A DNA stretch of 64,000 nucleotides from Gemmatimonadota bacterium (GTDB lineage Bacteria > Gemmatimonadota > Gemmatimonadetes > Longimicrobiales > Gaopeijiaceae). Under the pieces are notes generated by a model, which was not told the origin of the DNA, made no database searches, and saw only the letters and a list, made by a program, of their open reading frames with translations. Positions 1 through 64,000 of the stretch are shown here, piece by piece. The stretch is taken from positions 1 to 64,000 of the forward strand of contig JAJDXM010000065.1 in assembly GCA_022823225.1 (NCBI GenBank), read 5' to 3'. The translations under genes and the position numbers were made by a program. Positions within the stretch are counted from its first letter, which is position 1; every line of letters begins with the position of its first letter.

Positions 1-30
1 TACTTCACTATGCACGTTCCTGAGGCCCTG

Positions 31-120
31 CTCTGCGTTGCTCCTCGGGCGAATAGCGCCGCTATGCGCCCGTCGTCGCGCCTTGCCAGCCCGGCGCCTC
101 GCCGCCCTCGGTGCTACGCG
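31..120 (-). repeat. Dispersed hairpin repeat, copy 1
   Basis: On the minus strand this 90-base stretch matches 12150-12239 (plus strand) with 11 mismatches, about 88 percent identity. Its centre (45-69) is an inverted repeat, with arms GGGCGCATAGC and GCTATTCGCCC and a 3-base loop. It lies just beyond the stop of the ylxP-like gene and covers most of the non-coding left edge of the window. It encodes nothing recognisable and has no transposase nearby. It could be a REP/MITE-like element or a transcript 3' end structure. Confidence 0.7.
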
Positions 121-138
121 GAGATTATCCACGGACTG

Positions 139-417
139 CTAGAGCCGCTCGCTGGCGTTGCCCACCACCACGGCCCCCCGGCTTCCGGCGACGCAGCGGT
201 CCACCGAGGCGAGGATCGAGTCGGCCTGCGCGGTGTGCGCGGCCAGAAACACCACCGAGATGCGGCCCCGGTTCCGGACATCCTGCAGCCCCGACTCGAC
301 CACCGAGACGTTCATCCGCGCCAGCCGGTCCTTGAGCGACCGAAGCACCGATCGCTTCTCCTTGAGCGAACCGGCTCCCGGGATCGAAAGCTCCCAGGTG
401 GAAAGGGTTACGACCAT
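139..417 (-). CDS. ylxP: DUF503 family protein (YlxP-like)
   Basis: A 92-residue protein downstream of infB. The N-terminal pattern (TLSTWELSIPGAGSLKEKRS, then a basic helix) is typical of DUF503/YlxP, a small ferredoxin-fold family usually found between infB and rbfA in translation operons. Its biochemical role is unknown; a link with ribosome or 30S maturation is inferred from context only. ATG at 417 is chosen because GGAGGT lies seven bases upstream; the longer reading frame from 459 would start inside the intergenic gap. It follows infB by 45 bases on the same strand. rbfA is not visible; it may lie beyond the left edge, but the dispersed repeat follows directly after this stop. Confidence 0.8.
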   Translation of the reverse strand: MVVTLSTWELSIPGAGSLKEKRSVLRSLKDRLARMNVSVVESGLQDVRNRGRISVVFLAAHTAQADSILASVDRCVAGSRGAVVVGNASERL

Positions 418-462
418 CGCGCACCTCCGCGGGCCGCCGGCCGCGGGAGTTCCGGGCACAGG

Positions 463-3348
463 CTAGGCCGGCTCGGCATCCGCCAGGGTGCGCGCAACTT
501 CCTCGACGTCGTAGGTCTCGACGATGTCGCCCGTCTTGACGTCGTTGAAGTTGGCGATGCCGATGCCGCACTCGTACCCCTCCTTCACCTCCCGGGCATC
601 GTCCTTGAACCGCTTCAGCGACCCCACCTGGCCATCGTAGACGACGACTCCGTCGCGGATCACACGCGCCAGCGCGCCCCTGCGGATCGCTCCCTCCAGG
701 ACGTAGCTGCCCGCGATCGTGCCGATCCCGCGTATCTTGAACACCACCCTGATCTCCGCGGAGCCGACCACCTTCTCCCTGCGCTCCGGCGCCAGGAGCC
801 CCTCGAGGGCCGCGCGGACATTGTCGACGGCCTCGTAGATGATGTCGTAGGTCTGAATCTCGATCGATTCGCGGGACGCCGCCTGCCGCGCCCCCGCGTC
901 GGGCCGCACGCGGAACCCGACGACCACGGCGCCGGCGGTCAGCGCGAGCATCACATCCGACTCGTTGACGGCTCCGACGCCGCGGTGGATGATCTCCACC
1001 TGCACCTCGGCGGTGGAAAGCTGCTCCATGGCGTCGCACAGGGCCTGTACCGATCCGTCCACATCCCCCTTGACCACCATTCGCAGCGCACTGGTTTCCC
1101 CCGCCGCCAACAACTGGCTGAAGTCGCCGAGCTTGATGCCGCGTTCCTTGATTCGAAGTTGCTTTTCGCGATCCAGACGCTGTCGGTTCGAGGCGATCGA
1201 GGCCGCCTGATCCGCATCCATCACCTGCAGTACGTCCCCGGCCTGGGGCACCCCGGCCGTGCCCAGGATCTGCACCGGGATCCCTGGCCCCACCGAGACC
1301 ATGGACTGGCCGCGCTCGTCAAGGAGCGCCCTGACGCGGCCGCTGTGGAGGCCTACGACGTAGTTGTCCCCGATGTTGAGGGTTCCGTTCTGCACCAGGA
1401 TGGTCGCCACGGGCCCCTTGCCGATGTCAAGTTCCGCTTCCACGACCGCCCCCATCGCCTCGCGGGAGGGGTTGGCCTGGAGTTCGAGGAGTTCGGCCTG
1501 CAGGAGAATCTTGTCCAGGAGGTCGCTCATGCCCTCTCCGGTCCTGGCGGAGACCTCCGCCACCAGCGTGTCCCCGCCAAAGTCCTCGACCGTGACCTGA
1601 TGCCGCAGCAGATCCTGCTTGACCTTGGCCGGATCCGCCGTGGGAAGGTCGATCTTGTTGATGGCGACGATCATCGGGACGCCGGCGTTCCGGGCGTGGC
1701 TGACGGCTTCCACGGTCTGGGGCATCACCGCGTCGTCGGCCGCCACGACCAGCACCACCAGATCCGTCACGTCGGCGCCGCGCGCGCGCATGGCCGTGAA
1801 TGCCGCGTGGCCGGGCGTGTCGAGGAACGAAATGGTGCGGCCGTCGTCGAACTCCACCCGATAGGCGCCGATGTGCTGGGTGATTCCGCCGGCTTCGCCC
1901 GCCACCACGTTCGTATTGCGTATCCAGTCGAGCAGCTTCGTCTTTCCATGGTCGACGTGTCCCATGACCGTGACCACCGGGGGCCGCGGAGCCAGATCGC
2001 CCGGATCGTCCTCCTCCACGGCGTCCCTGGCCGGCAGATAGTCGGACTCCCGCACCGCCGCGAACCCAAATCCCTCCAGGAGCAGTTCGATCTGATCGAA
2101 ATCGAGGCGCTGGTTGATCGTCACCATCAGGCCCATGTCCTTGAAGGCCGACCCTATGATCTCCGTGGCGTTCACTTCCATCAGTTCCGCCAGTTCCGCC
2201 ACCGTCAGGAATTCGTTCACGCGGACGGTGCGGGCCTCGGCGGCGGTCTCACGCTCGGCCCTGGCCTTGGCCGCCACCTGCTCTTCCTTCGCCGCGGCAA
2301 CCGTGCCCTTGCCCTTGCGCCGCTTCCTTCCGCCTCCCTTGATCTCCGCCATTACCCGCTGGATGTTCTCACGCGCGAGGTCGCGGTTGGTGCCCCTGCG
2401 GCGCCTGCCCTTCTTCCTGTCCCGCTTCCGCCGACCGTCCGAGGTATACCCCTCCGCCTGGATGCGGACCTTGCCTCCGGGACCGGCGCTGGCGGCCGGT
2501 GCCGGCCTCATCCTGTCGGGCGCACGGGCCGGTCCGAGCCCCTCCCGAACGGGAGCGGGAGGAGTCAGGCCGGTCCTGGCGGAGGTGGGTGGTTCGGCGC
2601 GGGGCGGCACGTCGATTGCCGCGTCCGGCGGCTGAATGGTCGCCGGCTCGCCGTCGGCGGCCACCGGCGACGCGCCCTCGCCATGGGCAGCCGGCTCGAC
2701 TGTCGGCTCCGCGCCCGCGGCTGCGGCGTCCCCGGTCTCCGCCAAGGGGGCTGTGGTGGCGGGTCCGGCCTCGGGGGAGGTGGCCTCGGCCGCGAGTTGT
2801 GCAGCCTCCTCGGTCAGGCCCACGCGGTCGAGGGCCGCTTCCTGCGGTTCGGGATCGGCTGCGCCGTCCGGCGCGCGTCCGTCCGGCAGGCCTTCCGCCG
2901 TGGGCGCTTCGGCGAGTCCGGCTCCTTCGGCCACAACGGGTCCGGCCGACTCGCGCGTCCCCGCGGCAACGTTGGCACCGGCCTCGCCGGTCACCGTGCC
3001 CGGCAAGTCGTCGATTGCAAGCCCCTGCGGCGCCGCATCGGCCGGAAGCTCCTCCACCGCGACCGCACCGGCATCCCGCGCCTCGGCCTCTGCCGCGGGA
3101 GCGCGCCGTCGTCGAACGCGCCGGCGGCGGCTAACCGGCACGCTGCCCTTCAAGTCGGCCCGCATGACATCCGCCGCGCTGCCCTTGCCCGCCCTCCGCT
3201 CCCGTTCCAGGCGCATCCGGATTCGCGCCACATCCGATTCCTTGATCGGGGCGTCGGGATGGCCGACCCGGACACCCGACTTGCGCAGGAACCGAACCAG
3301 AATGTCCGGCTTCACCTTCAGGTCGACGGCGAGTTCACGAACGCGCAT
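463..3348 (-). CDS. infB: Translation initiation factor IF-2
   Basis: A 961-residue GTPase that places initiator tRNA on the 30S subunit and promotes 70S joining. Domains in order: an N-terminal IF2_N helical domain (about 1-50), a long Ala/Pro/Glu-rich spacer broken by a very basic patch (about 90-340), a second IF2_N-type domain (about 375-430), the G domain with GHVDHGKT near 463, DTPGHAAF and NKIDLP, then the domain II-IV beta-barrels. The C-terminal part is highly conserved. ATG 3348 overlaps the nusA stop by one base (TGATG), and a GTG one codon upstream (3351) is an equally possible start, so translation is probably coupled to nusA. It belongs to the rimP-nusA-infB-ylxP operon and is probably under the leader control described at rimP. 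Confidence 0.97.
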
Positions 3349-4682
3349 CACCCAGGATCGCCCCCCACCTGTCCGTCTCCACCGGCACCGTCCGAATCCG
3401 GCACGGTCAGGTCTTCAATCAGAGCCAGCAGCTTCATCGCCGCCTCCTCCGTCACTCCGTCCACCGACAGGAAGTCCCGGCGGTCGAGGTCGATGATGTC
3501 GAGAAAGCTGGTGTAGCCGGCGGATCCCAGCGCGGCAAGCGTATCGGCATCGAGCGAAAGTTCGCTCAGCGGAAAATCGGCGGTCTCGTAGGCGTCGCCA
3601 TCGCCCTCGGCGAAGACCGACAGGTCGTCCCCGCGTTCCAGCCACTCACGCGAGCCGTAGAGATCGATCTGCCAGCCGATCAACTGCGAGGCCAGGCGTA
3701 CGTTCTGTCCGTTCCGGCCGATCGCAAGCGACAGCTGGTCCTCGTCGACGATCGCGGTGATGACCTGGCGCCGGGGGTCGGACATGACCTTGGCCACCCG
3801 TGCGGGCGCCAGCGCCCTGCGGGCGAAGATCTCGGGATCGGGATGCCACGGGACGATGTCGATCCGCTCGCCGCCGAGTTCCGATACCACGGCCTGAACA
3901 CGCGAGCCCTTCAATCCCACGCAAGCCCCCACCGGGTCTATGGAGTCGTCCCGGCTGTGCACCGCGATCTTGGTGCGGCCCCCGACTTCGCGCGTCAGTT
4001 CCTTTATATCCACGATGCCCTGGTAGATCTCGGGCACCTCCAGCTTGAAGAGCGCGGCGACGAAAAGCGGATCGGCGCGAGAGAAGATGAGGCGCGGACC
4101 CTTCGGGGTCTCCTCGACCTTCTTGAGCACAGCCCGGATGGACTCGCCCTGGCGGAAGCGCTCACGCGGATTCTGTTCCTTCCACGGGATGATCGCTTCG
4201 GCCTCGCGCGACTGGTTGAGGATCAGCACGAGCTTGCCCCGTTCGATCTGTTGGACCTCGCCCGAAAGCATGTCGCCGATGCGGTTCGAGTATTCGTCGC
4301 GAATGCGCTGCCGCTCGCCCTCCCGGACCAGCTGCACGATGCGCTGCTTGGCCGCCATGACGGCGTTGCGCCCGAACTCCCCGAACTCGACCGGGATCTC
4401 CATCACGTCCCCGACTTCGTAGGTGGGATCGTCCCAGCGCGCCTCTTCGACCGACACTTCCGCCGAGGAATCCTCCACCGACTCCACGACGCGCTTGAGC
4501 ACCACCATGTCGATGTCGCCCGCCGTGTCGTCGATGTTGATCTCCGCGTCCACATTCGGACCGAATATTCGAGCGAGACCGGCGTGGATCCCGTCGCGAA
4601 TGAGTTCGTTCACTTCATCCGGCTCAAGGCTCTTGGTGGCCGCGATGTCGCGGAATGCTGCGATGATCAAACCCGTATTCAT
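3348..4682 (-). CDS. nusA: Transcription termination/antitermination factor NusA
   Basis: A 444-residue RNA-polymerase-associated factor that modulates pausing, intrinsic termination and antitermination. The sequence shows the N-terminal RNAP-binding domain (about 1-130), an S1 domain (about 135-200), two KH domains (with GACVGLKGSRVQAV and AIGRNGQNVRLA near the middle) and a short C-terminal helix-hairpin-helix region. ATG 4682 is chosen because MNTGLIIAAF aligns with the family N-terminus and forms an ATGA overlap with the rimP stop; a GTG five codons upstream (4697) is possible. At 444 residues it is somewhat shorter than E. coli NusA (about 495), having only one clear C-terminal acidic/HhH segment. 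Its own operon leader contains two terminators, which makes autoregulation plausible. Confidence 0.97.
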   Translation of the reverse strand: MNTGLIIAAFRDIAATKSLEPDEVNELIRDGIHAGLARIFGPNVDAEINIDDTAGDIDMVVLKRVVESVEDSSAEVSVEEARWDDPTYEVGDVMEIPVEFGEFGRNAVMAAKQRIVQLVREGERQRIRDEYSNRIGDMLSGEVQQIERGKLVLILNQSREAEAIIPWKEQNPRERFRQGESIRAVLKKVEETPKGPRLIFSRADPLFVAALFKLEVPEIYQGIVDIKELTREVGGRTKIAVHSRDDSIDPVGACVGLKGSRVQAVVSELGGERIDIVPWHPDPEIFARRALAPARVAKVMSDPRRQVITAIVDEDQLSLAIGRNGQNVRLASQLIGWQIDLYGSREWLERGDDLSVFAEGDGDAYETADFPLSELSLDADTLAALGSAGYTSFLDIIDLDRRDFLSVDGVTEEAAMKLLALIEDLTVPDSDGAGGDGQVGGDPG

Positions 4683-5176
4683 GATTTCCAATTCCACTCA
4701 TGGACGAGCCGGGCGCCCCGCACGACGGCACGCGGAACCTCGACCTCGTCACCCCCGTTCAACCGGAGCCGGATCGCTTCCGATCCGTCCCCACCGCGAA
4801 CCAGGCCAAGCAGCTCCCCCTCGAGCCGCGACGCACGGCCGCACAGCACCTCCGACCCTCGCACCGCCACCCTGCGGCCCCGGAAGCGCCGGAAGTCCTT
4901 GTCGCGTGTCAGCGGCCGTTCCAGCCCCGGCGACGAGACTTCCAGCACATAGCGTGAAGAAAGGCGCGCGTCCCGATCCAGCCAGCCCTCCAGGTCGCGG
5001 CTGACGGCCGCGCAGTCGTCCAGCGACACCGGACGGTCAAGGGCCTTGCGCTCGATCCGGAGGCGGACGACCGGCCGCTGGGCGTTGCCTGCCCATTGCA
5101 ACTCGACGAGCTCGTATCCGAGACGGTCAAGCCGTTCTTCGACCCCGTGTTCGAGGTCCGGCCAGTTTGTCTTCAC
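4679..5176 (-). CDS. rimP: Ribosome maturation factor RimP
   Basis: A 165-residue protein that assists 30S assembly. It has the family hallmarks: LGYELVELQW near the N-terminus, a Val/Arg-rich strand, the DCAAVSRDLEGWLD helix, and YVLEVSSPGLERPL followed by a FRRFRGRRV segment. GTG 5176 is chosen because the long upstream extension of the frame runs through two terminator hairpins; a GGGGG-rich Shine-Dalgarno-like tract precedes it. It overlaps nusA by four bases. It is the first gene of the rimP-nusA-infB-ylxP operon and lies only about 25 bases after the second terminator U-tract. Confidence 0.93.
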   Translation of the reverse strand: MKTNWPDLEHGVEERLDRLGYELVELQWAGNAQRPVVRLRIERKALDRPVSLDDCAAVSRDLEGWLDRDARLSSRYVLEVSSPGLERPLTRDKDFRRFRGRRVAVRGSEVLCGRASRLEGELLGLVRGGDGSEAIRLRLNGGDEVEVPRAVVRGARLVHEWNWKS

Positions 5177-5200
5177 ACCCACCCCCTGACGACAGCAGAC

Positions 5201-5226
5201 AAAAAAAGCGGGGGACACCATCCCCC
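5201..5226 (-). terminator. Intrinsic terminator/attenuator 2 in rimP leader
   Basis: Read on the minus strand: GGGGGA stem partner pairs TCCCCC (5210-5215 with 5221-5226) around a 5-base loop, followed by GC and seven consecutive T (5201-5207). It is positioned between the predicted rimP promoter and the rimP start codon, so it lies within the rimP transcript leader and also terminates murA read-through. Confidence 0.8.
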
Positions 5227-5231
5227 ACTCG

Positions 5232-5255
5232 AAAAAGGCCGCTGCTGCTGCGGCC
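5232..5255 (-). terminator. Intrinsic terminator/attenuator 1 in rimP leader
   Basis: Read on the minus strand: GGCCGC and GCGGCC arms (5250-5255 and 5237-5242) with loop AGCAGCA, followed by five T (5232-5236). It begins within about ten bases of the predicted rimP transcription start. An upstream GGCC/GGGCC tract could compete for the stem. Confidence 0.75.
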
Positions 5256-5269
5256 CGGCCACATCTGGA

Positions 5270-5298
5270 AAATAACGGCGGCCGGAGCCTCCGGTCAA
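5270..5298 (-). promoter_or_regulatory. Predicted sigma-70 promoter of rimP-nusA-infB
   Basis: On the minus strand: -35 TTGACC (5293-5298), 17-base spacer, -10 TTATTT (5270-5275). The -35 box includes the murA stop codon. A start site near 5263 would place both terminator hairpins inside the 5' leader of the rimP operon. Confidence 0.55.
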
Positions 5299-6572
5299 TC
5301 CACCCGCTCGATCCCGGCTCCGAGCGCCGACAGCCGCTCGTCAATCCTCTCGTAGCCGCGTTCGATCTGTGTCGCGTTGCGAATCCGGCTCTCGCCCCGG
5401 GCCCCGAGCGCGGCGATGAGAATGGCCATTCCCGCCCGGATGTCGGGGCTCTCCACCGTGGCTCCATGCAGCGGCGAAGGCCCGACGACAACGACACGGT
5501 GAGGGTCGCAGAGGATGATTCGGGCTCCCATGGAAACCAGTTTGTCGGTAAAGAACATCCGGGATTCGAACATCTTCTCGTGCACGAGTACGGTCCCGCG
5601 CGCCTGGGTCGCGGTGACCACGGCGATCGAGGTCAGATCCGCGGGGAAGGCGGGCCAGGGGCCGTCATCGACCTTGGGGAGATGCCCGAACGCATCCATC
5701 TGCACCTCGGGCTCCTGGCGTCCGTCCACGATCAGGTTGCGGCCGTCGACCCGGCAGTCGACCCCGAGGCGGCGGAAACCGATCAATATCGAGTCGAGGT
5801 GTTCGACCGGCGCGTCCTCGATGACCAGAACGCTTCGGGTCAGGATCGCCAGGCCGATGAAGGAACCGGTCTCGATGTGGTCGGCGCCGATTTCGAAGTC
5901 GGCCCCTCCCAGCGTGGCGACCCCCTCGACCGAGATGTTCGGGGTGCCGATTCCCCCGATCCGGGCACCCATCGCATTGAGGAGGTGGCACAGATCCTGC
6001 ACATGGGGTTCGCAGGCCGCGTTTCTGATGAGGCTTTCGCCCCGGGCGAGCGCGGCCGCCATTACGGCGTTCTCGGTTGCGGTGACGGACGGCTCGTCCA
6101 GGAACAGGTTCGCGCCGGTCAGCGCGGGAGCGTCGATCTCCAGGCCGTGCGACATGCCCACCCTGGCGCCCAGGGCCTGGAAGGCGAGAACGTGCGAGTC
6201 CAGGCGGCGGCGTCCGATCACGTCTCCGCCGGGAGGCGGAAGCGACAGCGAACCGAAGCGCGCCAGCAGGGGTCCCGCCAGGAGAATCGACGCTCGGATC
6301 CTCTCCGAAAGCGCCGGATCCAGTTCGCCCGGATTGACGTTCCCGGCGTCGACCACAACGGTCCCGGGAGCCGTCCACGTAGCCGTCGCGCCCAGCGATT
6401 CCATGATCTCCAGCAGGGTGTGCACATCCCGGATGCGCGGCACGTTGCGCAGCGTGACCGGCTCGGTCGACATGAGGGTTGCTGCAAGGGTGGGAAGTGC
6501 CGCGTTCTTGTTGCCCGCGGGACGGACCCTTCCGGAAAGCTCGCGGCCGCCGGTCACGAGGAATGTTGGCAT
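5295..6572 (-). CDS. murA: UDP-N-acetylglucosamine 1-carboxyvinyltransferase MurA
   Basis: A 425-residue cytoplasmic enzyme that transfers enolpyruvate from PEP to UDP-GlcNAc, the first committed step of peptidoglycan synthesis. It shows the two-fold inside-out alpha/beta barrel pattern and the conserved AGNKNAALP near residue 20 (K22/N23 equivalents). In the catalytic loop, the residue aligning with Cys115 of E. coli is Asp117 (PPPGGDVIGRRRLDSH, codon 6222-6224). The same Cys-to-Asp change is known in fosfomycin-insensitive MurA enzymes. No Shine-Dalgarno precedes ATG 6572; TAACTT lies five bases upstream, which suggests a leaderless start. It is followed by tandem terminators and then rimP. 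Confidence 0.95.
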   Translation of the reverse strand: MPTFLVTGGRELSGRVRPAGNKNAALPTLAATLMSTEPVTLRNVPRIRDVHTLLEIMESLGATATWTAPGTVVVDAGNVNPGELDPALSERIRASILLAGPLLARFGSLSLPPPGGDVIGRRRLDSHVLAFQALGARVGMSHGLEIDAPALTGANLFLDEPSVTATENAVMAAALARGESLIRNAACEPHVQDLCHLLNAMGARIGGIGTPNISVEGVATLGGADFEIGADHIETGSFIGLAILTRSVLVIEDAPVEHLDSILIGFRRLGVDCRVDGRNLIVDGRQEPEVQMDAFGHLPKVDDGPWPAFPADLTSIAVVTATQARGTVLVHEKMFESRMFFTDKLVSMGARIILCDPHRVVVVGPSPLHGATVESPDIRAGMAILIAALGARGESRIRNATQIERGYERIDERLSALGAGIERVD

Positions 6573-6577
6573 GAAGG

Positions 6578-6606
6578 AAGTTACCGCTGGTTAGCTGCAG
6601 GCTGAA
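6578..6606 (-). promoter_or_regulatory. Possible leaderless promoter of murA
   Basis: On the minus strand: -10 TAACTT (6578-6583) is five bases from the murA ATG, with a weak -35 TTCAGC 17 bases further up (6601-6606). No Shine-Dalgarno lies between them. The evidence is the TANNNT spacing shared with other genes in this window. Confidence 0.35.
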
Positions 6607-6658
6607 GTCCCATATTCGACAATCGACGGGATCACCAGGCACAGCGGATCGGAACGGC

Positions 6659-7312
6659 ATGCACGTCATCGGTTTTCCACTCGCGCAGGATACGGCGGTC
6701 GTCGCTCTCGCCGCCGACACCCTGACGCTGGCTCCGGGATGGATCGGGGCCGTGATCGCCGCAGTGGCCGCGGCCCTGCTGATCGTCCTCATTCTGGTTC
6801 TGCTGGAGCTGCGGCGCGTTGGGAACACCTGGTCCCGGTTCCTGGCCACCACGGAGGAACGCACCCGGCCCCTGGTCGAGCACGCCAACGCGGCGGCCCG
6901 CAACGTGGAGCACATCACCCGGCTGGCGCGGAACGATCTGGGCCGCGTCAGCGAGGCCTTCACGGGGCTGGCCGACGGAATCGGCGACGTCTCGGGGGAG
7001 CTGCAGACGCGTCTCAAGGACCTCTCGGCGCTTTTGGATCTCGCCCAGTCGGAGGCCGAGAACGCGGTTCTGGACGCGGCCTCGAAGGTGCGCGCGTTCC
7101 GGTCGGGAATCGGGTTGCTGCGCTGGCCGCCGGGCGGGCGCCCGCGGCCGCAGGGATCGGGCGATGATCAATCGGACGATGATCAATCGGACGACGATCA
7201 ATCGGACGATGCCCGCGGCGCCCGGACGGACGGCACCGGCGAGGACCCTCCCGGGGAGGAGCGCTCGAAGACGAAGCGGCCCGAGGAGACCGCGGCCGCG
7301 GATCAGAAGTAG
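6659..7312 (+). CDS. Membrane-anchored coiled-coil protein (DUF948-like)
   Basis: A 217-residue protein, divergent from murA. Residues about 22-52 form one hydrophobic transmembrane segment (IGAVIAAVAAALLIVLILVL), followed by a long amphipathic helix to about 135 (repeated Val/Leu/Ala heptads), as in DUF948/YtxG-like proteins. The C-terminus is low-complexity and charged: three DDQSD units encoded by a 15-base tandem repeat, then a Lys/Glu-rich tail. DUF948 proteins have no firm function; some are stress- or envelope-associated. Its last ten bases overlap the 3' end of pcrA on the other strand. ATG 6659 is preceded by a weak GGA; the family assignment is tentative. Confidence 0.7.
   Translation: MHVIGFPLAQDTAVVALAADTLTLAPGWIGAVIAAVAAALLIVLILVLLELRRVGNTWSRFLATTEERTRPLVEHANAAARNVEHITRLARNDLGRVSEAFTGLADGIGDVSGELQTRLKDLSALLDLAQSEAENAVLDAASKVRAFRSGIGLLRWPPGGRPRPQGSGDDQSDDDQSDDDQSDDARGARTDGTGEDPPGEERSKTKRPEETAAADQK
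7166..7210 (+). repeat. Three 15-bp tandem repeats in coding sequence
   Basis: The unit GATCAATCGGACGAT occurs three times with one base change (7166-7180, 7181-7195, 7196-7210), encoding DQSDD repeats in the DUF948-like protein. Copy-number change would stay in frame. Confidence 0.9.
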
Positions 7313-9555
7313 TCCTTCTCCAGCCCCGCGTACCGGACCACCAGCTTCTTGCGGCCCGCCTCCGCGAAATCGACCGTGACCTTGAGCGTCGGCCCGAACC
7401 CCGACAGCTCGACGATGGTCCCCGAGCCGAATGTCGAGTGCACGACCCGTTCCCCCCTGGTGTAGCTCGGACGGTCCTGGTTGAAGTCCGTGTCGCCGCC
7501 GCCTGCCCCCTCCAGCCGCCGTCCGCGTTGGGGACGCGTGCTGCGGGAGGCAGGCACCCAGGCACCGGCCCGCGCGCTGACGGTGGTCTTCATCTCCAGG
7601 CTGTCCCGGAGCACGTCCAGGAACGAAGACGGCTTCGCCCAGGACATCTCTCCGGCCCTCCGGCGCGAGCGCGCGTGCGTGAGGTAGACCTTCCGGCGCG
7701 CCCGGGTGATCCCCACGTAGAAGAGCCGCCTCTCTTCTTCGAGCAGCTCGTCGTCGTCGTAGGCGCGCCCCAGCGGGAAGAGTCCCTCCTCCATGCCGCT
7801 GATGAAGACGACGGGGAATTCCAGCCCCTTGGAGCTGTGCAGCGTCATCAGGGTGACCGCGTCCGCGCCGGGGTCGTGGCGGTCGATGTCGGCAACCAGC
7901 GCAATGTGTTGCAGGAAAAGCCCCAGGTCGGTGAAGGCGTCGCGTTCCGAGTCCTCCAGATCGGGCAGGGATTCCGCCTCGAACTGTCTGGCCGCGGAAA
8001 CCAGCTCCTTGACGTTTTCCGCCCGGTCGTCGCCCTCCGGGCCCTCCGCGCGGAGGAGCTCCACGAGCTTGAGGTGGTCGATCAGCGCGTCCACGACCTC
8101 GCCAGCGCTGTGCGTCGCCGCAAGGACCGAGTGTCTGCGGATGAGAGCCGCGAGCGCCGATAGTCCTCTCCGGGCCGTGGGGCTCAGGTTCGCGATGTCG
8201 GTCCCGCGCTCCGCGGCCTCGAGAGGCCCGATACCCTCGGCGAGAGCAAACGAGAGCAATCGTTTCAGGGACACGGTGCCCACTCCGCGGCGCGGGTAGT
8301 TCACCACGCGCTCGAAGGCATCGAGGTCGCGCGGGTTCGCGATCAGCCGAAGGTAGGCCAGAACGTCCTGGATCTCGCGGCGCTCATAGAACCGCACTCC
8401 GCCGACGATCTGGTACCGAACGCCTCGCCGCCAGAACCGGTCCTCCATTGCGCGGGCCTGCGCGTTGGTTCGGTAGAGCACTGCGAAGTCGCGATGATCC
8501 AGTTCCGGCTCGGAGAGCATTCTGCGCTCGATCTCCTCTACGATCCAGCGCGCCTCGTCCATTTCGCTGCCCGACTCCAGCGAGGTGAGCGGCTCACCGC
8601 CGGCCCGGTCGGTGCGCAGCGTCTTCTCCTTGCGGTAGACGTTTTCGGATATCACCGCGTTGGCCGCGTCGAGGATCGCCCGGGTCGATCGGTAGTTCTG
8701 CTCCAGACGCACCACCCTGGCCCCCGGGAAGCAGCGTTCGAAGTCCAGGATGTTGCGGATGTCCGCGCCCCGCCACCCGTAGATGCTCTGGTCGTCGTCG
8801 CCGACCACCATCAGGTTGCGGTGCTCGCGTGCGAGGAGTTCCAGGAATTGGAACTGGGCCCGGTTGGTGTCCTGGTATTCGTCCACGAGCAGGAACGCGA
8901 AGACCCTCCGGTACCGGGTCCGGAGGCGTTCGCTGCCCTCCAGCAGCCGAACCGGGAGCATCAGCAGGTCGTCGAAATCGAGGGCGTCCTGATCGCGCAG
9001 CGACTCCTGGTAGACCGGGTAGACCAGTGCCGCCTGCCTCATCATGAAGTCCGCGGCCTCCCCGTGCTCCTCGGCGAAGGCGGCGGGTCCCACCAGCCGA
9101 TTCTTCGCGTCCGAAATGCAGTTGCGGATTGCCTTCGGCTGCCATCTGCGCGGATTGACCCCGGCCGCGATCTGGGCCCGCTTCACCTCTCGCAGCGACT
9201 GCTCGGCGTCGCGGATGGCAAAGGCGCGCGTCCAGCCCAGTTCCGGCGCGTGCCGGCGCAGGAGACGGGCGCCGAGCGCGTGAAAGGTCCCCATCCAGAT
9301 CCCGCGCGGTTCCTCCCCCAGCATCGCCGTCACGCGCTCCCGCATCTCGCCTGCGGCCTTGTTGGTGAAGGTGACGGCCATGATCCGGCCGGGCGGCACG
9401 CCGTGATCGCCGATGAGTTGGCAGACGCGGGTGGTCAGTACGCGGGTCTTGCCGGATCCCGCGCCTGCCAGTACGAGACAGGGGCCCTCGAAGTGCTCGA
9501 CGGCCTCGCGCTGCTCGGGGTTGAGAGAATCCAGAAGCGACTGAATTGGCGACAC
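7303..9555 (-). CDS. pcrA: UvrD/PcrA-type superfamily 1 DNA helicase
   Basis: A 750-residue 3'-5' DNA helicase acting in excision repair, mismatch repair and removal of RecA or stalled complexes. Visible motifs: SLNPEQREAVEH (Q motif), AGAGSGKT (motif I, 30-37), VDEYQDTN (motif II), GDDDQSIYGWRGA (motif III), LEQNYRST (motif IV), and VTLMTLHSSKGLEFPVVF plus GITRARRKVYL (motifs V-VI). The C-terminus has the PcrA-type beta-hairpin (GERVVHSTFGSGTIVEL) that contacts RNA polymerase in PcrA/UvrD. GTG 9555 is chosen because VSPIQSLLDSLNPEQ is the family N-terminus and it starts 25 bases after the upstream kinase stop; ATG 9636 would overlap that kinase. No strong Shine-Dalgarno is seen. Confidence 0.93.
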   Translation of the reverse strand: MSPIQSLLDSLNPEQREAVEHFEGPCLVLAGAGSGKTRVLTTRVCQLIGDHGVPPGRIMAVTFTNKAAGEMRERVTAMLGEEPRGIWMGTFHALGARLLRRHAPELGWTRAFAIRDAEQSLREVKRAQIAAGVNPRRWQPKAIRNCISDAKNRLVGPAAFAEEHGEAADFMMRQAALVYPVYQESLRDQDALDFDDLLMLPVRLLEGSERLRTRYRRVFAFLLVDEYQDTNRAQFQFLELLAREHRNLMVVGDDDQSIYGWRGADIRNILDFERCFPGARVVRLEQNYRSTRAILDAANAVISENVYRKEKTLRTDRAGGEPLTSLESGSEMDEARWIVEEIERRMLSEPELDHRDFAVLYRTNAQARAMEDRFWRRGVRYQIVGGVRFYERREIQDVLAYLRLIANPRDLDAFERVVNYPRRGVGTVSLKRLLSFALAEGIGPLEAAERGTDIANLSPTARRGLSALAALIRRHSVLAATHSAGEVVDALIDHLKLVELLRAEGPEGDDRAENVKELVSAARQFEAESLPDLEDSERDAFTDLGLFLQHIALVADIDRHDPGADAVTLMTLHSSKGLEFPVVFISGMEEGLFPLGRAYDDDELLEEERRLFYVGITRARRKVYLTHARSRRRAGEMSWAKPSSFLDVLRDSLEMKTTVSARAGAWVPASRSTRPQRGRRLEGAGGGDTDFNQDRPSYTRGERVVHSTFGSGTIVELSGFGPTLKVTVDFAEAGRKKLVVRYAGLEKDYF

Positions 9556-9580
9556 CCCGCGGGCCGAAGTTGAACGCTGG

Positions 9581-10801
9581 TCAGGAGTCGGCCGCCTGGG
9601 GGAGCCGAGCCTGGAATGTAACACCCCGCTCCCCATGGTCGAGCAGTTCGATGCGCCCCTTGTGAACCACTTCGACGATGCGGCGGGTCAGAGTGAGGCC
9701 GACCCCCCATCCGCCCGACTTGGTCGACACCCCGGGGTCGAACAGCCGGTCGCGGATCTCGAACGGTACTCCGGGACCGGTGTCCCTGATCCTCAGCAGC
9801 ACCCATTTGGAATCCGGGGCCCGGGCCGAGATCGTGATCGACCCGCCGGTCCCCGCCATCGCGTCGAGCGCGTTCTTCACCACGTTCTCCAGCGCCCACG
9901 TAAGGAGGACTTCGTGCCCCTGCACCTCGGGGAGGTCGTCCGGGACGTCGACATGCAGCGCGACACCCGGCCCGAGCCGTGGCAGCCGCACCTCCATGTA
10001 GCCCCTCAACTCGTCCACCACCTGCTTCAGGGAGACACGCCGCAGTGCCGGATCCCTGCCGATCAGTTCGAAGCGCCGGCTCACCCGCTCCAGACGGACC
10101 AGATCCTCTCCGATCGCGGTGGCGATCTCGACCTGGGGAAGCTGCCCCGGCCGCTGCTGCGGCGAGAGCCCCAACACCTCCACCCATCCCTGCAGCGAGC
10201 TGATCGGAGTGCCCAGCTGATGCGCCAGCTCCCTGGCCATCGCTGTCCACGCCTGCTCGGCCGCGGTTCGGCGCTGGTACCGGAACACCGTCACCGCCAC
10301 CAGCACGGTGAGCAGCAGTCCCACGCCCCAGAGCGAGGACACCACCCGCAGTCTGGCCGCCTCGGGGTCGCCGTAGTGGATCAGCCCGCCCCCGGGAATC
10401 GCCACAGGCTCATTGCGTCCGTCGAGTTGCGCGGCCAGTCGCAGGATCCGGACCGTGTCTTCGGGCGCCGGGGGATCGGATACGGCGAAGGGAAGGTTCT
10501 CGGACGCGATGTAGATCCTCTCCGGTCCGGAGGTCAGGACAAACGGAACGCCCAGCTCGACCAGAAGTCTCTGCTGGTTGAAGAGCGCGTCGAGGGGGTC
10601 CGCCCCCCCGGTCAGCCCCACCTGGACCTCGGCCATGATGCGGGCGTGCGTTTCCGCGTCGGCCGCTCGCAGGCGGATGATCTCGGCCGTGTAGATCATG
10701 TACCAGACCATCAGCGCCACAAAGACCAGGGCGAGCGCGACCGGCCAGGTCCGCGCCACCATCCCGGTGCCCGGGCTCCGTCCTGCATTCTTCCTTTTCA
10801 T
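9581..10801 (-). CDS. Orphan membrane sensor histidine kinase
   Basis: A 406-residue kinase. Two membrane helices (about 17-40 and 165-187) flank a periplasmic domain of about 120 residues, followed by a dimerisation/phosphoacceptor helix and a HATPase_c domain. The H-box is ELAHQLGTPISSLQGW, a variant in which Gly replaces the usual Arg/Lys-Asn (HELRTPL or HEIKNPL). The N-box (NVVKNALDAM), G1 (DTGPGVP) and G2 (GGWGVGLTLTRRIV) are intact. ATG 10801 is chosen because GGGAGG lies five bases upstream. It lies between serS and pcrA and no response regulator is adjacent, so its partner is unknown. Confidence 0.88.
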   Translation of the reverse strand: MKRKNAGRSPGTGMVARTWPVALALVFVALMVWYMIYTAEIIRLRAADAETHARIMAEVQVGLTGGADPLDALFNQQRLLVELGVPFVLTSGPERIYIASENLPFAVSDPPAPEDTVRILRLAAQLDGRNEPVAIPGGGLIHYGDPEAARLRVVSSLWGVGLLLTVLVAVTVFRYQRRTAAEQAWTAMARELAHQLGTPISSLQGWVEVLGLSPQQRPGQLPQVEIATAIGEDLVRLERVSRRFELIGRDPALRRVSLKQVVDELRGYMEVRLPRLGPGVALHVDVPDDLPEVQGHEVLLTWALENVVKNALDAMAGTGGSITISARAPDSKWVLLRIRDTGPGVPFEIRDRLFDPGVSTKSGGWGVGLTLTRRIVEVVHKGRIELLDHGERGVTFQARLPQAADS

Positions 10802-10844
10802 CGGCCTCCCGCAACTGATCGCCGCAGCGCCGGCTCGCGAGGGT

Positions 10845-12128
10845 TCAACCTGGCGCCGCGATCTCGGTGAAGCCAACGACCGGACCGAGCCGCTCCGGGA
10901 GAAGGATCGATCCGTCCTCGCGTTGAAACGTCTCCAGCAGCGCGACCATGAGCCGGGGCAGAGCGAGACCCGAGCCGTTGAGTGTATGCACGAATTCAGT
11001 CGCGGCCCCCCGTTGCGGCCGATACCGTATTCGCGCCCTCCGGGCCTGGAAGTCGGTGAAGTTCGAACAGCTCGAGACCTCCAGCCACTTGCCGACCCCG
11101 GGCGCCCAGACCTCCAGGTCGTAGGTGATGGAAGAAGAGAAACCGAGGTCGCCGGCGGCGAGAAGGACCACCCGGTAGTGAAGCCCCAGAAGCTCCAGCA
11201 CCCTGGCGGCCTCCACGGTCAGCTCTTCAAGGGCGGCCTGGCTGCCACCCGGCCGCTCGAAGCGCACCAGTTCTACCTTGTCGAACTGGTGGACGCGGAG
11301 CATGCCGCGCGTGTCCCGGCCCGCGGCGCCGGCCTCCCTCCGGAAACAGGGCGAATAGGCAACGTACTTCAGCGGCAGCGCGCGGCCCGGCAGAATCTCC
11401 TCCCGATGCAGGTTGGTAACGGGCACCTCCGCCGTCGGGATGAGCCAGAGTCCGTCGCGCTCCGTGACGTAGGACTCTTCGGCGAACTTCGGCAGCTGCC
11501 CCGTGCCGGTCATGGTCTCCGGCCTTACGAGGTACGGCACCCTGACTTCGGTGTAGCCGTGGTCGCGGGTGTGCATCCCGATCATCCAGTTGATGAGCCC
11601 GCGCTGCAGAGCGGCTCCCTGCCCCCGAAGGACCGTGAACCCCGAACCGGACACCCTGACGCCGGCGGCAAGGTCGAGGATCCCGAGCGATTCGCCGAGT
11701 TCCCAGTGCGGCTTTGGCGCGAACGCGAACTCCGGAGGGCCGCCCCACTCGCGCACGATCCGGTTGGCCTCGACACCTCCGTCGGGAACACGCTCGTGCG
11801 GCACATTGGGGATCGAAGGCAGCTCCCCGGCAAGCCACTCGTCCACCGCGGCCACGGTTGCGTCCAGTTCGGCGATCCTGGTCCCCACCTCGCGCATCAG
11901 GGCGATCTGTTCGCCGGCGTCGTCGCCCCGGCGGCGTGCGGCGCCGATCTCCTTCGAGGCCCGGTTCCGGAGCGCCTTGAGATCGTTCACCCGCGAGAGC
12001 GCGTCCCGCCTGGCCCTGTCCCGCTCAAGCAAGGCCTCGACGGTGGCGCCGGCGTCCTCGAGCCCCCGCCGCGCAAGCGCGCCGGCAACTCCGGCAGGAT
12101 CGCGGCGCAACAACCTGATGTCGAGCAC
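10845..12128 (-). CDS. serS: Serine--tRNA ligase
   Basis: A 427-residue class II aminoacyl-tRNA synthetase charging tRNA-Ser (and tRNA-Sec if present). It has the N-terminal coiled-coil tRNA-binding arm (about 28-105, Arg/Ala/Leu-rich), motif 2 FRREAGAAGRDTRGMLRVHQ with the serine-specific TRG, and motif 3 LPRLMVALLETFQ. Length is normal for the family. Start is GTG 12128 (MLDIRLLRRDPAGV aligns with the family N-terminus). Copy 2 of the dispersed repeat lies 21-111 bases upstream. The genes downstream on the same strand are a histidine kinase (44-base gap) and pcrA. Confidence 0.96.
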   Translation of the reverse strand: MLDIRLLRRDPAGVAGALARRGLEDAGATVEALLERDRARRDALSRVNDLKALRNRASKEIGAARRRGDDAGEQIALMREVGTRIAELDATVAAVDEWLAGELPSIPNVPHERVPDGGVEANRIVREWGGPPEFAFAPKPHWELGESLGILDLAAGVRVSGSGFTVLRGQGAALQRGLINWMIGMHTRDHGYTEVRVPYLVRPETMTGTGQLPKFAEESYVTERDGLWLIPTAEVPVTNLHREEILPGRALPLKYVAYSPCFRREAGAAGRDTRGMLRVHQFDKVELVRFERPGGSQAALEELTVEAARVLELLGLHYRVVLLAAGDLGFSSSITYDLEVWAPGVGKWLEVSSCSNFTDFQARRARIRYRPQRGAATEFVHTLNGSGLALPRLMVALLETFQREDGSILLPERLGPVVGFTEIAAPG

Positions 12129-12149
12129 TAGTGTCCCGTCCCGGAAGTT

Positions 12150-12239
12150 CGCGTGCTACCGAGAGTGCCGAGGCGCCGGGCTGGCAAGGCGCGACGAAGG
12201 GCGAATAGCGCAGCTATTTGCCCGAGGAGCAACGCAGAG
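12150..12239 (+). repeat. Dispersed hairpin repeat, copy 2
   Basis: Matches copy 1 (31-120, opposite strand) at 79 of 90 positions. The central hairpin 12209-12233 has arms GGGCGAATAGC and GCTATTTGCCC with loop GCA; one G-T wobble keeps all 11 pairs. It fills the gap between serS and the lipoprotein gene at 12315. Confidence 0.75.
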
Positions 12240-12314
12240 CCCCGCGATCCAGCCCGGATGCATCGCCGTTCGAATGCCGGGGGGATTCCGTTCACGAGGT
12301 GCTGCCCGATCCGC

Positions 12315-12926
12315 CTAGCCCGGCGGCACGAGGTCCCTGCTGTTGCAGGCCCGGCTCATGTCGTACCGAAAGACCACCCACCCCGAGGGGATGTTGATGG
12401 CGAGGGGTTCGATCTTGCCGTAGTAGCTGCACTGCGTACCGAACAGGCCCGAGTGTCCGCGCGTGCGAATGACGTACACCGTGCGCGTTCTCATCGGCAC
12501 CGGTTCCTCGCGCGAGTAGCGGGTCGTATCGCCGGGCGCCCGGGTGGCCGACTCCCAATCCTCGTCCTCGAGAGTCGCCAGGGCGGAGCTGGACGTGATT
12601 CCGAGCGCTCCGGGCGGGAGCCACACGAACTCTCCATCGAGCGTGTCGACGGCCAGGTCCCAGTTGCTGCCGGTAAGGGACGATTCGATCTGAACCGGCG
12701 TGCGCGGATGGAAATCGTAGCCGGAAACCAGGTTGGGCTCGGCGCGGGAGAGCGCATGGAGACGCACGGTATCGGGGTCCGAAACCCAACGGACCGCGAA
12801 CGGGTCGTCATCGCACCCCAGCACGGACGACAGAATGAATGCCAGGGCGGGGAGGCACACCGGAAACAGCCGGCGGCCCACGGATTCCGAATCCTTCCTC
12901 ACCGCGGCAGAAGAGTGGCTTCTCAT
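12315..12926 (-). CDS. Putative lipoprotein of unknown function
   Basis: A 203-residue protein with a basic N-terminus, a hydrophobic stretch and a lipobox (LSSVLGC, Cys at about 38), so it is probably exported and lipid-anchored. The mature part is rich in Asp, Thr, Ser and Trp, without a motif I recognise; two further Cys (CSYYG and RACNS, near the C-terminus) could form a disulphide. It is a single gene, divergent from manC. A TTGACG-18-TAGAAT promoter ends only six bases before the ATG, with no Shine-Dalgarno at the usual distance, so the mRNA is probably leaderless. Confidence 0.75.
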   Translation of the reverse strand: MRSHSSAAVRKDSESVGRRLFPVCLPALAFILSSVLGCDDDPFAVRWVSDPDTVRLHALSRAEPNLVSGYDFHPRTPVQIESSLTGSNWDLAVDTLDGEFVWLPPGALGITSSSALATLEDEDWESATRAPGDTTRYSREEPVPMRTRTVYVIRTRGHSGLFGTQCSYYGKIEPLAINIPSGWVVFRYDMSRACNSRDLVPPG

Positions 12927-12932
12927 GGACGA

Positions 12933-12962
12933 ATTCTACCTTCCCGGACAACCTGGCGTCAA
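12933..12962 (-). promoter_or_regulatory. Leaderless promoter of the lipoprotein gene
   Basis: On the minus strand: TTGACG (12957-12962), 18-base spacer, TAGAAT (12933-12938), six bases, then ATG (12926). The predicted first transcribed base coincides with the start codon. Confidence 0.6.
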
Positions 12963-12984
12963 CCGCAAGAAGCCTTTGTCCTTC

Positions 12985-13014
12985 TTGACCTTACCCCCGT
13001 CCTGCGGCTAGGTT
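12985..13014 (+). promoter_or_regulatory. Candidate promoter of the manC operon
   Basis: Plus strand TTGACC (12985-12990), 18-base spacer, TAGGTT (13009-13014), about 155 bases before the manC ATG. A weaker alternative is TTGAGA at 13067 with TTATTC at 13091. Either would serve the three-gene plus-strand cluster. Confidence 0.3.
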
Positions 13015-13168
13015 TCCGCCCGTGTGACGGCTGCTTTTTCGGCCCCGGGCCGGGCAGGGCCCCGAGTTGAGACCGACAACAAATGTCAAGTTATTCTTAC
13101 GCCCAGGGTGTTCCCGGCACTACGGACTGCACGGCACCGGCGTCGACTGCGAAGCGCCGGGCCAGGAC

Positions 13169-14257
13169 ATGACCGGCCCACCCGGCCCATCGGTGTGGGT
13201 GACCGTACTGGCCGGTGGGTCCGGCCAGCGCTTCTGGCCCCTCAGCACGCCCGAGCGGCCGAAGCAGCTGCTTCCCCTTGCGTCCGCCAGACCTTTGATC
13301 GCCGAAACGCTCGAACGGTTGCGCGACTTCGTGCCGCGCGAGCGGATTCGGATCCTGGCGGGAAGGGATCTGGTGGAGGCGATCCGCAGCGCGACCGGAC
13401 TCCCCGAGAGCGCCTTCCTGGTGGAGCCCCGGGCCAGGGGCACCGGACCGGTTCTGGCCTGGGCCGCATGGGAGGTGGCCCGCCGTGATCCGGGGGCGGT
13501 GATGGTGTCGCTCCACAGCGACCATGTGATCGACCCCGTTTCGCGGTTCCGCGACGCGGTTGGCGTGGCGGTGGAGATCGCCGTGCGCGAGAACCTGCTC
13601 ATGACGATCGCGGTCCCGCCCGAACGCCCCGAGACCGGGTACGGATACCTTCGGCCCGGCGATCCGCTGCGCGCACCACCCGGCCACCGCGCGTACAGGG
13701 TCGCCGAATTCGTGGAAAAGCCTGACGCGGAGACCGCGGCAAGATACATGGAGGACGGCTATCGCTGGAACTCCGGCATCTTCGTATGGCCCGCCAGCAC
13801 CTTCCTCGAGCAGGTGCGCGAACACGCCTCAGAGATCGCCCCGGCACTTCCGTCGCTCGAGAGGGGCGACGTTGCCGCCTTCTTCGAGGACGCCGGAAGG
13901 GTATCGGTCGACGAGGGCGTCCTCGAGCGGAGCAGCCGGGTCGGGTCGATCGACGCGACCTTCGCCTGGGACGACCTGGGCACGTGGGAGTCGCTCGCCC
14001 GTCATCGCGACTCGGACGCCCGCGGGAACGTGACGGAGGGCGATGTGCACTGCGGTGACGCCTCGGGCAACATTGCCGTTGCGGAGTCGGGCCGCGTAGT
14101 GCTGCTCGGGGTCCGGGACCTCCTCGTCGTTCGGACGGAAGGGGCCACCCTGGTGATGCCCCGGTCGCGGTCCGCCGAGTTGAAGCGATACCTGGGCACC
14201 ATCTGCGACGCCCCCGTATCCGGCAGCCGGAGGCCGCCCGGCTCCGGCTCCGGCTGA
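13169..14257 (+). CDS. manC: Mannose-1-phosphate guanylyltransferase
   Basis: A 362-residue nucleotidyltransferase making GDP-mannose from mannose-1-phosphate and GTP, the donor for surface glycans. The N-terminal signature LAGGSGQRFWPLS with following PKQLL (about 14-35), the FVEKPD segment near the middle and RWNSGIFVW are typical of ManC-type enzymes. It is the short form: the C-terminal phosphomannose isomerase domain of bifunctional ManC/AlgA enzymes is absent. ATG 13169 follows CCAGGAC; nothing in frame upstream looks like a start. Its stop overlaps the next ATG (TGATG). A phosphomannomutase that would supply its substrate lies at 47779-49149. Confidence 0.9.
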   Translation: MTGPPGPSVWVTVLAGGSGQRFWPLSTPERPKQLLPLASARPLIAETLERLRDFVPRERIRILAGRDLVEAIRSATGLPESAFLVEPRARGTGPVLAWAAWEVARRDPGAVMVSLHSDHVIDPVSRFRDAVGVAVEIAVRENLLMTIAVPPERPETGYGYLRPGDPLRAPPGHRAYRVAEFVEKPDAETAARYMEDGYRWNSGIFVWPASTFLEQVREHASEIAPALPSLERGDVAAFFEDAGRVSVDEGVLERSSRVGSIDATFAWDDLGTWESLARHRDSDARGNVTEGDVHCGDASGNIAVAESGRVVLLGVRDLLVVRTEGATLVMPRSRSAELKRYLGTICDAPVSGSRRPPGSGSG

Positions 14258-15477
14258 TGGCTCCTGAGCGCCTCTTCCTCTTTGACGATCCCGTCGCCCG
14301 CGACTGGCACCCATTTGTCCTGACGCGGCCCGCGGGCGAGATCCTCCACGGCACCGAGACGCTGCGCGCCCGCTGTGAGCGGGTCTTCGGGATCCCGTGC
14401 AAGGGCCACATCGCCGGCGCCGCACTCGAAGGCTACGAGGAGCCGGGGGCACCTCCATGCGTTGCGGATCCCGGCCGGACCGCCGATGGCGACGCCCTCC
14501 TGTTGTCGAGCCGTTTCGTTCCAGCGGAGTCGGCCGGCCCGCCGCGGCCCGATGCTCCCGCCGTGCTGGCCGCGGGCGGGGTGGCGGTGGGCGCCTGGCT
14601 TCCGGCCGGCACGCAGGTCCCTTCCCGTCCGGCGTCCGGGCGCTTCCCGGAAGCATGGCCGAGGATTCCGGTCCCCGGCGCCCTGCTCGGCACGGTCTGG
14701 GAGCTGATGGCCGCGAACAGAGAGCGTCTCCGGGCCGATGGCGAGCGGTTCGCGGGCAGCCGGCTCCCGGCCGGGGTCCACCGGGTCGGCGGGGGCCGGG
14801 TTCACCTCGCGGAAGGGGCGGTGATCGAGCCGGGCGTGGTGGTGGATGCAAGGGACGGGCCTGTGATGCTTGGGGCGGGGGCGCGTGTCGGCGCGCCGTG
14901 CCGGATTTCGGGTCCGGCCTGGATCGGGCCGAACACCAATGTCCTGGGCGGTGCGCTCGCAAACGTCAGCATCGGGCCGAACTGCAGGATCAGGGGCGAG
15001 GTGACGTCGTCGATCGTACTCGGCTATTCCAACAAGTCGCACGACGGGTTTCTGGGACACTCGATCGTGGGGCGCTGGGTCAACCTGGGCGCGATGACCA
15101 GCAATTCGGACCTGAAGAACACCTACGGGCCGGTTCGGATGCACGTGGGTTCGCGAACGGTGGACACCGGACTCACAAAGGCCGGGTGCCTTCTGGGTGA
15201 CCACGTCCGCACCGGCATCGGTACGCTGTTCGATACCGGCACGCTGGTCGGGGCCGGATCGAACCTGTTCGGGGGCGGGATGCCACCGAAGTTCGTTCCT
15301 CCCTTCTCGTGGGTTTCAGGGGACGGGGCCGCGGAGTACGATCTCGATCGTTTCCTGGCCACGGCCGCCCTGGTCATGCGAAGGCGACAGATCCGGCTCA
15401 CCCCGGGGATGCGCACGCTGTACCGCCGCGCATTCGGCGAGACGGCCGGCCTGCGGGCCCGCTTTCTCCGCGATTGA
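14257..15477 (+). CDS. Alternative GlmU-like sugar nucleotidyltransferase
   Basis: A 406-residue protein resembling the alternative GlmU family described from Bacteroidetes. The N-terminus (LFLFDDPVARDWHPFVLTRP) lacks the classical GxGTRM nucleotide loop but has the F-T/L-RP signature of that family. The C-terminal half (about 180-340) is a left-handed beta-helix made of hexapeptide repeats (VIEPGVVVDA, VMLGAGARVG, AWIGPNTNV, SIGPNCRI, GRWVNLGAMTSNSDLKN, GIGTLFDTGT), as in acyltransferase/uridyltransferase domains. The likely role is nucleotide-sugar synthesis, perhaps UDP-GlcNAc; the substrate is not shown by sequence. It is translationally coupled to manC and directly abuts the next gene. 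Confidence 0.8.
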   Translation: MAPERLFLFDDPVARDWHPFVLTRPAGEILHGTETLRARCERVFGIPCKGHIAGAALEGYEEPGAPPCVADPGRTADGDALLLSSRFVPAESAGPPRPDAPAVLAAGGVAVGAWLPAGTQVPSRPASGRFPEAWPRIPVPGALLGTVWELMAANRERLRADGERFAGSRLPAGVHRVGGGRVHLAEGAVIEPGVVVDARDGPVMLGAGARVGAPCRISGPAWIGPNTNVLGGALANVSIGPNCRIRGEVTSSIVLGYSNKSHDGFLGHSIVGRWVNLGAMTSNSDLKNTYGPVRMHVGSRTVDTGLTKAGCLLGDHVRTGIGTLFDTGTLVGAGSNLFGGGMPPKFVPPFSWVSGDGAAEYDLDRFLATAALVMRRRQIRLTPGMRTLYRRAFGETAGLRARFLRD

Positions 15478-15479
15478 GC

Positions 15480-16316
15480 GTGCGCTTCTCGGTTCTGGGG
15501 AGCGGCAGCCGGGGCAACGCCACCCTGGTGGCCACGCGGTCCACGCGCATCATGGTCGACGCCGGCTTCAGCGGTCGAGAACTCGCCAGGCGGCTGGACG
15601 CGGTCGGGGCCGCCCCGGGCCAACTTTCGGCGATTCTGCTGACCCACGAGCACGCCGATCATACCCGGGGCGCCGGCGTGTTCGCGCGGGCGCACGGAAC
15701 CCCGCTCTACATGACGGCCGGGACCCGGCAGGCCTGCGACAGCCTCCTGACGGGGAGCGAAACCGTGCACGTCTATCGCCCGGGGCGCCCGGTGACCTTC
15801 GACGACCTGGCGGTCGAGCCGTTCATCACCGTGCACGACGCCCGGGATCCGGTCGCGGTCGCGGTGAGCGAACCGGACGAGGACCTGCGCCTCGGCATCG
15901 CGACCGACCTGGGCAAGCCGGGCGTTCAGGCGAAGCACGCACTGCGCGCGTGCGACGCGCTTGTGATCGAGTCGAACCATGACGAGCAGATGCTCTGGGC
16001 GGCCTCCTACCCGGCTGCGGTAAAGTCGCGTATTGCCTCGAGCCACGGGCATCTGTCCAACCGGGGCGCGGCCGCGCTGGCCGTCGAGCTTCTGAGCCCG
16101 AGGCTGTCGGTCGTCGTTCTGGCCCACCTCTCGGAGGAGACGAACACCCCCGCCCTGGCGAGATCCACGATGGAAAGGGCGCTCGCGAAGAAGGGCTACA
16201 AGGGGCGGGTCGTGGTGGCAGGAGGAGACAGTCCGACCCGGCTCTTTGATCTGGCCGAACTGCGCGGGCGGTCCCGGGCGGCCCAGTTGTCGCTTTTCGG
16301 GCAGCTTCCCGGCTGA
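15480..16316 (+). CDS. MBL-fold metallohydrolase (YycJ/WalJ-like)
   Basis: A 278-residue metallo-beta-lactamase-fold protein. It starts with FSVLGSGSRGNATLV and carries the metal motif THEHADH (about 57-63), with further ligands IESNHDEQML and SSHGHLSNRGAAALA, the pattern of YycJ/WalJ 5'-3' exonuclease-like enzymes. Its likely role is nucleic-acid processing, but many MBL proteins act on other phosphodiesters. Start GTG 15480 is chosen (VRFSVLGSGS); TTG two codons upstream, overlapping the previous stop, is an alternative. Last of three co-directional genes. Confidence 0.82.
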   Translation: MRFSVLGSGSRGNATLVATRSTRIMVDAGFSGRELARRLDAVGAAPGQLSAILLTHEHADHTRGAGVFARAHGTPLYMTAGTRQACDSLLTGSETVHVYRPGRPVTFDDLAVEPFITVHDARDPVAVAVSEPDEDLRLGIATDLGKPGVQAKHALRACDALVIESNHDEQMLWAASYPAAVKSRIASSHGHLSNRGAAALAVELLSPRLSVVVLAHLSEETNTPALARSTMERALAKKGYKGRVVVAGGDSPTRLFDLAELRGRSRAAQLSLFGQLPG

Positions 16317-16344
16317 ACCCCCGCCGAATTCGACCGGCGATGGA

Positions 16345-16359
16345 TCCGGCGGCGCCGGA
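16345..16359. terminator. Possible bidirectional terminator hairpin
   Basis: TCCGGC-GGC-GCCGGA forms a six-base-pair stem in the 45-base gap between two converging genes. There is no U-tract on either side, so it may be a transcript-end stabiliser or part of a Rho-dependent site. Confidence 0.3.
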
Positions 16360-16361
16360 CG

Positions 16362-17705
16362 CTACAATCCCAGGAAGCGCAACAGATCGTTTCCGAGCGC
16401 CCACACCATGATCCCCACCACCACCCACAGGCCGATCTGGCTCCAGCGGACCCGCTGCGCGACCGTGAGCTTCTCCCCCCGGACCAGTTCAAGTCCCAGA
16501 AACACCATGTGTCCGCCGTCCAGAACGGGGATGGGGAGCATGTTGAGGATCGCGAGGTTGACGCTGAAGAGGGCCATGAAGCGCAGAAAGTCCGCCAGGC
16601 CTCGGCTGGCGGCCTCGCCGGACACGATCGCGATGGTTCCGATCGAGCCCACCTCCCTCGGCGAGACGTTGAGCGTGACGAGGTCCCGCAGGAAACCCAG
16701 AATGCGGCGGGTGTCCCAGGCGGTCTGCCTGAAGCCGCTCACCGCGGCCTCGCCGAGGCCGACCCGGACGTTGACGGTCTCGAGCGGAGCCGGACGGACC
16801 CCCAGGCGTCCGCGCTCGCCGCCATCGTCATCGAAGACGTCGAGTTCGGCGACTCGCAGCAATTCCGTGCCGTCCCGCAACAGACCGATCTCCACGCGTT
16901 CGCCCGGCCTCGCACCGATCTCGCGCAACAGGTCCGACCAGTTCGTCACCGGCGCGCCGGCCACACTTGTCACCCGGTCGCCGCTCTCGATCGCTGCCTC
17001 GGCGGCAGGCGAACCCCCTTCCACCGTGCCAACGACCGGATCGACCCAGCTCACCAGCGAGCCGGCAAGCGCGCGCCGGTCGCCGATCGCCTCGGGGATC
17101 CGGATCTCGAACCGGGCCGGAGGCGACGTGGTGACGATCGCGACGGGCCCCGCCGGGCCCTCCAGGAGGGCTCGCCGGACCTGGGTCCAGGATGTGGTCC
17201 CGACCTCTCCCACCTGAACGATCTCGGTGCCGGGCGGGATATCCGCCAACGCCTCGGCACCGGCCGGCAGCGTGCTGTCCGCCACCGCCATGACGCGGGT
17301 CGTCGCGAGCTCCTCGAACCCCCAGACGGCGGCCGCGGCGCCATAGGCCACGACCGCAAAAATCATGTTCATGATCACGCCGGCCGAGATCACGAATGCC
17401 CGCGCCCAAAGGGGTTTTGCGTCGAAATCACGGGGGTCGCGCCGGCGGGGGCCGTCCGAACGGCCTCCCTCCAGATGCTCCATCACCTCGTCCTCCATCC
17501 CCTGCATCTTCACATAGCCGCCGAGGGGGATGGCCGAGATGATGTATTGGGTCTCGCCCCTGAGGAACCCCCAGACCCGCGGACCGAGGCCGATGGAGAA
17601 CCGCTCCACCCCGATGCCGACCGCCTTGGCCGCCCAGAAATGCCCCAGCTCGTGCACGAAGATCAGGACGCCCAGAAGTACGACCGTCGCCAGCAGTGTC
17701 GTCAT
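16362..17705 (-). CDS. rseP: Site-2 intramembrane zinc metalloprotease RseP
   Basis: A 447-residue inner-membrane protease that cuts membrane-embedded anti-sigma factors and signal-peptide remnants. The HExxH zinc site is in the first helix (FVHELGH, 17-23); the third ligand motif PVLDGGHMVF is in a C-terminal helix. At least one clear PDZ domain (about 190-280) lies between, and a second, degenerate one may precede it. ATG 17705 forms an ATGA overlap with the dxr stop and follows GGAAGAC; ATG 17714 is an alternative. Being last in the rplM to rseP operon links envelope-stress proteolysis to translation and lipid genes. Confidence 0.93.
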   Translation of the reverse strand: MTTLLATVVLLGVLIFVHELGHFWAAKAVGIGVERFSIGLGPRVWGFLRGETQYIISAIPLGGYVKMQGMEDEVMEHLEGGRSDGPRRRDPRDFDAKPLWARAFVISAGVIMNMIFAVVAYGAAAAVWGFEELATTRVMAVADSTLPAGAEALADIPPGTEIVQVGEVGTTSWTQVRRALLEGPAGPVAIVTTSPPARFEIRIPEAIGDRRALAGSLVSWVDPVVGTVEGGSPAAEAAIESGDRVTSVAGAPVTNWSDLLREIGARPGERVEIGLLRDGTELLRVAELDVFDDDGGERGRLGVRPAPLETVNVRVGLGEAAVSGFRQTAWDTRRILGFLRDLVTLNVSPREVGSIGTIAIVSGEAASRGLADFLRFMALFSVNLAILNMLPIPVLDGGHMVFLGLELVRGEKLTVAQRVRWSQIGLWVVVGIMVWALGNDLLRFLGL

Positions 17706-18856
17706 GTCTTCCATTCCTGGATCATCGAAGCAGCGTGGCGCCGGGCGTCCCGGTCCACCTGCAGAATCTCGTCAAGGGTGTCCGCCGAACGCCCCTGCAG
17801 CGTCTCAAGGGCACCGGCGACCACATCCGCCATACTCGTGAAGGTAACCCTTCCTTCAAGGAATGCGTTGACGGCCACCTCGTTTGCAGCGTTGAAGGCC
17901 GCGGGAGCGGCCCCGCCGGCCCGTCCCGCCTCGACGCCCAGACCGAAAAGCGGGAAGCGCACGGTGTCCACCGGCTCGAAGACCAGCGGCGACGACTTGA
18001 GCGGATCGAAGGTGCAGAGCACGTCGTCGGCGGGACGGCGCGGCCAGGCGAGCGCGTGCAGGATCGGCAGCTCCATGGTCGGTTCCCCCATCTGCGCCAG
18101 CACCGAGCCATCGACGAACTCCACGAGGGAGTGGACGATGGACGTCGGGTGGACCACGACCTCGATCCGGTCGTACGGCAGACCATAGAGGAAGTGCGCC
18201 TCGATCACCTCGAGGGCCTTGTTCGCCAGTGTCGCCGAATCGATCGAGATCTTGGAACCCATCTCCCAGGTCGGGTGCTGCAGGGCCATTGCCGCATCGA
18301 CCCCCTCGAGCGCGGCGCGATCCATCTGCCGGAAGGGCCCCCCGCTCGCGGTCAGGATGATTCGGCGCACCTCCCGGCGCCGCGCGTTCCCGATGCACTG
18401 CAGGATCGCGGAGTGCTCGCTGTCGACCGGAACCAGTTCCCCCCCGCCCCGCCGGGCCGCGTCGAGGACCAGTTCACCGGCGGCGACGAGCGACTCCTTG
18501 TTGGCGAGCGCACATCGCTTCCCCGCCTCGAGGGCAGCGATGGTGTACCGGAGTCCCGCCGCGCCGACGATCGCGTTGACCACGATGTCCGCGCCGGCGA
18601 GGGTGGCGAGTTCCGAGATGGCCTCGGGCCCGGCGCGCCAGCCCGCCCGCCGCAGATCCGTCCGCCCGTCGAGTGCCCCGGGATCGGCGAGCGCGACGGC
18701 TTCGGGGCGGAATTCGACCGCCAGCGGCTCCAGCGCCGCCACGGAAGAGTTGGCGGAGAGCCCCACCACCCTGAAGCGCGACCTGTGGCGGCGGGCGACC
18801 TCCAGCGCCGAGAGGCCGACCGACCCGGTTGCGCCCAGGATAACGACCCGCCTCAC
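17702..18856 (-). CDS. dxr: 1-deoxy-D-xylulose 5-phosphate reductoisomerase
   Basis: A 384-residue NADPH-dependent enzyme converting DXP to MEP, the second step of the non-mevalonate isoprenoid pathway. It shows the NADPH fold ILGATGSVGLSALEV at the N-terminus, VNAIVGAAGL, the metal/substrate segment VDSEHSAI, ILTASGGPFR and HPTWEMGSKISIDSATLANK. The reading frame stays open far upstream through cdsA, but GTG 18856 (GTGA overlap with the cdsA stop) gives the family N-terminus VRRVVILG. It supplies the isoprenoid precursors used by UppS, three genes upstream in the operon. Confidence 0.95.
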   Translation of the reverse strand: MRRVVILGATGSVGLSALEVARRHRSRFRVVGLSANSSVAALEPLAVEFRPEAVALADPGALDGRTDLRRAGWRAGPEAISELATLAGADIVVNAIVGAAGLRYTIAALEAGKRCALANKESLVAAGELVLDAARRGGGELVPVDSEHSAILQCIGNARRREVRRIILTASGGPFRQMDRAALEGVDAAMALQHPTWEMGSKISIDSATLANKALEVIEAHFLYGLPYDRIEVVVHPTSIVHSLVEFVDGSVLAQMGEPTMELPILHALAWPRRPADDVLCTFDPLKSSPLVFEPVDTVRFPLFGLGVEAGRAGGAAPAAFNAANEVAVNAFLEGRVTFTSMADVVAGALETLQGRSADTLDEILQVDRDARRHAASMIQEWKT

Positions 18857-19749
18857 GCCACAACCTGCGCCAGCAGCACCAGCCCGTACGCCAGGGGCGT
18901 CGTGAACAGAAGCGAATCGAAGCGGTCGAGGAATCCACCGTGGCCGGGGAGCAGCCTTCCGGAGTCCTTCACCCCGGCCTCTCTCTTCAGTATCGATTCC
19001 GACAGGTCGCCCAACTGACCCGCGATCCCCAGGACGAGTCCGATGACCGCGCAGATCGGCGCGGACAGCACGAGATTCTCGAAGTCGCCCATGAACAGCC
19101 CCAGCACGAATCCGGTGATCACCGCGCCCGCCAGGCCACCGATGGCGCCCTCCACCGTCTTCCCGGGACTGACCTTGGGCGCAAGTCGTCTGCGACCCAC
19201 CTTCCGGCCCACGAAATAGGCCGCGCTGTCGCCGAGCGTGGTCACCGCCACCGGGAGCATGATGAGCAGGAATCCCTCCATCGGAATCTCCGCCGGCGCG
19301 CCCCTGGCCTCGGGCAGGTGACGCAGCAGCAGCGCAAACGACAGGGTCACGCCGGTGTAGAGAACCCCGGATACGGTGGCCGTCGCCGACAGGAGGGGCT
19401 GTTTGGTCTTGCGGTCGAAGATCGTGATGCCCGAAGCCAGCAGTCCCAGCAGCAGGAGCAGCGATATTGTCCGGTTCCCCCAGTGGTGGAAGCTCGGATT
19501 GAGGGCCGCGAACAGCACCACCAGGACCGCGGCCGGTACGCCGAGCCAGACCAGGGGCCGAGTGGCCTCGTCGGCCACGAGCCCGTAGAACTCGCGGGAG
19601 GTGAAGGCTGCGACAATGACAATCAGAGCCGCGAAGTACCAGCCGCCCAGGTACATCGTGACCACCCCCGGCGGAGCGACCACGGCCACGACCCGCAACC
19701 TTGATCGAAGGTCCCCGGACATCCCGCCGGAGGACACAGGGGTGCTCAT
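18853..19749 (-). CDS. cdsA: Phosphatidate cytidylyltransferase
   Basis: A 298-residue integral membrane enzyme making CDP-diacylglycerol from phosphatidate and CTP. It has about eight hydrophobic helices, the SPGKTVEGAIGGL segment, and the complete C-terminal CDS signature SILKREAGVKDSGRLLPGHG (KR..KD...PGHGG). ATG 19749 overlaps the uppS stop (ATGA); an internal Met at position 10 is a minor alternative. It lies between uppS and dxr in the translation/envelope operon. Confidence 0.94.
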   Translation of the reverse strand: MSTPVSSGGMSGDLRSRLRVVAVVAPPGVVTMYLGGWYFAALIVIVAAFTSREFYGLVADEATRPLVWLGVPAAVLVVLFAALNPSFHHWGNRTISLLLLLGLLASGITIFDRKTKQPLLSATATVSGVLYTGVTLSFALLLRHLPEARGAPAEIPMEGFLLIMLPVAVTTLGDSAAYFVGRKVGRRRLAPKVSPGKTVEGAIGGLAGAVITGFVLGLFMGDFENLVLSAPICAVIGLVLGIAGQLGDLSESILKREAGVKDSGRLLPGHGGFLDRFDSLLFTTPLAYGLVLLAQVVA

Positions 19750-20459
19750 CCCGCTGTGACCCGGCCAAAGCGGCGTTCGCGCCGCTGGTAGTCGAGAATG
19801 GCGGCGAAAAGGTCGTCCCGCGTGAAGTCGGGCCAGAGCACCGGCGTTACGTAGAGTTCGGTGTAGGCCAGATGCCAGAGCATGAAGTTGCTGATCCGCA
19901 TCTCGCCCGACGTGCGGATGAGCAGGTCGGGATCGGGGACGCTCCCCGTAAGCAGCGCGCTTCTGAAAGTCCCTTCGTCGATCGAGTCCGTTTCGAGGAG
20001 GCCCGCACGCGCCGCTTCCGCAAGCGCACGCGCCGCACCGACGATCTCCTCGCGCGCACCGTAGGATATCATGAGGTTGAGCAGCAGCGCGTCTCCGTCC
20101 CGGGTGGCCTCCACGATCCGGCGCACCGCATCGCGCGACGGCGCGTCGAGGCGCTCGACCTCCCCCAGCACCCGAACGCGCACCCCTTCACGGGCCAGAT
20201 TCCTGCGTTCCCGCTCCGCGAACGACTGGAGCACCCCCATCAGAGCCTCGATCTCTTCCGCGGGCCGGCTCCAGTTCTGGGTCGAAAAGGCATACAGCGT
20301 AAGGATTCCAACGCCTGTTTCCAGGGCACCCTCAACCGCCTCCCGCACCGCCTTCATACCTTCCCAATGACCAACCCGTCTGGGCAGATTCCGCTGACCC
20401 GCCCAGCGGCCGTTGCCATCCATGATCACGGCCACATGTCTCGGAAGATGACCGGTCAT
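19746..20459 (-). CDS. uppS: Undecaprenyl diphosphate synthase
   Basis: A 237-residue cis-prenyltransferase making the C55 lipid carrier for cell wall and surface glycans. The signature VAVIMDGNGRWA with catalytic Asp14 follows at once after the start; LTLYAFSTQNWSRP, SYGAREEI and the C-terminal DLLIRTSGEMRISNFMLWH box are all present. ATG 20459 (GGATCAGG just before it) is chosen; the reading frame runs on upstream through frr but not as family sequence. It is 23 bases downstream of frr. Confidence 0.96.
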   Translation of the reverse strand: MTGHLPRHVAVIMDGNGRWAGQRNLPRRVGHWEGMKAVREAVEGALETGVGILTLYAFSTQNWSRPAEEIEALMGVLQSFAERERRNLAREGVRVRVLGEVERLDAPSRDAVRRIVEATRDGDALLLNLMISYGAREEIVGAARALAEAARAGLLETDSIDEGTFRSALLTGSVPDPDLLIRTSGEMRISNFMLWHLAYTELYVTPVLWPDFTRDDLFAAILDYQRRERRFGRVTAG

Positions 20460-20482
20460 CCTGATCCGGTCGAGTCGGCTCG

Positions 20483-21034
20483 TCAGATCGCCATCACCTC
20501 CTTCTCCTTCACGGCGAGAAGCGAGTTGATCCTGCCACAGTACTCGTCGGTGAGCTTCTGAACGGTCCCCATGAGGCGATGGGCCTCGTCCTCCCCGGTC
20601 TCGTGCGATCGCAACTGCTCCCTGATCCGGTCCTTCGCCGCCTGGCGCGCCTGGCGCACCGACACGCGGCCCTCCTCGGCCATGCGGTGCAGCAGCCGGA
20701 CGTACTCCTTGCGCCGTTCCTCGCTGAGCGGGGGGATGGGAACACGGATCAGGTTGCCGTCGTTCGACGGATTCAGACCCAGTCCGGAAGTGAGCACCGC
20801 CTTCTCGATATCGGATATCAGCGACCGGTCGAAGGGTTGGATCACGAGGAGCGACGGATCGGGGGCGGATACGGTCGCCACCTGGTTCAGCGGCATGACT
20901 CCTCCGTATGCGCTCACCCGCACCGTGTCGAGAATGGAAGGCACGGCCTTCCCCGTCCGAACCGCGCGGAATTCCCGCTGGATCGCGGTTACGGAGTCCT
21001 CCATCCTGCTTCGGGCTTCGTCCACAACGTCCAA
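20483..21034 (-). CDS. frr: Ribosome recycling factor
   Basis: A 183-residue protein that, with EF-G, splits post-termination ribosomes. The three-helix bundle plus alpha/beta head pattern is complete: FRAVRTGKAVPSILD, VATVSAPDPSLLVIQPFD, GNLIRVPIPPLSEERRKEYV, and a C-terminal helix ending VKEKEVMAI. The start codon is TTG (21034), with a strong GGGGAGGAG upstream. It is 44 bases downstream of pyrH. Confidence 0.96.
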   Translation of the reverse strand: MDVVDEARSRMEDSVTAIQREFRAVRTGKAVPSILDTVRVSAYGGVMPLNQVATVSAPDPSLLVIQPFDRSLISDIEKAVLTSGLGLNPSNDGNLIRVPIPPLSEERRKEYVRLLHRMAEEGRVSVRQARQAAKDRIREQLRSHETGEDEAHRLMGTVQKLTDEYCGRINSLLAVKEKEVMAI

Positions 21035-21078
21035 GGTTCTCCTCCCCGGTGGGTACGCGGCGGTCTATTCCACGGTTG

Positions 21079-21825
21079 CTAGGAAACCAGGGTCCCGACG
21101 CGTTCCCCGCGGATCGCTCTGCGGACGGCCCCCTGGTCTTCGAGATCGAGCACGATAATGGGTAGGCCGTTGTCACGGCAAAGGGCGACGGCCGCCGCAT
21201 CCATGACCCTGAGATCCCGCGCGACGACCTCGTGGAACGAAATGTCCGGGATGAAGGTCGCATCGGGGTCGCTGGCGGGGTCCGCGGTGAAGACGCCACG
21301 CACCTTTGTGGCCTTGATCACCACGTCGGCATTCATCTCGATTGCCCGCAGCACGGCGGCCGTGTCCGTGGAGAAGTAGGGGTTCCCGGTGCCGCCGGCG
21401 AAGATGACGATCCTGCCCTTCTCGAGGTGACGCACCGCGCGGCGCCGGATGTAGGGCTCGGCGAGCTGGGGCATGCGGATCGCGGTCACCACCCGCGTGT
21501 CGATGTTCTTCTTCTCGAGCAGATCCTGCACCGCCAGCGCGTTCATGATCGTGGCCAGCATGCCCATATAGTCGGCAGACACCCGATCCATCCCCTGGCG
21601 GCTGGCCATGGCCCCCCGCACGATGTTCCCGCCGCCGATCACCAGTCCGAGCGCAACCCCGAGTTCGTGAATCGACTTGACGTCGTCCGTGATCGAATCG
21701 ACGACCTCGGGATCGATCCCGAATCCCTGTTCCCCCGAAAGCGCCTCGCCCGAGAGCTTGAGCAGCACGCGCCCGTAGCCGGCGCTTCGCGGCTCACCCA
21801 TCGGTGAGCAGGCGCCGGTCCGCAC
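21079..21825 (-). CDS. pyrH: Uridylate kinase
   Basis: A 248-residue (or 240-residue) UMP kinase of the amino-acid kinase fold. It shows [46 protein letters not shown] and [20 protein letters not shown]. Two starts are possible. GTG 21825 has a GGAGAGG Shine-Dalgarno, but that tract belongs to a degenerate copy of the dispersed repeat. ATG 21801 gives the usual family length but has no Shine-Dalgarno and lies in the loop of a seven-base-pair hairpin (21792-21809). It lies between tsf and frr, as in many bacteria. Confidence 0.94.
21792..21809 (-). promoter_or_regulatory. Hairpin around the pyrH ATG
   Basis: GCTCACC and GGTGAGC pair perfectly around the 4-base loop GATG on the transcript, placing the alternative pyrH ATG (21801) in the loop. 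It could influence start choice or translation of pyrH. Confidence 0.4.
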
Positions 21826-21859
21826 GCCTCTCCAGCCCGGCGCCTCGCGGCTCCCGGTG
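21823..21859 (-). repeat. Degenerate partial copy of the dispersed repeat
   Basis: On the minus strand 31 of 37 bases match the first half of the 90-bp repeat, including an exact 17-base run GCGAGGCGCCGGGCTGG (21832-21848). The hairpin half is missing. It lies in the tsf-pyrH gap. Confidence 0.45.
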
Positions 21860-21898
21860 CCCGGGCGGACCTGTCCGCGGGCTGCCCTCCACGACCTG

Positions 21899-22492
21899 TC
21901 AGCCCCCCACCTGGAACCGCGAAAAACGCGCGACCCTGATCTTCTCGCCGGTGCGGGCCGAGACCTCGGTGATCAGGTCGCCGACGCTGCGGTCAGGGTC
22001 CCTGATGTACGCCTGCTCAAGAAGGACTCGTTCCCTGAAGAACTTGCCCAGCTTCCCCTCGACGATCCTGTCGCGGATATGCTCCGGCTTTCCTTCCCGG
22101 GCAACCTGCTCCTGAAAGACCGCCCTTTCACGCTCCACGACCGCGGCCTCCACATCCGCCGGCGTCACGGCGATCGGATCCGCGGCCGCCACATGCATGG
22201 CGAGATCACGCGCCAAGGCGCGAAAGTCGTCGGTGTTCGCCACGAAATCGGTCTCGCAGTTGAGCTCCACCAGGACGCCGATGCGGCCACCGTGGTGAAT
22301 GTAGCTCGCCACCGTGCCCTCGTCGGCCTTCCGGCCGGATCGCTTCGCCGCCTTGGCCTCGCCCTTGCTGCGAAGAAGGTCGATCGCGGCCTCGATTTCG
22401 CCCCCGGTCTCCTGCAGCGCCTTCTTGCAATCCATCATCCCCGCACCCGTATGGTCGCGGAGTTCCTTCACGAGCTTCGCTGTGATCTTCAT
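21899..22492 (-). CDS. tsf: Elongation factor Ts
   Basis: A 197-residue nucleotide exchange factor for EF-Tu. It has the N-terminal UBA-like domain ([19 protein letters not shown]) and the core signature [17 protein letters not shown], then a single short core/dimerisation region and a C-terminal helical tail. This is the short type known from Thermus (about 196 residues) rather than the two-repeat E. coli form (about 283). ATG 22492 follows a GGGAGGTGTC Shine-Dalgarno. It lies between rpsB and pyrH. Confidence 0.96.
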
Positions 22493-22632
22493 CGTGACAC
22501 CTCCCTGGTCACATCCGGCGCATACCCCGGAGGCCGGCAACCCGCGTGGGGCCGCTCGTCACCTCGCAGGGAGAATCGGCGGTTCCCACCAGGGCCGCGG
22601 GCGGGCCGGGAGCCTGCCTCGCGTCGGGCCTG

Positions 22633-23523
22633 TCAGCTCGCGCGCCCCCCGGAACCTCCGGCACCGTCGCTCTCCCCGGTCTTGCGGGCCTGGGCGATCG
22701 CCTCCGGCCGCGGTCTCCGTTTACGCGCGCGGGGCATGAGTTCCCGCGTATCGGCCGACTTCTCCCCGGTCTCCGTCGAGTAGGTCGTCGCTTCGAGCTC
22801 CACCTGCCGCCGCAGCTGTTCGTCGGGGACCTCGCGCCTCGCCGCCATGATCGAGTCGGCGATCTTTCCGGCAATCAGGCTAACGGAGCGAATCGCGTCG
22901 TCGTTGCCTGGGATCGGGTAGTCGATCAGCGCCGGGTCGACGTTCGTGTCGGCGATCGCGACCACCGGAATCCCGAGCCTGTGCGCCTCCCGCACGCCGA
23001 TGATCTCGCGCTTCGCGTCCACGACGAAGACGGCGCCGGGCAGGCGCACCATGTCCGCCAGTCCATGAAAGTACTTTTCGAGCTTCACCCGCTCCCGTTC
23101 GAGGAGGAGGCGTTCCTTCTTGGTATAGAACTCGAACGCGTTCTCTTCGCGGCCCCGCTGCAACTCTTTCATGCGCCGGATCTGCCGACGGATGGTCTGG
23201 AAGTTGGTCAGCATTCCGCCGAGCCAGCGCTCGGTGACGAAAAGCGCGCCGCACCGTCTCGCCTCCTCTTCGATTACGGCCTTCAACTGCCGCTTGGTGG
23301 AGAGAAAGAGAACGTTTTCCCCCTTCAGGACGGTTCGCCTGATGGCGTCGCACGCCTGGTTGAGGCGATCGAGAGTCTTGCGCAGGTCGATGATGTGGAT
23401 TCCGTTGCGCTCTCCGAAGATGAAGGGGCGCATCTTGGGATTCCATCGCCTGGTCTGGTGTCCGAAGTGGACACCGGCGTCGAGCAGCTCGGTCAACCCG
23501 ACCTGGTTTTCGGCTGGATTCAT
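22633..23523 (-). CDS. rpsB: 30S ribosomal protein S2
   Basis: A 296-residue small-subunit protein. The N-terminal LLDAGVHFGHQTRRWNPKM, IHIIDLRKTL, FVTERWLGGMLTNF and VPVVAIADTNVDP segments match the family. It carries a C-terminal extension of about 50 residues that is basic, then Gly/Ser/Ala-rich, beyond the roughly 240-residue E. coli protein. Follows rpsI by 12 bases and precedes tsf by about 140 bases; that gap holds no clear signal apart from the tsf Shine-Dalgarno. Confidence 0.97.
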   Translation of the reverse strand: MNPAENQVGLTELLDAGVHFGHQTRRWNPKMRPFIFGERNGIHIIDLRKTLDRLNQACDAIRRTVLKGENVLFLSTKRQLKAVIEEEARRCGALFVTERWLGGMLTNFQTIRRQIRRMKELQRGREENAFEFYTKKERLLLERERVKLEKYFHGLADMVRLPGAVFVVDAKREIIGVREAHRLGIPVVAIADTNVDPALIDYPIPGNDDAIRSVSLIAGKIADSIMAARREVPDEQLRRQVELEATTYSTETGEKSADTRELMPRARKRRPRPEAIAQARKTGESDGAGGSGGRAS

Positions 23524-23535
23524 TGGGCGGTGGCT

Positions 23536-23931
23536 CTATCTCTTGCTGAACTGGAAGCGCTTGCGTGCCTTCGGACGGCCCGGCTTCTTGCGCTCGACCT
23601 TGCGTGCGTCGCGGGTGAGCATCCCGCTCTCACGGAGCGTGACGCGCTTGTCGGCGTCCTGCAGCGCGAGCGCACGGGCGAGTCCCAGGCGAATTGCGTC
23701 GGCCTGGCCCGTAAGTCCGCCGCCGTTGACGCGAACCTGAATGTCGAAGATGCCCTGCGAGGCGGATGCCTGAAGCGGCTCTTCGATCCGGCCCCGGTGG
23801 GCGGGCCTGGGAAAGTAGTCGTCCAGGGTGCGTCCATTGATCGACCAGCGGCCATCGCCGGGCCTGAGAATGACCCTGGCGACGCTGGTCTTCCTGCGGC
23901 CCACTGCGTGGGCGGGCTGTTGAGCGGCCAT
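23536..23931 (-). CDS. rpsI: 30S ribosomal protein S9
   Basis: A 131-residue protein with the family marks VGRRKTSVARVILRPG, FDIQVRVNGGGLTGQADAIRLGLARAL and the basic C-terminus ending PGRPKARKRFQFSKR, whose last residues reach the P-site tRNA. ATG 23931 is 17 bases downstream of rplM; the frame stays open upstream but not as family sequence. S9 and L13 are normally co-transcribed, as here. Confidence 0.97.
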   Translation of the reverse strand: MAAQQPAHAVGRRKTSVARVILRPGDGRWSINGRTLDDYFPRPAHRGRIEEPLQASASQGIFDIQVRVNGGGLTGQADAIRLGLARALALQDADKRVTLRESGMLTRDARKVERKKPGRPKARKRFQFSKR

Positions 23932-23948
23932 GCGTGTTCCCGTGCGGT

Positions 23949-24380
23949 TCAGATGTCGAGTGGTTTGGGACCCTGTCCCTGATGTGGATGCACCGCACCC
24001 GGGTACACGCGAAGCTTGCGGCGCATCTGCCGGCCCAGCCTGTTCTTGGGCAGCATGCCCCGAACCGCCAGCTCGATCACCCGCTCCGGAAAGCGTTTCA
24101 GCATCGTCGCAAAGGGGATGTGCTTGTCGCCGCCCATGTAGCCGGAGTGGCGAAAATAGGTCTTCTGCTCGGCCTTGCGGCCCGTCAGCCGCACCTTCGA
24201 GGAGTTGATCACGATCACATGATCGCCGGTGTCGAGGTGCGGCGTATAGATCGGCTTGTGTTTGCCGCGCAGGACGCGAGCGACCTCGGTGGCCAGCCGT
24301 CCCAGAGGCTTGCCATCGGCATCCACCACCCACCACGCGCGGCGGATTTCTTCCTGTTTGGGTGTGATGGTCCTCGTCAA
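23949..24380 (-). CDS. rplM: 50S ribosomal protein L13
   Basis: A 143-residue early-assembly large-subunit protein, with [37 protein letters not shown] and [19 protein letters not shown]. The start is TTG 24380, preceded by GAGGG at good spacing; no in-frame ATG fits. It is the first gene of the ten-gene operon and has a consensus promoter about 85 bases upstream and a leader hairpin. Confidence 0.97.
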
Positions 24381-24414
24381 CGCATTCCCTCATCCGCGAA
24401 ACGAAGCCGCCTCT

Positions 24415-24430
24415 GCATCGTCAGCGATGC
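24415..24430 (-). promoter_or_regulatory. Leader hairpin upstream of rplM
   Basis: On the transcript, GCATCG and CGATGC pair around the tetraloop CTGA, between the predicted start site and the rplM Shine-Dalgarno. It is a candidate site for feedback by L13 or S9, or a simple stability element. Confidence 0.45.
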
Positions 24431-24464
24431 GGAGAACGGCTCGGAGAATGAACTACAGCACTTA

Positions 24465-24493
24465 ACCATACCTTCGCAACGGATGAGTGTCAA
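24465..24493 (-). promoter_or_regulatory. Promoter of the rplM-rpsI-rpsB operon
   Basis: On the minus strand: TTGACA (24488-24493), 17-base spacer, TATGGT (24465-24470). This is the best sigma-70 match seen in the window. A start near 24458 gives a leader of about 77 bases. Confidence 0.72.
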
Positions 24494-24523
24494 TGCCTGG
24501 CGACGACGCCTTCCGCGCCGGTC

Positions 24524-25375
24524 CTACCCGGTAAAGCTCTCCAGATATCGCGCCCTCGATGCGTGCCTGAGCCGCTGCAACGCCGTTTCCTTGATCTGGC
24601 GCACGCGTTCCCTGGTGATCCCCAGCTCCCGGCCGATCTCTTCCAGCGATCTGGGCACCCTGTGGCCGAGTCCGAAGTAGGTTCGCAGCACCGCCGCCTC
24701 GCGCTGTTCCAGGGTCCCCAGGACGTAGTCGAGCGTGTCCTCAAGGGCCCTCTCGAAAGCCAGCTCCTCGGGCCCGGGCGAAAGCCGGTCCGGAAGGCAG
24801 TCCATCAGGCTGCTGTCCTCGCCAGGCGCCAGGGGAGCGTCCAGCGAAAGGTGCGAGCGCGAGATGGCCAGCGTCTCCTCGACCTCTTCGGCACCCATGT
24901 CCAGTGCCTCGGCGATCTCGTCCGCCGTCGGCTCCCTGCCCAGTTCCTGGAGGAGCGCGGACTTCTGCTTGCTGATCCGGTAGACCATCCCCGCCCGGTT
25001 GAGCGGCAGCCGAAAGACACGGCTCTGCTCGGCGAGGGCCTGCAGTATCGCCTGCCGGATCCACCAGACCGCGTAGCTGATGAACTTGATCCCCTTGGTT
25101 TCGTCGAACCTCCTGGCCGCCTTGATCAGCCCCAGGTTGCCCTCGTTGATCAGGTCGGAAAGGGGGACGCCCTGGTTCTGGTACTTCTTCGAAACGGACA
25201 CGACGAACCGCAGATTCGCGCGCACGAGTTCTTCCAGCGCCTCTTCCTCGCCCTCGCGGATCCTCCTGGCCAGGCGCGCTTCCTCATCCCGGTCGATCAG
25301 CGGATACCTGCTGATCTCCCTCAGATACTGATCGAGAGAACCGTCGGAGTGATCCGACAACGGTGGCAGGGTCAT
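24524..25375 (-). CDS. RNA polymerase sigma-70 factor (RpoD/SigA-like)
   Basis: A 283-residue sigma factor with region 1.2 (SLDQYLREISRYPLIDRDEE), region 2 (ANLRFVVSVSKKYQNQGVPL, LIKAARRFDETKGIKFISYAVWWIRQAI), region 3 and region 4 with a helix-turn-helix (SLEEIGRELGITRERVRQIKETALQRLRH). Region 1.1 and the non-conserved region are absent, so it is either a compact primary sigma or a group 2 factor; no second copy is visible here to decide. ATG 25375 follows GGAGGATGGAG. It starts 19 bases after the NtrC-type regulator gene and is the last gene of the comM operon. The consensus-like promoters in this window fit such a factor. Confidence 0.92.
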   Translation of the reverse strand: MTLPPLSDHSDGSLDQYLREISRYPLIDRDEEARLARRIREGEEEALEELVRANLRFVVSVSKKYQNQGVPLSDLINEGNLGLIKAARRFDETKGIKFISYAVWWIRQAILQALAEQSRVFRLPLNRAGMVYRISKQKSALLQELGREPTADEIAEALDMGAEEVEETLAISRSHLSLDAPLAPGEDSSLMDCLPDRLSPGPEELAFERALEDTLDYVLGTLEQREAAVLRTYFGLGHRVPRSLEEIGRELGITRERVRQIKETALQRLRHASRARYLESFTG

Positions 25376-25394
25376 CTCTCCATCCTCCAGTTGC

Positions 25395-26753
25395 TCAGCT
25401 CCGCACCAGGCCGTGCCGTTCGATCTTCTTGTAGAGGTTCGAGCGCGGCATCCCCATGCGCCTCGCCGCCTCCGAAACGTTCCAGTCATGCTCCCGGAGC
25501 TTCAATTCGATGTACGCCTTTTCCGCAGCTTCCTTGAACTCGCTCAGCGTCTCCAGCGCCATCATGTCACCGGGAATGCCCGGCCCGGTGCCATCCGAGG
25601 AGACCAGTTGCACCACGTCGCGCCGCTCCACCCTGTCGCCCGCGCTCAGTATCATGAGGCGCACGACCGCATTCTTCAACTGCCGGACATTGCCGGGCCA
25701 GTCCGATTGCGCAAGCGTTTCGAGCGCGTCCCGGCTGAAACGCTTGTAGGGGACCCCGAATCGCTTCGGTGCGAGCTCCGTGAAGTGGATTACCAGCATG
25801 GGGATGTCCTCCCTCCGCTCCCGGAGAGGCGGGACCCGGATCGTCACCATGTTGAGCCGGTGCAGGAGGTCCTCCCTGAAGTTGCCGTGGTCGATCTCAC
25901 CGGGGAGGTCCTTGTTGGTGGCCGAAATCACCCGAACATCCACGGAGATCGAGCGCGTTCCGCCAACGCGGGTGATGTCGCCTCCCTGCAGCGCCCGCAA
26001 CACCTTGGCCTGCGTGACCAGGGACATGTCCCCGATCTCGTCCAGAAAAAGCGTCCCTCCGTCGGCTTGCTCGAACTTGCCTGCGCGGTCCGAAACAGCC
26101 CCCGTAAACGATCCCTTGACATGCCCGAACAGCTCCGATTCGATCAGTTCGGAGGGAATCGCGGCACAGTTCACTTCGACGAAGGGCGCACCCGCCCTGG
26201 AGGAGCGGCGGTGCAGCGCGCGCGCCGTGAGTTCCTTGCCGGTGCCGTTTTCTCCGGTGATGAGCACCCGGGCATCGGTAATCGCGATCGTCTCGATCTC
26301 CTCCAGCACCCTGCTGATCGCCGGGGACGCGCCCACGATGTCGTGGCGGATTTCGACCTCGCTGCGGAGGCGCTCGACGCTGTCCGAGAGGCCGCGGAAG
26401 GCGAGCCCGTTGCGCAGGGTCACCAGAAGTCGATCGGTGTCGAGCGGCTTTTCCAGGAAATCGAATGCGCCCTTGCGCGTGGCCCTTACTGCCGTGCCGA
26501 TCGTGCCGTGCCCCGAGATCATGACCACGACGGCGCGCGGATCCTGCTCCCGGACCCGCTTGAGCACCTCCAGACCGTCCATCTTGGGCATCTTCACATC
26601 CAGAAACGTCACGTCCGGCTTGAATTCGGGATAGTCGATGAGCCCGCTCGGGCCATTCGGGCAGATGTGTACCCGGTGCCCCTCGTATTCGAAGAGCTGC
26701 CGGAGCGCGCTCCCGACCGATTCGTCGTCGTCCATGATAAGGATTCGAGCCAT
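25395..26753 (-). CDS. NtrC-family sigma-54-dependent response regulator
   Basis: A 452-residue regulator with three domains. The receiver (1-120) has the acidic pocket MDDDE and phosphoacceptor Asp52 in FLDVKMPKMDG. The AAA+ domain (about 138-370) has GENGTGKE (167-174), the sigma-54 contact loop GSFTGA (214-219, usually GAFTGA), FLDEIGD and the R-finger region. The C-terminal Fis-type helix-turn-helix (NVSEAARRMGMPRSNLYKKI) binds DNA. It should activate sigma-54 promoters; rpoN is not in the window. No cognate kinase is adjacent; the NtrY-like kinase at 36151-40251 is a candidate partner by family only. Confidence 0.94.
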   Translation of the reverse strand: MARILIMDDDESVGSALRQLFEYEGHRVHICPNGPSGLIDYPEFKPDVTFLDVKMPKMDGLEVLKRVREQDPRAVVVMISGHGTIGTAVRATRKGAFDFLEKPLDTDRLLVTLRNGLAFRGLSDSVERLRSEVEIRHDIVGASPAISRVLEEIETIAITDARVLITGENGTGKELTARALHRRSSRAGAPFVEVNCAAIPSELIESELFGHVKGSFTGAVSDRAGKFEQADGGTLFLDEIGDMSLVTQAKVLRALQGGDITRVGGTRSISVDVRVISATNKDLPGEIDHGNFREDLLHRLNMVTIRVPPLRERREDIPMLVIHFTELAPKRFGVPYKRFSRDALETLAQSDWPGNVRQLKNAVVRLMILSAGDRVERRDVVQLVSSDGTGPGIPGDMMALETLSEFKEAAEKAYIELKLREHDWNVSEAARRMGMPRSNLYKKIERHGLVRS

Positions 26754-26769
26754 TGGTTCTTCGTGCCGC

Positions 26770-27426
26770 CTATGCCCGGACCAGCACCAGCTCGCCGTCC
26801 TCGATGTAGGCTCCCCCGATCCCGGTGAACGCCGGCACGAGGATCGCCGACGGCGGCAGGCCTCGGATCTCCTTACGCCCGAGGGCCTCGAGGATTTCGG
26901 GGAAGACCCGCGACGGTATCGGAATCCCCTTCACAAGGATATCCTGCACCAGCAACATCGAGCCGGCGTCCCCGAACGGCACCAGCGCACCGCCGACCGA
27001 TACCTGAACGGTGTCGGGCAGGATCCCCACGACGGCGCCAAGATCCGGCAGCGAAGGCATCAGGGACGGCACCACGCCGGCATGAATCTCGAGCCGGTCG
27101 CCATCCATGTTCACGCTCGGATCGACCACGCCCCCGGGGAGCATCGAGGACACCGCATACCGCATGAGGGACGACACCTCGAAGGGCTCCAGCCGGAGTT
27201 CGGGATCGGCGGACCGGCGAAAGGCTTCGATCCGCTGCGCCGCCAGTTCGGCCGCGTGCGGCGTAACCAGGTCGGGCATGGTGGCATCGGGCCTCTCCCC
27301 GATTCCCAGCAGCGAATCCACATGCGGAAAGACGACATCGCCCCCTTTCCAGCCTGCGTAGGCAGCGAGAACTATCCCCAGCGCCAGCGCCAGGCGCGTC
27401 GCCAGCCTCTTCAATGCCTTGCCCAT
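26770..27426 (-). CDS. Membrane-anchored protein of unknown function
   Basis: A 218-residue protein with one N-terminal transmembrane segment (about 10-28) and a predicted periplasmic domain rich in short hydrophobic strands (VQVSVGGALVPFGD, MLLVQDILVKGIPIPSRVF). I do not recognise a family. The alternating beta pattern with repeated Pro/Gly could be a lipid-binding or SRPBCC-like fold, but nothing proves it. Seven bases after thpR and 16 bases before the NtrC-type regulator, so it is surely co-transcribed with both. Confidence 0.7.
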   Translation of the reverse strand: MGKALKRLATRLALALGIVLAAYAGWKGGDVVFPHVDSLLGIGERPDATMPDLVTPHAAELAAQRIEAFRRSADPELRLEPFEVSSLMRYAVSSMLPGGVVDPSVNMDGDRLEIHAGVVPSLMPSLPDLGAVVGILPDTVQVSVGGALVPFGDAGSMLLVQDILVKGIPIPSRVFPEILEALGRKEIRGLPPSAILVPAFTGIGGAYIEDGELVLVRA

Positions 27427-27433
27427 TGTCGCG

Positions 27434-28009
27434 CTACTCCCGGTGTCCGGTCAGAGCCACTGTGTGAATGTTCGCATACCGGGGCCCGCCGGGGAACAGT
27501 TCGCTGCGAACCAGGTGCACGGCGTCCACCGTGAAGCCGTCGATCTTCAGGCGCGATCCGGCGCCGTTCAGAGCGCGCCGGTCCGTTTCGCGCGGAGCAC
27601 GGCCGGGCCGCACCCGTCCCACGGTGAGGTGGGGCTTGAAAGCGCGTGACCCGGGGGCGATCCCCTCCCGCGCCAGCGCCGTATCCAGGAGCCCGCGGAG
27701 CTGAACGACGGGAGCAGCGGTGACGCCCACCCAATGCACACGAGGCGCTCCTCTCGATGGAAACACCCCCGTTCGGGTGAAGTGCACCGGGAAGGGCGTG
27801 TGCGACGCCAGGGTGTCCGCGGCGCCGGTCAGGCGGGAAACCGCGGCACGCGACGTGTCTCCCATGAACCGCAGCGTAATGTGGAATCGCTCCGGAGGCA
27901 CCCAGCGCACACCCGTGCGGGCACGGCGGAGCGGTGCCAACGAGCGCCACAGCCCGTCACGCAGTTCCTCCGGCAGCCACAGGGCGAAGAAGAGTCTGAT
28001 TGCCCTCAC
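27434..28009 (-). CDS. thpR: RNA 2',3'-cyclic phosphodiesterase (LigT/ThpR)
   Basis: A 191-residue 2H phosphoesterase. The two catalytic HxT motifs are present: HITLRFMG (H43, T45) and HLTVGRVRPG (H127, T129), with the family start IRLFFALWLPEELR. The family opens 2',3'-cyclic phosphates or ligates tRNA halves in vitro; its cellular role is unclear. GTG 28009 overlaps the stop of the desulfurase-like gene (GTGA), which indicates translational coupling. The longer upstream frame is not family-like. Confidence 0.9.
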   Translation of the reverse strand: MRAIRLFFALWLPEELRDGLWRSLAPLRRARTGVRWVPPERFHITLRFMGDTSRAAVSRLTGAADTLASHTPFPVHFTRTGVFPSRGAPRVHWVGVTAAPVVQLRGLLDTALAREGIAPGSRAFKPHLTVGRVRPGRAPRETDRRALNGAGSRLKIDGFTVDAVHLVRSELFPGGPRYANIHTVALTGHRE

Positions 28010-29166
28010 CCCACGGGTACCGCGGTGGACCGCAACAGCGTGCCCACCCCGTCGACCGCGCCCGCGACATCCTCGTCCGTGGAAGCCCATCCCAGCGAGA
28101 ACCGAACCGCGCCTTCCTCCAGGGTGCCCAGAATGCGATGCACCTCCGGCGCGCAATGGAGCCCCGCCCGTGTCTGGATCCCGTGCTCACGATCCAGTCG
28201 GCCGGCCAGCGTGGCCGCGTCCATCGAGTCCGCCCTGACCGTCACCACCGGCACTCCGTCCGGTGCCGCCGGAGACAGGACACGCAACCCCGGAACGGTG
28301 GAGAGTCCATCCAGAAGGCTGGCCTTCATCGCCATCTCGTGCCGGTGGACGGCATCGGTTCCCCGCTCCACCAGGAAGCGGCATCCGGCGAGGAGTCCCG
28401 CCATCCCCGGCGAGTTGCCTGTCCCCGCCTCCAGTCGATCGGGCATCGCCTCGGGCATGCGTCGCCGGCGCGAGTCCCCGCCGGTGCCGCCGCACAGGAG
28501 CGAACCCACCTCCACGCCCTCGCGCACCCACAGTCCGCCCATCCCCTGTGGTCCGAGGAGCCCCTTGTGCCCCGTGAAGGCCACGACATCGGCTCCCAGC
28601 GCCGCTGCACAAGGCTGGAGGTGCCCGGCCGACTGGGCCACGTCGGCCACGACGAGAGCGCCGGCTTCGTGGGCCAGGCGACTCAGGGGCTTCACCGGCA
28701 TGACCGTCCCCAGCACGTTGGATGCCACATTCAGGACCAGCACCTTCGCACCTTCGAGCAGCCGGGCCGCTTCGTCCATGTCCACGTCGCCATCGGGGCT
28801 TCCCGGCAGGACGCGTACTTCCACACCCCGCTCCCTGGCCAGATAGTCCGCGGGTCGCAGCACGGCATTGTGGTCGTACTGGGAGATCACGAGCACATCT
28901 CCCGGGCACAGCAGGCCCCACAGCGCGGTGTTGAGCGCATGGGTCGCATTCTGCATGAAGGCGATCCGTCCCGGGTCTCCCGGCAGGTCCATGACGCGCG
29001 CGAGCGCGCGCCGGCAGCGAAAAGCCAGCCGGGCGGCCTCGACCGCCCCCGAATGCCCCCCTCTTCCCGGTGTGCAGCCGACGCCACCCAGGAACTCGGC
29101 AACCGCCCGGCCCACTTCGGGAGGCCGGATCGCCGAGGTTGCCGCGTAGTCCATGTAGTGGGCCAT
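28006..29166 (-). CDS. Class V aminotransferase / cysteine desulfurase-like
   Basis: A 386-residue PLP enzyme of the NifS/IscS/SufS superfamily. It shows MDYAATSAIRPPEV at the start, the cofactor Asp in VVADVAQSAGH, PLP Lys201 in FTGHKGLLGPQG and a late TRAGLHCAPE loop with a Cys (near residue 330) where cysteine desulfurases carry the persulfide Cys. It might supply sulfur for Fe-S clusters or tRNA thiolation, but no isc/suf partners are nearby. ATG 29166 is chosen; TTG two codons upstream is possible. It lies between comM and thpR. Confidence 0.85.
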   Translation of the reverse strand: MAHYMDYAATSAIRPPEVGRAVAEFLGGVGCTPGRGGHSGAVEAARLAFRCRRALARVMDLPGDPGRIAFMQNATHALNTALWGLLCPGDVLVISQYDHNAVLRPADYLARERGVEVRVLPGSPDGDVDMDEAARLLEGAKVLVLNVASNVLGTVMPVKPLSRLAHEAGALVVADVAQSAGHLQPCAAALGADVVAFTGHKGLLGPQGMGGLWVREGVEVGSLLCGGTGGDSRRRRMPEAMPDRLEAGTGNSPGMAGLLAGCRFLVERGTDAVHRHEMAMKASLLDGLSTVPGLRVLSPAAPDGVPVVTVRADSMDAATLAGRLDREHGIQTRAGLHCAPEVHRILGTLEEGAVRFSLGWASTDEDVAGAVDGVGTLLRSTAVPVG

Positions 29167-29259
29167 GAGCAAGGTCCCTGTCCAGTTTGCCCGACACAGT
29201 GCTTCCGACTGTCAGCCTAATCGCAGGGGAGCGCGATGGACAAGGTGCTCCTGCCCGAG

Positions 29260-30786
29260 TCATTGCACGTGCGGGAAGCCGGCGCTGTGGAGCCCGACGC
29301 GAAACCTGAGCGCCTCCGCCACGGCGCGTTCGGCCACCCTCTCCTCGCCCGCGAGGTCCGCGATGGTTCGCGCGACCCGCAAGGTGCGATGCACGGCGCG
29401 GGCGGATAGCCTGTACCGGGGGATGCCCTGCTCCAGAAGCCGCGAGGCCTCGGCGGACAGCCGGCAGACTCTCATGATCTCCGTCGAACGCAGCAGCGCA
29501 TTGAGCGGCCCGCTTCCGCCCCCGCGAGCGACCTGCCGGCCGCGGGCCCGGGCGACCTCCGCCCGCGCGGAGGCCGAGTCGCCGCTGGGGGTGGCTGCGC
29601 GCGTCGACAGCCGGTCCCAGGTCACCGGATCGACGGGGATCTGAAGGTCGATGCGGTCGAGCAGGGGTCCTGACAGGCGGAAACGATAGCGGGCGACCTC
29701 CCGGTCGTGACAGACGCAGTCGTCGCCGGTCATGCCGCACGGACACGGGTTCATCGCGGCGACGAGCTGGAACCTGGCCGGAAAGCTCACGGTGTAGCGG
29801 ACCCTCGCGATTCTCACGGTGCCCGACTCGATTGGCTGGCGGAGTGTCTCGAGCACGCGGCGGCTGAATTCGGGCAGTTCGTCGAGGAACAGTACGCCGA
29901 GATGGGCAAGGCTTATCTCTCCCGGACGAGGCGGGTTGCCTCCGCCGATGAGCCCGCCGGCGGAGATGGTGTGGTGTGGCGCGCGAAAGGGCCTGGCGGT
30001 CTTCACCGGATGATCGGTGTCGAGGAGTCCGGCGACGGAGTGGACCCGTGTGACCTCCAGGGACTCGGACTCGTTCAACGGAGGCAGGAGGGCCGGCAGC
30101 CGCCTCGCCAGCATGGTCTTGCCGGCCCCGGGGGGACCGGACATCAACAGACTGTGTCCTCCGGCGGCGGCGATGATCAGCGCCCGCTTGGCCAGCGGCT
30201 GACCCCTGACTTCGCCGAGATCGGGCTCGACCAGAGGAGGAGGTGTTGGTCGGTTCGAGACCGTTTCCGGCGTCGTTTCGCCGCGGAGCACCGCGATCAC
30301 CTGCTGCAGCGAGCGGACCCCGGTCACGAGGATGCCCGGAACCGCGGCCGCTTCCCGAGCGTTGCCGCCCGGCACGAAAAGCCCATTCCTTCCCTCGGCC
30401 CGGCAACTCATCGCGAGCGCGATCGCCCCGCTCACCGGCCGCACCGATCCGTCCAGACCGAGTTCTCCCACGAAACCGACTCCGGTGAGCGCCTCGGAGG
30501 GGACGTGGCCGAATGCGGCGAGCAGGACCACCGCGATCGGCAGGTCGAAACCCGATCCGGACTTCGGCAGATCCGCCGGGGCGAGGTTGACGGTGATTCG
30601 TCGCGGCGGCAGCGCCAGGCCGGTCTGGGCCAGCGCGGCGAAGACCCGCTCCTTCCCTTCGCGCACCGCCCCGGCCGGCAACCCCACCACCGTGAACAGG
30701 GGGAGCCCGGTCTGGACCTTCACCTCGACCCTCACGGGCTGTCCCTCCACGCCGTGAACCCAGTAGGAATGTACGACTGCAAGCAC
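29260..30786 (-). CDS. comM: YifB/ComM-type Mg-chelatase-like AAA+ ATPase
   Basis: A 508-residue protein. ComM is a hexameric helicase that drives branch migration during natural transformation. It has the N-terminal ChlI-like domain (HSYWVHGVEGQPVRVEVKV), Walker A GPPGAGKT (217-224), RPFRAPHHTISAGGLIGGG, Walker B LFLDELPEF, the NPCPCG segment and a C-terminal Mg-chelatase subdomain. GTG 30786 has a strong GGGAGGAAGAG and gives the normal family length; ATG 30816 lies inside the leader hairpin. No other competence gene is in the window. Its leader can form competing hairpins (30801-30844). Confidence 0.92.
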   Translation of the reverse strand: MLAVVHSYWVHGVEGQPVRVEVKVQTGLPLFTVVGLPAGAVREGKERVFAALAQTGLALPPRRITVNLAPADLPKSGSGFDLPIAVVLLAAFGHVPSEALTGVGFVGELGLDGSVRPVSGAIALAMSCRAEGRNGLFVPGGNAREAAAVPGILVTGVRSLQQVIAVLRGETTPETVSNRPTPPPLVEPDLGEVRGQPLAKRALIIAAAGGHSLLMSGPPGAGKTMLARRLPALLPPLNESESLEVTRVHSVAGLLDTDHPVKTARPFRAPHHTISAGGLIGGGNPPRPGEISLAHLGVLFLDELPEFSRRVLETLRQPIESGTVRIARVRYTVSFPARFQLVAAMNPCPCGMTGDDCVCHDREVARYRFRLSGPLLDRIDLQIPVDPVTWDRLSTRAATPSGDSASARAEVARARGRQVARGGGSGPLNALLRSTEIMRVCRLSAEASRLLEQGIPRYRLSARAVHRTLRVARTIADLAGEERVAERAVAEALRFRVGLHSAGFPHVQ

Positions 30787-31090
30787 CTCTTCCTCCCGTG
30801 AAAAAGCCCCCGGCATGCCCGGATCGACGCCGAGGGGGCATGCCGCGAGCGCCCCCGGGGCGCGCCCTGGCCGTCGCCGCGACGCGACGGATGTGGCGGT
30901 CGCCGACGGCCCGCCGAGACGGTAGCCGCAAAGGGGGGGCGCCGGTATGTCCAGATCGGCCATTTGGACGTTCCCTCGGCCCCGAACGAGGGTCAGGCCG
31001 GGGCTGAAGAACGCGGCCGCGGCCGGGGGGACTGGCGAAACGCGCCGCGGCGATGCAAGTTGGTCGCGCTTTTGACCGGGAGAAGAATCA
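30787..31090. other. 304-base divergent intergenic region comM/pntA
   Basis: Very GC-rich, with no ORF or RNA gene that I can support. It holds the comM leader hairpins next to comM, a small CCCTCG/CGAGGG inverted repeat near 30972-30993, and the pntA Shine-Dalgarno GGGAGAAG at its right end. I find no convincing -35/-10 pair on either strand, although both genes need a promoter here. Confidence 0.6.
30801..30844 (-). promoter_or_regulatory. Attenuator-like leader of comM
   Basis: Transcript order: GGCATGCCCCC (30844-30834), 13 bases, GGGCATGCC (30820-30812), GGGGGC (30811-30806), then five T. GCCCCC can pair with GGGGGC before the T-run (terminator), or GGCATGCCC with GGGCATGCC (anti-terminator). 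The two pairings share bases and exclude each other. The T-run ends 15 bases before the comM start. Confidence 0.45.
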
Positions 31091-32230
31091 ATGACGATCG
31101 CGATCATGGCCGAGAGCCGGCCAGGTGAACGACGGGTGGCACTCGTCCCCGAAGCCGTGCGCTACTACGCCCGGCGCGGATGGGATCTTCGCGTCGAATC
31201 CGGCGCGGGGGCCGGCGCATCCTTCACCGACCAGGACTATCTGGAGGCGGGCGCGGCAGTGGCCCCCGACCGCGAGTCGCTCCTCGCGGGAGCCGACGTC
31301 GTGCTCAAGGTCCAGCCCCCAACCCCCGATGAGGCAGCCGCACTGCCGTCCGGCTGCATCCTGGTCTGCCACCTCGACCCGCTGGGGCCGCCCGGGACGA
31401 TCGCCGCGCTGGCGACCCGTCGCGTGGCGGCTTTCGCCGTCGAGCTGATCCCGCGGATCACGCGCGCACAGAAGATGGATGTTCTCTCATCCCAGGCCAC
31501 GGTTGCGGGCTACAGGGCGGTGCTCGCCGGATCCGCCTCCATGATCCGTTTCCTGCCCATGCTCACCACCGCGGCAGGCACGGTGCGTCCCGCCAGGGCG
31601 ATGATCCTCGGAGCCGGCGTGGCCGGCCTGCAGGCGATCGCGACCGCCCGCCGCCTCGGCGCGGTCGTTTCCGCCTTCGACATCAGGCCCGCGGTGAAGG
31701 AGCAGGTGGAGAGCCTGGGGGCGAAGTTCCTCGAGACCACCCTGGACGAGGGCGCCGAGGACGAGGGCGGCTACGCGAAGGAGCTCTCCGAGGAACAGCA
31801 CCAGCGCGAACTGCAGCTGATCGCCGCCAACATCGGCGACCAGGACCTGGTCATAACCACGGCCCAGATTCCCGGGCGGCCGGCCCCCGTGCTCATCACT
31901 GCGGAGATGGTCGAGACCATGAGGCCGGGCAGCGTGATCGTCGACCTGGCCGCCTCGGACACGGGCGGGAACTGCGAGCTGACGGTCGCCGGCAGGTCGA
32001 TCGAGCACCACGGCGTCACCGTGATGGGCCCCACCAATCTTCCGGCCGAACTGCCCTACCACGCCAGCCAGATGTATGCACGCAACCTGGCCAGCTTCGT
32101 GGACGACCTTTTCGACGACGACGGGGCGATCGATTACGACGATGAGATCACTGCCGCCACCTGCGTGACCATGAACGGCGAAGTGACCAACGAGCGGGTC
32201 AGATCGAATCTGGCTCCCACAACGGAGTAG
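31091..32230 (+). CDS. pntAA: NAD(P) transhydrogenase subunit alpha, part 1
   Basis: A 379-residue NAD(H)-binding domain (dI) of the proton-translocating transhydrogenase, which makes NADPH from NADH at the expense of the proton gradient. It has MAESRPGERRVALVPEAV, the alanine-dehydrogenase-like Rossmann motif ILGAGVAGLQAIATARRLG and the RQD-type loop region TTAQIPGRPAPVLI. The membrane part is encoded separately, so this is the split-alpha arrangement. ATG follows GGGAGAAGAATCA. Confidence 0.94.
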   Translation: MTIAIMAESRPGERRVALVPEAVRYYARRGWDLRVESGAGAGASFTDQDYLEAGAAVAPDRESLLAGADVVLKVQPPTPDEAAALPSGCILVCHLDPLGPPGTIAALATRRVAAFAVELIPRITRAQKMDVLSSQATVAGYRAVLAGSASMIRFLPMLTTAAGTVRPARAMILGAGVAGLQAIATARRLGAVVSAFDIRPAVKEQVESLGAKFLETTLDEGAEDEGGYAKELSEEQHQRELQLIAANIGDQDLVITTAQIPGRPAPVLITAEMVETMRPGSVIVDLAASDTGGNCELTVAGRSIEHHGVTVMGPTNLPAELPYHASQMYARNLASFVDDLFDDDGAIDYDDEITAATCVTMNGEVTNERVRSNLAPTTE

Positions 32231-32238
32231 AAGAGAAC

Positions 32239-32517
32239 ATGGGTGAACTGCTGATCGGCCTTTACGTCTTCGTATTGGCCACTCTGGCGGGCCGCGAGGT
32301 TATCTCGAAGGTCCCCCCGACCCTTCACACCCCCCTGATGTCCGGCGCGAACGCGATCTCGGGCATCGCCATCATCGGGGCACTGGTGGTCACGGGCTCG
32401 GCCCCTTCCCTGCCGGTCAGGATCCTCGGCACGGCGGGGATCGTCATGGCGACGATCAACGTGGTCGGCGGCTTCATGGTGACCGACCGGATGCTCCAGA
32501 TGTTCCGGAAACGCTGA
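32239..32517 (+). CDS. pntAB: NAD(P) transhydrogenase subunit alpha, part 2
   Basis: A 92-residue membrane protein with three hydrophobic helices: LIGLYVFVLATLAG, then AISGIAIIGALVVTG after the conserved PPTLHTPLMSG loop, then AGIVMATINVVGGFMV. This is the C-terminal membrane part (dII) of the alpha subunit. Eight bases from pntAA and seven from pntB. Confidence 0.94.
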   Translation: MGELLIGLYVFVLATLAGREVISKVPPTLHTPLMSGANAISGIAIIGALVVTGSAPSLPVRILGTAGIVMATINVVGGFMVTDRMLQMFRKR

Positions 32518-32524
32518 GGTCAAA

Positions 32525-33943
32525 GTGGACACAACCATCATCGCCCCCATCGCCTACCTGATCTCGGCGATCCTGTTCGTTTCCGGGATCAAGAAACTGT
32601 CGTCTCCGGCAACGGCCAGATCGGGCAACGTACGCGCGTCGCTCGCCATGCTCCTCGCGATCGTGGTCACCCTGCTCGAGCACGAGATACTGGACTGGAC
32701 CACCGTGGCCGGGGCGATCATCGCCGGAGCCGTCATCGGTGGCATCCTCGCCCGCTACATCCAGATGACCGCCATGCCCCAGCTGGTCGCCGTGTTCAAC
32801 GGATTCGGGGGCGGTGCATCCGCGGCCGTCGCCGCCGCGGAATTCGTCCGCCTGAGCGGAACCGGAGCCGCGCTCGGCGCCGGAAGCGGCGTGACCATCG
32901 TACTCGGCACGCTGATCGGCGCCGTGACCCTGTCCGGCAGCCTGATCGCCTTCGGCAAGCTGCAGGGAGTCGTGACCGGCAATCCCGTCACCTTCCCGCT
33001 GCAAAAGCCGCTGAACGCACTGCTGTTCCTCGCGATCGTCGTCGCCGGCGCCGGCCTGGCCAGCGATACGATCCTGCAGGGTCTCGGGCTCGGCGGTGCG
33101 GAGGCGGGCACCTGGCTGTTCATGGCACTGGTCGGCGGCGCCCTTCTGCTCGGGGTCCTGCTGGTGATCCCGATCGGCGGCGCGGACATGCCGGTCGTCG
33201 TCTCGCTGCTCAACTCCTACTCCGGGCTCGCGGCCGCAGCCACGGGCTTCGTCCTCGGCAACATGATCCTGATCATCGCCGGGGCGCTGGTGGGTGCTGC
33301 CGGACTGATCCTCACGCAGCTCATGTGCAAGGCGATGAACAGGTCGCTCGGCAACGTGGCCTTCGGCGCGTTCGGCACCGAGGGACAGGTGGCCCGGGTC
33401 AAGACCGGAGAACGCCCGGTGCGCGACGTGGATGCCGAGCAGGCGGCCATGGTTCTGGCCTACGCCAATTCCGTCGCCGTTGTTCCCGGGTACGGTCTCG
33501 CCGTCGCGCAGGCCCAGCATGAATTGAAGAAGGTGTGCGATCTGCTCGAAGAGCGGGGTGTCACCGTGCGTTTCGGGGTCCACCCGGTTGCGGGTCGCAT
33601 GCCCGGGCACATGAACGTGCTGCTGGCGGAGGCGGACGTGTCGTACGACAAGCTTCTGGACCTCGACGACATCAACGCCGAGTTCGACTCCACCGACGTG
33701 GTGCTGATCGTCGGCGCAAACGATGTGGTGAACCCCGCCGCGCGCGACCCCGATTCGGTGATCGCCGGAATGCCCATCCTGGATGTCGACCGGGCCCGCA
33801 ACGTGATCGTCATGAAGCGCTCGCTCAGTCCCGGCTTCGCCGGGATCGACAACGATCTCTTCTACATGGAGCACACCATGATGTTCTTTGGCGACGCGAA
33901 GGACCAGATGTCGGAACTGGTCAAGGAGGTTCGGGAGGCGTAG
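32525..33943 (+). CDS. pntB: NAD(P) transhydrogenase subunit beta
   Basis: A 472-residue protein with about nine membrane helices (1-275) forming the rest of the proton channel, and a C-terminal NADP(H)-binding domain (about 290-472) with VVPGYGLAVAQAQHELKK, VRFGVHPVAGRMPGHMNVLLAEA and VVLIVGANDVVNPAA. The start is GTG 32525 with GAGGTC upstream. Its last 23 bases overlap the 3' end of the decarboxylase gene on the other strand. With complex I it completes the redox/proton circuit encoded in this window. Confidence 0.95.
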   Translation: MDTTIIAPIAYLISAILFVSGIKKLSSPATARSGNVRASLAMLLAIVVTLLEHEILDWTTVAGAIIAGAVIGGILARYIQMTAMPQLVAVFNGFGGGASAAVAAAEFVRLSGTGAALGAGSGVTIVLGTLIGAVTLSGSLIAFGKLQGVVTGNPVTFPLQKPLNALLFLAIVVAGAGLASDTILQGLGLGGAEAGTWLFMALVGGALLLGVLLVIPIGGADMPVVVSLLNSYSGLAAAATGFVLGNMILIIAGALVGAAGLILTQLMCKAMNRSLGNVAFGAFGTEGQVARVKTGERPVRDVDAEQAAMVLAYANSVAVVPGYGLAVAQAQHELKKVCDLLEERGVTVRFGVHPVAGRMPGHMNVLLAEADVSYDKLLDLDDINAEFDSTDVVLIVGANDVVNPAARDPDSVIAGMPILDVDRARNVIVMKRSLSPGFAGIDNDLFYMEHTMMFFGDAKDQMSELVKEVREA

Positions 33944-35444
33944 GGCGCGGACGCGTGGTCCGCCCGCGCCTTACGCCCCGGAGCGGTCCCGCCAGGTCCG
34001 CCCAGCCTGCCTGTCCAGCCTCCGCCGCACCGTCCTGCAGCGCGGTCCAGGCCCCGAACACATGCTCCTCCAGGGTGTGGATGTTGCCGATGGCAATCCG
34101 CAGCCATACCTCGCCGTCGATTTCGGTGTGCGAGACGAGGGCCGCGCCCGAGGCGTTCACCTGCTCCATGATCGCCATGTTCACGGCGTCGCGCCGCCCA
34201 CTCCCCATGCCCGCAGGAGCGTAGCGCAGAACGACCAGCGAGAAGAGCGAGGGCCGCCAGCGCTGCCAGTCCGGGGCCGCGTCCACGAGGTCCGCCAGGT
34301 CCCGTGCAAGCCGAAGGTGGCGCTCCAGGATGGCGCGGAGCCCGTCCTGCCCGAAGTAGCGCATGACGAACCAGAGCTTCAGCGCGCGGAACCGGCGGCC
34401 GAGCGCAAGGCCGAGGTCCATGTTGTGCGCGACGCCCTCCTCGCCGGTCTCCAGATAGGCCGGCGTGAGCGAAAAGGCCGCGTGGAGAGCCGCCGGATCG
34501 CGCAGATACAGGGCCGAGCAGTCGATGGGCGTGAACAGCCACTTGTGCGGATTGATCACGATCGAGTCGGCACGCTCCCAGCCCCGGAAATGAGCCCGCA
34601 TCCGCGGCAATGCGGCGGCGGGTCCGGCGTACGCGGCGTCAACATGAAGCCAGAGGCCGCGCGAGGCTGCGATGTCGGCAATCTCGTCGACCGGGTCGAC
34701 CGCCGTGAGCGAAGTGGTTCCGATCGTCGCCACGACCGCCACGGGCCGAAGCCGCGACCTCGCGTCCCGGTCGATCGCCGCCGCCAGCGCCGCCGGGTCC
34801 ATTCCCCGCCCCGCCCCCGTTGCGACGGCATGCACGCCATCGTGCCCCAGCCCAAGGGCGCGAACCGCCTTGACAATCGACGAATGGGTCTCGGCCGTGG
34901 CGTAGACCCGGCCGGGAGGAGCGCCCGCAAGTCCCCCCGGGCGGGCTTCGGGCAACTGCTGCTCCCGCGCCGCGGCAAGCGCGTGGAAGGTGGAGATCGA
35001 GGCGGTGTCGTTGATGGTCCCGGTGAAGGTGGGCGGCAGCCCGATGAAGCTGCGCAGCCAGTCGAGCGTCACCTGCTCGAGCTCGGTGGCGGCCGGAGAA
35101 CTCTTCCACACCATCGCGTTGACGTTCAATGCCGCGGTCAGGAGTTCGCCGAGAATCCCCGGCCCCGAGCCGCTGACGGCGAAATAGGCAAAAAAGGCCG
35201 GATGGTTCCAATGCGTGATCCCGGGCAGAACGACCGACCGGAAATCCTCGAAGAGCGCCTCCACGGGCTCTCCGCTGGCCGGGGCCTCCGCCGCCAGCCG
35301 GTCGCGCACCTCACCCGGTTCGACCGCGGCCAGCACGGGATAGTCGCCCACCCCCGAGAGATAGTCCGCCACCCAGTCCACGAACCTGTGTCCCCACCGC
35401 CGGAACTCCTCGGGAGGCATTCCCCCGGGTCCCCACTCCGTCAC
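33921..35444 (-). CDS. PLP-dependent (aromatic) L-amino-acid decarboxylase
   Basis: A 507-residue group II decarboxylase related to aromatic-amino-acid, tyrosine and glutamate decarboxylases. It shows PEEFRRWGHRFVDWVADYLSG at the start, the cofactor-binding WLHVDAAYAGPAA and the PLP lysine in INPHKWLFTPIDCSALYLRD. The substrate cannot be read from the sequence. GTG 35444 overlaps the stop of the upstream gene (GTGA), which points to translational coupling; ATG 35420 is a second option. The tail is Pro/Arg-rich. Confidence 0.88.
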   Translation of the reverse strand: MTEWGPGGMPPEEFRRWGHRFVDWVADYLSGVGDYPVLAAVEPGEVRDRLAAEAPASGEPVEALFEDFRSVVLPGITHWNHPAFFAYFAVSGSGPGILGELLTAALNVNAMVWKSSPAATELEQVTLDWLRSFIGLPPTFTGTINDTASISTFHALAAAREQQLPEARPGGLAGAPPGRVYATAETHSSIVKAVRALGLGHDGVHAVATGAGRGMDPAALAAAIDRDARSRLRPVAVVATIGTTSLTAVDPVDEIADIAASRGLWLHVDAAYAGPAAALPRMRAHFRGWERADSIVINPHKWLFTPIDCSALYLRDPAALHAAFSLTPAYLETGEEGVAHNMDLGLALGRRFRALKLWFVMRYFGQDGLRAILERHLRLARDLADLVDAAPDWQRWRPSLFSLVVLRYAPAGMGSGRRDAVNMAIMEQVNASGAALVSHTEIDGEVWLRIAIGNIHTLEEHVFGAWTALQDGAAEAGQAGWADLAGPLRGVRRGRTTRPRPTPPEPP

Positions 35445-36067
35445 TTCGGACGGGCTCGATCCAGGTGTCGCATGATCCGGCGTTGTTCGGTCCGGAGTGC
35501 GCGGATCTGTTCGCACACCTCCTCGATCTCACGGCTCTTCAGGGACGAGGGCCCGCCTGAACCGTGAATCAGGCTGAAGAACATGAGGTCGGTGTGGCCG
35601 ACGCTGGCCTGTGTGACACCGATGTCGAGCGCACGGTTGAGCAACAGCGCCTCACGGAAGGGAAACGCCCCGCCCGCTCCCGCCGGCGGCCGCTCGAACA
35701 TCATCCTCAGAATCACCTCCCGCAGCTGATGGAATTCCTCGATCACCTCGCCCGCGGACAGGCCGCGTCGCGCCGCCACCGATCCATACAGCTCCGCACA
35801 TTCGGACCAAAGCGGCGCGATATCGGGTCTCAGTGGCGTGAGCATTCCAGGAAGGAAGGAAACCAGCCCGCGGCAGAAGGGATGCAGCATCTTCCCGGCG
35901 CCACCCTCCCACGCTCCGCCTCCGTCGAGCAGACCCTCGGCCCAGCGTTCCGCCACGCCGGGGGAACGCTCAAGCAACCAGTCGACCAGCTTCACCGTGC
36001 CGGACAGCGGGCGCCCCACGGACCTGCCGCGCGGGTCGGGGGTCTGGCCAAGGGTCGACGTGAACAC
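35441..36067 (-). CDS. RsbRD_N-like sensory domain protein
   Basis: A 208-residue, mostly helical protein. The segment GEVIEEFHQLREVILRMMFE with preceding SVAARRGLSA resembles the RsbRD N-terminal domain found at the start of stressosome proteins and some histidine kinases; no kinase or STAS domain follows, so it is free-standing. The C-terminus is a charged helix. GTG 36067 is supported by a TTGGCG-17-TAGGTT promoter ending six bases before it, which suggests leaderless mRNA. It is coupled to the decarboxylase downstream. The family assignment is tentative. Confidence 0.6.
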   Translation of the reverse strand: MFTSTLGQTPDPRGRSVGRPLSGTVKLVDWLLERSPGVAERWAEGLLDGGGAWEGGAGKMLHPFCRGLVSFLPGMLTPLRPDIAPLWSECAELYGSVAARRGLSAGEVIEEFHQLREVILRMMFERPPAGAGGAFPFREALLLNRALDIGVTQASVGHTDLMFFSLIHGSGGPSSLKSREIEEVCEQIRALRTEQRRIMRHLDRARPK

Positions 36068-36073
36068 ACTCCA

Positions 36074-36102
36074 AACCTACAGGTGCCCGACAGGGGCGCC
36101 AA
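36074..36102 (-). promoter_or_regulatory. Leaderless promoter of the RsbRD_N-like gene
   Basis: On the minus strand: TTGGCG (36097-36102), 17-base spacer, TAGGTT (36074-36079), six bases, then GTG (36067). Confidence 0.5.
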
Positions 36103-36150
36103 GAGAGGTGCGCGGTCCGCCAGGACTCGTCAACGGCGCCCCGCCGCCAT

Positions 36151-39100
36151 TCAAAGCGCCGTGCCGGCTTCCGCGTCCCGCACGGCGCGCAGACGAATCC
36201 GCACCCGCGTCCCCGTGCCGGTCTCGCTTTCGACCTCCACGGTTCCGCCCCACGAATCCACCAGCCGCTTCACGATCGCGAGCCCCAGCCCGGTGCCGGT
36301 CGACCTGGTGGAGAACTTCGGCTCGAAGATCCTGTCCAGAAGAGCCTCCGGGATACCGACGCCCTCGTCTTCGACGGTGATGATCTGCGCTCCGGGATCA
36401 TCTTCCGCATCCGCCGCCACGATCTGCACGGTCCCGCCTCCCGGCATCGCGTCACGCGCGTTCTCCACCAGATTGAGCAGGACCTCCTTGAGTTCGTCCG
36501 CCCTGCAGGCAACCGGAGCCAGCGTCGCAGCGAGGTCGCCCCTCACCTGCACGGACGCGGTTCCACCACCTCTGTACAGGTCCAGCACTTCCCGAATCAC
36601 TTCGGCTGCCGCCACAGCGACGAGGGGTCCCTTGTCCGCCGCGCCCGGAGAGGCCAATCGGGAAAAGCTCCGCGCGATGGAAGCGAGCCGGTCGATCTCG
36701 CCCAGAATCGCGCCCGCATTCCGGTTGAGAATGCCGGCGAAGTCCCGCCGCTGGTCCTCCCATGCCCGGATCAGGTGCTGAACCGACAGCTTCATGGGCG
36801 TCAGGGGATTCTTGACCTCGTGGGCGACCTGCTTGGCCATCTCCCCCCAGGCGAGGATCCGCTCGCTGCGGAGCTCGTCGGTCACGTCCTCCAGGTTCAC
36901 CACCACCCCCCCCGGCTGCCCTTCCTGCACGATTCGCCGGGCCCTGGCACGGATTCGGCGGTCGGCCCAGCGGAAATCGCCGTCGGCCTCGGCACGCGGA
37001 TCGCGGCCGTAGGCATCCAGCCACTCCGCGAGTTCGGCCGCCCGCGACCCCGTCCTGGGGATCCGGGCGCCGTTTTCCAGCGGTGTCGCGAGGAGGCTTT
37101 CGGCTCGCGGATTCGCGACGGTCACCCGCCCCTGCGTGTCCACCGCAATGACTCCCGTCGCCACCTCTTCCACGATCGTCTGAGTGCGGCGGGTCGTGCG
37201 CAGCAACTCCTTGCGGGCATCGCCGAGGCGTCGCACCATCCGGTTGAACGCAGCGAAAACGGATCCGAACTCGTCGACCCGGTGACCCGGAAGGTGCAGG
37301 TCCAGGTTTCCTCGCCCCACACCCTCGGACGCGGACTGCAGGATCTGGATGGGCCTGGTCAGCGCCCGGCCGACGAACAGGGCCAGTCCCAGCGAGAGTA
37401 TCGGGCCCAGCACGACGGCCGCACCGAGAAGGTCGGCCACGTCGCGACGGCGGAGCGCGGCGGCACCCGCGCGCAGCGGCACCGGGGAGGCTACGATGTC
37501 GCCGTCCGGAAGGCGCCGGTGGGCCAATACGTATTGCCAGTCCCCGAGACTTGTCACCTTGGAAACCCCGGCGCGCCTGCCGCTCTCGAGCGTTGCGTGG
37601 ATGCCGGGGTCCAGCCAGCCCTCATACACACCCAGTTCGACCAGTTCGTCCACCGAGCCTCCCACCAGCTCACCACCCCGGTATTCCAGGAGATCGGCAC
37701 CCACGCGCCTGGCCAGCGACTCCATCGAGCCGCCCTCCTCCCGGTACGACTGCGCGATCTGATCCACCACGCGCTCGGCCAGAGCGGTGGCAGTGCGTTC
37801 CGAGGCCCCGGTGAGAGTGCGGTATGCCAGCGTGCCGAAAACGACGTTGGACAGGATGAAAAAGCCGAACAGGGTCCACGTCACGCGCGCCCGAAACGAT
37901 GTGAACAGCCCCCGCCAATCGACAGGCACGGACAGGCGAAAGCCCACGAGTGCCATGCTGAGCAGCCAGATCGTGGAGAAGACGACGAGGCTGAGCACCA
38001 GTAACAGGGTCGCCCGGGCACACATCACCGGGAGGTTCGCAATGCTGATCGTAAGTGCTGCCGTGTAGGGACCATCGGGGTAGTAGGCCACCGTCTCGCC
38101 CCCCCATCCCTCGTCGTTGCGGCTCCAGTACACGCCCTCCGCTTCCAGTTCGACACCGTCTTCCGGGAGGCGGGCCAGCGTCAGGAATTCCTGGTCGCCA
38201 CCCTGCATCGCCGCGAACAGCGGTCCCATTGTCGATACCGACGTGACTGAACGGCGGGGAGAGATCGCACCGGTGACGATTCGTCCGTCCGTAAGCGTCA
38301 CGGTGACCAGTCGCTGGAGATCCGGCTCGGCCAGCGCGTGGAACTCGACCGCGCCCGCGGGCTCCGAGGCGGGCAGCAGCGCCTCGACCATGGACGGACG
38401 GGTTCCGCTCGCCAGCAGCCGGAGTTCGTTCTGCGGGACACCGGCGCGGGACCACAGCGTCACGAAGATCGGAGAACCGTGCTCGGCGAGTCCGCTGGAC
38501 ACCCACGCCCGGTACATCATCTCCACGTCGCCGGCCTCCGCCACATCGAGAGAATCGATTCGGTCCGCGAATTCGGCCAGCAGCGAATCCACCGCCGGAT
38601 CCGGCACGGCTCCCAGTCGGCGCAATTCCCGTTCTGCGATCTCCATGCGGGCTTCGGTCCGCATCGACCAGGTGAAGGGCAGCGCGGCGGTCACCGCCAG
38701 CCAGAATGCGCAGAACCAGCGCAGGTAGGATTCGTGGGCCGAAACGTCCATGCCCCGGACGACCAGCACGGCCGGGAGCGCCCACAGCAGGGCCAGGGCC
38801 GGGGGCACGTGGGGGCCGGTGCGGACTCCCGCCGCGACCGCAGCGCTGAGTCCGGCGGCGACCAGCAGGCCGAGCACCATCAGCCCCGGGGCGTCGACCG
38901 TGCTTGTCCGCCCGCGGAGGGCAAGTGCGGCACCGCCGACAAGCGTCAGCACCGTGGTCACCGTCAACTGAAAGAATACCCAGCGCGTGTTGGTCGTCCC
39001 CAGCATGTCGAGCGGTGCACCGCCACCCATCCAGGCGAGCGCCAGGGGAAAACCGACCCCGACGAGCACCGGCAGCGCCCAGTGACCCTGCGCCAGATGC

Positions 39101-40251
39101 CGCCGGGGGATCACGTGAATCACCAGGGGCGTAGCCGCGATGCAGAACAGCAGAATCCGTCCCAGGGCAATCCGCGGCGGCCCCTCGAGTTCGGCATTGA
39201 TCAGCGCTGCGAAGTCGGCTGGCCAGAAGGTGCTGTCGATCGGCAGAACGACCGCCGCGACCGCCAGACCCGCGACTGAGTAGCCCGCCCTGCTCCGGGA
39301 CGCGCCAATCGATTGCAGCAGCCACGTGAGGACCGCCAGCAGAACCACGATTCCGGCGCCGGCGTCCCGCTGCCGGGCGCGCCAGGTGGCGGGGTCCGGT
39401 TCCTCGACGGTGATGCTGAGCAGGGCTTCGTCCAGCCAGCCGAGATCGACGACCCCCGGGGCACTTGCCCGGTCCGAGCGGGTGATGCGGATCCGTTCAC
39501 CCGTGACGCGCGCGGAATGGGACGCGAAGTCGTCGATTCCCGCTGCGAGGGGCGCGGGAAGATCGGAGTGCATCAGTGAAGTGACCACGGCCGTGCCGCG
39601 GCCATCGCGTGTCTGCCGCGCAAAGTGCAGGTAGGAAAAGAGCGTCGTGCCCGCATAGGAGTATCGCGTGTCCCCGCGGCGCACATCGTCGGGAATGCGC
39701 CCGTGGTGGCTCCCTTCCCACGCGACGAGCCTACCGTCCCGGTCGAACAGCGCCGCCGCGGTCACCCCGAACCCGCTGACCACCGATCGCAGCGAGTCGC
39801 GCAGCGCCACATCGTCCAGCCCAAGGGCGGCGAGCCTGTCCACGGCATCGTCTCCCGACGTTGCCAGGGCGTCGAACTCGTCGGTCACGCGCTGCCCGAC
39901 AGTCTCACGGCGGTGCTCCCAGTATCCGGGCCAGTCGAGGGCCAGGCCCCGGTCCCGCAATTCGGCATGGAATCCGGTGATCACCCCGGCGGCAACCAGC
40001 ACGATGGAGACTCCCCGCCTCCAGCCGCCACTGCCCCCAACCGCCGCCCAGAAGACGAAGATCGCCGCCATCCCCAGCGCCCAGGGGGCTTCGACCCTTG
40101 TCCAGAGCAACAGCAGAAAAAGACCGGCCCAGATCATCGGACCGGAGGTGCGTACCCGGCCAGGACCGGCGTCCGCAGCCGCTTCCGAATCCGTCAGGGA
40201 TCCGAAATCTCGCGCCGCGGTCCGGTCGCCCTGCACGGAATCACTGGTCAT
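36151..40251 (-). CDS. Giant NtrY-like multi-domain sensor histidine kinase
   Basis: A 1366-residue membrane kinase, about twice the usual NtrY length (700-800). Order: two helices near 40-90, a soluble sensor region to about 300, a cluster of about eight helices (about 310-550), a second soluble region (about 560-750), further helices near 770-860, a third extracytoplasmic region, a HAMP domain (about 950-1010), a PAS domain (VEEVATGVIAVDTQGRVTVANPRA), a phosphoacceptor helix with AHEVKNPLTPMKLSVQ (His near 1144) and a complete HATPase domain (NLVENARDAM, EDEGVGIP, TGTGLGLAIVKRLV). HEVKNPLTPMKLSVQ is a hallmark of NtrY-type kinases. No response regulator is adjacent. ATG 40251 lies five bases after TAACAT; Met at 40137 is a later alternative. 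Confidence 0.85.
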   Translation of the reverse strand: MTSDSVQGDRTAARDFGSLTDSEAAADAGPGRVRTSGPMIWAGLFLLLLWTRVEAPWALGMAAIFVFWAAVGGSGGWRRGVSIVLVAAGVITGFHAELRDRGLALDWPGYWEHRRETVGQRVTDEFDALATSGDDAVDRLAALGLDDVALRDSLRSVVSGFGVTAAALFDRDGRLVAWEGSHHGRIPDDVRRGDTRYSYAGTTLFSYLHFARQTRDGRGTAVVTSLMHSDLPAPLAAGIDDFASHSARVTGERIRITRSDRASAPGVVDLGWLDEALLSITVEEPDPATWRARQRDAGAGIVVLLAVLTWLLQSIGASRSRAGYSVAGLAVAAVVLPIDSTFWPADFAALINAELEGPPRIALGRILLFCIAATPLVIHVIPRRHLAQGHWALPVLVGVGFPLALAWMGGGAPLDMLGTTNTRWVFFQLTVTTVLTLVGGAALALRGRTSTVDAPGLMVLGLLVAAGLSAAVAAGVRTGPHVPPALALLWALPAVLVVRGMDVSAHESYLRWFCAFWLAVTAALPFTWSMRTEARMEIAERELRRLGAVPDPAVDSLLAEFADRIDSLDVAEAGDVEMMYRAWVSSGLAEHGSPIFVTLWSRAGVPQNELRLLASGTRPSMVEALLPASEPAGAVEFHALAEPDLQRLVTVTLTDGRIVTGAISPRRSVTSVSTMGPLFAAMQGGDQEFLTLARLPEDGVELEAEGVYWSRNDEGWGGETVAYYPDGPYTAALTISIANLPVMCARATLLLVLSLVVFSTIWLLSMALVGFRLSVPVDWRGLFTSFRARVTWTLFGFFILSNVVFGTLAYRTLTGASERTATALAERVVDQIAQSYREEGGSMESLARRVGADLLEYRGGELVGGSVDELVELGVYEGWLDPGIHATLESGRRAGVSKVTSLGDWQYVLAHRRLPDGDIVASPVPLRAGAAALRRRDVADLLGAAVVLGPILSLGLALFVGRALTRPIQILQSASEGVGRGNLDLHLPGHRVDEFGSVFAAFNRMVRRLGDARKELLRTTRRTQTIVEEVATGVIAVDTQGRVTVANPRAESLLATPLENGARIPRTGSRAAELAEWLDAYGRDPRAEADGDFRWADRRIRARARRIVQEGQPGGVVVNLEDVTDELRSERILAWGEMAKQVAHEVKNPLTPMKLSVQHLIRAWEDQRRDFAGILNRNAGAILGEIDRLASIARSFSRLASPGAADKGPLVAVAAAEVIREVLDLYRGGGTASVQVRGDLAATLAPVACRADELKEVLLNLVENARDAMPGGGTVQIVAADAEDDPGAQIITVEDEGVGIPEALLDRIFEPKFSTRSTGTGLGLAIVKRLVDSWGGTVEVESETGTGTRVRIRLRAVRDAEAGTAL

Positions 40252-40255
40252 GATG

Positions 40256-40262
40256 TATGTTA
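40256..40262. promoter_or_regulatory. Overlapping divergent leaderless -10 boxes
   Basis: Plus-strand TATGTT (40256-40261) lies six bases before ATG 40268; minus-strand TAACAT (40262-40257) lies five bases before ATG 40251. The two hexamers share five base pairs inside an AT-rich island. No good -35 is seen for either. Confidence 0.45.
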
Positions 40263-40267
40263 CAGTA

Positions 40268-40996
40268 ATGGGATCACACATGTCTTGGTTGTCGGTCCGC
40301 CGCGGGTCGAGGCGACTCATGGGACCCCTCGCGGCAGCCTGTGCGTTGTTGGCCGCGGGGACGGCCGTGCCCGCGGCGGGTCAGCTGGTCGACAGGGGCA
40401 CGTTTCGGATTCTGGTTGAGGGAAGGGAGGTTGGGACGGAGGAATTCACCATTCGGCGGCGGGGCGCGGGGGATGCCCAGACCACCATCGCGCGCGGCCG
40501 GATCTCCATGCGGGACGGCCGTGTACTCGAAACGTCCCTCCTGATGGTCGGATCGGAACCGGTTCTGGTCGAGTATGCGGCCAACCGGACCGGGGCCGAC
40601 CCGGCGACGGTGGAGCTTGCGAGAACGGGGGACCACTTCCGCGCGCGGACCGTGGACCAATGGGGCGAAAGGATGCGGTCCTACCGGGCCCGTTCGGCCA
40701 CTTTCGTGCTGGACGAAGGAGTCGCACACCACTACTTCGTGCTCGGAGGGTTCATCGCCGACGATTCGCTCCCGCGAACCCTTCACGCCTACAGCAGAGG
40801 CGCCGAGGATCTGGAACCGATCGAGGTGCTGGGAGCCGCGCAGGAGAACATCGAGCTCGGAGGCGAGCAGGTGGATGTCACGCGTGTCGGCTTCAGCTCG
40901 GGCGTCGGGACCGGGGCCGCCTGGTTCGACGGAAGCAGACGACTTGTGCGGGTCGCGCTTCCGGGTGGCGCCGTCGTCGCCGAAATCGTGCGCTGA
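40268..40996 (+). CDS. Secreted protein of unknown function (DUF6134-like)
   Basis: A 242-residue protein with an N-terminal signal peptide (LMGPLAAACALLAAGTAVPAAG, cleavage after about residue 38). The mature part is beta-rich and starts with GTFRILVEGREVGTEEFTIRR, a pattern shared by proteins called DUF6134/DUF3108-like in related bacteria; the function is unknown. ATG 40268 is chosen for its TATGTT spacing; ATG 40280 with GGGAT upstream gives a protein four residues shorter. It is divergent from the giant kinase by 16 bases and upstream of the export operon. Confidence 0.7.
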   Translation: MGSHMSWLSVRRGSRRLMGPLAAACALLAAGTAVPAAGQLVDRGTFRILVEGREVGTEEFTIRRRGAGDAQTTIARGRISMRDGRVLETSLLMVGSEPVLVEYAANRTGADPATVELARTGDHFRARTVDQWGERMRSYRARSATFVLDEGVAHHYFVLGGFIADDSLPRTLHAYSRGAEDLEPIEVLGAAQENIELGGEQVDVTRVGFSSGVGTGAAWFDGSRRLVRVALPGGAVVAEIVR

Positions 40997-41163
40997 CGAC
41001 CGTAATCGAAGAGAACGGCACCCTGCACCGTAGGAGAAACCGGCCCGCGCTCGACCGCGTAGGGTAGTCCGGCTCTCAACGCGGCAGGCGGCGTGAGGGG
41101 TCGTTATTGGAGGAGGACGAGAACCCGGTGTGAAGCCGGATCAAGCGGGAGTCTTTGATCAAC

Positions 41164-42684
41164 ATGAAAACCATTGGAGTCCACACCACGAGGCGGGCCA
41201 CGGCCGTCCTGTGTCTGCTCGCAGCGCTGCCGGCGCTCGCGTCGGCGCAGGTGCGGGTGCCCCAGTCCCTTTCGCTCGACGAGGCGCTGGAGATCGCGCT
41301 CGACAACAACCCCGCCATGCAGGCGACGCGGAACGACGTGAACGTCGCGAACTGGAATCTGACCGCCGCCTACGGGTCGTGGATGCCAACGGCGTCGCTG
41401 AACTCGGGCGTCAGCTGGCAGGGAGTGGGCGAACAGCGTTTCGGGAGCATCACCGCCGAGCAACTGGGCTTCCTGGACCAGCCCTCGTTCCTGTCGAGTT
41501 CCTACAGCGCCACCGCGAGCTTTTCGATCAACGGCCGCATGCTCATGGCGCCGGGGCAGGCATCGCGCAACCGCGACGCCACGCGGGCGCAGGTCCGTAC
41601 GCAGGAGGCGACGCTGCGCCTCAACGTGACCCGCGCCTATCTGGACGTTCTGCGCCAGACCGAGGGCCTGCGTCTCGCCGAACAGCAGCTCGACCGGGCG
41701 CAGTTCAACCTGCGCCTGGCCCAGGGTCGCCGGGAGGTGCTGGGATCCGGGACGTCGATCGACGTACAGCAGGCCGAGGTCAACGTCGGCCGCGCCGAAG
41801 TCACGCTGCTTCAGTCGCAGACTGGACTCCGCACCTCGCGCATTCGCCTGCTCCAGCAGATGGGTGCCGACCTTTCGGCCGAACCCGACCTGGCGACGAC
41901 CTTTGCGGTAACCGAACCGACGTGGACCGCCGATGGCCTCTACAGCATGGCGATGGACCGCAATCCGGGCCTGCAAGCGCTCAGGGCCCAGGAGAGGTCC
42001 GCGAACTACGGCGTGAACATGGCGCGCTCGTCGTACTTTCCCAGCGTGAGCATGTCCGCGGGCGTCAGCGGGTTCACCCGCCAGGCGAGCAGCACCGCGG
42101 CACAGGAGGCGCAGGCCATCGCAGCGGGCGTGGGCCGGGTCCAGCAGTGTCTGGCAACGAACGAGCTGCTCTCGGCGCTCCCCTCGCCACCGCCCCCGCA
42201 GAATTGCTCGCTTCTGGCAACACCGCAATCGGCACTCATCGCGATCAGGGAACAGAACCGGGCATTCCCCTTTGACTTCACCAACTCGCCCCCCTCCGCC
42301 GGCCTGTCGGTCTCGATCCCGATCTTCCAGGGCCTGAGCCGGCAACGCGAGGTGGAGAGCGCGCGCGCCCAGCTCCTCGACACGAGGTACCGGGTCAGCG
42401 AGCAGCGGCTCGCGCTGCGCGCCGACATCGAAGCGCAGACCGCAACGGTGCGCACCGCATACGAAACCGCGCTCATCGAGGAGCGCAACCAGGCGCTGGT
42501 TGACGAACAGCTGCGGCTGGCACAGGAGCGCTACCGCAACGGCCTCTCCAACTTCATCGACCTGGTCGAGGCCGAGACGCTCAAGGCGCAGGCGGACCGC
42601 GAGAGAATCGTCGCGATTTTCACCTATCATGATGCGATTGCCGACCTTGAAGCGGTGGTCGGCACCCCATTGAGGAACCCATAG
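41164..42684 (+). CDS. TolC-family outer membrane efflux protein
   Basis: A 506-residue protein with a signal peptide (to about 27, ALASA-Q) and two OEP repeats of long helices separated by beta strands; LSLDEALEIALDNNPAM begins repeat 1, and YRNGLSNFIDLVEAETLKAQ is the typical end of repeat 2. It forms the outer-membrane channel of a tripartite exporter. ATG 41164 is chosen; TTG 41155 is possible. It is four bases from the adaptor gene, so they are co-transcribed. The 150-base gap upstream holds no firm promoter. Confidence 0.92.
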   Translation: MKTIGVHTTRRATAVLCLLAALPALASAQVRVPQSLSLDEALEIALDNNPAMQATRNDVNVANWNLTAAYGSWMPTASLNSGVSWQGVGEQRFGSITAEQLGFLDQPSFLSSSYSATASFSINGRMLMAPGQASRNRDATRAQVRTQEATLRLNVTRAYLDVLRQTEGLRLAEQQLDRAQFNLRLAQGRREVLGSGTSIDVQQAEVNVGRAEVTLLQSQTGLRTSRIRLLQQMGADLSAEPDLATTFAVTEPTWTADGLYSMAMDRNPGLQALRAQERSANYGVNMARSSYFPSVSMSAGVSGFTRQASSTAAQEAQAIAAGVGRVQQCLATNELLSALPSPPPPQNCSLLATPQSALIAIREQNRAFPFDFTNSPPSAGLSVSIPIFQGLSRQREVESARAQLLDTRYRVSEQRLALRADIEAQTATVRTAYETALIEERNQALVDEQLRLAQERYRNGLSNFIDLVEAETLKAQADRERIVAIFTYHDAIADLEAVVGTPLRNP

Positions 42685-42688
42685 CAAG

Positions 42689-43966
42689 ATGCGAACAGGA
42701 ATAAAGGTTCTACTCGGATTCGTGGCGCTCGGGGTCGTGGCGGCTGCCGCGATCCTCGCCATGACCTTCGAGCGGCAGGGCGGAACGCCGGTCAGGATCG
42801 AAACGGTGAGCCAGCGCGATCTGGTCGCCACGGTCACCGCCAGCGGCAACGTCCGCGCCACGCGGAAGGTGGACATCAGCTCCGACATCTCGGCCAAGGT
42901 CGCGGAACTCCTCGTCGACGAGGGCGAGGACGTCGAAGAGGGACAGGTGTTGCTTCGGCTGGACCCGACCCGCTACCGGGCCGCGCTGAACCGCAGCGAG
43001 GCCAACCTGAACCAGGTGCGGGCCCAGGTCGCGCAGGCGGAGGCCAACCTGCTGCGGGCCAGCCGCCACGCCGAGCGCATGAGGTCCATCTGGGCCAGCG
43101 ACTCGCTGCTGGTGAGCCGGCAGGAGGTGGAGAACGCGGAGACGGATCTGGAGATACAGGAGTCCATGCTCGAGGCCTCGACATTCGGGGTCAGCCAGGC
43201 GCAGGCCGCGGTGGAGGAGGCGCGCGACCAGCTCTCCAAGACGGTGATCGTCGCCCCGATGTCGGGGAGGGTGACGAGGCTGAACGTGGAAGAGGGCGAG
43301 ACCGTGATCGTCGGCACGATGAACAACCCGGGAAGCCTGGTTCTCACGGTTTCCGACCTGTCGGTCATGGAGGTCGTGCTGGAGGTGGACGAGACGGATG
43401 TGCCCGAAATCGCGCTGGGCGACGAGGCGACGGTGGAGCTCGACGCCTTCCCTGAACTGGAGTTCCCCGGTTTGGTCACCGAGATCGGGAACAGCGCCAT
43501 TCGGCCCCCGTCCCAGAGCGCCGGTTCGGGCCAGACCCCCACGATCGACTTCGAGGTGGTGGTCACGTTGATCAATCCACCGGCCGAGCTGCGCCCCGAC
43601 CTCTCGGCCACCGCGGAGGTCATTACCGACACTCGCGACAATCAGCTCAGCATTCCGATCATTTCGCTCACGCTGCGCGAGGAGGAGGAAGACGGCAACG
43701 GTACGAGTTCGTCCGGCAACGGCCGCGCCGGCGACAGGCCCGATCCCATCGAGGGCGTCTTCGTCATCCGGGAAGGGCGCGTGACCTTCACCCCCGTTCA
43801 GGTCGGAATTGCGGGCCAGGAGTACTTCGAGGTGGTTTCGGGGGTCTCCCTGGGTGACTCGATCGTAAGCGGACCCTACCAGGTCATCCGCGAACTCGAG
43901 GACGGGGAAGCGGTCCGGCACGACGAGGATCTGGAGTCGGACGACGATCAGAACGGGTCGGACTAG
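42689..43966 (+). CDS. HlyD/MacA-type periplasmic adaptor
   Basis: A 425-residue membrane-fusion protein. The N-terminal membrane anchor (about 6-26) is followed by a biotinyl-lipoyl-like half (VTASGNVRATRKVDIS), a coiled-coil hairpin (about 95-185), the second lipoyl half (VIVAPMSGRVTRLNVEEGETV) and beta-barrel domains. An Asn/Ser/Gly-rich loop lies near 335-350, and the C-terminus is acidic. It links the inner-membrane permeases to the TolC-type channel. The type (MacA-like, with MacB-like permeases downstream) fits an ABC exporter. Confidence 0.92.
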   Translation: MRTGIKVLLGFVALGVVAAAAILAMTFERQGGTPVRIETVSQRDLVATVTASGNVRATRKVDISSDISAKVAELLVDEGEDVEEGQVLLRLDPTRYRAALNRSEANLNQVRAQVAQAEANLLRASRHAERMRSIWASDSLLVSRQEVENAETDLEIQESMLEASTFGVSQAQAAVEEARDQLSKTVIVAPMSGRVTRLNVEEGETVIVGTMNNPGSLVLTVSDLSVMEVVLEVDETDVPEIALGDEATVELDAFPELEFPGLVTEIGNSAIRPPSQSAGSGQTPTIDFEVVVTLINPPAELRPDLSATAEVITDTRDNQLSIPIISLTLREEEEDGNGTSSSGNGRAGDRPDPIEGVFVIREGRVTFTPVQVGIAGQEYFEVVSGVSLGDSIVSGPYQVIRELEDGEAVRHDEDLESDDDQNGSD

Positions 43967-44071
43967 CCGCACGTGGACGGACTTCGCCGGGCATTCGAGC
44001 TGCCGATGTGCGCACGGGTCGCCAGCGGTTCGTTGACAATCCACCCCTCGCGACGAGGGTTGCAGCGCTCC

Positions 44072-44086
44072 GGAGGGTGGCCCTCC
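44072..44086 (+). promoter_or_regulatory. Hairpin sequestering a Shine-Dalgarno
   Basis: GGAGGG-TGG-CCCTCC forms a perfect six-base-pair stem two bases before ATG 44089. The only Shine-Dalgarno for the first permease is inside its 5' arm, so translation may be limited until the helix opens. Confidence 0.5.
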
Positions 44087-44088
44087 CG

Positions 44089-45330
<1,242 letters not shown>

Positions 45331-46644
45331 ATGGACGGTCACGGAGGTGGTTCGCAACGGCGAGGGCGGTCCCGCACGGACTCGTGGTCGCACGTCCTGG
45401 GAGAGGGCGCGCGGGTGGCCAGGGCGGCGCTCCTCGCCAACTGGCGCCGCACGGTGCTCACGGTGCTCGGCGTCGGCATCGGCGCGGGCGTGGTGGTCAC
45501 GGTGGCGGCGGTCATCGAGGGAATCCGGAGCGAGGTCCTCGGCGCGGTCGAGTCGGCGGGCCCGAACAATTTCACGCTGATGCCCTTCGACTTCAGCGAT
45601 GTGCGCGTCGCAATCGGCGGCTCCGGACGACCGCCCTGGTGGGACCGCCCGCCGATCACCGACCGGGAGATCCGGCGGGTGCGGGCCCTGCCGGGTGTGG
45701 CCGAGGCCGTCGCGGGCTTCCAATTCGGCGCGTCGCTCCGCTACCGATCCAACTGGGTGAGCGCGAACTGGCAGGGTTCGTCCTCGGGCTGGGCGGCGTT
45801 CACCCCCGGAGACTTCACGTCCGGCAGGGACTTCACGCCCGCCGAGGTGGACCAGGCCAGGGCGGTCGTGGTGCTGTCCGCGTCGCTGGCCGAAGCGATC
45901 TTCGGCGAGCTGGATCCGGTGGGGAAGCGGCTCCGGGTCAACGCCGGCCGCCGCGCGGCCAACGAACTTTTCACCGTCATCGGCGTCTACGAACCCGAGG
46001 CCACCCTCTTCGGCGAGGCCGGTTCCAACTACGCCGTCACCCCGCTCACGGCGGCCGACAAACGTCTCAAGGCCCGGACCCGCTTCACGTTCGTCAACGT
46101 GCAGGTGTCGCCCCGCGAGGGCACGACGCCACAGGAGACACAGGAGCAGATCATCTCGGCGCTGCGCTCAATGCGCGAGCTCGGCCCCGGCGAGGAGAAC
46201 AACTTCCGTTTCGTGACCAGCGACCAGATCGGCGATCTGTTCAACCAGCTCACCGGGGCATTCTTCGCAGTCATGATGGGACTGTCCTCCGTGGGGATGA
46301 TGGTCGGGGGAATCGGCGTCATCGGGATCATGCTGATCTCGGTGACCGAACGCACCCGCGAGATCGGAATCCGCAAGGCGGTCGGGGCCACCCGTCGCGA
46401 GATCCTGTGGCAGTTCCTGATCGAGGCGTCGCTGCTCACCGCGACGGGTGCGGCGGCGGGGCTGCTCATCGGCTGGGGGATCTCGGAGCTGTTGGCCTAC
46501 TACACGCCGCTGCCGGCGCGGATTCCGCTGTGGTCGGTCTTTGCCGCGATCACGCTCGCCGCGCTGACGGGCATCCTGTTCGGGATGGTCCCGGCATTGC
46601 GCGCCGCGAAGCTGGACCCGGTGGACGCGCTGAGGTACGAGTGA
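45331..46644 (+). CDS. MacB-like ABC transporter permease 2
   Basis: A 437-residue permease with the same plan as the previous gene: N-terminal helix (about 36-60), MacB_PCD periplasmic domain and three FtsX-type helices, with GGIGVIGIMLISVTERTREIGIRKAVGATRREIL and end LDPVDALRYE. It starts at the base following the previous stop. The pair may form a heterodimeric permease. The first 30 residues are charged and not conserved. Confidence 0.92.
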   Translation: MDGHGGGSQRRGRSRTDSWSHVLGEGARVARAALLANWRRTVLTVLGVGIGAGVVVTVAAVIEGIRSEVLGAVESAGPNNFTLMPFDFSDVRVAIGGSGRPPWWDRPPITDREIRRVRALPGVAEAVAGFQFGASLRYRSNWVSANWQGSSSGWAAFTPGDFTSGRDFTPAEVDQARAVVVLSASLAEAIFGELDPVGKRLRVNAGRRAANELFTVIGVYEPEATLFGEAGSNYAVTPLTAADKRLKARTRFTFVNVQVSPREGTTPQETQEQIISALRSMRELGPGEENNFRFVTSDQIGDLFNQLTGAFFAVMMGLSSVGMMVGGIGVIGIMLISVTERTREIGIRKAVGATRREILWQFLIEASLLTATGAAAGLLIGWGISELLAYYTPLPARIPLWSVFAAITLAALTGILFGMVPALRAAKLDPVDALRYE

Positions 46645-46692
46645 CGGGGCGGAGTGGCTCGCACGGCCGGGCCAACCGGTGACGAGGCGCCG

Positions 46693-47418
46693 ATGACCGC
46701 GCCGCTTGACGTCCTGGCCGTGATGGCCCACCCAGACGACGCGGAGATCTTCTGCGGCGGCGGGCTGATCAAGTCGGCCGAAGCGGGCGAGCGCACCGGC
46801 GTGGTCGACCTGACGGCGGGCGAGGCGGGGTCGCGGGGGACCCGTGAAAGCCGGGCGCGCGAGGCGGCGGCCGCGGCGGAGGTGATGGGGCTCGCCGCGC
46901 GGCGGTGCGCGGGGCTCCCGGACACGGCGGTGGCGAACGACCGGAAGTCGCAGGTGGTGGTGGCCGGTCTGATCCGCGAACTGAAGCCGCGCGTGGTGGT
47001 GACGCACTGGACGGAGGGGCGGCACCCGGATCACCGCAGGGCGGCGCGGCTGGCGCGCGATGCGTCGTTTCTGGCGGGGCTGCGCAACTTCCCCGCGGGC
47101 GGCGCCCGACACCGTCCCGAGAAGGTGGTCTACGCGCTGGCCTTCCGCGAGGACGCCGTGAAGCCGACGTTCGTGATCGACATCAGCGCCCAGATGGACG
47201 CCAAGATCGAGGCGCTGGCCGCGTACGGCACGCAGTTCGAGGGGAAGAGCGGGATCGGCGAGGTGTTCCCGGGGGGGGACCGGCCGGTCCTGGACCAGAT
47301 CCGCGCCGTGCACGCGACGTACGGCTCGATGATCCGGTGTAGGTACGGGGAACCCTACTGGACCGAAGAGGTGGTGATGGCGGGGACGCTGGGGGGGCTG
47401 GGGGTGTCGAGTTTCTAG
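46693..47418 (+). CDS. bshB1: Bacillithiol biosynthesis deacetylase BshB1-like
   Basis: A 241-residue zinc-dependent deacetylase of the PIG-L/LmbE family. It has the metal motif MAHPDDAEIFCGG (H13, D15, D16) and HWTEGRHPDHRRAA, with the BshB1-like C-terminus (AYGTQFEGKSGIGEVFPGGD). BshB1 removes acetate from GlcNAc-malate in bacillithiol synthesis; related enzymes act on other GlcNAc compounds. No bshA or bshC is in the window. ATG 46693 follows GAGG; a GTG 13 codons upstream is less likely. Its stop overlaps the next gene, which runs the other way, by four bases. Confidence 0.85.
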   Translation: MTAPLDVLAVMAHPDDAEIFCGGGLIKSAEAGERTGVVDLTAGEAGSRGTRESRAREAAAAAEVMGLAARRCAGLPDTAVANDRKSQVVVAGLIRELKPRVVVTHWTEGRHPDHRRAARLARDASFLAGLRNFPAGGARHRPEKVVYALAFREDAVKPTFVIDISAQMDAKIEALAAYGTQFEGKSGIGEVFPGGDRPVLDQIRAVHATYGSMIRCRYGEPYWTEEVVMAGTLGGLGVSSF

Positions 47419-47732
47419 TCTGCGATGGCGGGCCGGGTTGCCAGGCCGGGCAGTCGCGGTTGAGTCCCACACCTGGATTGTGCCTCCCGGGAGGACTTCC
47501 TGTCCCCGGTGGGAGCCAGCATGACCACTCTGCCATCCGCAAGGGGAGCGGCGCTCGTCACCTCCCACATCAGATGGAGGGAATCCCTCATCGCACCGGA
47601 CAAGCCGTCGTGCCCGCCAATGACAAACTCGGGTTCGGCATTCACGCCTCCCCCCACGGGGCCGTCACATGCAGCAGCGGCCAACACCGTTCCGAGAAGG
47701 CAGAGATGCCTGATCCATCTGGATCCGGTCAC
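47415..47732 (-). pseudogene. Broken beta-propeller lipoprotein remnant
   Basis: A 105-codon frame with a lipoprotein signal (LLGTVLAAAAC, lipobox Cys at about 22), then EPEFVIGGHDGLSGAM and AAPLADGRVVMLAPTGDR, which look like the first strands of a six-bladed beta-propeller lipoprotein (usually about 350-400 residues). After DRK the frame loses this pattern, while the next frame on the same strand reads VLPGGTIQVWDST, a strand from the same fold type. A frameshift and loss of the rest are the simplest reading. A short intact lipoprotein is the alternative. Confidence 0.5.
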
Positions 47733-47778
47733 TGACTTGCCTCCCGGGCGCCAGCAGTGAGTCGCTCCACACTACCCC

Positions 47779-49149
47779 TCACACCCCGACCCCCTCCCCC
47801 CGCAGCCACCCCTCCATCGCGTCCCGGATCCCGGCCAGCCGCTCCGCGGTCTTCGCTTCATACCTGGCCACGATGACCGGCTGCGTGTTCGACGCGCGCA
47901 CGAGCCCCCACCCGTCGCCGAAGAGGACGCGCACGCCGTCCACCGCGACCACCTCGTGGCGGGCGCTGAAGTGTGCGACGGCGCGCTCGACCAGGTCGAA
48001 CTTCTCCGCCTCCGGGACTTCGATGCGCAGTTCGGGGGTCGACACGTACGCGGGGAGCGACGCGGTTGTGGCGGAGAGAGGTTCCGGGGAGGCCGCCACC
48101 ATCTCCAGCAGGCGGCAGGCGGCATACAGCGCGTCGTCGAAGCCGAGGTATTCGTCGGCGAAGCAGATGTGGCCGGAGAGCTCGCCGGCGATGAGCGCCC
48201 CCGTCTCGCGCATCTTCTCCTTGATCAGGGAGTGGCCGGTCTTCCACATGACGGGGTGGCCGCCTGCGCGCGCGAACTCTTCGGGCAGGACCTGGGAGCA
48301 CTTCACGTCGAAGACGAGCGTCTCGCCCGGGCCGCGGCGCTTCAGGAGGTCGAGGCCGAAGAGGAGGAGGAGGACGTCGCCCCGGATGATGGCGCCCCGG
48401 TCGTCCACCACGCCGATCCGGTCCGCGTCGCCGTCGAAGCCGATGCCGAGGTCCGCGCCGTGGGCGCGCACGGCGGCGATCATGTCCTGCACGTTCTCGT
48501 CCACCGTCGGGTCTGGGTGATGGTTGGGGAAGGTGCCGTCGGACTCGCAGTAGAGCGCGACCACCTCGGCGCCGACCGCTTCCAGCAGTTCGACCGCCAC
48601 CACCGAGCCGGTGCCGTTGCCGCAGTCGACAACCGCCTTGACCGTGCGGGCGAGGCGGAAGCGGCCGGCGACGTCGGCCACGTAGGCGGGGAGCACGTCG
48701 CGTTCCCGCAGCGAGCCGTCGCCGCTCGCCAGGTCGCTCTCGCGGATGCGCCGGAGCAGCGCCTGGATCGCATCGCCGTGCAGCGAAGCGCCGCCCATCG
48801 TCATCTTGATGCCGTTGTACTCGGACGGATTGTGGGACCCGGTGATCTGCACCGCGCCGTCGGCCGCGTACTCGTGCTCGGCGAAGTAGGCGACCGGCGT
48901 GGGCACGGTGCCCAGCTGGATCACGCCGCACCCCGACGACCTCAGGCCCGCGGCCAGCCCCGCCCGCAGCACCGGCGACGATGGTCGGTTGTCCTCGCCC
49001 ACCGCCACCAGCGGCGAGGGCTGGCCGGTGCGCGCACGCAGTTCGGAGCCGTACGCGCGCCCCACGGCCTCCGCCACCCCCGCATCGAGGTCCTCGCCGA
49101 CGATCCCGCGGATGTCGTACTGGCGGAAGATGTGGTCGTGGAGCGGCAT
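47779..49149 (-). CDS. Phosphomannomutase/phosphoglucomutase
   Basis: A 456-residue alpha-D-phosphohexomutase. It shows HIFRQYDIRGIVGEDL at the start, the phosphoserine loop ITGSHNPSEYNGIKM (Ser105), the metal loop GFDGDADRIG (239-244), the sugar-specificity loop GELSGHICFADEY and the phosphate-binding ASNTQPVIVARYEA. It probably interconverts mannose-6- and mannose-1-phosphate, feeding the ManC at 13169-14257; glucose substrates are possible too. ATG 49149 gives the family N-terminus; a GTG seven codons upstream is an alternative. It follows nuoN by 49 bases and may be transcribed with it. Confidence 0.93.
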   Translation of the reverse strand: MPLHDHIFRQYDIRGIVGEDLDAGVAEAVGRAYGSELRARTGQPSPLVAVGEDNRPSSPVLRAGLAAGLRSSGCGVIQLGTVPTPVAYFAEHEYAADGAVQITGSHNPSEYNGIKMTMGGASLHGDAIQALLRRIRESDLASGDGSLRERDVLPAYVADVAGRFRLARTVKAVVDCGNGTGSVVAVELLEAVGAEVVALYCESDGTFPNHHPDPTVDENVQDMIAAVRAHGADLGIGFDGDADRIGVVDDRGAIIRGDVLLLLFGLDLLKRRGPGETLVFDVKCSQVLPEEFARAGGHPVMWKTGHSLIKEKMRETGALIAGELSGHICFADEYLGFDDALYAACRLLEMVAASPEPLSATTASLPAYVSTPELRIEVPEAEKFDLVERAVAHFSARHEVVAVDGVRVLFGDGWGLVRASNTQPVIVARYEAKTAERLAGIRDAMEGWLRGEGVGV

Positions 49150-49198
49150 CGCGCTGGCGGTTTGTTTCACGGACGGCCGCCGGTGGGCGCAGCCCCCG

Positions 49199-50710
49199 TC
49201 AGTTCCCCGCCACTGGGCCGGCCATGAAGTCCCGGAGGCCGGCCACGGAGTCCATGGCCATCTCAAGAACGGTGCCCGGGAAGATCCCGCCCAGCAGGAT
49301 CAGGCCGACACTGAGGAAGAGCACGACGTGGGTGGCGAAGGGTGTGAACGCTTCGGCCGGGGTGGTCCCCGCCGTCTCTTCCGGCGCCTCCTTCATCCAC
49401 ATGAACCAGGCCACGCGCAGGTAGTACCAGTAGGAGACCACCGTCGTGAGAACCAGGATGACCGACAGCACCCACAGCCGCGCTTCGGCGGCGCCGAGGA
49501 GCAGGTTGTACTTGGCGATGAAGCCCGCGGTGCCCGGGAACCCTGCCAGCGACAGCAGAAACACCGTCATGATCGTGCCCATGACCGGCTTGCGCCACCC
49601 GAATCCGGCGTAGCTCTCGACGCTCAGGTTCTGCTCGGACTGGTTGCCCACGGACAGCACGATCGCGAACGCCCCGATGTTCATCACCGTGTAGACCAGC
49701 AGGTAGAACAGGAGTGCGGCCGCGGCCGTGTCGTTGGCGGCCACCAGCGCCACCAGGAGGTAGCCCCCGTGCGCGATCGAGGAGTAGGCCAGCATGCGCT
49801 TGACGCTGGACTGCACGAGCGCTATCACGTTGCCGGCCACCATCGTGATCGCCGCGAGCCACCACAGGACGCTCCACCACTGGGCGTAGACGCCGTCGAG
49901 CCCCACCACGAAGACGCGCAGGAAGGCGGCAAAGGCGGCCGCCTTGACGGCCGCGGCCATGAACGCGGTGACGGGTGTGGGCGCCCCCTCGTAGACGTCC
50001 GGGGTCCACATGTGGAAGGGAACGGCGGCGACCTTGAAGGCGAATCCGATCGCGAGGAGCGCCACCCCCGGGACCAAGAGTCCCGCCGGGGCCGCACCGC
50101 CCTGAATGGCAACCGCGACCGAGTGGATGTTGACGCTGCCGGTCGCCCCGTAGATCAGCGCGATGCCGAAGAGGAGGAAGCCGCTGGCGAAGGCCCCCAG
50201 CAGGAAGTACTTGAGGCCGGCTTCGGCGCTGCGGCGGTCGCGCCGGTTGAAGCCGACCAGGGCGTAGACGGCGATCGACATGAGCTCGAGCCCCAGGAAG
50301 ATCACCATCAGGTCGCGGGCGGCGGCCATGACCATCATCCCGATCGTCGCAAAGAGGATCAGGGAGTAGTACTCGCCCGCCTGCAGCCGCTGCCGGTCCA
50401 CGTAGGCAAGCGAGATGACGATCGAGAAGGCGGCGCCGATCAGGAAGACCCAGTTGGCGAAGAGGCGGAACCCGTCCACGGCGAACATCGCGGTGGCGCC
50501 GGATTCGCTCACCCCCCAGTAGAGCCACCCGTTGGCCACGGCCGCGACCGCCAGCACGCCAAGGGCGATCCACCCCAGCTCCGCGGACTGGCCGCGCTCC
50601 CGGCCGCGCGCGACCCCCATGATCAGAACCAGCATGCCGCCGATCGAGATCACGACCTCGGGGAGGAGCGCGAGCACGTAGTGGAAGCTGGACGTGTAGT
50701 CGAGGAGCAT
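49199..50710 (-). CDS. nuoN: NADH-quinone oxidoreductase subunit N
   Basis: A 503-residue antiporter-like proton-pumping subunit with about 14 helices. The proton-path lysines are in VPFHMWTPDVYEGAPTPVTAFMAAAVKAAAFAAF and nearby segments. Last of the nuo operon; ATG overlaps the nuoM stop (TGATG). Confidence 0.96.
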   Translation of the reverse strand: MLLDYTSSFHYVLALLPEVVISIGGMLVLIMGVARGRERGQSAELGWIALGVLAVAAVANGWLYWGVSESGATAMFAVDGFRLFANWVFLIGAAFSIVISLAYVDRQRLQAGEYYSLILFATIGMMVMAAARDLMVIFLGLELMSIAVYALVGFNRRDRRSAEAGLKYFLLGAFASGFLLFGIALIYGATGSVNIHSVAVAIQGGAAPAGLLVPGVALLAIGFAFKVAAVPFHMWTPDVYEGAPTPVTAFMAAAVKAAAFAAFLRVFVVGLDGVYAQWWSVLWWLAAITMVAGNVIALVQSSVKRMLAYSSIAHGGYLLVALVAANDTAAAALLFYLLVYTVMNIGAFAIVLSVGNQSEQNLSVESYAGFGWRKPVMGTIMTVFLLSLAGFPGTAGFIAKYNLLLGAAEARLWVLSVILVLTTVVSYWYYLRVAWFMWMKEAPEETAGTTPAEAFTPFATHVVLFLSVGLILLGGIFPGTVLEMAMDSVAGLRDFMAGPVAGN

Positions 50711-52368
50711 CAGTCCTCTCCGCCGGGGGTGGGGACCGCGGTTCGGGCCGGGGCCGGGGCCGCGTTCGGACCGACCACTGGGTCGAAGTCGGCCGGTGGG
50801 AGCGCGAGGACGGATGCGTCGGCAAGCTCGGCGTCCTCGACTGCACTTTCAGCCGCCGCGGCCATCGCCCCGTCTTCCACCCGCTCCAGCACCACCTGCA
50901 CGCTGGGTTCCATGCGCCGCAGAATCGGTCCGGGCTGCACGCCGATCCAGATCATCAGCGCCACGAGCGGGCCGAGAACCCATATTTCGCGCCGCGACAG
51001 GTCGGCAAAGCTGCGGTTTTCCTCCTTGTCCAGCTCGTTGAACAGGACGCGCTGCACCATCGGGAGCATGTAGTACGCCGCGAAGATGACGCCGGTGGCG
51101 GCGATGATCGCGACGACGGCGTGCGTCTCGAAGGTGCCGATCAGCGCAAGGAACTCGCCGACGAACCCGCTGGTGCCCGGGAGGCCGATCGACGCGAGCG
51201 CGGTGATCACGAAAGTGGTGGCAAAGAGCGGCGCGACCCGCCCGATCCCGCCGAAGTCGTCGATGAGGCGGGTGCGGCGGCGCTCGTACATCATGCCCAG
51301 CAGGAGGAAGAGCGCGCCGGTGGATACGCCGTGGCTGATCATCACGACGAGCCCGCCCTGCAGCCCGTTCACTGTCAGCGCAAAGATCCCGATCACCACG
51401 AACCCCATGTGCGCGACCGAGGTGTAGGCGACAAGCTTCTTGGCGTCGGGCTGGACCGCCGCGACCCACGCCGCGTAGATGATCCCCGCCACGCCGACGA
51501 CGAGCATCACCGTGACGACCGCCGGGTGCTGCGACGCGCCCGGAAAGAGGGGCAGCAGGAACCTGAGGAAGCCGTAGGTGCCCATCTTGAGCAGCAGCGA
51601 GGCCAGGATCACCGAGCCGGGGGTGGGCGCCTCCACATGCGCGTCCGGCAGCCAGGTGTGCAGGGGGAAGATCGGCACCTTGATCCCGAAGGCCAGCGCG
51701 AAGGCCGCGAACAGCCAGAGCTGCTCGCGCATCGTCAGGCTGGTGTTCAGGAAGGCCTCGTAGCTGAAGGAGCCGGCTCCCGAGCTGAAGTACATGTAGA
51801 GGATCGCAACCAGCATCAGCAGGGACCCGACCGCCGTGTAGAGGAAGAACTTGACGGCGGCGTAGATTCTCCGCTCTCCCCCCCAGATCCCCACGATGAA
51901 GTACATCGGTACGAGCGTGAGTTCGAAGAAGACGTAGAAGAGGAAGATGTCCGTGGCCAGGAACACCCCCGTCACCCCCGTCTGCAGCAGGAGCATCAGC
52001 GCGTAGAATGCCTTGCGCCGCCTCTTGATGTAGTTGAAGGATCCGAGGATGGCGATCGGGGTCGTCAGGGTCGTGAGCATGACCATGAAGACGGATATGC
52101 CGTCGATTCCCAGCGAATAGTTCACCCCCCAGGCCTCGATCCATGGAACGGAGGACTCGAAGGCGAAGCCGCCGTTTCCGGGATCGAACGCCCACCACAG
52201 TCCCAGGCTGAAGAGGAAGACCAGCCCGGACCACCGGAACGCAATCACCTTGCTCCGCTGGGCGGAAGTCGCCAGCACGTGAACCAGCCCCACCACCGGC
52301 AGCCAGACCAGGGCGTGGAGGATCCAGTCCTCGTAGATGGCCCCAAGCGCAGCGAAGAAGTCGGTCAT
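50710..52368 (-). CDS. nuoM: NADH-quinone oxidoreductase subunit M
   Basis: A 552-residue antiporter-like subunit with about 14 helices, LPDAHVEAPTPGSVILASLLLKMGTYGFLRF and the conserved FVFFELTLVPMYFIVGIWGG-type segment. An Ala/Pro/Asp-rich C-terminal tail of about 50 residues follows the last helix, beyond the usual family end. Four bases from nuoL. Confidence 0.96.
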   Translation of the reverse strand: MTDFFAALGAIYEDWILHALVWLPVVGLVHVLATSAQRSKVIAFRWSGLVFLFSLGLWWAFDPGNGGFAFESSVPWIEAWGVNYSLGIDGISVFMVMLTTLTTPIAILGSFNYIKRRRKAFYALMLLLQTGVTGVFLATDIFLFYVFFELTLVPMYFIVGIWGGERRIYAAVKFFLYTAVGSLLMLVAILYMYFSSGAGSFSYEAFLNTSLTMREQLWLFAAFALAFGIKVPIFPLHTWLPDAHVEAPTPGSVILASLLLKMGTYGFLRFLLPLFPGASQHPAVVTVMLVVGVAGIIYAAWVAAVQPDAKKLVAYTSVAHMGFVVIGIFALTVNGLQGGLVVMISHGVSTGALFLLLGMMYERRRTRLIDDFGGIGRVAPLFATTFVITALASIGLPGTSGFVGEFLALIGTFETHAVVAIIAATGVIFAAYYMLPMVQRVLFNELDKEENRSFADLSRREIWVLGPLVALMIWIGVQPGPILRRMEPSVQVVLERVEDGAMAAAAESAVEDAELADASVLALPPADFDPVVGPNAAPAPARTAVPTPGGED

Positions 52369-52372
52369 GGCG

Positions 52373-54541
52373 TCATTGCAGGAAGACCGCGGCCCCGAGG
52401 ATCACCAGCACCCCCAGGGTCAGCACGAAGGCGTAGGTGGTCGCCTGGCCGGTCTGGAAGAGGCTGGCGATCCAGCCGGCAAGACGGGTGAAGTTGCCCA
52501 CGAAGTTGACGAATCCGTCGATCAGGACGTTGTCGACGACCTTCCAGCACCACCGCGAGGCGGCCAGGACGGGACGGACGACGGTGCGGTCGAAGATCTC
52601 GTCGAAGTACCACTTGTTGTGAAGGATTCCGGCCAGGCCCGCAGGGGGAGCACCCGCCTGTGCGGCCGGGACGTACCTGCGCACGGGCAGGAGCCTGCAC
52701 GCGGCCGCGACGACCACCGCCGCCGCCCCCGTCGAGATCAGGGCCCAGGTCACCTCGCCTCCGCCGGTCAGCGGGGCGCTGTAGGACGGATCCCCCATCG
52801 CGGCCACCTGGACCGAGGCCGCGCTCTCCGTGACCGGCTCCAGCCAGTGGTGAAGCCACTCGCTCATCGGTAGCGCGCCAAAGAGCCCCACGACCGAATC
52901 GCTCAGCGCCTCGGGGACGTTGACCCACCCCCCGAAGACCGACAGCACCGCCAGCACGATCAGCGGCACCGTCATCACGCGCGGCGCCTCGTGCAGGTGG
53001 GACCGCGCGTCCTCCCCGGTGCGGTTGGCGCCGTGGAAGGTCATCACCATCAGGCGCGTCATGTAGAAGGCGGTGAGCAAGGCCGTGGCGAGCGCGACCA
53101 GCCAGTAGGCCGTGTAGAGCGCGCCATGCGGATTCGACTCCGCGCCGGCCCACGCCGCCGTGTACCAGATGATCTCGTCCTTGGAGAAGAACCCGGCGAA
53201 GGGCCAGATCCCCGCAATCGCGAGGGTGGCGATCCACATCATCACCCACGTCACGCGCATGCGGGTGCGGAGCCCTCCCATGTTCCGCATGTCCTGCGCG
53301 TCCTCGTGGCTGCCGGCCTTGTGCAGCGCGTGGTGCATCGAGTGGATGACCGCGCCCGCGCCCAGGAAGAGCAGCGCCTTGAAGAAGGCGTGGGTCATGA
53401 GGTGAAAGATGGCGGCCGTAAAGGCTCCCACGCCCGCGCCCAGGAACATGAAGCCGAGCTGCGAGACGGTCGAGTAGGCGAGCACCTTCTTGATGTCGTA
53501 CTGTTTGAGCGCGATCGTCGCGGCGATGAACGCGGTCAGCACCCCGATCCCGGCCACGACCGCCTGGCTGGTGGGCGCCAGCGCGAAGAGCACCGAGGAC
53601 CGCGCCACCATGTAGACGCCCGCTGTAACCATCGTCGCCGCGTGGATGAGCGCGGAGACGGGGGTGGGGCCCGCCATGGCGTCCGGGAGCCAGACGTGCA
53701 GCGGCACCTGCGCGCTCTTGCCCGCCGCGCCCAGCATCAGCAGCAGGGTGATGGCGGTGACGATCGTGCCGCCCGCGGCGAGCTGCCCCTCCGCCTCGCC
53801 GAAGATCCCGCCGAACTCCAGCGTCCCGAAGGCCTGGTACAGGAGGAACATCGCCAGCAGGAACCCGAAGTCCCCGATCCGGTTGACGATGAACGCCTTC
53901 TTCCCGGCGTCCGACTTTTCGCGGTCGCTGAACCAGTACCCGATCAGGAGGTAGCTGCAGAGGCCCACGCCCTCCCACCCCACGAACATCATCCCGTAGC
54001 CCGCGCCCATCACCAGCACGAGCATGAAGAAGACGAAGAGGTTGAGGTACGCGAAGTAGCGGGGGTAGCCCACGTCGTCGCGCATGTAGCCGACGCTGAA
54101 GACATGGATCAGGAAGCCGACCCCGGTCACCACCAGCATCATGATCATCGAGAGCTGGTCGAGCTGAATCGCGGCCTGCACCTCCAGCGTTTCGGTGACG
54201 ATCCAGCCCCAGTAGGGGACAACGACCGCCTCGTGCAGATCCGCCCGCCACATGCCCGCGAAGTTCCACAGCGTCAGCATGAAGGCGAGGCCCATCACCC
54301 CGGGGCCGATCCAGGTGGGCCAGGTGTGCGTGTACGGGCGCGCGCTTCCGGCGAAGGGGTCCCACTCGCCACCGCCCCGCACCGCCACGGAGGAGTGCGC
54401 GGCTGCACGCAGCGCCAGGACGCCGTTCACGATGAAGCCGAGCAGCGGCAACAGGATGATCCACCCTGGCAGGAAGGGCTCCCAGAGGGCGGCTTCCTGG
54501 GGGAGCACCCCGGCCGCGTGTGCGATCGTGGCGGACGTCAT
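52373..54541 (-). CDS. nuoL: NADH-quinone oxidoreductase subunit L
   Basis: A 722-residue antiporter-like subunit with about 16 helices and the long lateral helix at the C-terminal end. Family segments include FVGWEGVGLCSYLLIGYWF, HVWLPDAMAGPTPVSALIHAATMVTAGVY and FFSKDEI. Four bases downstream of nuoK. Confidence 0.97.
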   Translation of the reverse strand: MTSATIAHAAGVLPQEAALWEPFLPGWIILLPLLGFIVNGVLALRAAAHSSVAVRGGGEWDPFAGSARPYTHTWPTWIGPGVMGLAFMLTLWNFAGMWRADLHEAVVVPYWGWIVTETLEVQAAIQLDQLSMIMMLVVTGVGFLIHVFSVGYMRDDVGYPRYFAYLNLFVFFMLVLVMGAGYGMMFVGWEGVGLCSYLLIGYWFSDREKSDAGKKAFIVNRIGDFGFLLAMFLLYQAFGTLEFGGIFGEAEGQLAAGGTIVTAITLLLMLGAAGKSAQVPLHVWLPDAMAGPTPVSALIHAATMVTAGVYMVARSSVLFALAPTSQAVVAGIGVLTAFIAATIALKQYDIKKVLAYSTVSQLGFMFLGAGVGAFTAAIFHLMTHAFFKALLFLGAGAVIHSMHHALHKAGSHEDAQDMRNMGGLRTRMRVTWVMMWIATLAIAGIWPFAGFFSKDEIIWYTAAWAGAESNPHGALYTAYWLVALATALLTAFYMTRLMVMTFHGANRTGEDARSHLHEAPRVMTVPLIVLAVLSVFGGWVNVPEALSDSVVGLFGALPMSEWLHHWLEPVTESAASVQVAAMGDPSYSAPLTGGGEVTWALISTGAAAVVVAAACRLLPVRRYVPAAQAGAPPAGLAGILHNKWYFDEIFDRTVVRPVLAASRWCWKVVDNVLIDGFVNFVGNFTRLAGWIASLFQTGQATTYAFVLTLGVLVILGAAVFLQ

Positions 54542-54545
54542 CAGG

Positions 54546-54839
54546 TCACCATTTCAGCAGGTTGAACCTGTCCACGTTCACCGTCTCGTAGTGCCGGAAG
54601 ATCGAGATGATGATCGCGAGACCGACGGCGGCCTCGGCAGCGGCCACCGTCATCACGAAGAAGACGTACAGCTGCCCCTCGATGCCGGTGTACCGCGAAA
54701 GCGCCACGAAGGCCAGGTTGACCGCGTTGAGCTGCAGTTCGATGCAGAGGAAGATGACGATCGCGTTCTTGCGCACGATCACGCCGAGCGTGCCGATCAC
54801 GAAGAGCGCCGCGCTCAGCAGGAGGGCATGGGTCAGCAT
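54546..54839 (-). CDS. nuoK: NADH-quinone oxidoreductase subunit K
   Basis: A 97-residue three-helix membrane subunit with the conserved glutamates in [20 protein letters not shown] and [17 protein letters not shown], part of the proton path below NuoN. It is 15 bases from nuoJ. Confidence 0.96.
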
Positions 54840-54854
54840 CGGATCTCCCGGGGC

Positions 54855-55382
54855 TCAGGTGCGCGGTTTGGCCAGCACGACGGCCGCGACGATGGCGACC
54901 AGCAGGAGCAGTCCCATCAGTTCGAAGGCGACGACGTAGTCGGTGAAGAGCGGCTCGGCGATTACGCCCGCCACTCCCTGCTCGCGGGCAGCGGCGTCGA
55001 GCGCGGCGGCCACCTCCGCGCCATCCTCGCGGAACCCGGTGTCTCCCACGTCCATGAAGCCCTGCGCCAGCACGCCCGCGGTCAGCCCCGCCACCACGAA
55101 GGCGAGCAGCGACCAGAGGCCGTACCTGAGATCCGCGCGGTAGTCGTGGCCGAGGTTCAGCAGCATGATGACGAAGAGGAAGAGCACCATGATCGCGCCG
55201 GCGTAGACCAGCACCTGGATCGCGGCCAGGAAGTGCGCTTCGAAGAGCACGTAGATCCCGGCGACGCTCGCCAGGGTGGCCACCATGAAGAGCAGGCTCG
55301 CCACCGGACTCTTGCTGATCACGACGCCGAAGGCGCCCCCCAGGGCGACGACGGCGAACAGGACGAAGAGGACTTCGGTCAT
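54855..55382 (-). CDS. nuoJ: NADH-quinone oxidoreductase subunit J
   Basis: A 175-residue subunit with five helices; the third helix region HFLAAIQVLVYAGAIMVLFLFVIMLLNLG is the most conserved part. ATG overlaps the nuoI stop (ATGA). Confidence 0.95.
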   Translation of the reverse strand: MTEVLFVLFAVVALGGAFGVVISKSPVASLLFMVATLASVAGIYVLFEAHFLAAIQVLVYAGAIMVLFLFVIMLLNLGHDYRADLRYGLWSLLAFVVAGLTAGVLAQGFMDVGDTGFREDGAEVAAALDAAAREQGVAGVIAEPLFTDYVVAFELMGLLLLVAIVAAVVLAKPRT

Positions 55383-55879
55383 TCGGAGCGCGGGTCGGAG
55401 GGATCCCAGAGAAGGGTGGTCGGGTGGTCCTGCTCCATCAGGCGGTCAAGGTCGTAGACGAAGCGGTCGCGGGTGTACTCGGCGTTCTCGAAGTGCTGGC
55501 CGACGTGGATCGCCTCCACCGGGCAGACTTCCTGGCACATGCCGCAGAAGATGCAGCGGAACTCGTCGATCTCGTAGACGATCGGGTAGCGGTTGCCCTG
55601 GTCGTCCTCGCCGCCCACAAGCCGGATGCAGTTGGCCGGGCAGACGGTGGGACACAGACCGCAGGCCACGCACTTGGGGCGGCCGTCCGCGTGCACCTCC
55701 ATCCGGTGCGTGCCCCGCCAGCGGGGGTGGAGATCCGGCTGGTCCTCCGGGTATTCCAGCGTCACCTTCTTCAGCCGCACCAGGTGCTTGAAGGTGAGGC
55801 TCATCCCCTTGAGGGTGGCGCGCATGTACGAGGTGCGGCCCGCCTCCGGACGCCGCATCACCTTGACCGAAATCGCCAT
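55379..55879 (-). CDS. nuoI: NADH-quinone oxidoreductase subunit I
   Basis: A 166-residue ferredoxin-like subunit carrying clusters N6a and N6b: CVACGLCPTVCP (C70, C73, C76, C80) and CIFCGMCQEVCP (C109, C112, C115, C119). ATG 55879 follows GGAAAGGAA; the much longer reading frame upstream overlaps nuoH and is not family sequence. 17 bases downstream of nuoH. Confidence 0.97.
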   Translation of the reverse strand: MAISVKVMRRPEAGRTSYMRATLKGMSLTFKHLVRLKKVTLEYPEDQPDLHPRWRGTHRMEVHADGRPKCVACGLCPTVCPANCIRLVGGEDDQGNRYPIVYEIDEFRCIFCGMCQEVCPVEAIHVGQHFENAEYTRDRFVYDLDRLMEQDHPTTLLWDPSDPRSE

Positions 55880-55896
55880 TTCCTTTCCTCTCTTCT

Positions 55897-57249
55897 TCAG
55901 CCGGGGGTCACGCCGAAAGTCGATCGGGCGGCACCCGGGGCCCCCGTCGAAGCGCCGGCCGCGCCGGAACTGGCCGGACCGGAGCCGGCCCCCGACCGGG
56001 CCCGCGCGACGCTCCCCTCCCCGTGGGCCCCGCCAATGACGCGGTCCCGATCCACGAAGAAGAGGAATACGACCGTGGTCAGGCCGCTCACCGCCGTGAG
56101 CGCGAGCCCGTAGAACAGGCCGAAGGGCACGCCAAGCTGGTCGAGCACCAGCATCGTCCCCGCAATCAGAACGATGTACCCCAGAGCCGCCGGCAGCAGC
56201 ACCTTCCACCCCAGGTGCATGACCTGGTCGTAGCGGAAGCGCGGCAGCGTCCAGCGGATCCAGATGTAGACCAGCACGAAGAATGCCGTCTTGGCGCAGA
56301 ACGCACCGAGGGTCAGCAGCGTGATCAGCGCGCTCGGCGTCGCCGGGATCGGTGCCCCGGCTTCGTCGAATCCACGGATCAGCGCGCCCTCGTGCCAGAA
56401 CATGTCGTCGCCCTTCCAGACGGGGATGTCCCAGCCGCCGAAGAAGAGTGTCGCCATCAGCGCCGAAGCCGTGAGTACATGCGCGTACTCCGCGATGAAG
56501 AACATCGAGAACTTCATCGCCGAATACTCCGTGTGGTATCCCGTGATCAGCTCCGATTCCGCCTCCGGCATGTCGAATGGGAGCCGGTTGGTTTCGGCAA
56601 GCGCGGAGATCACGAAAAAGATGAACGCCAGCGAGAGCGGAAAGACGAACCAGAGCCCCAGCTGCTGCTGCTTCCAAACCATCTCGGTGAGCGTCACGTT
56701 CCCGGCAAGCAGGAGCACCGCGATCACGCTGAGGCCGAGTGCAACCTCGTAGGAGATCATCTGCGCCGACGCCCGCAGGCCGCCCAGGAAGGCGTACTTG
56801 TTGTTCGACGCCCAGCCGGAAAGCACGATTCCGTAGACCGCCAGCGAGGACAGCGCCAGCACGTACAGGATGCCGATCGGGACATCCGCGACCACCATGT
56901 CGACCGTCCCCACCGGCGTCGGGAGCGGAGCCGCGAAGGGGATCACCGCGAAGGTGACCACCGCCGGCATGATCGCGAGCATCGGTCCGAGCACGAAATA
57001 GAGCTTCGCGCTCGTGCCCGGCATCGTCTCTTCCTTGATCAGGTTCTTGAGCCCGTCGGCAATGGGTTGAAGCAGCCCGAAGGGTCCGACGCGGTTCGGC
57101 CCCAGACGATCCTGGATGAACGCCGACACCCTGCGTTCGGCAAGCGTCATGTACGCCACCGCGCCCATGACCACGGTGAAGACGGCCAGCACCTTCACGC
57201 CGCCGGCCACCCAGAACCAGAAGGTCGAGAGCTGGTTCATTTCATGCAT
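55897..57249 (-). CDS. nuoH: NADH-quinone oxidoreductase subunit H
   Basis: A 450-residue membrane subunit forming the quinone chamber with NuoB/NuoD. About eight helices, with RLGPNRVGPFGLLQPIADGLK, ETNRLPFDMPEAESELITGYHTEYS and RWTLPRFRYDQVMHLGWKVLLP. A Ser/Gly/Ala-rich tail of about 40 residues extends past the family end. ATG 57249 follows GGAGGGCGTCC and overlaps the nuoG stop by eight bases; Met4 is an alternative. Confidence 0.96.
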   Translation of the reverse strand: MHEMNQLSTFWFWVAGGVKVLAVFTVVMGAVAYMTLAERRVSAFIQDRLGPNRVGPFGLLQPIADGLKNLIKEETMPGTSAKLYFVLGPMLAIMPAVVTFAVIPFAAPLPTPVGTVDMVVADVPIGILYVLALSSLAVYGIVLSGWASNNKYAFLGGLRASAQMISYEVALGLSVIAVLLLAGNVTLTEMVWKQQQLGLWFVFPLSLAFIFFVISALAETNRLPFDMPEAESELITGYHTEYSAMKFSMFFIAEYAHVLTASALMATLFFGGWDIPVWKGDDMFWHEGALIRGFDEAGAPIPATPSALITLLTLGAFCAKTAFFVLVYIWIRWTLPRFRYDQVMHLGWKVLLPAALGYIVLIAGTMLVLDQLGVPFGLFYGLALTAVSGLTTVVFLFFVDRDRVIGGAHGEGSVARARSGAGSGPASSGAAGASTGAPGAARSTFGVTPG

Positions 57250-58846
57250 GGACGCCCTCCAGCGGCATCCCCGCGGTGCCGATGGCCTCGTGGGTCAGCC
57301 CCGCGAATGCGCCGTGGTCTTCGGCCATCCGGTCGAAGGCTGCGGACGCGCTGGCCGGCGTCTCCAGACCTCGTGCCGCCGCAGCGAGCGCGCCGAGCAC
57401 CAGCCAGGCCGGCCGCGCCGAACCCGGTGCGTGCAGTCCCTGCCGGAAGCACTGCGCCCGGCCCTGCACATTCACGAACGACCCTTCCTCCTCGGCGAAG
57501 GTCGTCACGGGCAGCACGAAGTCGGCGTTCACGGCCGCGGGCGAGTCGAAGGTGCCCAGATAGACGAAGAGGCTGGCGTTCGCGCCGAATCCCTCGTCCT
57601 GGTCCCGAAGCCCGTCGCCGAGCACCAGCAGGATTCCGTCGTGGTCCGCCACGTCCTCGAGCCCTCCCTCTCCCTCGTCGTCTCCCACTCGCTCCAACCC
57701 CAGGATTCCCGCGCCATGGACATTGGGGGCCAGGTCCCGGCGCCGCACCAGAAGGGGGAAGCCGGGCAGGGGATCCTCGTCCGGGGCCCGGGGGCACCTG
57801 AACACCCCGGAGGCACCGCCGTCCGCCGCCCCGCCCACGGCCAGGAGTCCGGCGAGCGCTTCGTTCGAACAGAAGGGCGACCCCACCATCCTGACGCTCG
57901 CGCCATCCTCGCCCTGCAACCTCCCGAAGAGCAGCTGCAGCGCCTCCTGCCAATCCGCTTCCCGGCGCCCATTCCCCCGCCCCACCGCCGGCTCCTCGAG
58001 CCGGCCGGGATGGTTCATCCACTCGTAGTTGGCGCGCCCGTAGTCGCACATCCAGTGGCCGTTGACCTCCCGATTCTCTCGCGGCTTCAGCCGCTGGACC
58101 AGGTTGTCGCGGGTGTGGAGCTCGATGTTGCAGCCCTGCGAGCACCCCGGGCAGATCGACTCCGTGTGGTCCAGATCCCAAGCGCGCGCCTTGTGCAGGA
58201 AGTCCTTCGACACGAGCGCGCCGACCGGACAGATGTCCACGATGTTGCCCGCGTACGACGCCCCCTCGAGTCCATGTTCGAAGAAGGTGTCGATCACCGC
58301 GCGGCTCCCCCGCTCCACCACCGTCAGGCGCGGATCGCGGGCGACTTCCTCCATGAAGCGCACGCAGCGGGTGCACATCACGCAGCGGTCGCCGTAGAAG
58401 AGCACGTCCCCACCGAAATCGTCCCGCCCGAAGACGCGCTTGGGCTCGCGGCCGCGTCCCTTTTCGCGGCCCTCCTCGAAGACGTAGTCCTGCAGCATGC
58501 ACTCGCCCGACATGTCGCAGATGGGACAGTCGAGCGGGTGGTTGACGAGGTAGAACTCGAGCACGCCCTGGCGCATGCGCCTCGCTGGCGCGCTGTCGGT
58601 ATGGACGACCTGGCCGTCCTGGGCCATCGTCACGCACGACGGCTGCAGCTTGGGCGCGCCCTCCACCTCGACGAGACAGATCCGGCACTGGGCCGGCGCG
58701 CTCAGCCCCGGGTGGTAGCAATAGTGCGGCACCTCGACGCCGATCCCATCGGCGGCTTGCAGCAGCGAGGTCCCCTTCGGGACCGTGACCTCCCGGCCGT
58801 CGATGGTCAGGGTGACCGTGTCCGGCTTGCGCCCGTTATCCGGCAT
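57242..58846 (-). CDS. nuoG: NADH-quinone oxidoreductase subunit G (short form)
   Basis: A 534-residue Fe-S subunit, short against about 680-900 in many bacteria. Ligands seen: 2Fe-2S N1b C43, C54, C57, C71; N5 H103, C107, C110, C116; N4 C155, C158, C161, C206. C232, C235, C239 and C267 follow as C-x2-C-x3-C-x27-C, the pattern of the off-pathway cluster N7. The remaining molybdopterin-oxidoreductase-like part (270-534) is much reduced and low in conservation. It precedes nuoH with an eight-base overlap. Confidence 0.94.
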   Translation of the reverse strand: MPDNGRKPDTVTLTIDGREVTVPKGTSLLQAADGIGVEVPHYCYHPGLSAPAQCRICLVEVEGAPKLQPSCVTMAQDGQVVHTDSAPARRMRQGVLEFYLVNHPLDCPICDMSGECMLQDYVFEEGREKGRGREPKRVFGRDDFGGDVLFYGDRCVMCTRCVRFMEEVARDPRLTVVERGSRAVIDTFFEHGLEGASYAGNIVDICPVGALVSKDFLHKARAWDLDHTESICPGCSQGCNIELHTRDNLVQRLKPRENREVNGHWMCDYGRANYEWMNHPGRLEEPAVGRGNGRREADWQEALQLLFGRLQGEDGASVRMVGSPFCSNEALAGLLAVGGAADGGASGVFRCPRAPDEDPLPGFPLLVRRRDLAPNVHGAGILGLERVGDDEGEGGLEDVADHDGILLVLGDGLRDQDEGFGANASLFVYLGTFDSPAAVNADFVLPVTTFAEEEGSFVNVQGRAQCFRQGLHAPGSARPAWLVLGALAAAARGLETPASASAAFDRMAEDHGAFAGLTHEAIGTAGMPLEGVHA

Positions 58847-58903
58847 GTGCCGTCCTCCTCGGGTCCGGGGATCGAACCGGGCGGGATGCTCGCGTGCGCC
58901 GCA

Positions 58904-60196
<1,293 letters not shown>

Positions 60197-60203
60197 GGTC
60201 TGG

Positions 60204-60887
60204 CTATTCCGGAGTCGGGGCGGTGTCGCCGCCGCCATTCAGTTCCGACTTGAGGCGCGCCAGGATCCCGGGCACGTCAGCCACGGAAACGTCCTCGAAA
60301 TAGCGTTCATTGATCTGCACGCAGGTCGGGAAGCCGCAGGCCGCGAGGCACTCCGCCTCGGCCACGGTGAAGTTGCCGTCGGCCGAGGTGTCCCCCAGCT
60401 CGGTGCCCGTGTGCTCGAGGAAGGCCGCGAGGACCTCGTCGGCGCCGCAGAGATTGCAGGAGATGTTGGTGCAGACCTGTATGAGGAAGCGCCCCACGGG
60501 ACGCTTGTTGTACATCGTGTAGAAGGTGGCCACGCCCCGCACATAGGCGCTGCCCAGCCCGAGCAGCTCCGCCACCTCGTCCATCGTCTCGGGGGAGACG
60601 TAGCCGCGCAGCTCCTGCGCCAGGTTCAGAGCCGGGAGCAGGGCGGCCATTGCCGTCGGGTAGCGGCTGCGGATCTTCTCGAACCGCTCCTGGTACGGGC
60701 CTTCGAAGAGGGGTGCGGCGGGGTCCCTTTCCACCAGCTGGAAGGGGTGGCTGGCCGCGGTACTGGGGTGCCTGCCCTCCGGGGGCAGCTCTCCCGCATA
60801 GCCGGCGCCCCGCACGTCGTCCTCGGTCAGGTCGAATTCCCCCGTGTTGCCGGCCCAGCCGGGGTTGTGGAAGCGCGCCCCGCTCAC
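60204..60887 (-). CDS. nuoE: NADH-quinone oxidoreductase subunit E
   Basis: A 227-residue thioredoxin-fold subunit with the 2Fe-2S cluster N1a: CTNISC and CLAACG hold the four ligands. The N-terminal part (about 1-65) is longer than in E. coli NuoE (166 residues) and not conserved. GTG 60887 overlaps the nuoD stop (GTGA). The C-terminus is Gly/Pro-rich. Confidence 0.94.
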   Translation of the reverse strand: MSGARFHNPGWAGNTGEFDLTEDDVRGAGYAGELPPEGRHPSTAASHPFQLVERDPAAPLFEGPYQERFEKIRSRYPTAMAALLPALNLAQELRGYVSPETMDEVAELLGLGSAYVRGVATFYTMYNKRPVGRFLIQVCTNISCNLCGADEVLAAFLEHTGTELGDTSADGNFTVAEAECLAACGFPTCVQINERYFEDVSVADVPGILARLKSELNGGGDTAPTPE

Positions 60888-62161
60888 CGGTCGATCTCTC
60901 CCAGCACGATGTCCAGGCTCGCGTTGATCATGATGAGGTCCGCCATCAGGTGCCCCTCGGACAGCTTCGGTATCGCGGACAGGTTCACGAACGAGGGCGG
61001 CCGGATCCGCCAGCGCACCGGCTTCGGCCCCCCGTCGCCCACCACGTACATCCCAAGCTCCCCCTTCGAGCCCTCCACCGAGAACCAGCAGTCCTCGGCG
61101 GGTGCAGGTATGCCCTCGGTGATGAGCTTGAAGTGGTGGATCATCGACTCCATGTCGGACATGCAGTCGGTCTTCGACGGCAGGCTGATCCTCGGGTCCT
61201 CGACGTCCATGGGGCCATCCGGAAGCCGGTCGAGCGCCTGGTGGAGAATGCGGACGCTCTGGCGCATCTCCTCCATGCGGACCAGGTAGCGGTCGTAGCA
61301 GTCGCCGTGGCACCCGATCGGCACCTCGAAGTCGTAGCTCCCGTAGTCGTAGTAGGGCCGGTCCTTGCGCACGTCGTACGGCACGCCGCTCGCCCGGAGG
61401 TTGGCCCCGGTCAGTCCGTGGTTCACCGCTTCTTCCGCCGAAATCGCCCCAATCCCCTGGGTCCGTCCGACGTGGATCGCATTGCAGGTAAGAAGTCCGT
61501 CGATCTCGTCAAGGGTCGCGGGGAGATTGTCGGCGAATTCGCGGACACCCTTCGTCCAGCCCTCCGGCAGGTCGGCCATCATCCCGCCGATCCGCGTCGA
61601 CGATGTCGTGATGCGGGCACCGGTGAGCGCCTCGTGAAGCGTGTACACCTTCTCGCGCTGCTGGAAGGCGTAGAGGAAGGGGGTGAAGGCGCCCACGTCG
61701 ATCGACCAGGTCCCGAGCCAAAGCAGGTGGGAGAAGATCCGGTCCATCTCCATGCAGATCACCCGCGCGACCTTGCAGCGTTCCGTTACCTCGATGCCCA
61801 TAAGCTTTTCCACGGCCATCACATAGGCGCAGTTGTAGATGAGCGGCGCGAGGTAGTCCATCCGGTCGGTCAGCGTCACGATCTGGTTCCAGGTGCGGTA
61901 CTCGCCCAGCTTCTCGAAGGACGAATGGAGGTAGCCGAGCCGCGGCACCACGCTCACAACCGTCTCGCCGTCGAGCTCCACCACCAGACGCAGCACGCCG
62001 TGGGTCGCGGGATGCTGCGGCCCGACGTTCACCAGCATCGTCTGGGAGCCAAGTTCGGGTTCGGGTGCGTCGAAGGGCTCCGTCGGGCTGGCGACCGGCT
62101 TTCCGTGCGGTCCCATCTCGGGGTTGCGTCGGACGGCGTATTCGACCGTGCTAGAGGACAT
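60884..62161 (-). CDS. nuoD: NADH-quinone oxidoreductase subunit D
   Basis: A 425-residue subunit of the quinone-binding module, related to the NiFe-hydrogenase large subunit. It shows VNVGPQHPATHGVLRLVVELDGE, GYLHSSFEKLGEYRTW, RIFSHLLWLGT and the end DIVLGEIDR. ATG 62161 follows AGGGGGAAGCCG and overlaps nuoC by 11 bases; the two are separate, not fused. Confidence 0.97.
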   Translation of the reverse strand: MSSSTVEYAVRRNPEMGPHGKPVASPTEPFDAPEPELGSQTMLVNVGPQHPATHGVLRLVVELDGETVVSVVPRLGYLHSSFEKLGEYRTWNQIVTLTDRMDYLAPLIYNCAYVMAVEKLMGIEVTERCKVARVICMEMDRIFSHLLWLGTWSIDVGAFTPFLYAFQQREKVYTLHEALTGARITTSSTRIGGMMADLPEGWTKGVREFADNLPATLDEIDGLLTCNAIHVGRTQGIGAISAEEAVNHGLTGANLRASGVPYDVRKDRPYYDYGSYDFEVPIGCHGDCYDRYLVRMEEMRQSVRILHQALDRLPDGPMDVEDPRISLPSKTDCMSDMESMIHHFKLITEGIPAPAEDCWFSVEGSKGELGMYVVGDGGPKPVRWRIRPPSFVNLSAIPKLSEGHLMADLIMINASLDIVLGEIDR

Positions 62162-62897
62162 CGGCTTCCCCCTCGCCGCCCGCGCCGGCACCGCTCGCCT
62201 TCGCCTCGTCCCCATCGTCCGCGCCGCTCGCCACCACTTGCGGAGTCCGCTCGCCGATCTCGCCGGGCATGTAGTAGTCCTCCGGATCCTGGGTCAGCGC
62301 CCGGCGCGTCTGCTCCGCGCGCGAGAACCGGCCCCGCAGCGGGAAGTCCTTCCGCAGCGGGTGCCCTTCGGCGTAGTTCTCCGGCATGAGGATCCGCCGA
62401 AGGTCCGGGTGACCCCGGAAGTGCACGCCGAAGAGGTCGTAGACTTCGCGTTCAAGCCAGTTCGCTCCCTGCCAGATCCCGGTGACGCTCTCGATTTCCA
62501 GCGCGTCAAGCGGGAGCTCGCACTTGACCCTGAGGGCCGAGCGTTGGGGGATCGACCAGAGCTGGTAGACGACCTCGATCGGCCTTCCGCCGCCATGGTC
62601 GACCGCGGTCACGTCGGCGAGGTGATCGTAGTGCTGGTCGGGCGTCTCGTGGAGCCAGCGCAGGATTTCGGCGACGCGCCCGGAGTCGATATGGACGACA
62701 TCCTGATCGCCGGCGCATACCCGGTTGCGGAGAACTCCGTCCGGGAACTGTCGGCGCAGCGCGGTCACGGAGGGGTTGACCGGCGGAACGTTCCCCGCCT
62801 CGGCCGTGTCGGGCGCGGGGTCGTGTCCCTTCCGCCCTCCGGCCGCCACCAGTCCGAAATCGGGCGCGGAGCCCCCGGATCCCAGGTCGGACGTCAA
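62151..62897 (-). CDS. nuoC: NADH-quinone oxidoreductase subunit C
   Basis: A 248-residue 30-kDa-type subunit. The signature WLEREVYDLFGVHFRGHPDL with following RRILMPENY is present. The N-terminal 45 residues and the acidic/Gly C-terminal tail are variable. The start is TTG 62897. 43 bases downstream of nuoB. Confidence 0.95.
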   Translation of the reverse strand: MTSDLGSGGSAPDFGLVAAGGRKGHDPAPDTAEAGNVPPVNPSVTALRRQFPDGVLRNRVCAGDQDVVHIDSGRVAEILRWLHETPDQHYDHLADVTAVDHGGGRPIEVVYQLWSIPQRSALRVKCELPLDALEIESVTGIWQGANWLEREVYDLFGVHFRGHPDLRRILMPENYAEGHPLRKDFPLRGRFSRAEQTRRALTQDPEDYYMPGEIGERTPQVVASGADDGDEAKASGAGAGGEGEADVL

Positions 62898-62940
62898 CGC
62901 ACCGGCCCCCGGACGGGAAGGCGGAAGTTGGGAGCAACGG

Positions 62941-63594
62941 TCACGGGAGGCGGTCCTCCGGGCGACCGATCGCGCCGGTTTCCACCAGGCCGCTGACCCG
63001 GTTCTGATCGGTCGAGTTGCCGAAAGGCCCCGTCAGATCGGCGACCTCCTCGTCGCCGGCGCGCGGCCGGCCGGCCCCGAGCGGATCCTCGGCCCGCAGC
63101 GCGGCGTGATCGGCCAGACTCTCGCCCCGGATCTTCTCCTGAACCATCATCAGCCCGTAGATCAGCCCCTCCGGGCGCGGGGGGCATCCCGGAATGTAGA
63201 CGTCCACCGGCACGATCGTGTCGATCCCCTGCACCATCGAGTACACGTCGAAGACGCCGCCCGACGACGCACAGGCGCCCATGGAGATGCACCACTTCGG
63301 CTGCATCATCTGGTCCCAGATCCGGCGCAGCACCGGCGCCAGCTTGTACGGCACGCGCCCCGCGCAGATGAGCACGTCCGCCTGCCGGGGACTGAACGAC
63401 ATGCGCTCCATCCCGAAACGGGCCAGATCGAAGTTGCTCGCCGCCGACGCCATCATCTCGATCGCGCAGCAGGCGGTCCCGAAGGGCATCGGCCAAAGCG
63501 AATTGCGCCGCGCCCAGTTCACCACGAAGTCGAGCCGAGTGGTGAGAAAGGCCGGCGTGCCGGCACCGGGAAGTCCCGGGTTCGCTACTCCCAT
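62941..63594 (-). CDS. nuoB: NADH-quinone oxidoreductase subunit B
   Basis: A 217-residue subunit with cluster N2, the last electron carrier before quinone: the tandem C42-C43 in [12 protein letters not shown]108 in MGACASSGG and C137 in IPGCPPRPE. The C-terminal 45 residues are charged and not conserved. ATG 63594 overlaps the nuoA stop. Confidence 0.97.
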
Positions 63595-63941
63595 TCCAGG
63601 CCCCCTTTCCTCCATTCGTACAGCAGCCCCACGGCCAGCACGGCCACGAACAGGAACACGGCCACGAAGGGGCCCCACCCGAGTTCGCGCACCCGTACCG
63701 CCCAGGGGACGAGGAAGATCGTCTCGAGGTCGAAGACGATAAAGCTGATCGCCACCATGTAGAACTTGATCGAGAAGCGAGCCCGGGTGTCCCCGAGGGG
63801 GATCATCCCCGACTCATAGGGCATCGACTTCTGTGCGGTGGGGCGGCTCGGGTTGAGGACGTGCGACGCGACCGCCATCCCCACGGCGTTCAGGACCGTC
63901 ACGCCGAAGATGATCAGGAGCGGTATGTAGGACTTCGCCAT
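63585..63941 (-). CDS. nuoA: NADH-quinone oxidoreductase subunit A
   Basis: A 118-residue subunit with three helices and the conserved [20 protein letters not shown] and [15 protein letters not shown] segments. It is the first gene of the complete nuoABCDEFGHIJKLMN operon. The 59 bases between this start and the window edge show no clear promoter, so the operon promoter probably lies outside. Confidence 0.96.
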
Positions 63942-64000
63942 GCCGGTCGATGGCCCCCGTGTTGGTTTCCCATCCCGTCCGCGCCCGCCCGGTCCCCACC

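Follow-up and report, generated by a model that had tools for sequence, protein, structure and literature searches.

A putative doubly leaderless bidirectional promoter in the 22 bp joining divergent sensor kinase and exported-protein genes of a Gemmatimonadota bacterium

Two divergent genes of a Gemmatimonadota bacterium, encoding a probable sensor histidine kinase and a putatively exported protein, meet head to head across 16 bp that hold overlapping candidate -10 hexamers of opposite direction. We propose, with a probability of roughly 0.78, that these 16 bp and the two flanking start codons, 22 bases in all, form a doubly leaderless, bidirectional promoter that uses -10 elements only. The window analyzed here, a stretch of 64,000 nucleotides, is a portion of contig C49 of a draft genome (G000; 4.19 Mb, 97 contigs). 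The elements, their spacings, their conservation and their recurrence can be read directly from the letters of the genomes compared; what appears to be new is the fusion of bidirectional and leaderless initiation in a conserved 22-bp unit, along with a back-to-back variant in relatives and recurrence of the arrangement elsewhere.

The junction (CATGATGTATGTTACAGTAATG, window 40249-40270) consists of the kinase start codon (40249-40251, minus strand; CAT on the plus strand), a 16-bp spacer that would be the core of the putative bidirectional promoter (GATGTATGTTACAGTA, 40252-40267), and the ATG of the exported protein (40268-40270, plus strand), for which homologs have an in-frame ATG at the equivalent junction. 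The two start codons lie 17 bp apart. TATGTT (40256-40261, plus strand), the predicted -10 element of the exported gene, is 6 nt ahead of its ATG, and TAACAT (40257-40262, minus strand), the predicted -10 element of the kinase gene, is 5 nt ahead of its own; a second candidate minus-strand -10, TACTGT (40262-40267), abuts the exported ATG and is 10 nt from the kinase ATG. TATGTT and TAACAT are reciprocal readings of one symmetric core, TATGTTA (40256-40262), so that the -7 and -11 base pairs are common to both. An earlier note on this DNA had described a kinase CAT, overlapping opposed -10 boxes and an ATG within 22 bases, and the sequence reads exactly so. Its description of an AT-rich island in GC-rich DNA is likewise borne out: the 22 bases are 68% AT, and two 50-nt windows over the junction have a GC content of 0.44-0.48, versus 0.54-0.82 in the remaining windows of 39500-40999. 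The note did not mention the leaderless spacing of both boxes, the conservation of their geometry or its presence at other loci.

A sigma-70 scan that included -35 elements identified no paired -35/-10 site in 39000-41500, and the junction is thus taken to be a -10-only site. When 16-nt spacers were drawn at random, both hexamers occurred at 5-7 nt in 0.15% of draws at the composition of the window and in 3.5% of draws at 68% AT; given these chance rates, the single sequence is suggestive, and it is conservation that carries the case.

In 21 of the 23 genomes of the genus, a single contig carries the kinase gene and the exported gene as divergent neighbors. In 22/23 genus loci, a plus-strand TANNNT lies 6-10 nt ahead of the exported ATG, and these 22 also have a minus-strand TANNNT directly adjoining that ATG; both hexamers are also kept in one genome of another genus (L075; G071), where a kinase-like frame likewise opens at the junction ATG. 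Conservation in relatives, which the earlier note had proposed as a check, is supported, with the qualification that these counts represent related genomes and not independent events. The 23 junctions comprise 14 distinct sequences, in all of which each hexamer has a fixed T, A and T and varies at the middle three positions. A TANNNT 6-10 nt before the exported ATG is missing in L019 (G009) and in L022, from another genus; G009 shows TATGATA, also reciprocal, further upstream (by eye).

In the usual junction of a relative (e.g. CATTATGTTTAACTTAATG), two hexamers stand back to back, both separated by 7 nt from a start codon, and the distance between the codons is about 14 bp. The genome analyzed here has a longer spacer, contains the reciprocal TATGTT/TAACAT pair and retains the abutting TACTGT, and the exact pattern of the relatives has 0 matches in it; by sequence comparison, its register is shifted relative to theirs. 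In one relative (G005), two contig ends bear the same junction. In another (G007), the kinase and exported genes are on different contigs (19,641 and 71,264 bases), reflecting either separation or an assembly break, and each gene has its own copy of the mirrored core (L021/L157 and L156). The G007 exported copy retains the minus-strand hexamer with no kinase alongside, so it does not have to be an element of the kinase gene; the kinase side, on its own contig, retains TACCTT followed by 7 nt and ATG.

Across the family, the pattern of the relatives was matched in 36/121 genomes (21/23 within the genus, 15/98 outside it). The reversed-pattern control itself gave 11 forward matches across the 23 genomes of the genus, so little weight can be placed on isolated matches elsewhere, and the signal lies in the genus matches at this locus. 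Nine of the 15 matching genomes outside the genus yielded a locus (L147-L155); kinase and exported gene are present only in G071, and among the other outside-genus loci read only L151 has long frames on both sides. What we take to be a YicC-like gene starts at the mirrored pattern in L151 (G095) and L152 (G096), from another genus of the family; the pattern in L151 is CATTACGATTGAAGGCTAATG. In three more distant loci (L027, L028, L029), a frame that by eye we presume to be amidohydrolase-like separates the exported gene from a weak kinase match, and head-to-head contact may thus be a derived state.

The kinase gene (36151-40251, minus strand) encodes a probable sensor histidine kinase of 1366 amino acids, with HAMP (43.5 bits; cutoff 25) and HATPase_c (95.9 bits; cutoff 26.4) domains above cutoff, HisKA just under it (24.5 bits; cutoff 26.9) and PAS below. 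It is matched in 23/23 genus genomes, the best match in each of the 22 others being near full length with 48-75% identity. The position of its start matters, as the earlier note had set a kinase start at 40137 against a shared promoter. Our codon-usage gene caller does see the score of the kinase rise only from 40137, but alignments with the kinases of L003, L004 and L005 begin at the first residue encoded from 40251. The N-terminal extension shows a weak codon-position bias (86, 101 and 117 substitutions at positions 1-3); beyond residue 39 the corresponding figures are 23, 7 and 39. From these comparisons, the start is likely at 40251, in which case the first T of TANNNT lies 11 nt (TAACAT) or 16 nt (TACTGT) before an ATG that is backed by close relatives only. 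Candidate kinase starts are found further downstream in several clades, some in L015-L018 behind a purine-rich, SD-like stretch, so that leaderless initiation would often be lacking on the kinase side; the minus-strand hexamer is nevertheless retained in these clades. A terminator-like hairpin (40145-40124, minus strand; tail TCTTTTTCTG) lies some 110 nt into the kinase gene and may have arisen by chance, since its T-run encodes a hydrophobic stretch.

The exported protein (242 amino acids; 40268-40996, plus strand) has a signal-like N-terminus (by eye), and in its predicted structure the first 35 residues are of low confidence, while the rest is confident and beta-rich. A fold search gave a single solved structure below E 0.001: 6NTR (DUF1849; E 9.3e-6, TM 0.51-0.52), which, in the part of the source available, is named EipB, a periplasmic spiral beta-barrel of Brucella (PMC10787603). 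This best fold match is similar in size and beta-rich; the two proteins differ in sequence (9% identity) and superpose with an rmsd of 6.5, and the link, drawn from a structural model, is one of fold resemblance only and not of family membership. Against Pfam DUF6134, the protein scores 20.2 bits, below the gathering score of 27.9. Named records of its family (25 loci) come from Gemmatimonadetes, Gemmatimonadota, Longimicrobiales or Longimicrobium.

Leaderless genes have a TANNNT about 12 bp before the start codon, the TAnnnT form being that of high-GC groups, as described in the accessible part of PMC3160421; the main text of that paper contains 0 occurrences of 'Gemmatimona'. The first T of TATGTT (40256) lies exactly 12 nt before the exported ATG (40268), as in such genes, and unlike the leaderless genes described there, two candidate genes of this type would share one core here. 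Using the codon-usage gene caller, we sampled 342 kb of this genome, with the window among them (269 genes), and 400 kb of a relative (G001; 298 genes). In both samples TANNNT-to-ATG spacings peak at 5-7 nt, with 13 observed vs. 3.4 expected in the former (Poisson P 6e-5; 11 without the two genes of this junction) and 12 observed vs. 2.6 expected in the latter (Poisson P 2e-5). Neither out-of-frame ATGs nor GTG starts show such a peak in the two samples. Leaderless-type genes (TANNNT at 5-8 nt) make up ∼5% of genes (14/269 and 12/298), and both junction -10s (TATGTT at 6 nt, TAACAT at 5 nt) fall inside the leaderless peak. Among the 24 other leaderless-type starts in the two samples, 0 have TA or ANNNTA directly before the ATG; leaderless promoters thus do not normally include the TA of TAATG. 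Only this pair among 72 sampled divergent pairs from the two genomes has both leaderless-type starts close together, from which it follows that the class of such junctions is small.

Recurrence at other loci was examined with a shared-core pattern (CATN{4,7}TANNNTAN{4,7}ATG), the controls being the reversed pattern and a scrambled core. The entire genome has 4 matches (5 with the reversed pattern), 3 of which lie exactly between two long divergent coding frames: the junction itself, C64:21043 and C89:31040. The scrambled core has 15 matches in the same genome, 0/15 of them between two coding frames (P 0.004; with the junction itself excluded, 2/3 vs. 0/15, P 0.02). For the genus, we considered 73 of 115 forward matches, most of those in G015 being left out as many are one repeated palindrome, and a small control set of 37 of 275 scrambled-core matches; 10/73 vs. 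0/37 lie between divergent coding frames (P 0.013). Five of these 10 are one locus in five genomes, and after collapsing them the comparison is 6/69 vs. 0/37 (P 0.07). The remaining matches among the 73 have a coding frame on one side (30) or on none (33). The G015 palindrome (CATTACATAGTGTAATG) occurs on several contigs, like a dispersed repeat.

The C64 junction (L163, G000:C64:21043-21065; CATTCTGTTAACTTACCCCCATG) has spacings of 6 nt on both sides, with codons 18 bp apart, and reads TTAACTTACCCCC-ATG. It separates what we assume, from the look of the sequences, to be an ATPase-like gene and an ETF-quinone-oxidoreductase (ETF-QO)-like gene. The plus-strand protein is matched in 19/23 genus genomes (relatives L271-L289), and the other gene is divergent in 20/20 loci read from these 19 genomes (G012 contributing two). 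The symmetric core is present at 17/20 loci, as TAACTTA followed by a start codon in 16 and as TAAGTTA in L285, and was not found in L279, L280 and L290; in 10/20, the minus strand too has an ATG or GTG next to the core, within 3-6 nt. At the C89 junction (L164, G000:C89:31040-31060) both spacings are 5 nt, and the adjoining genes presumably encode an exported protein and a hydrolase-like protein.

The bidirectional promoters described by Warman, Grainger and colleagues have, in the portions of the two papers available, a near-symmetric -10 that is read from either strand, each -7T pairing with the -11A of the opposite element (PMC12825309, PMC10268837), and the same reciprocal -7T/-11A pairing is found in TATGTTA at 40256-40262. 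Their divergent starts are 7-25 bp apart, 18 bp being the commonest distance and 18, 10 and 23 bp the preferred ones (PMC12825309, PMC10268837); the codons of our junction (17 bp) and of the C64 locus (18 bp) resemble the 18-bp class (PMC10268837). In contrast to those promoters, both start codons here are located at the expected transcript start points, and the back-to-back -10s of most relatives, with their codon distance of about 14 bp, fall outside 18, 10 and 23 bp. By word count, 'leaderless' has 0 occurrences in PMC12825309 and PMC10268837. A parallel on the leaderless side is the divergent pair prpD/Rv1129c of Mycobacterium tuberculosis, in which both starts are at the start codons, by mapping there and by prediction here (PMC3898074); the figure-legend passage concerned gives neither the spacing nor a shared -10. 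Our search of the literature on leaderless and bidirectional or divergent transcription, for which sources were available in part and most subscription journals were outside the scope, found no such architecture.

We infer that both promoters are active, that transcription starts at the codons and that the main sigma factor is responsible. A housekeeping-type RNA polymerase would read the near-symmetric TATGTTA in either orientation, TATGTT driving the exported gene and TAACAT, or the abutting TACTGT, driving the kinase gene; both transcripts would begin at or ∼1 nt from an AUG, making both mRNAs leaderless. As the same bubble-sized stretch would be melted either way, one polymerase would start at a time, and competition would matter only under strong activation of one direction.

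An unlikely alternative is that the site is a leaderless promoter for the exported gene only, the kinase being transcribed from elsewhere and the minus-strand hexamers being a by-product of symmetric, AT-rich sequence. The symmetry of a -10 by itself yields opposite hexamers, the exported copy of G007 has a minus-strand hexamer away from any kinase, kinase start candidates lie further off in many clades and the codon score of the kinase in our genome rises only at 40137. However, the conserved minus-strand element is not a mirror of the plus hexamer: most relatives have it next to that hexamer, directly at the ATG; its T, A and T are kept over 14 distinct junctions, a TA at that place is seen in none of the 24 other leaderless-type starts, and the G007 kinase side retains its hexamer, spacing and ATG on its own. 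It is very improbable that the inverted repeat CATTA...TAATG is instead an operator for a dimeric regulator and not two promoters. The junction does form an inverted repeat in most relatives, but the arms are 9, 10, 12 or 14 nt apart depending on the clade (junctions compared by eye). A rigid dimer rarely tolerates varying arm spacing, and the dimer operator was set aside for this variation between clades; in addition, seven genus loci have CGTTA as their left arm and our genome has CATGA, and the far-end T of each TANNNT, which lies outside the arms, never varies.

The two-promoter reading leaves the question of how the genes would be co-regulated. The earlier note had argued that polymerase cannot occupy both directions and had therefore expected the two genes to be expressed in a mutually exclusive way. 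Steric exclusion does follow from the geometry of the overlap, and Warman 2026 states the same constraint (PMC12825309); from this one could derive a bistable switch, in which strong opposed promoters exclude each other and the cell makes either kinase or exported protein. We give this very little credence. In the part of that paper available, none of the five E. coli bidirectional promoters tested fires often enough at basal level for its two directions to compete (PMC12825309), leaving mutually exclusive expression unsupported, and the lack of a -35 in the interval scanned suggests modest promoter strength. Substantial activation of one direction does lower the other in E. coli, and MerR-type regulators by themselves blocked one promoter side (PMC12825309). 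By analogy with the lack of basal competition at the five E. coli promoters, the kinase and the exported protein should be co-expressed at a low level, with antagonism optional and not exclusive, and the junction is probably not an on/off switch between the two genes.

If correct, the proposed doubly leaderless bidirectional promoter would show how tightly a bacterial divergent promoter can be packed, with a pair of promoters, of likely start points and of start codons fitted into 22 bp. It would also extend leaderless and bidirectional initiation to the Gemmatimonadota, a phylum for which the literature searched contained no transcript start maps. More tentatively, and at odds short of even, the genus may have a small, evolutionarily stable class of such promoters that interlock the start codon, transcript start and -10 of two genes within ∼22 bp, so that neither gene's set can shift alone; this class would link a sensor kinase with an envelope barrel protein, and an ETF-quinone-oxidoreductase-like gene with an ATPase, the initiation of each pair being coupled by polymerase competition when one side is activated. 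Kept in most of the genus and recurring, such junctions offer natural, conserved objects on which coupling by bidirectional initiation could be tested.

Further leaderless-type starts occur within the window, at 6572 (minus strand; GTAACTTCCTTC-ATG) and at 12926 (minus strand; TAGAATTCGTCC-ATG).
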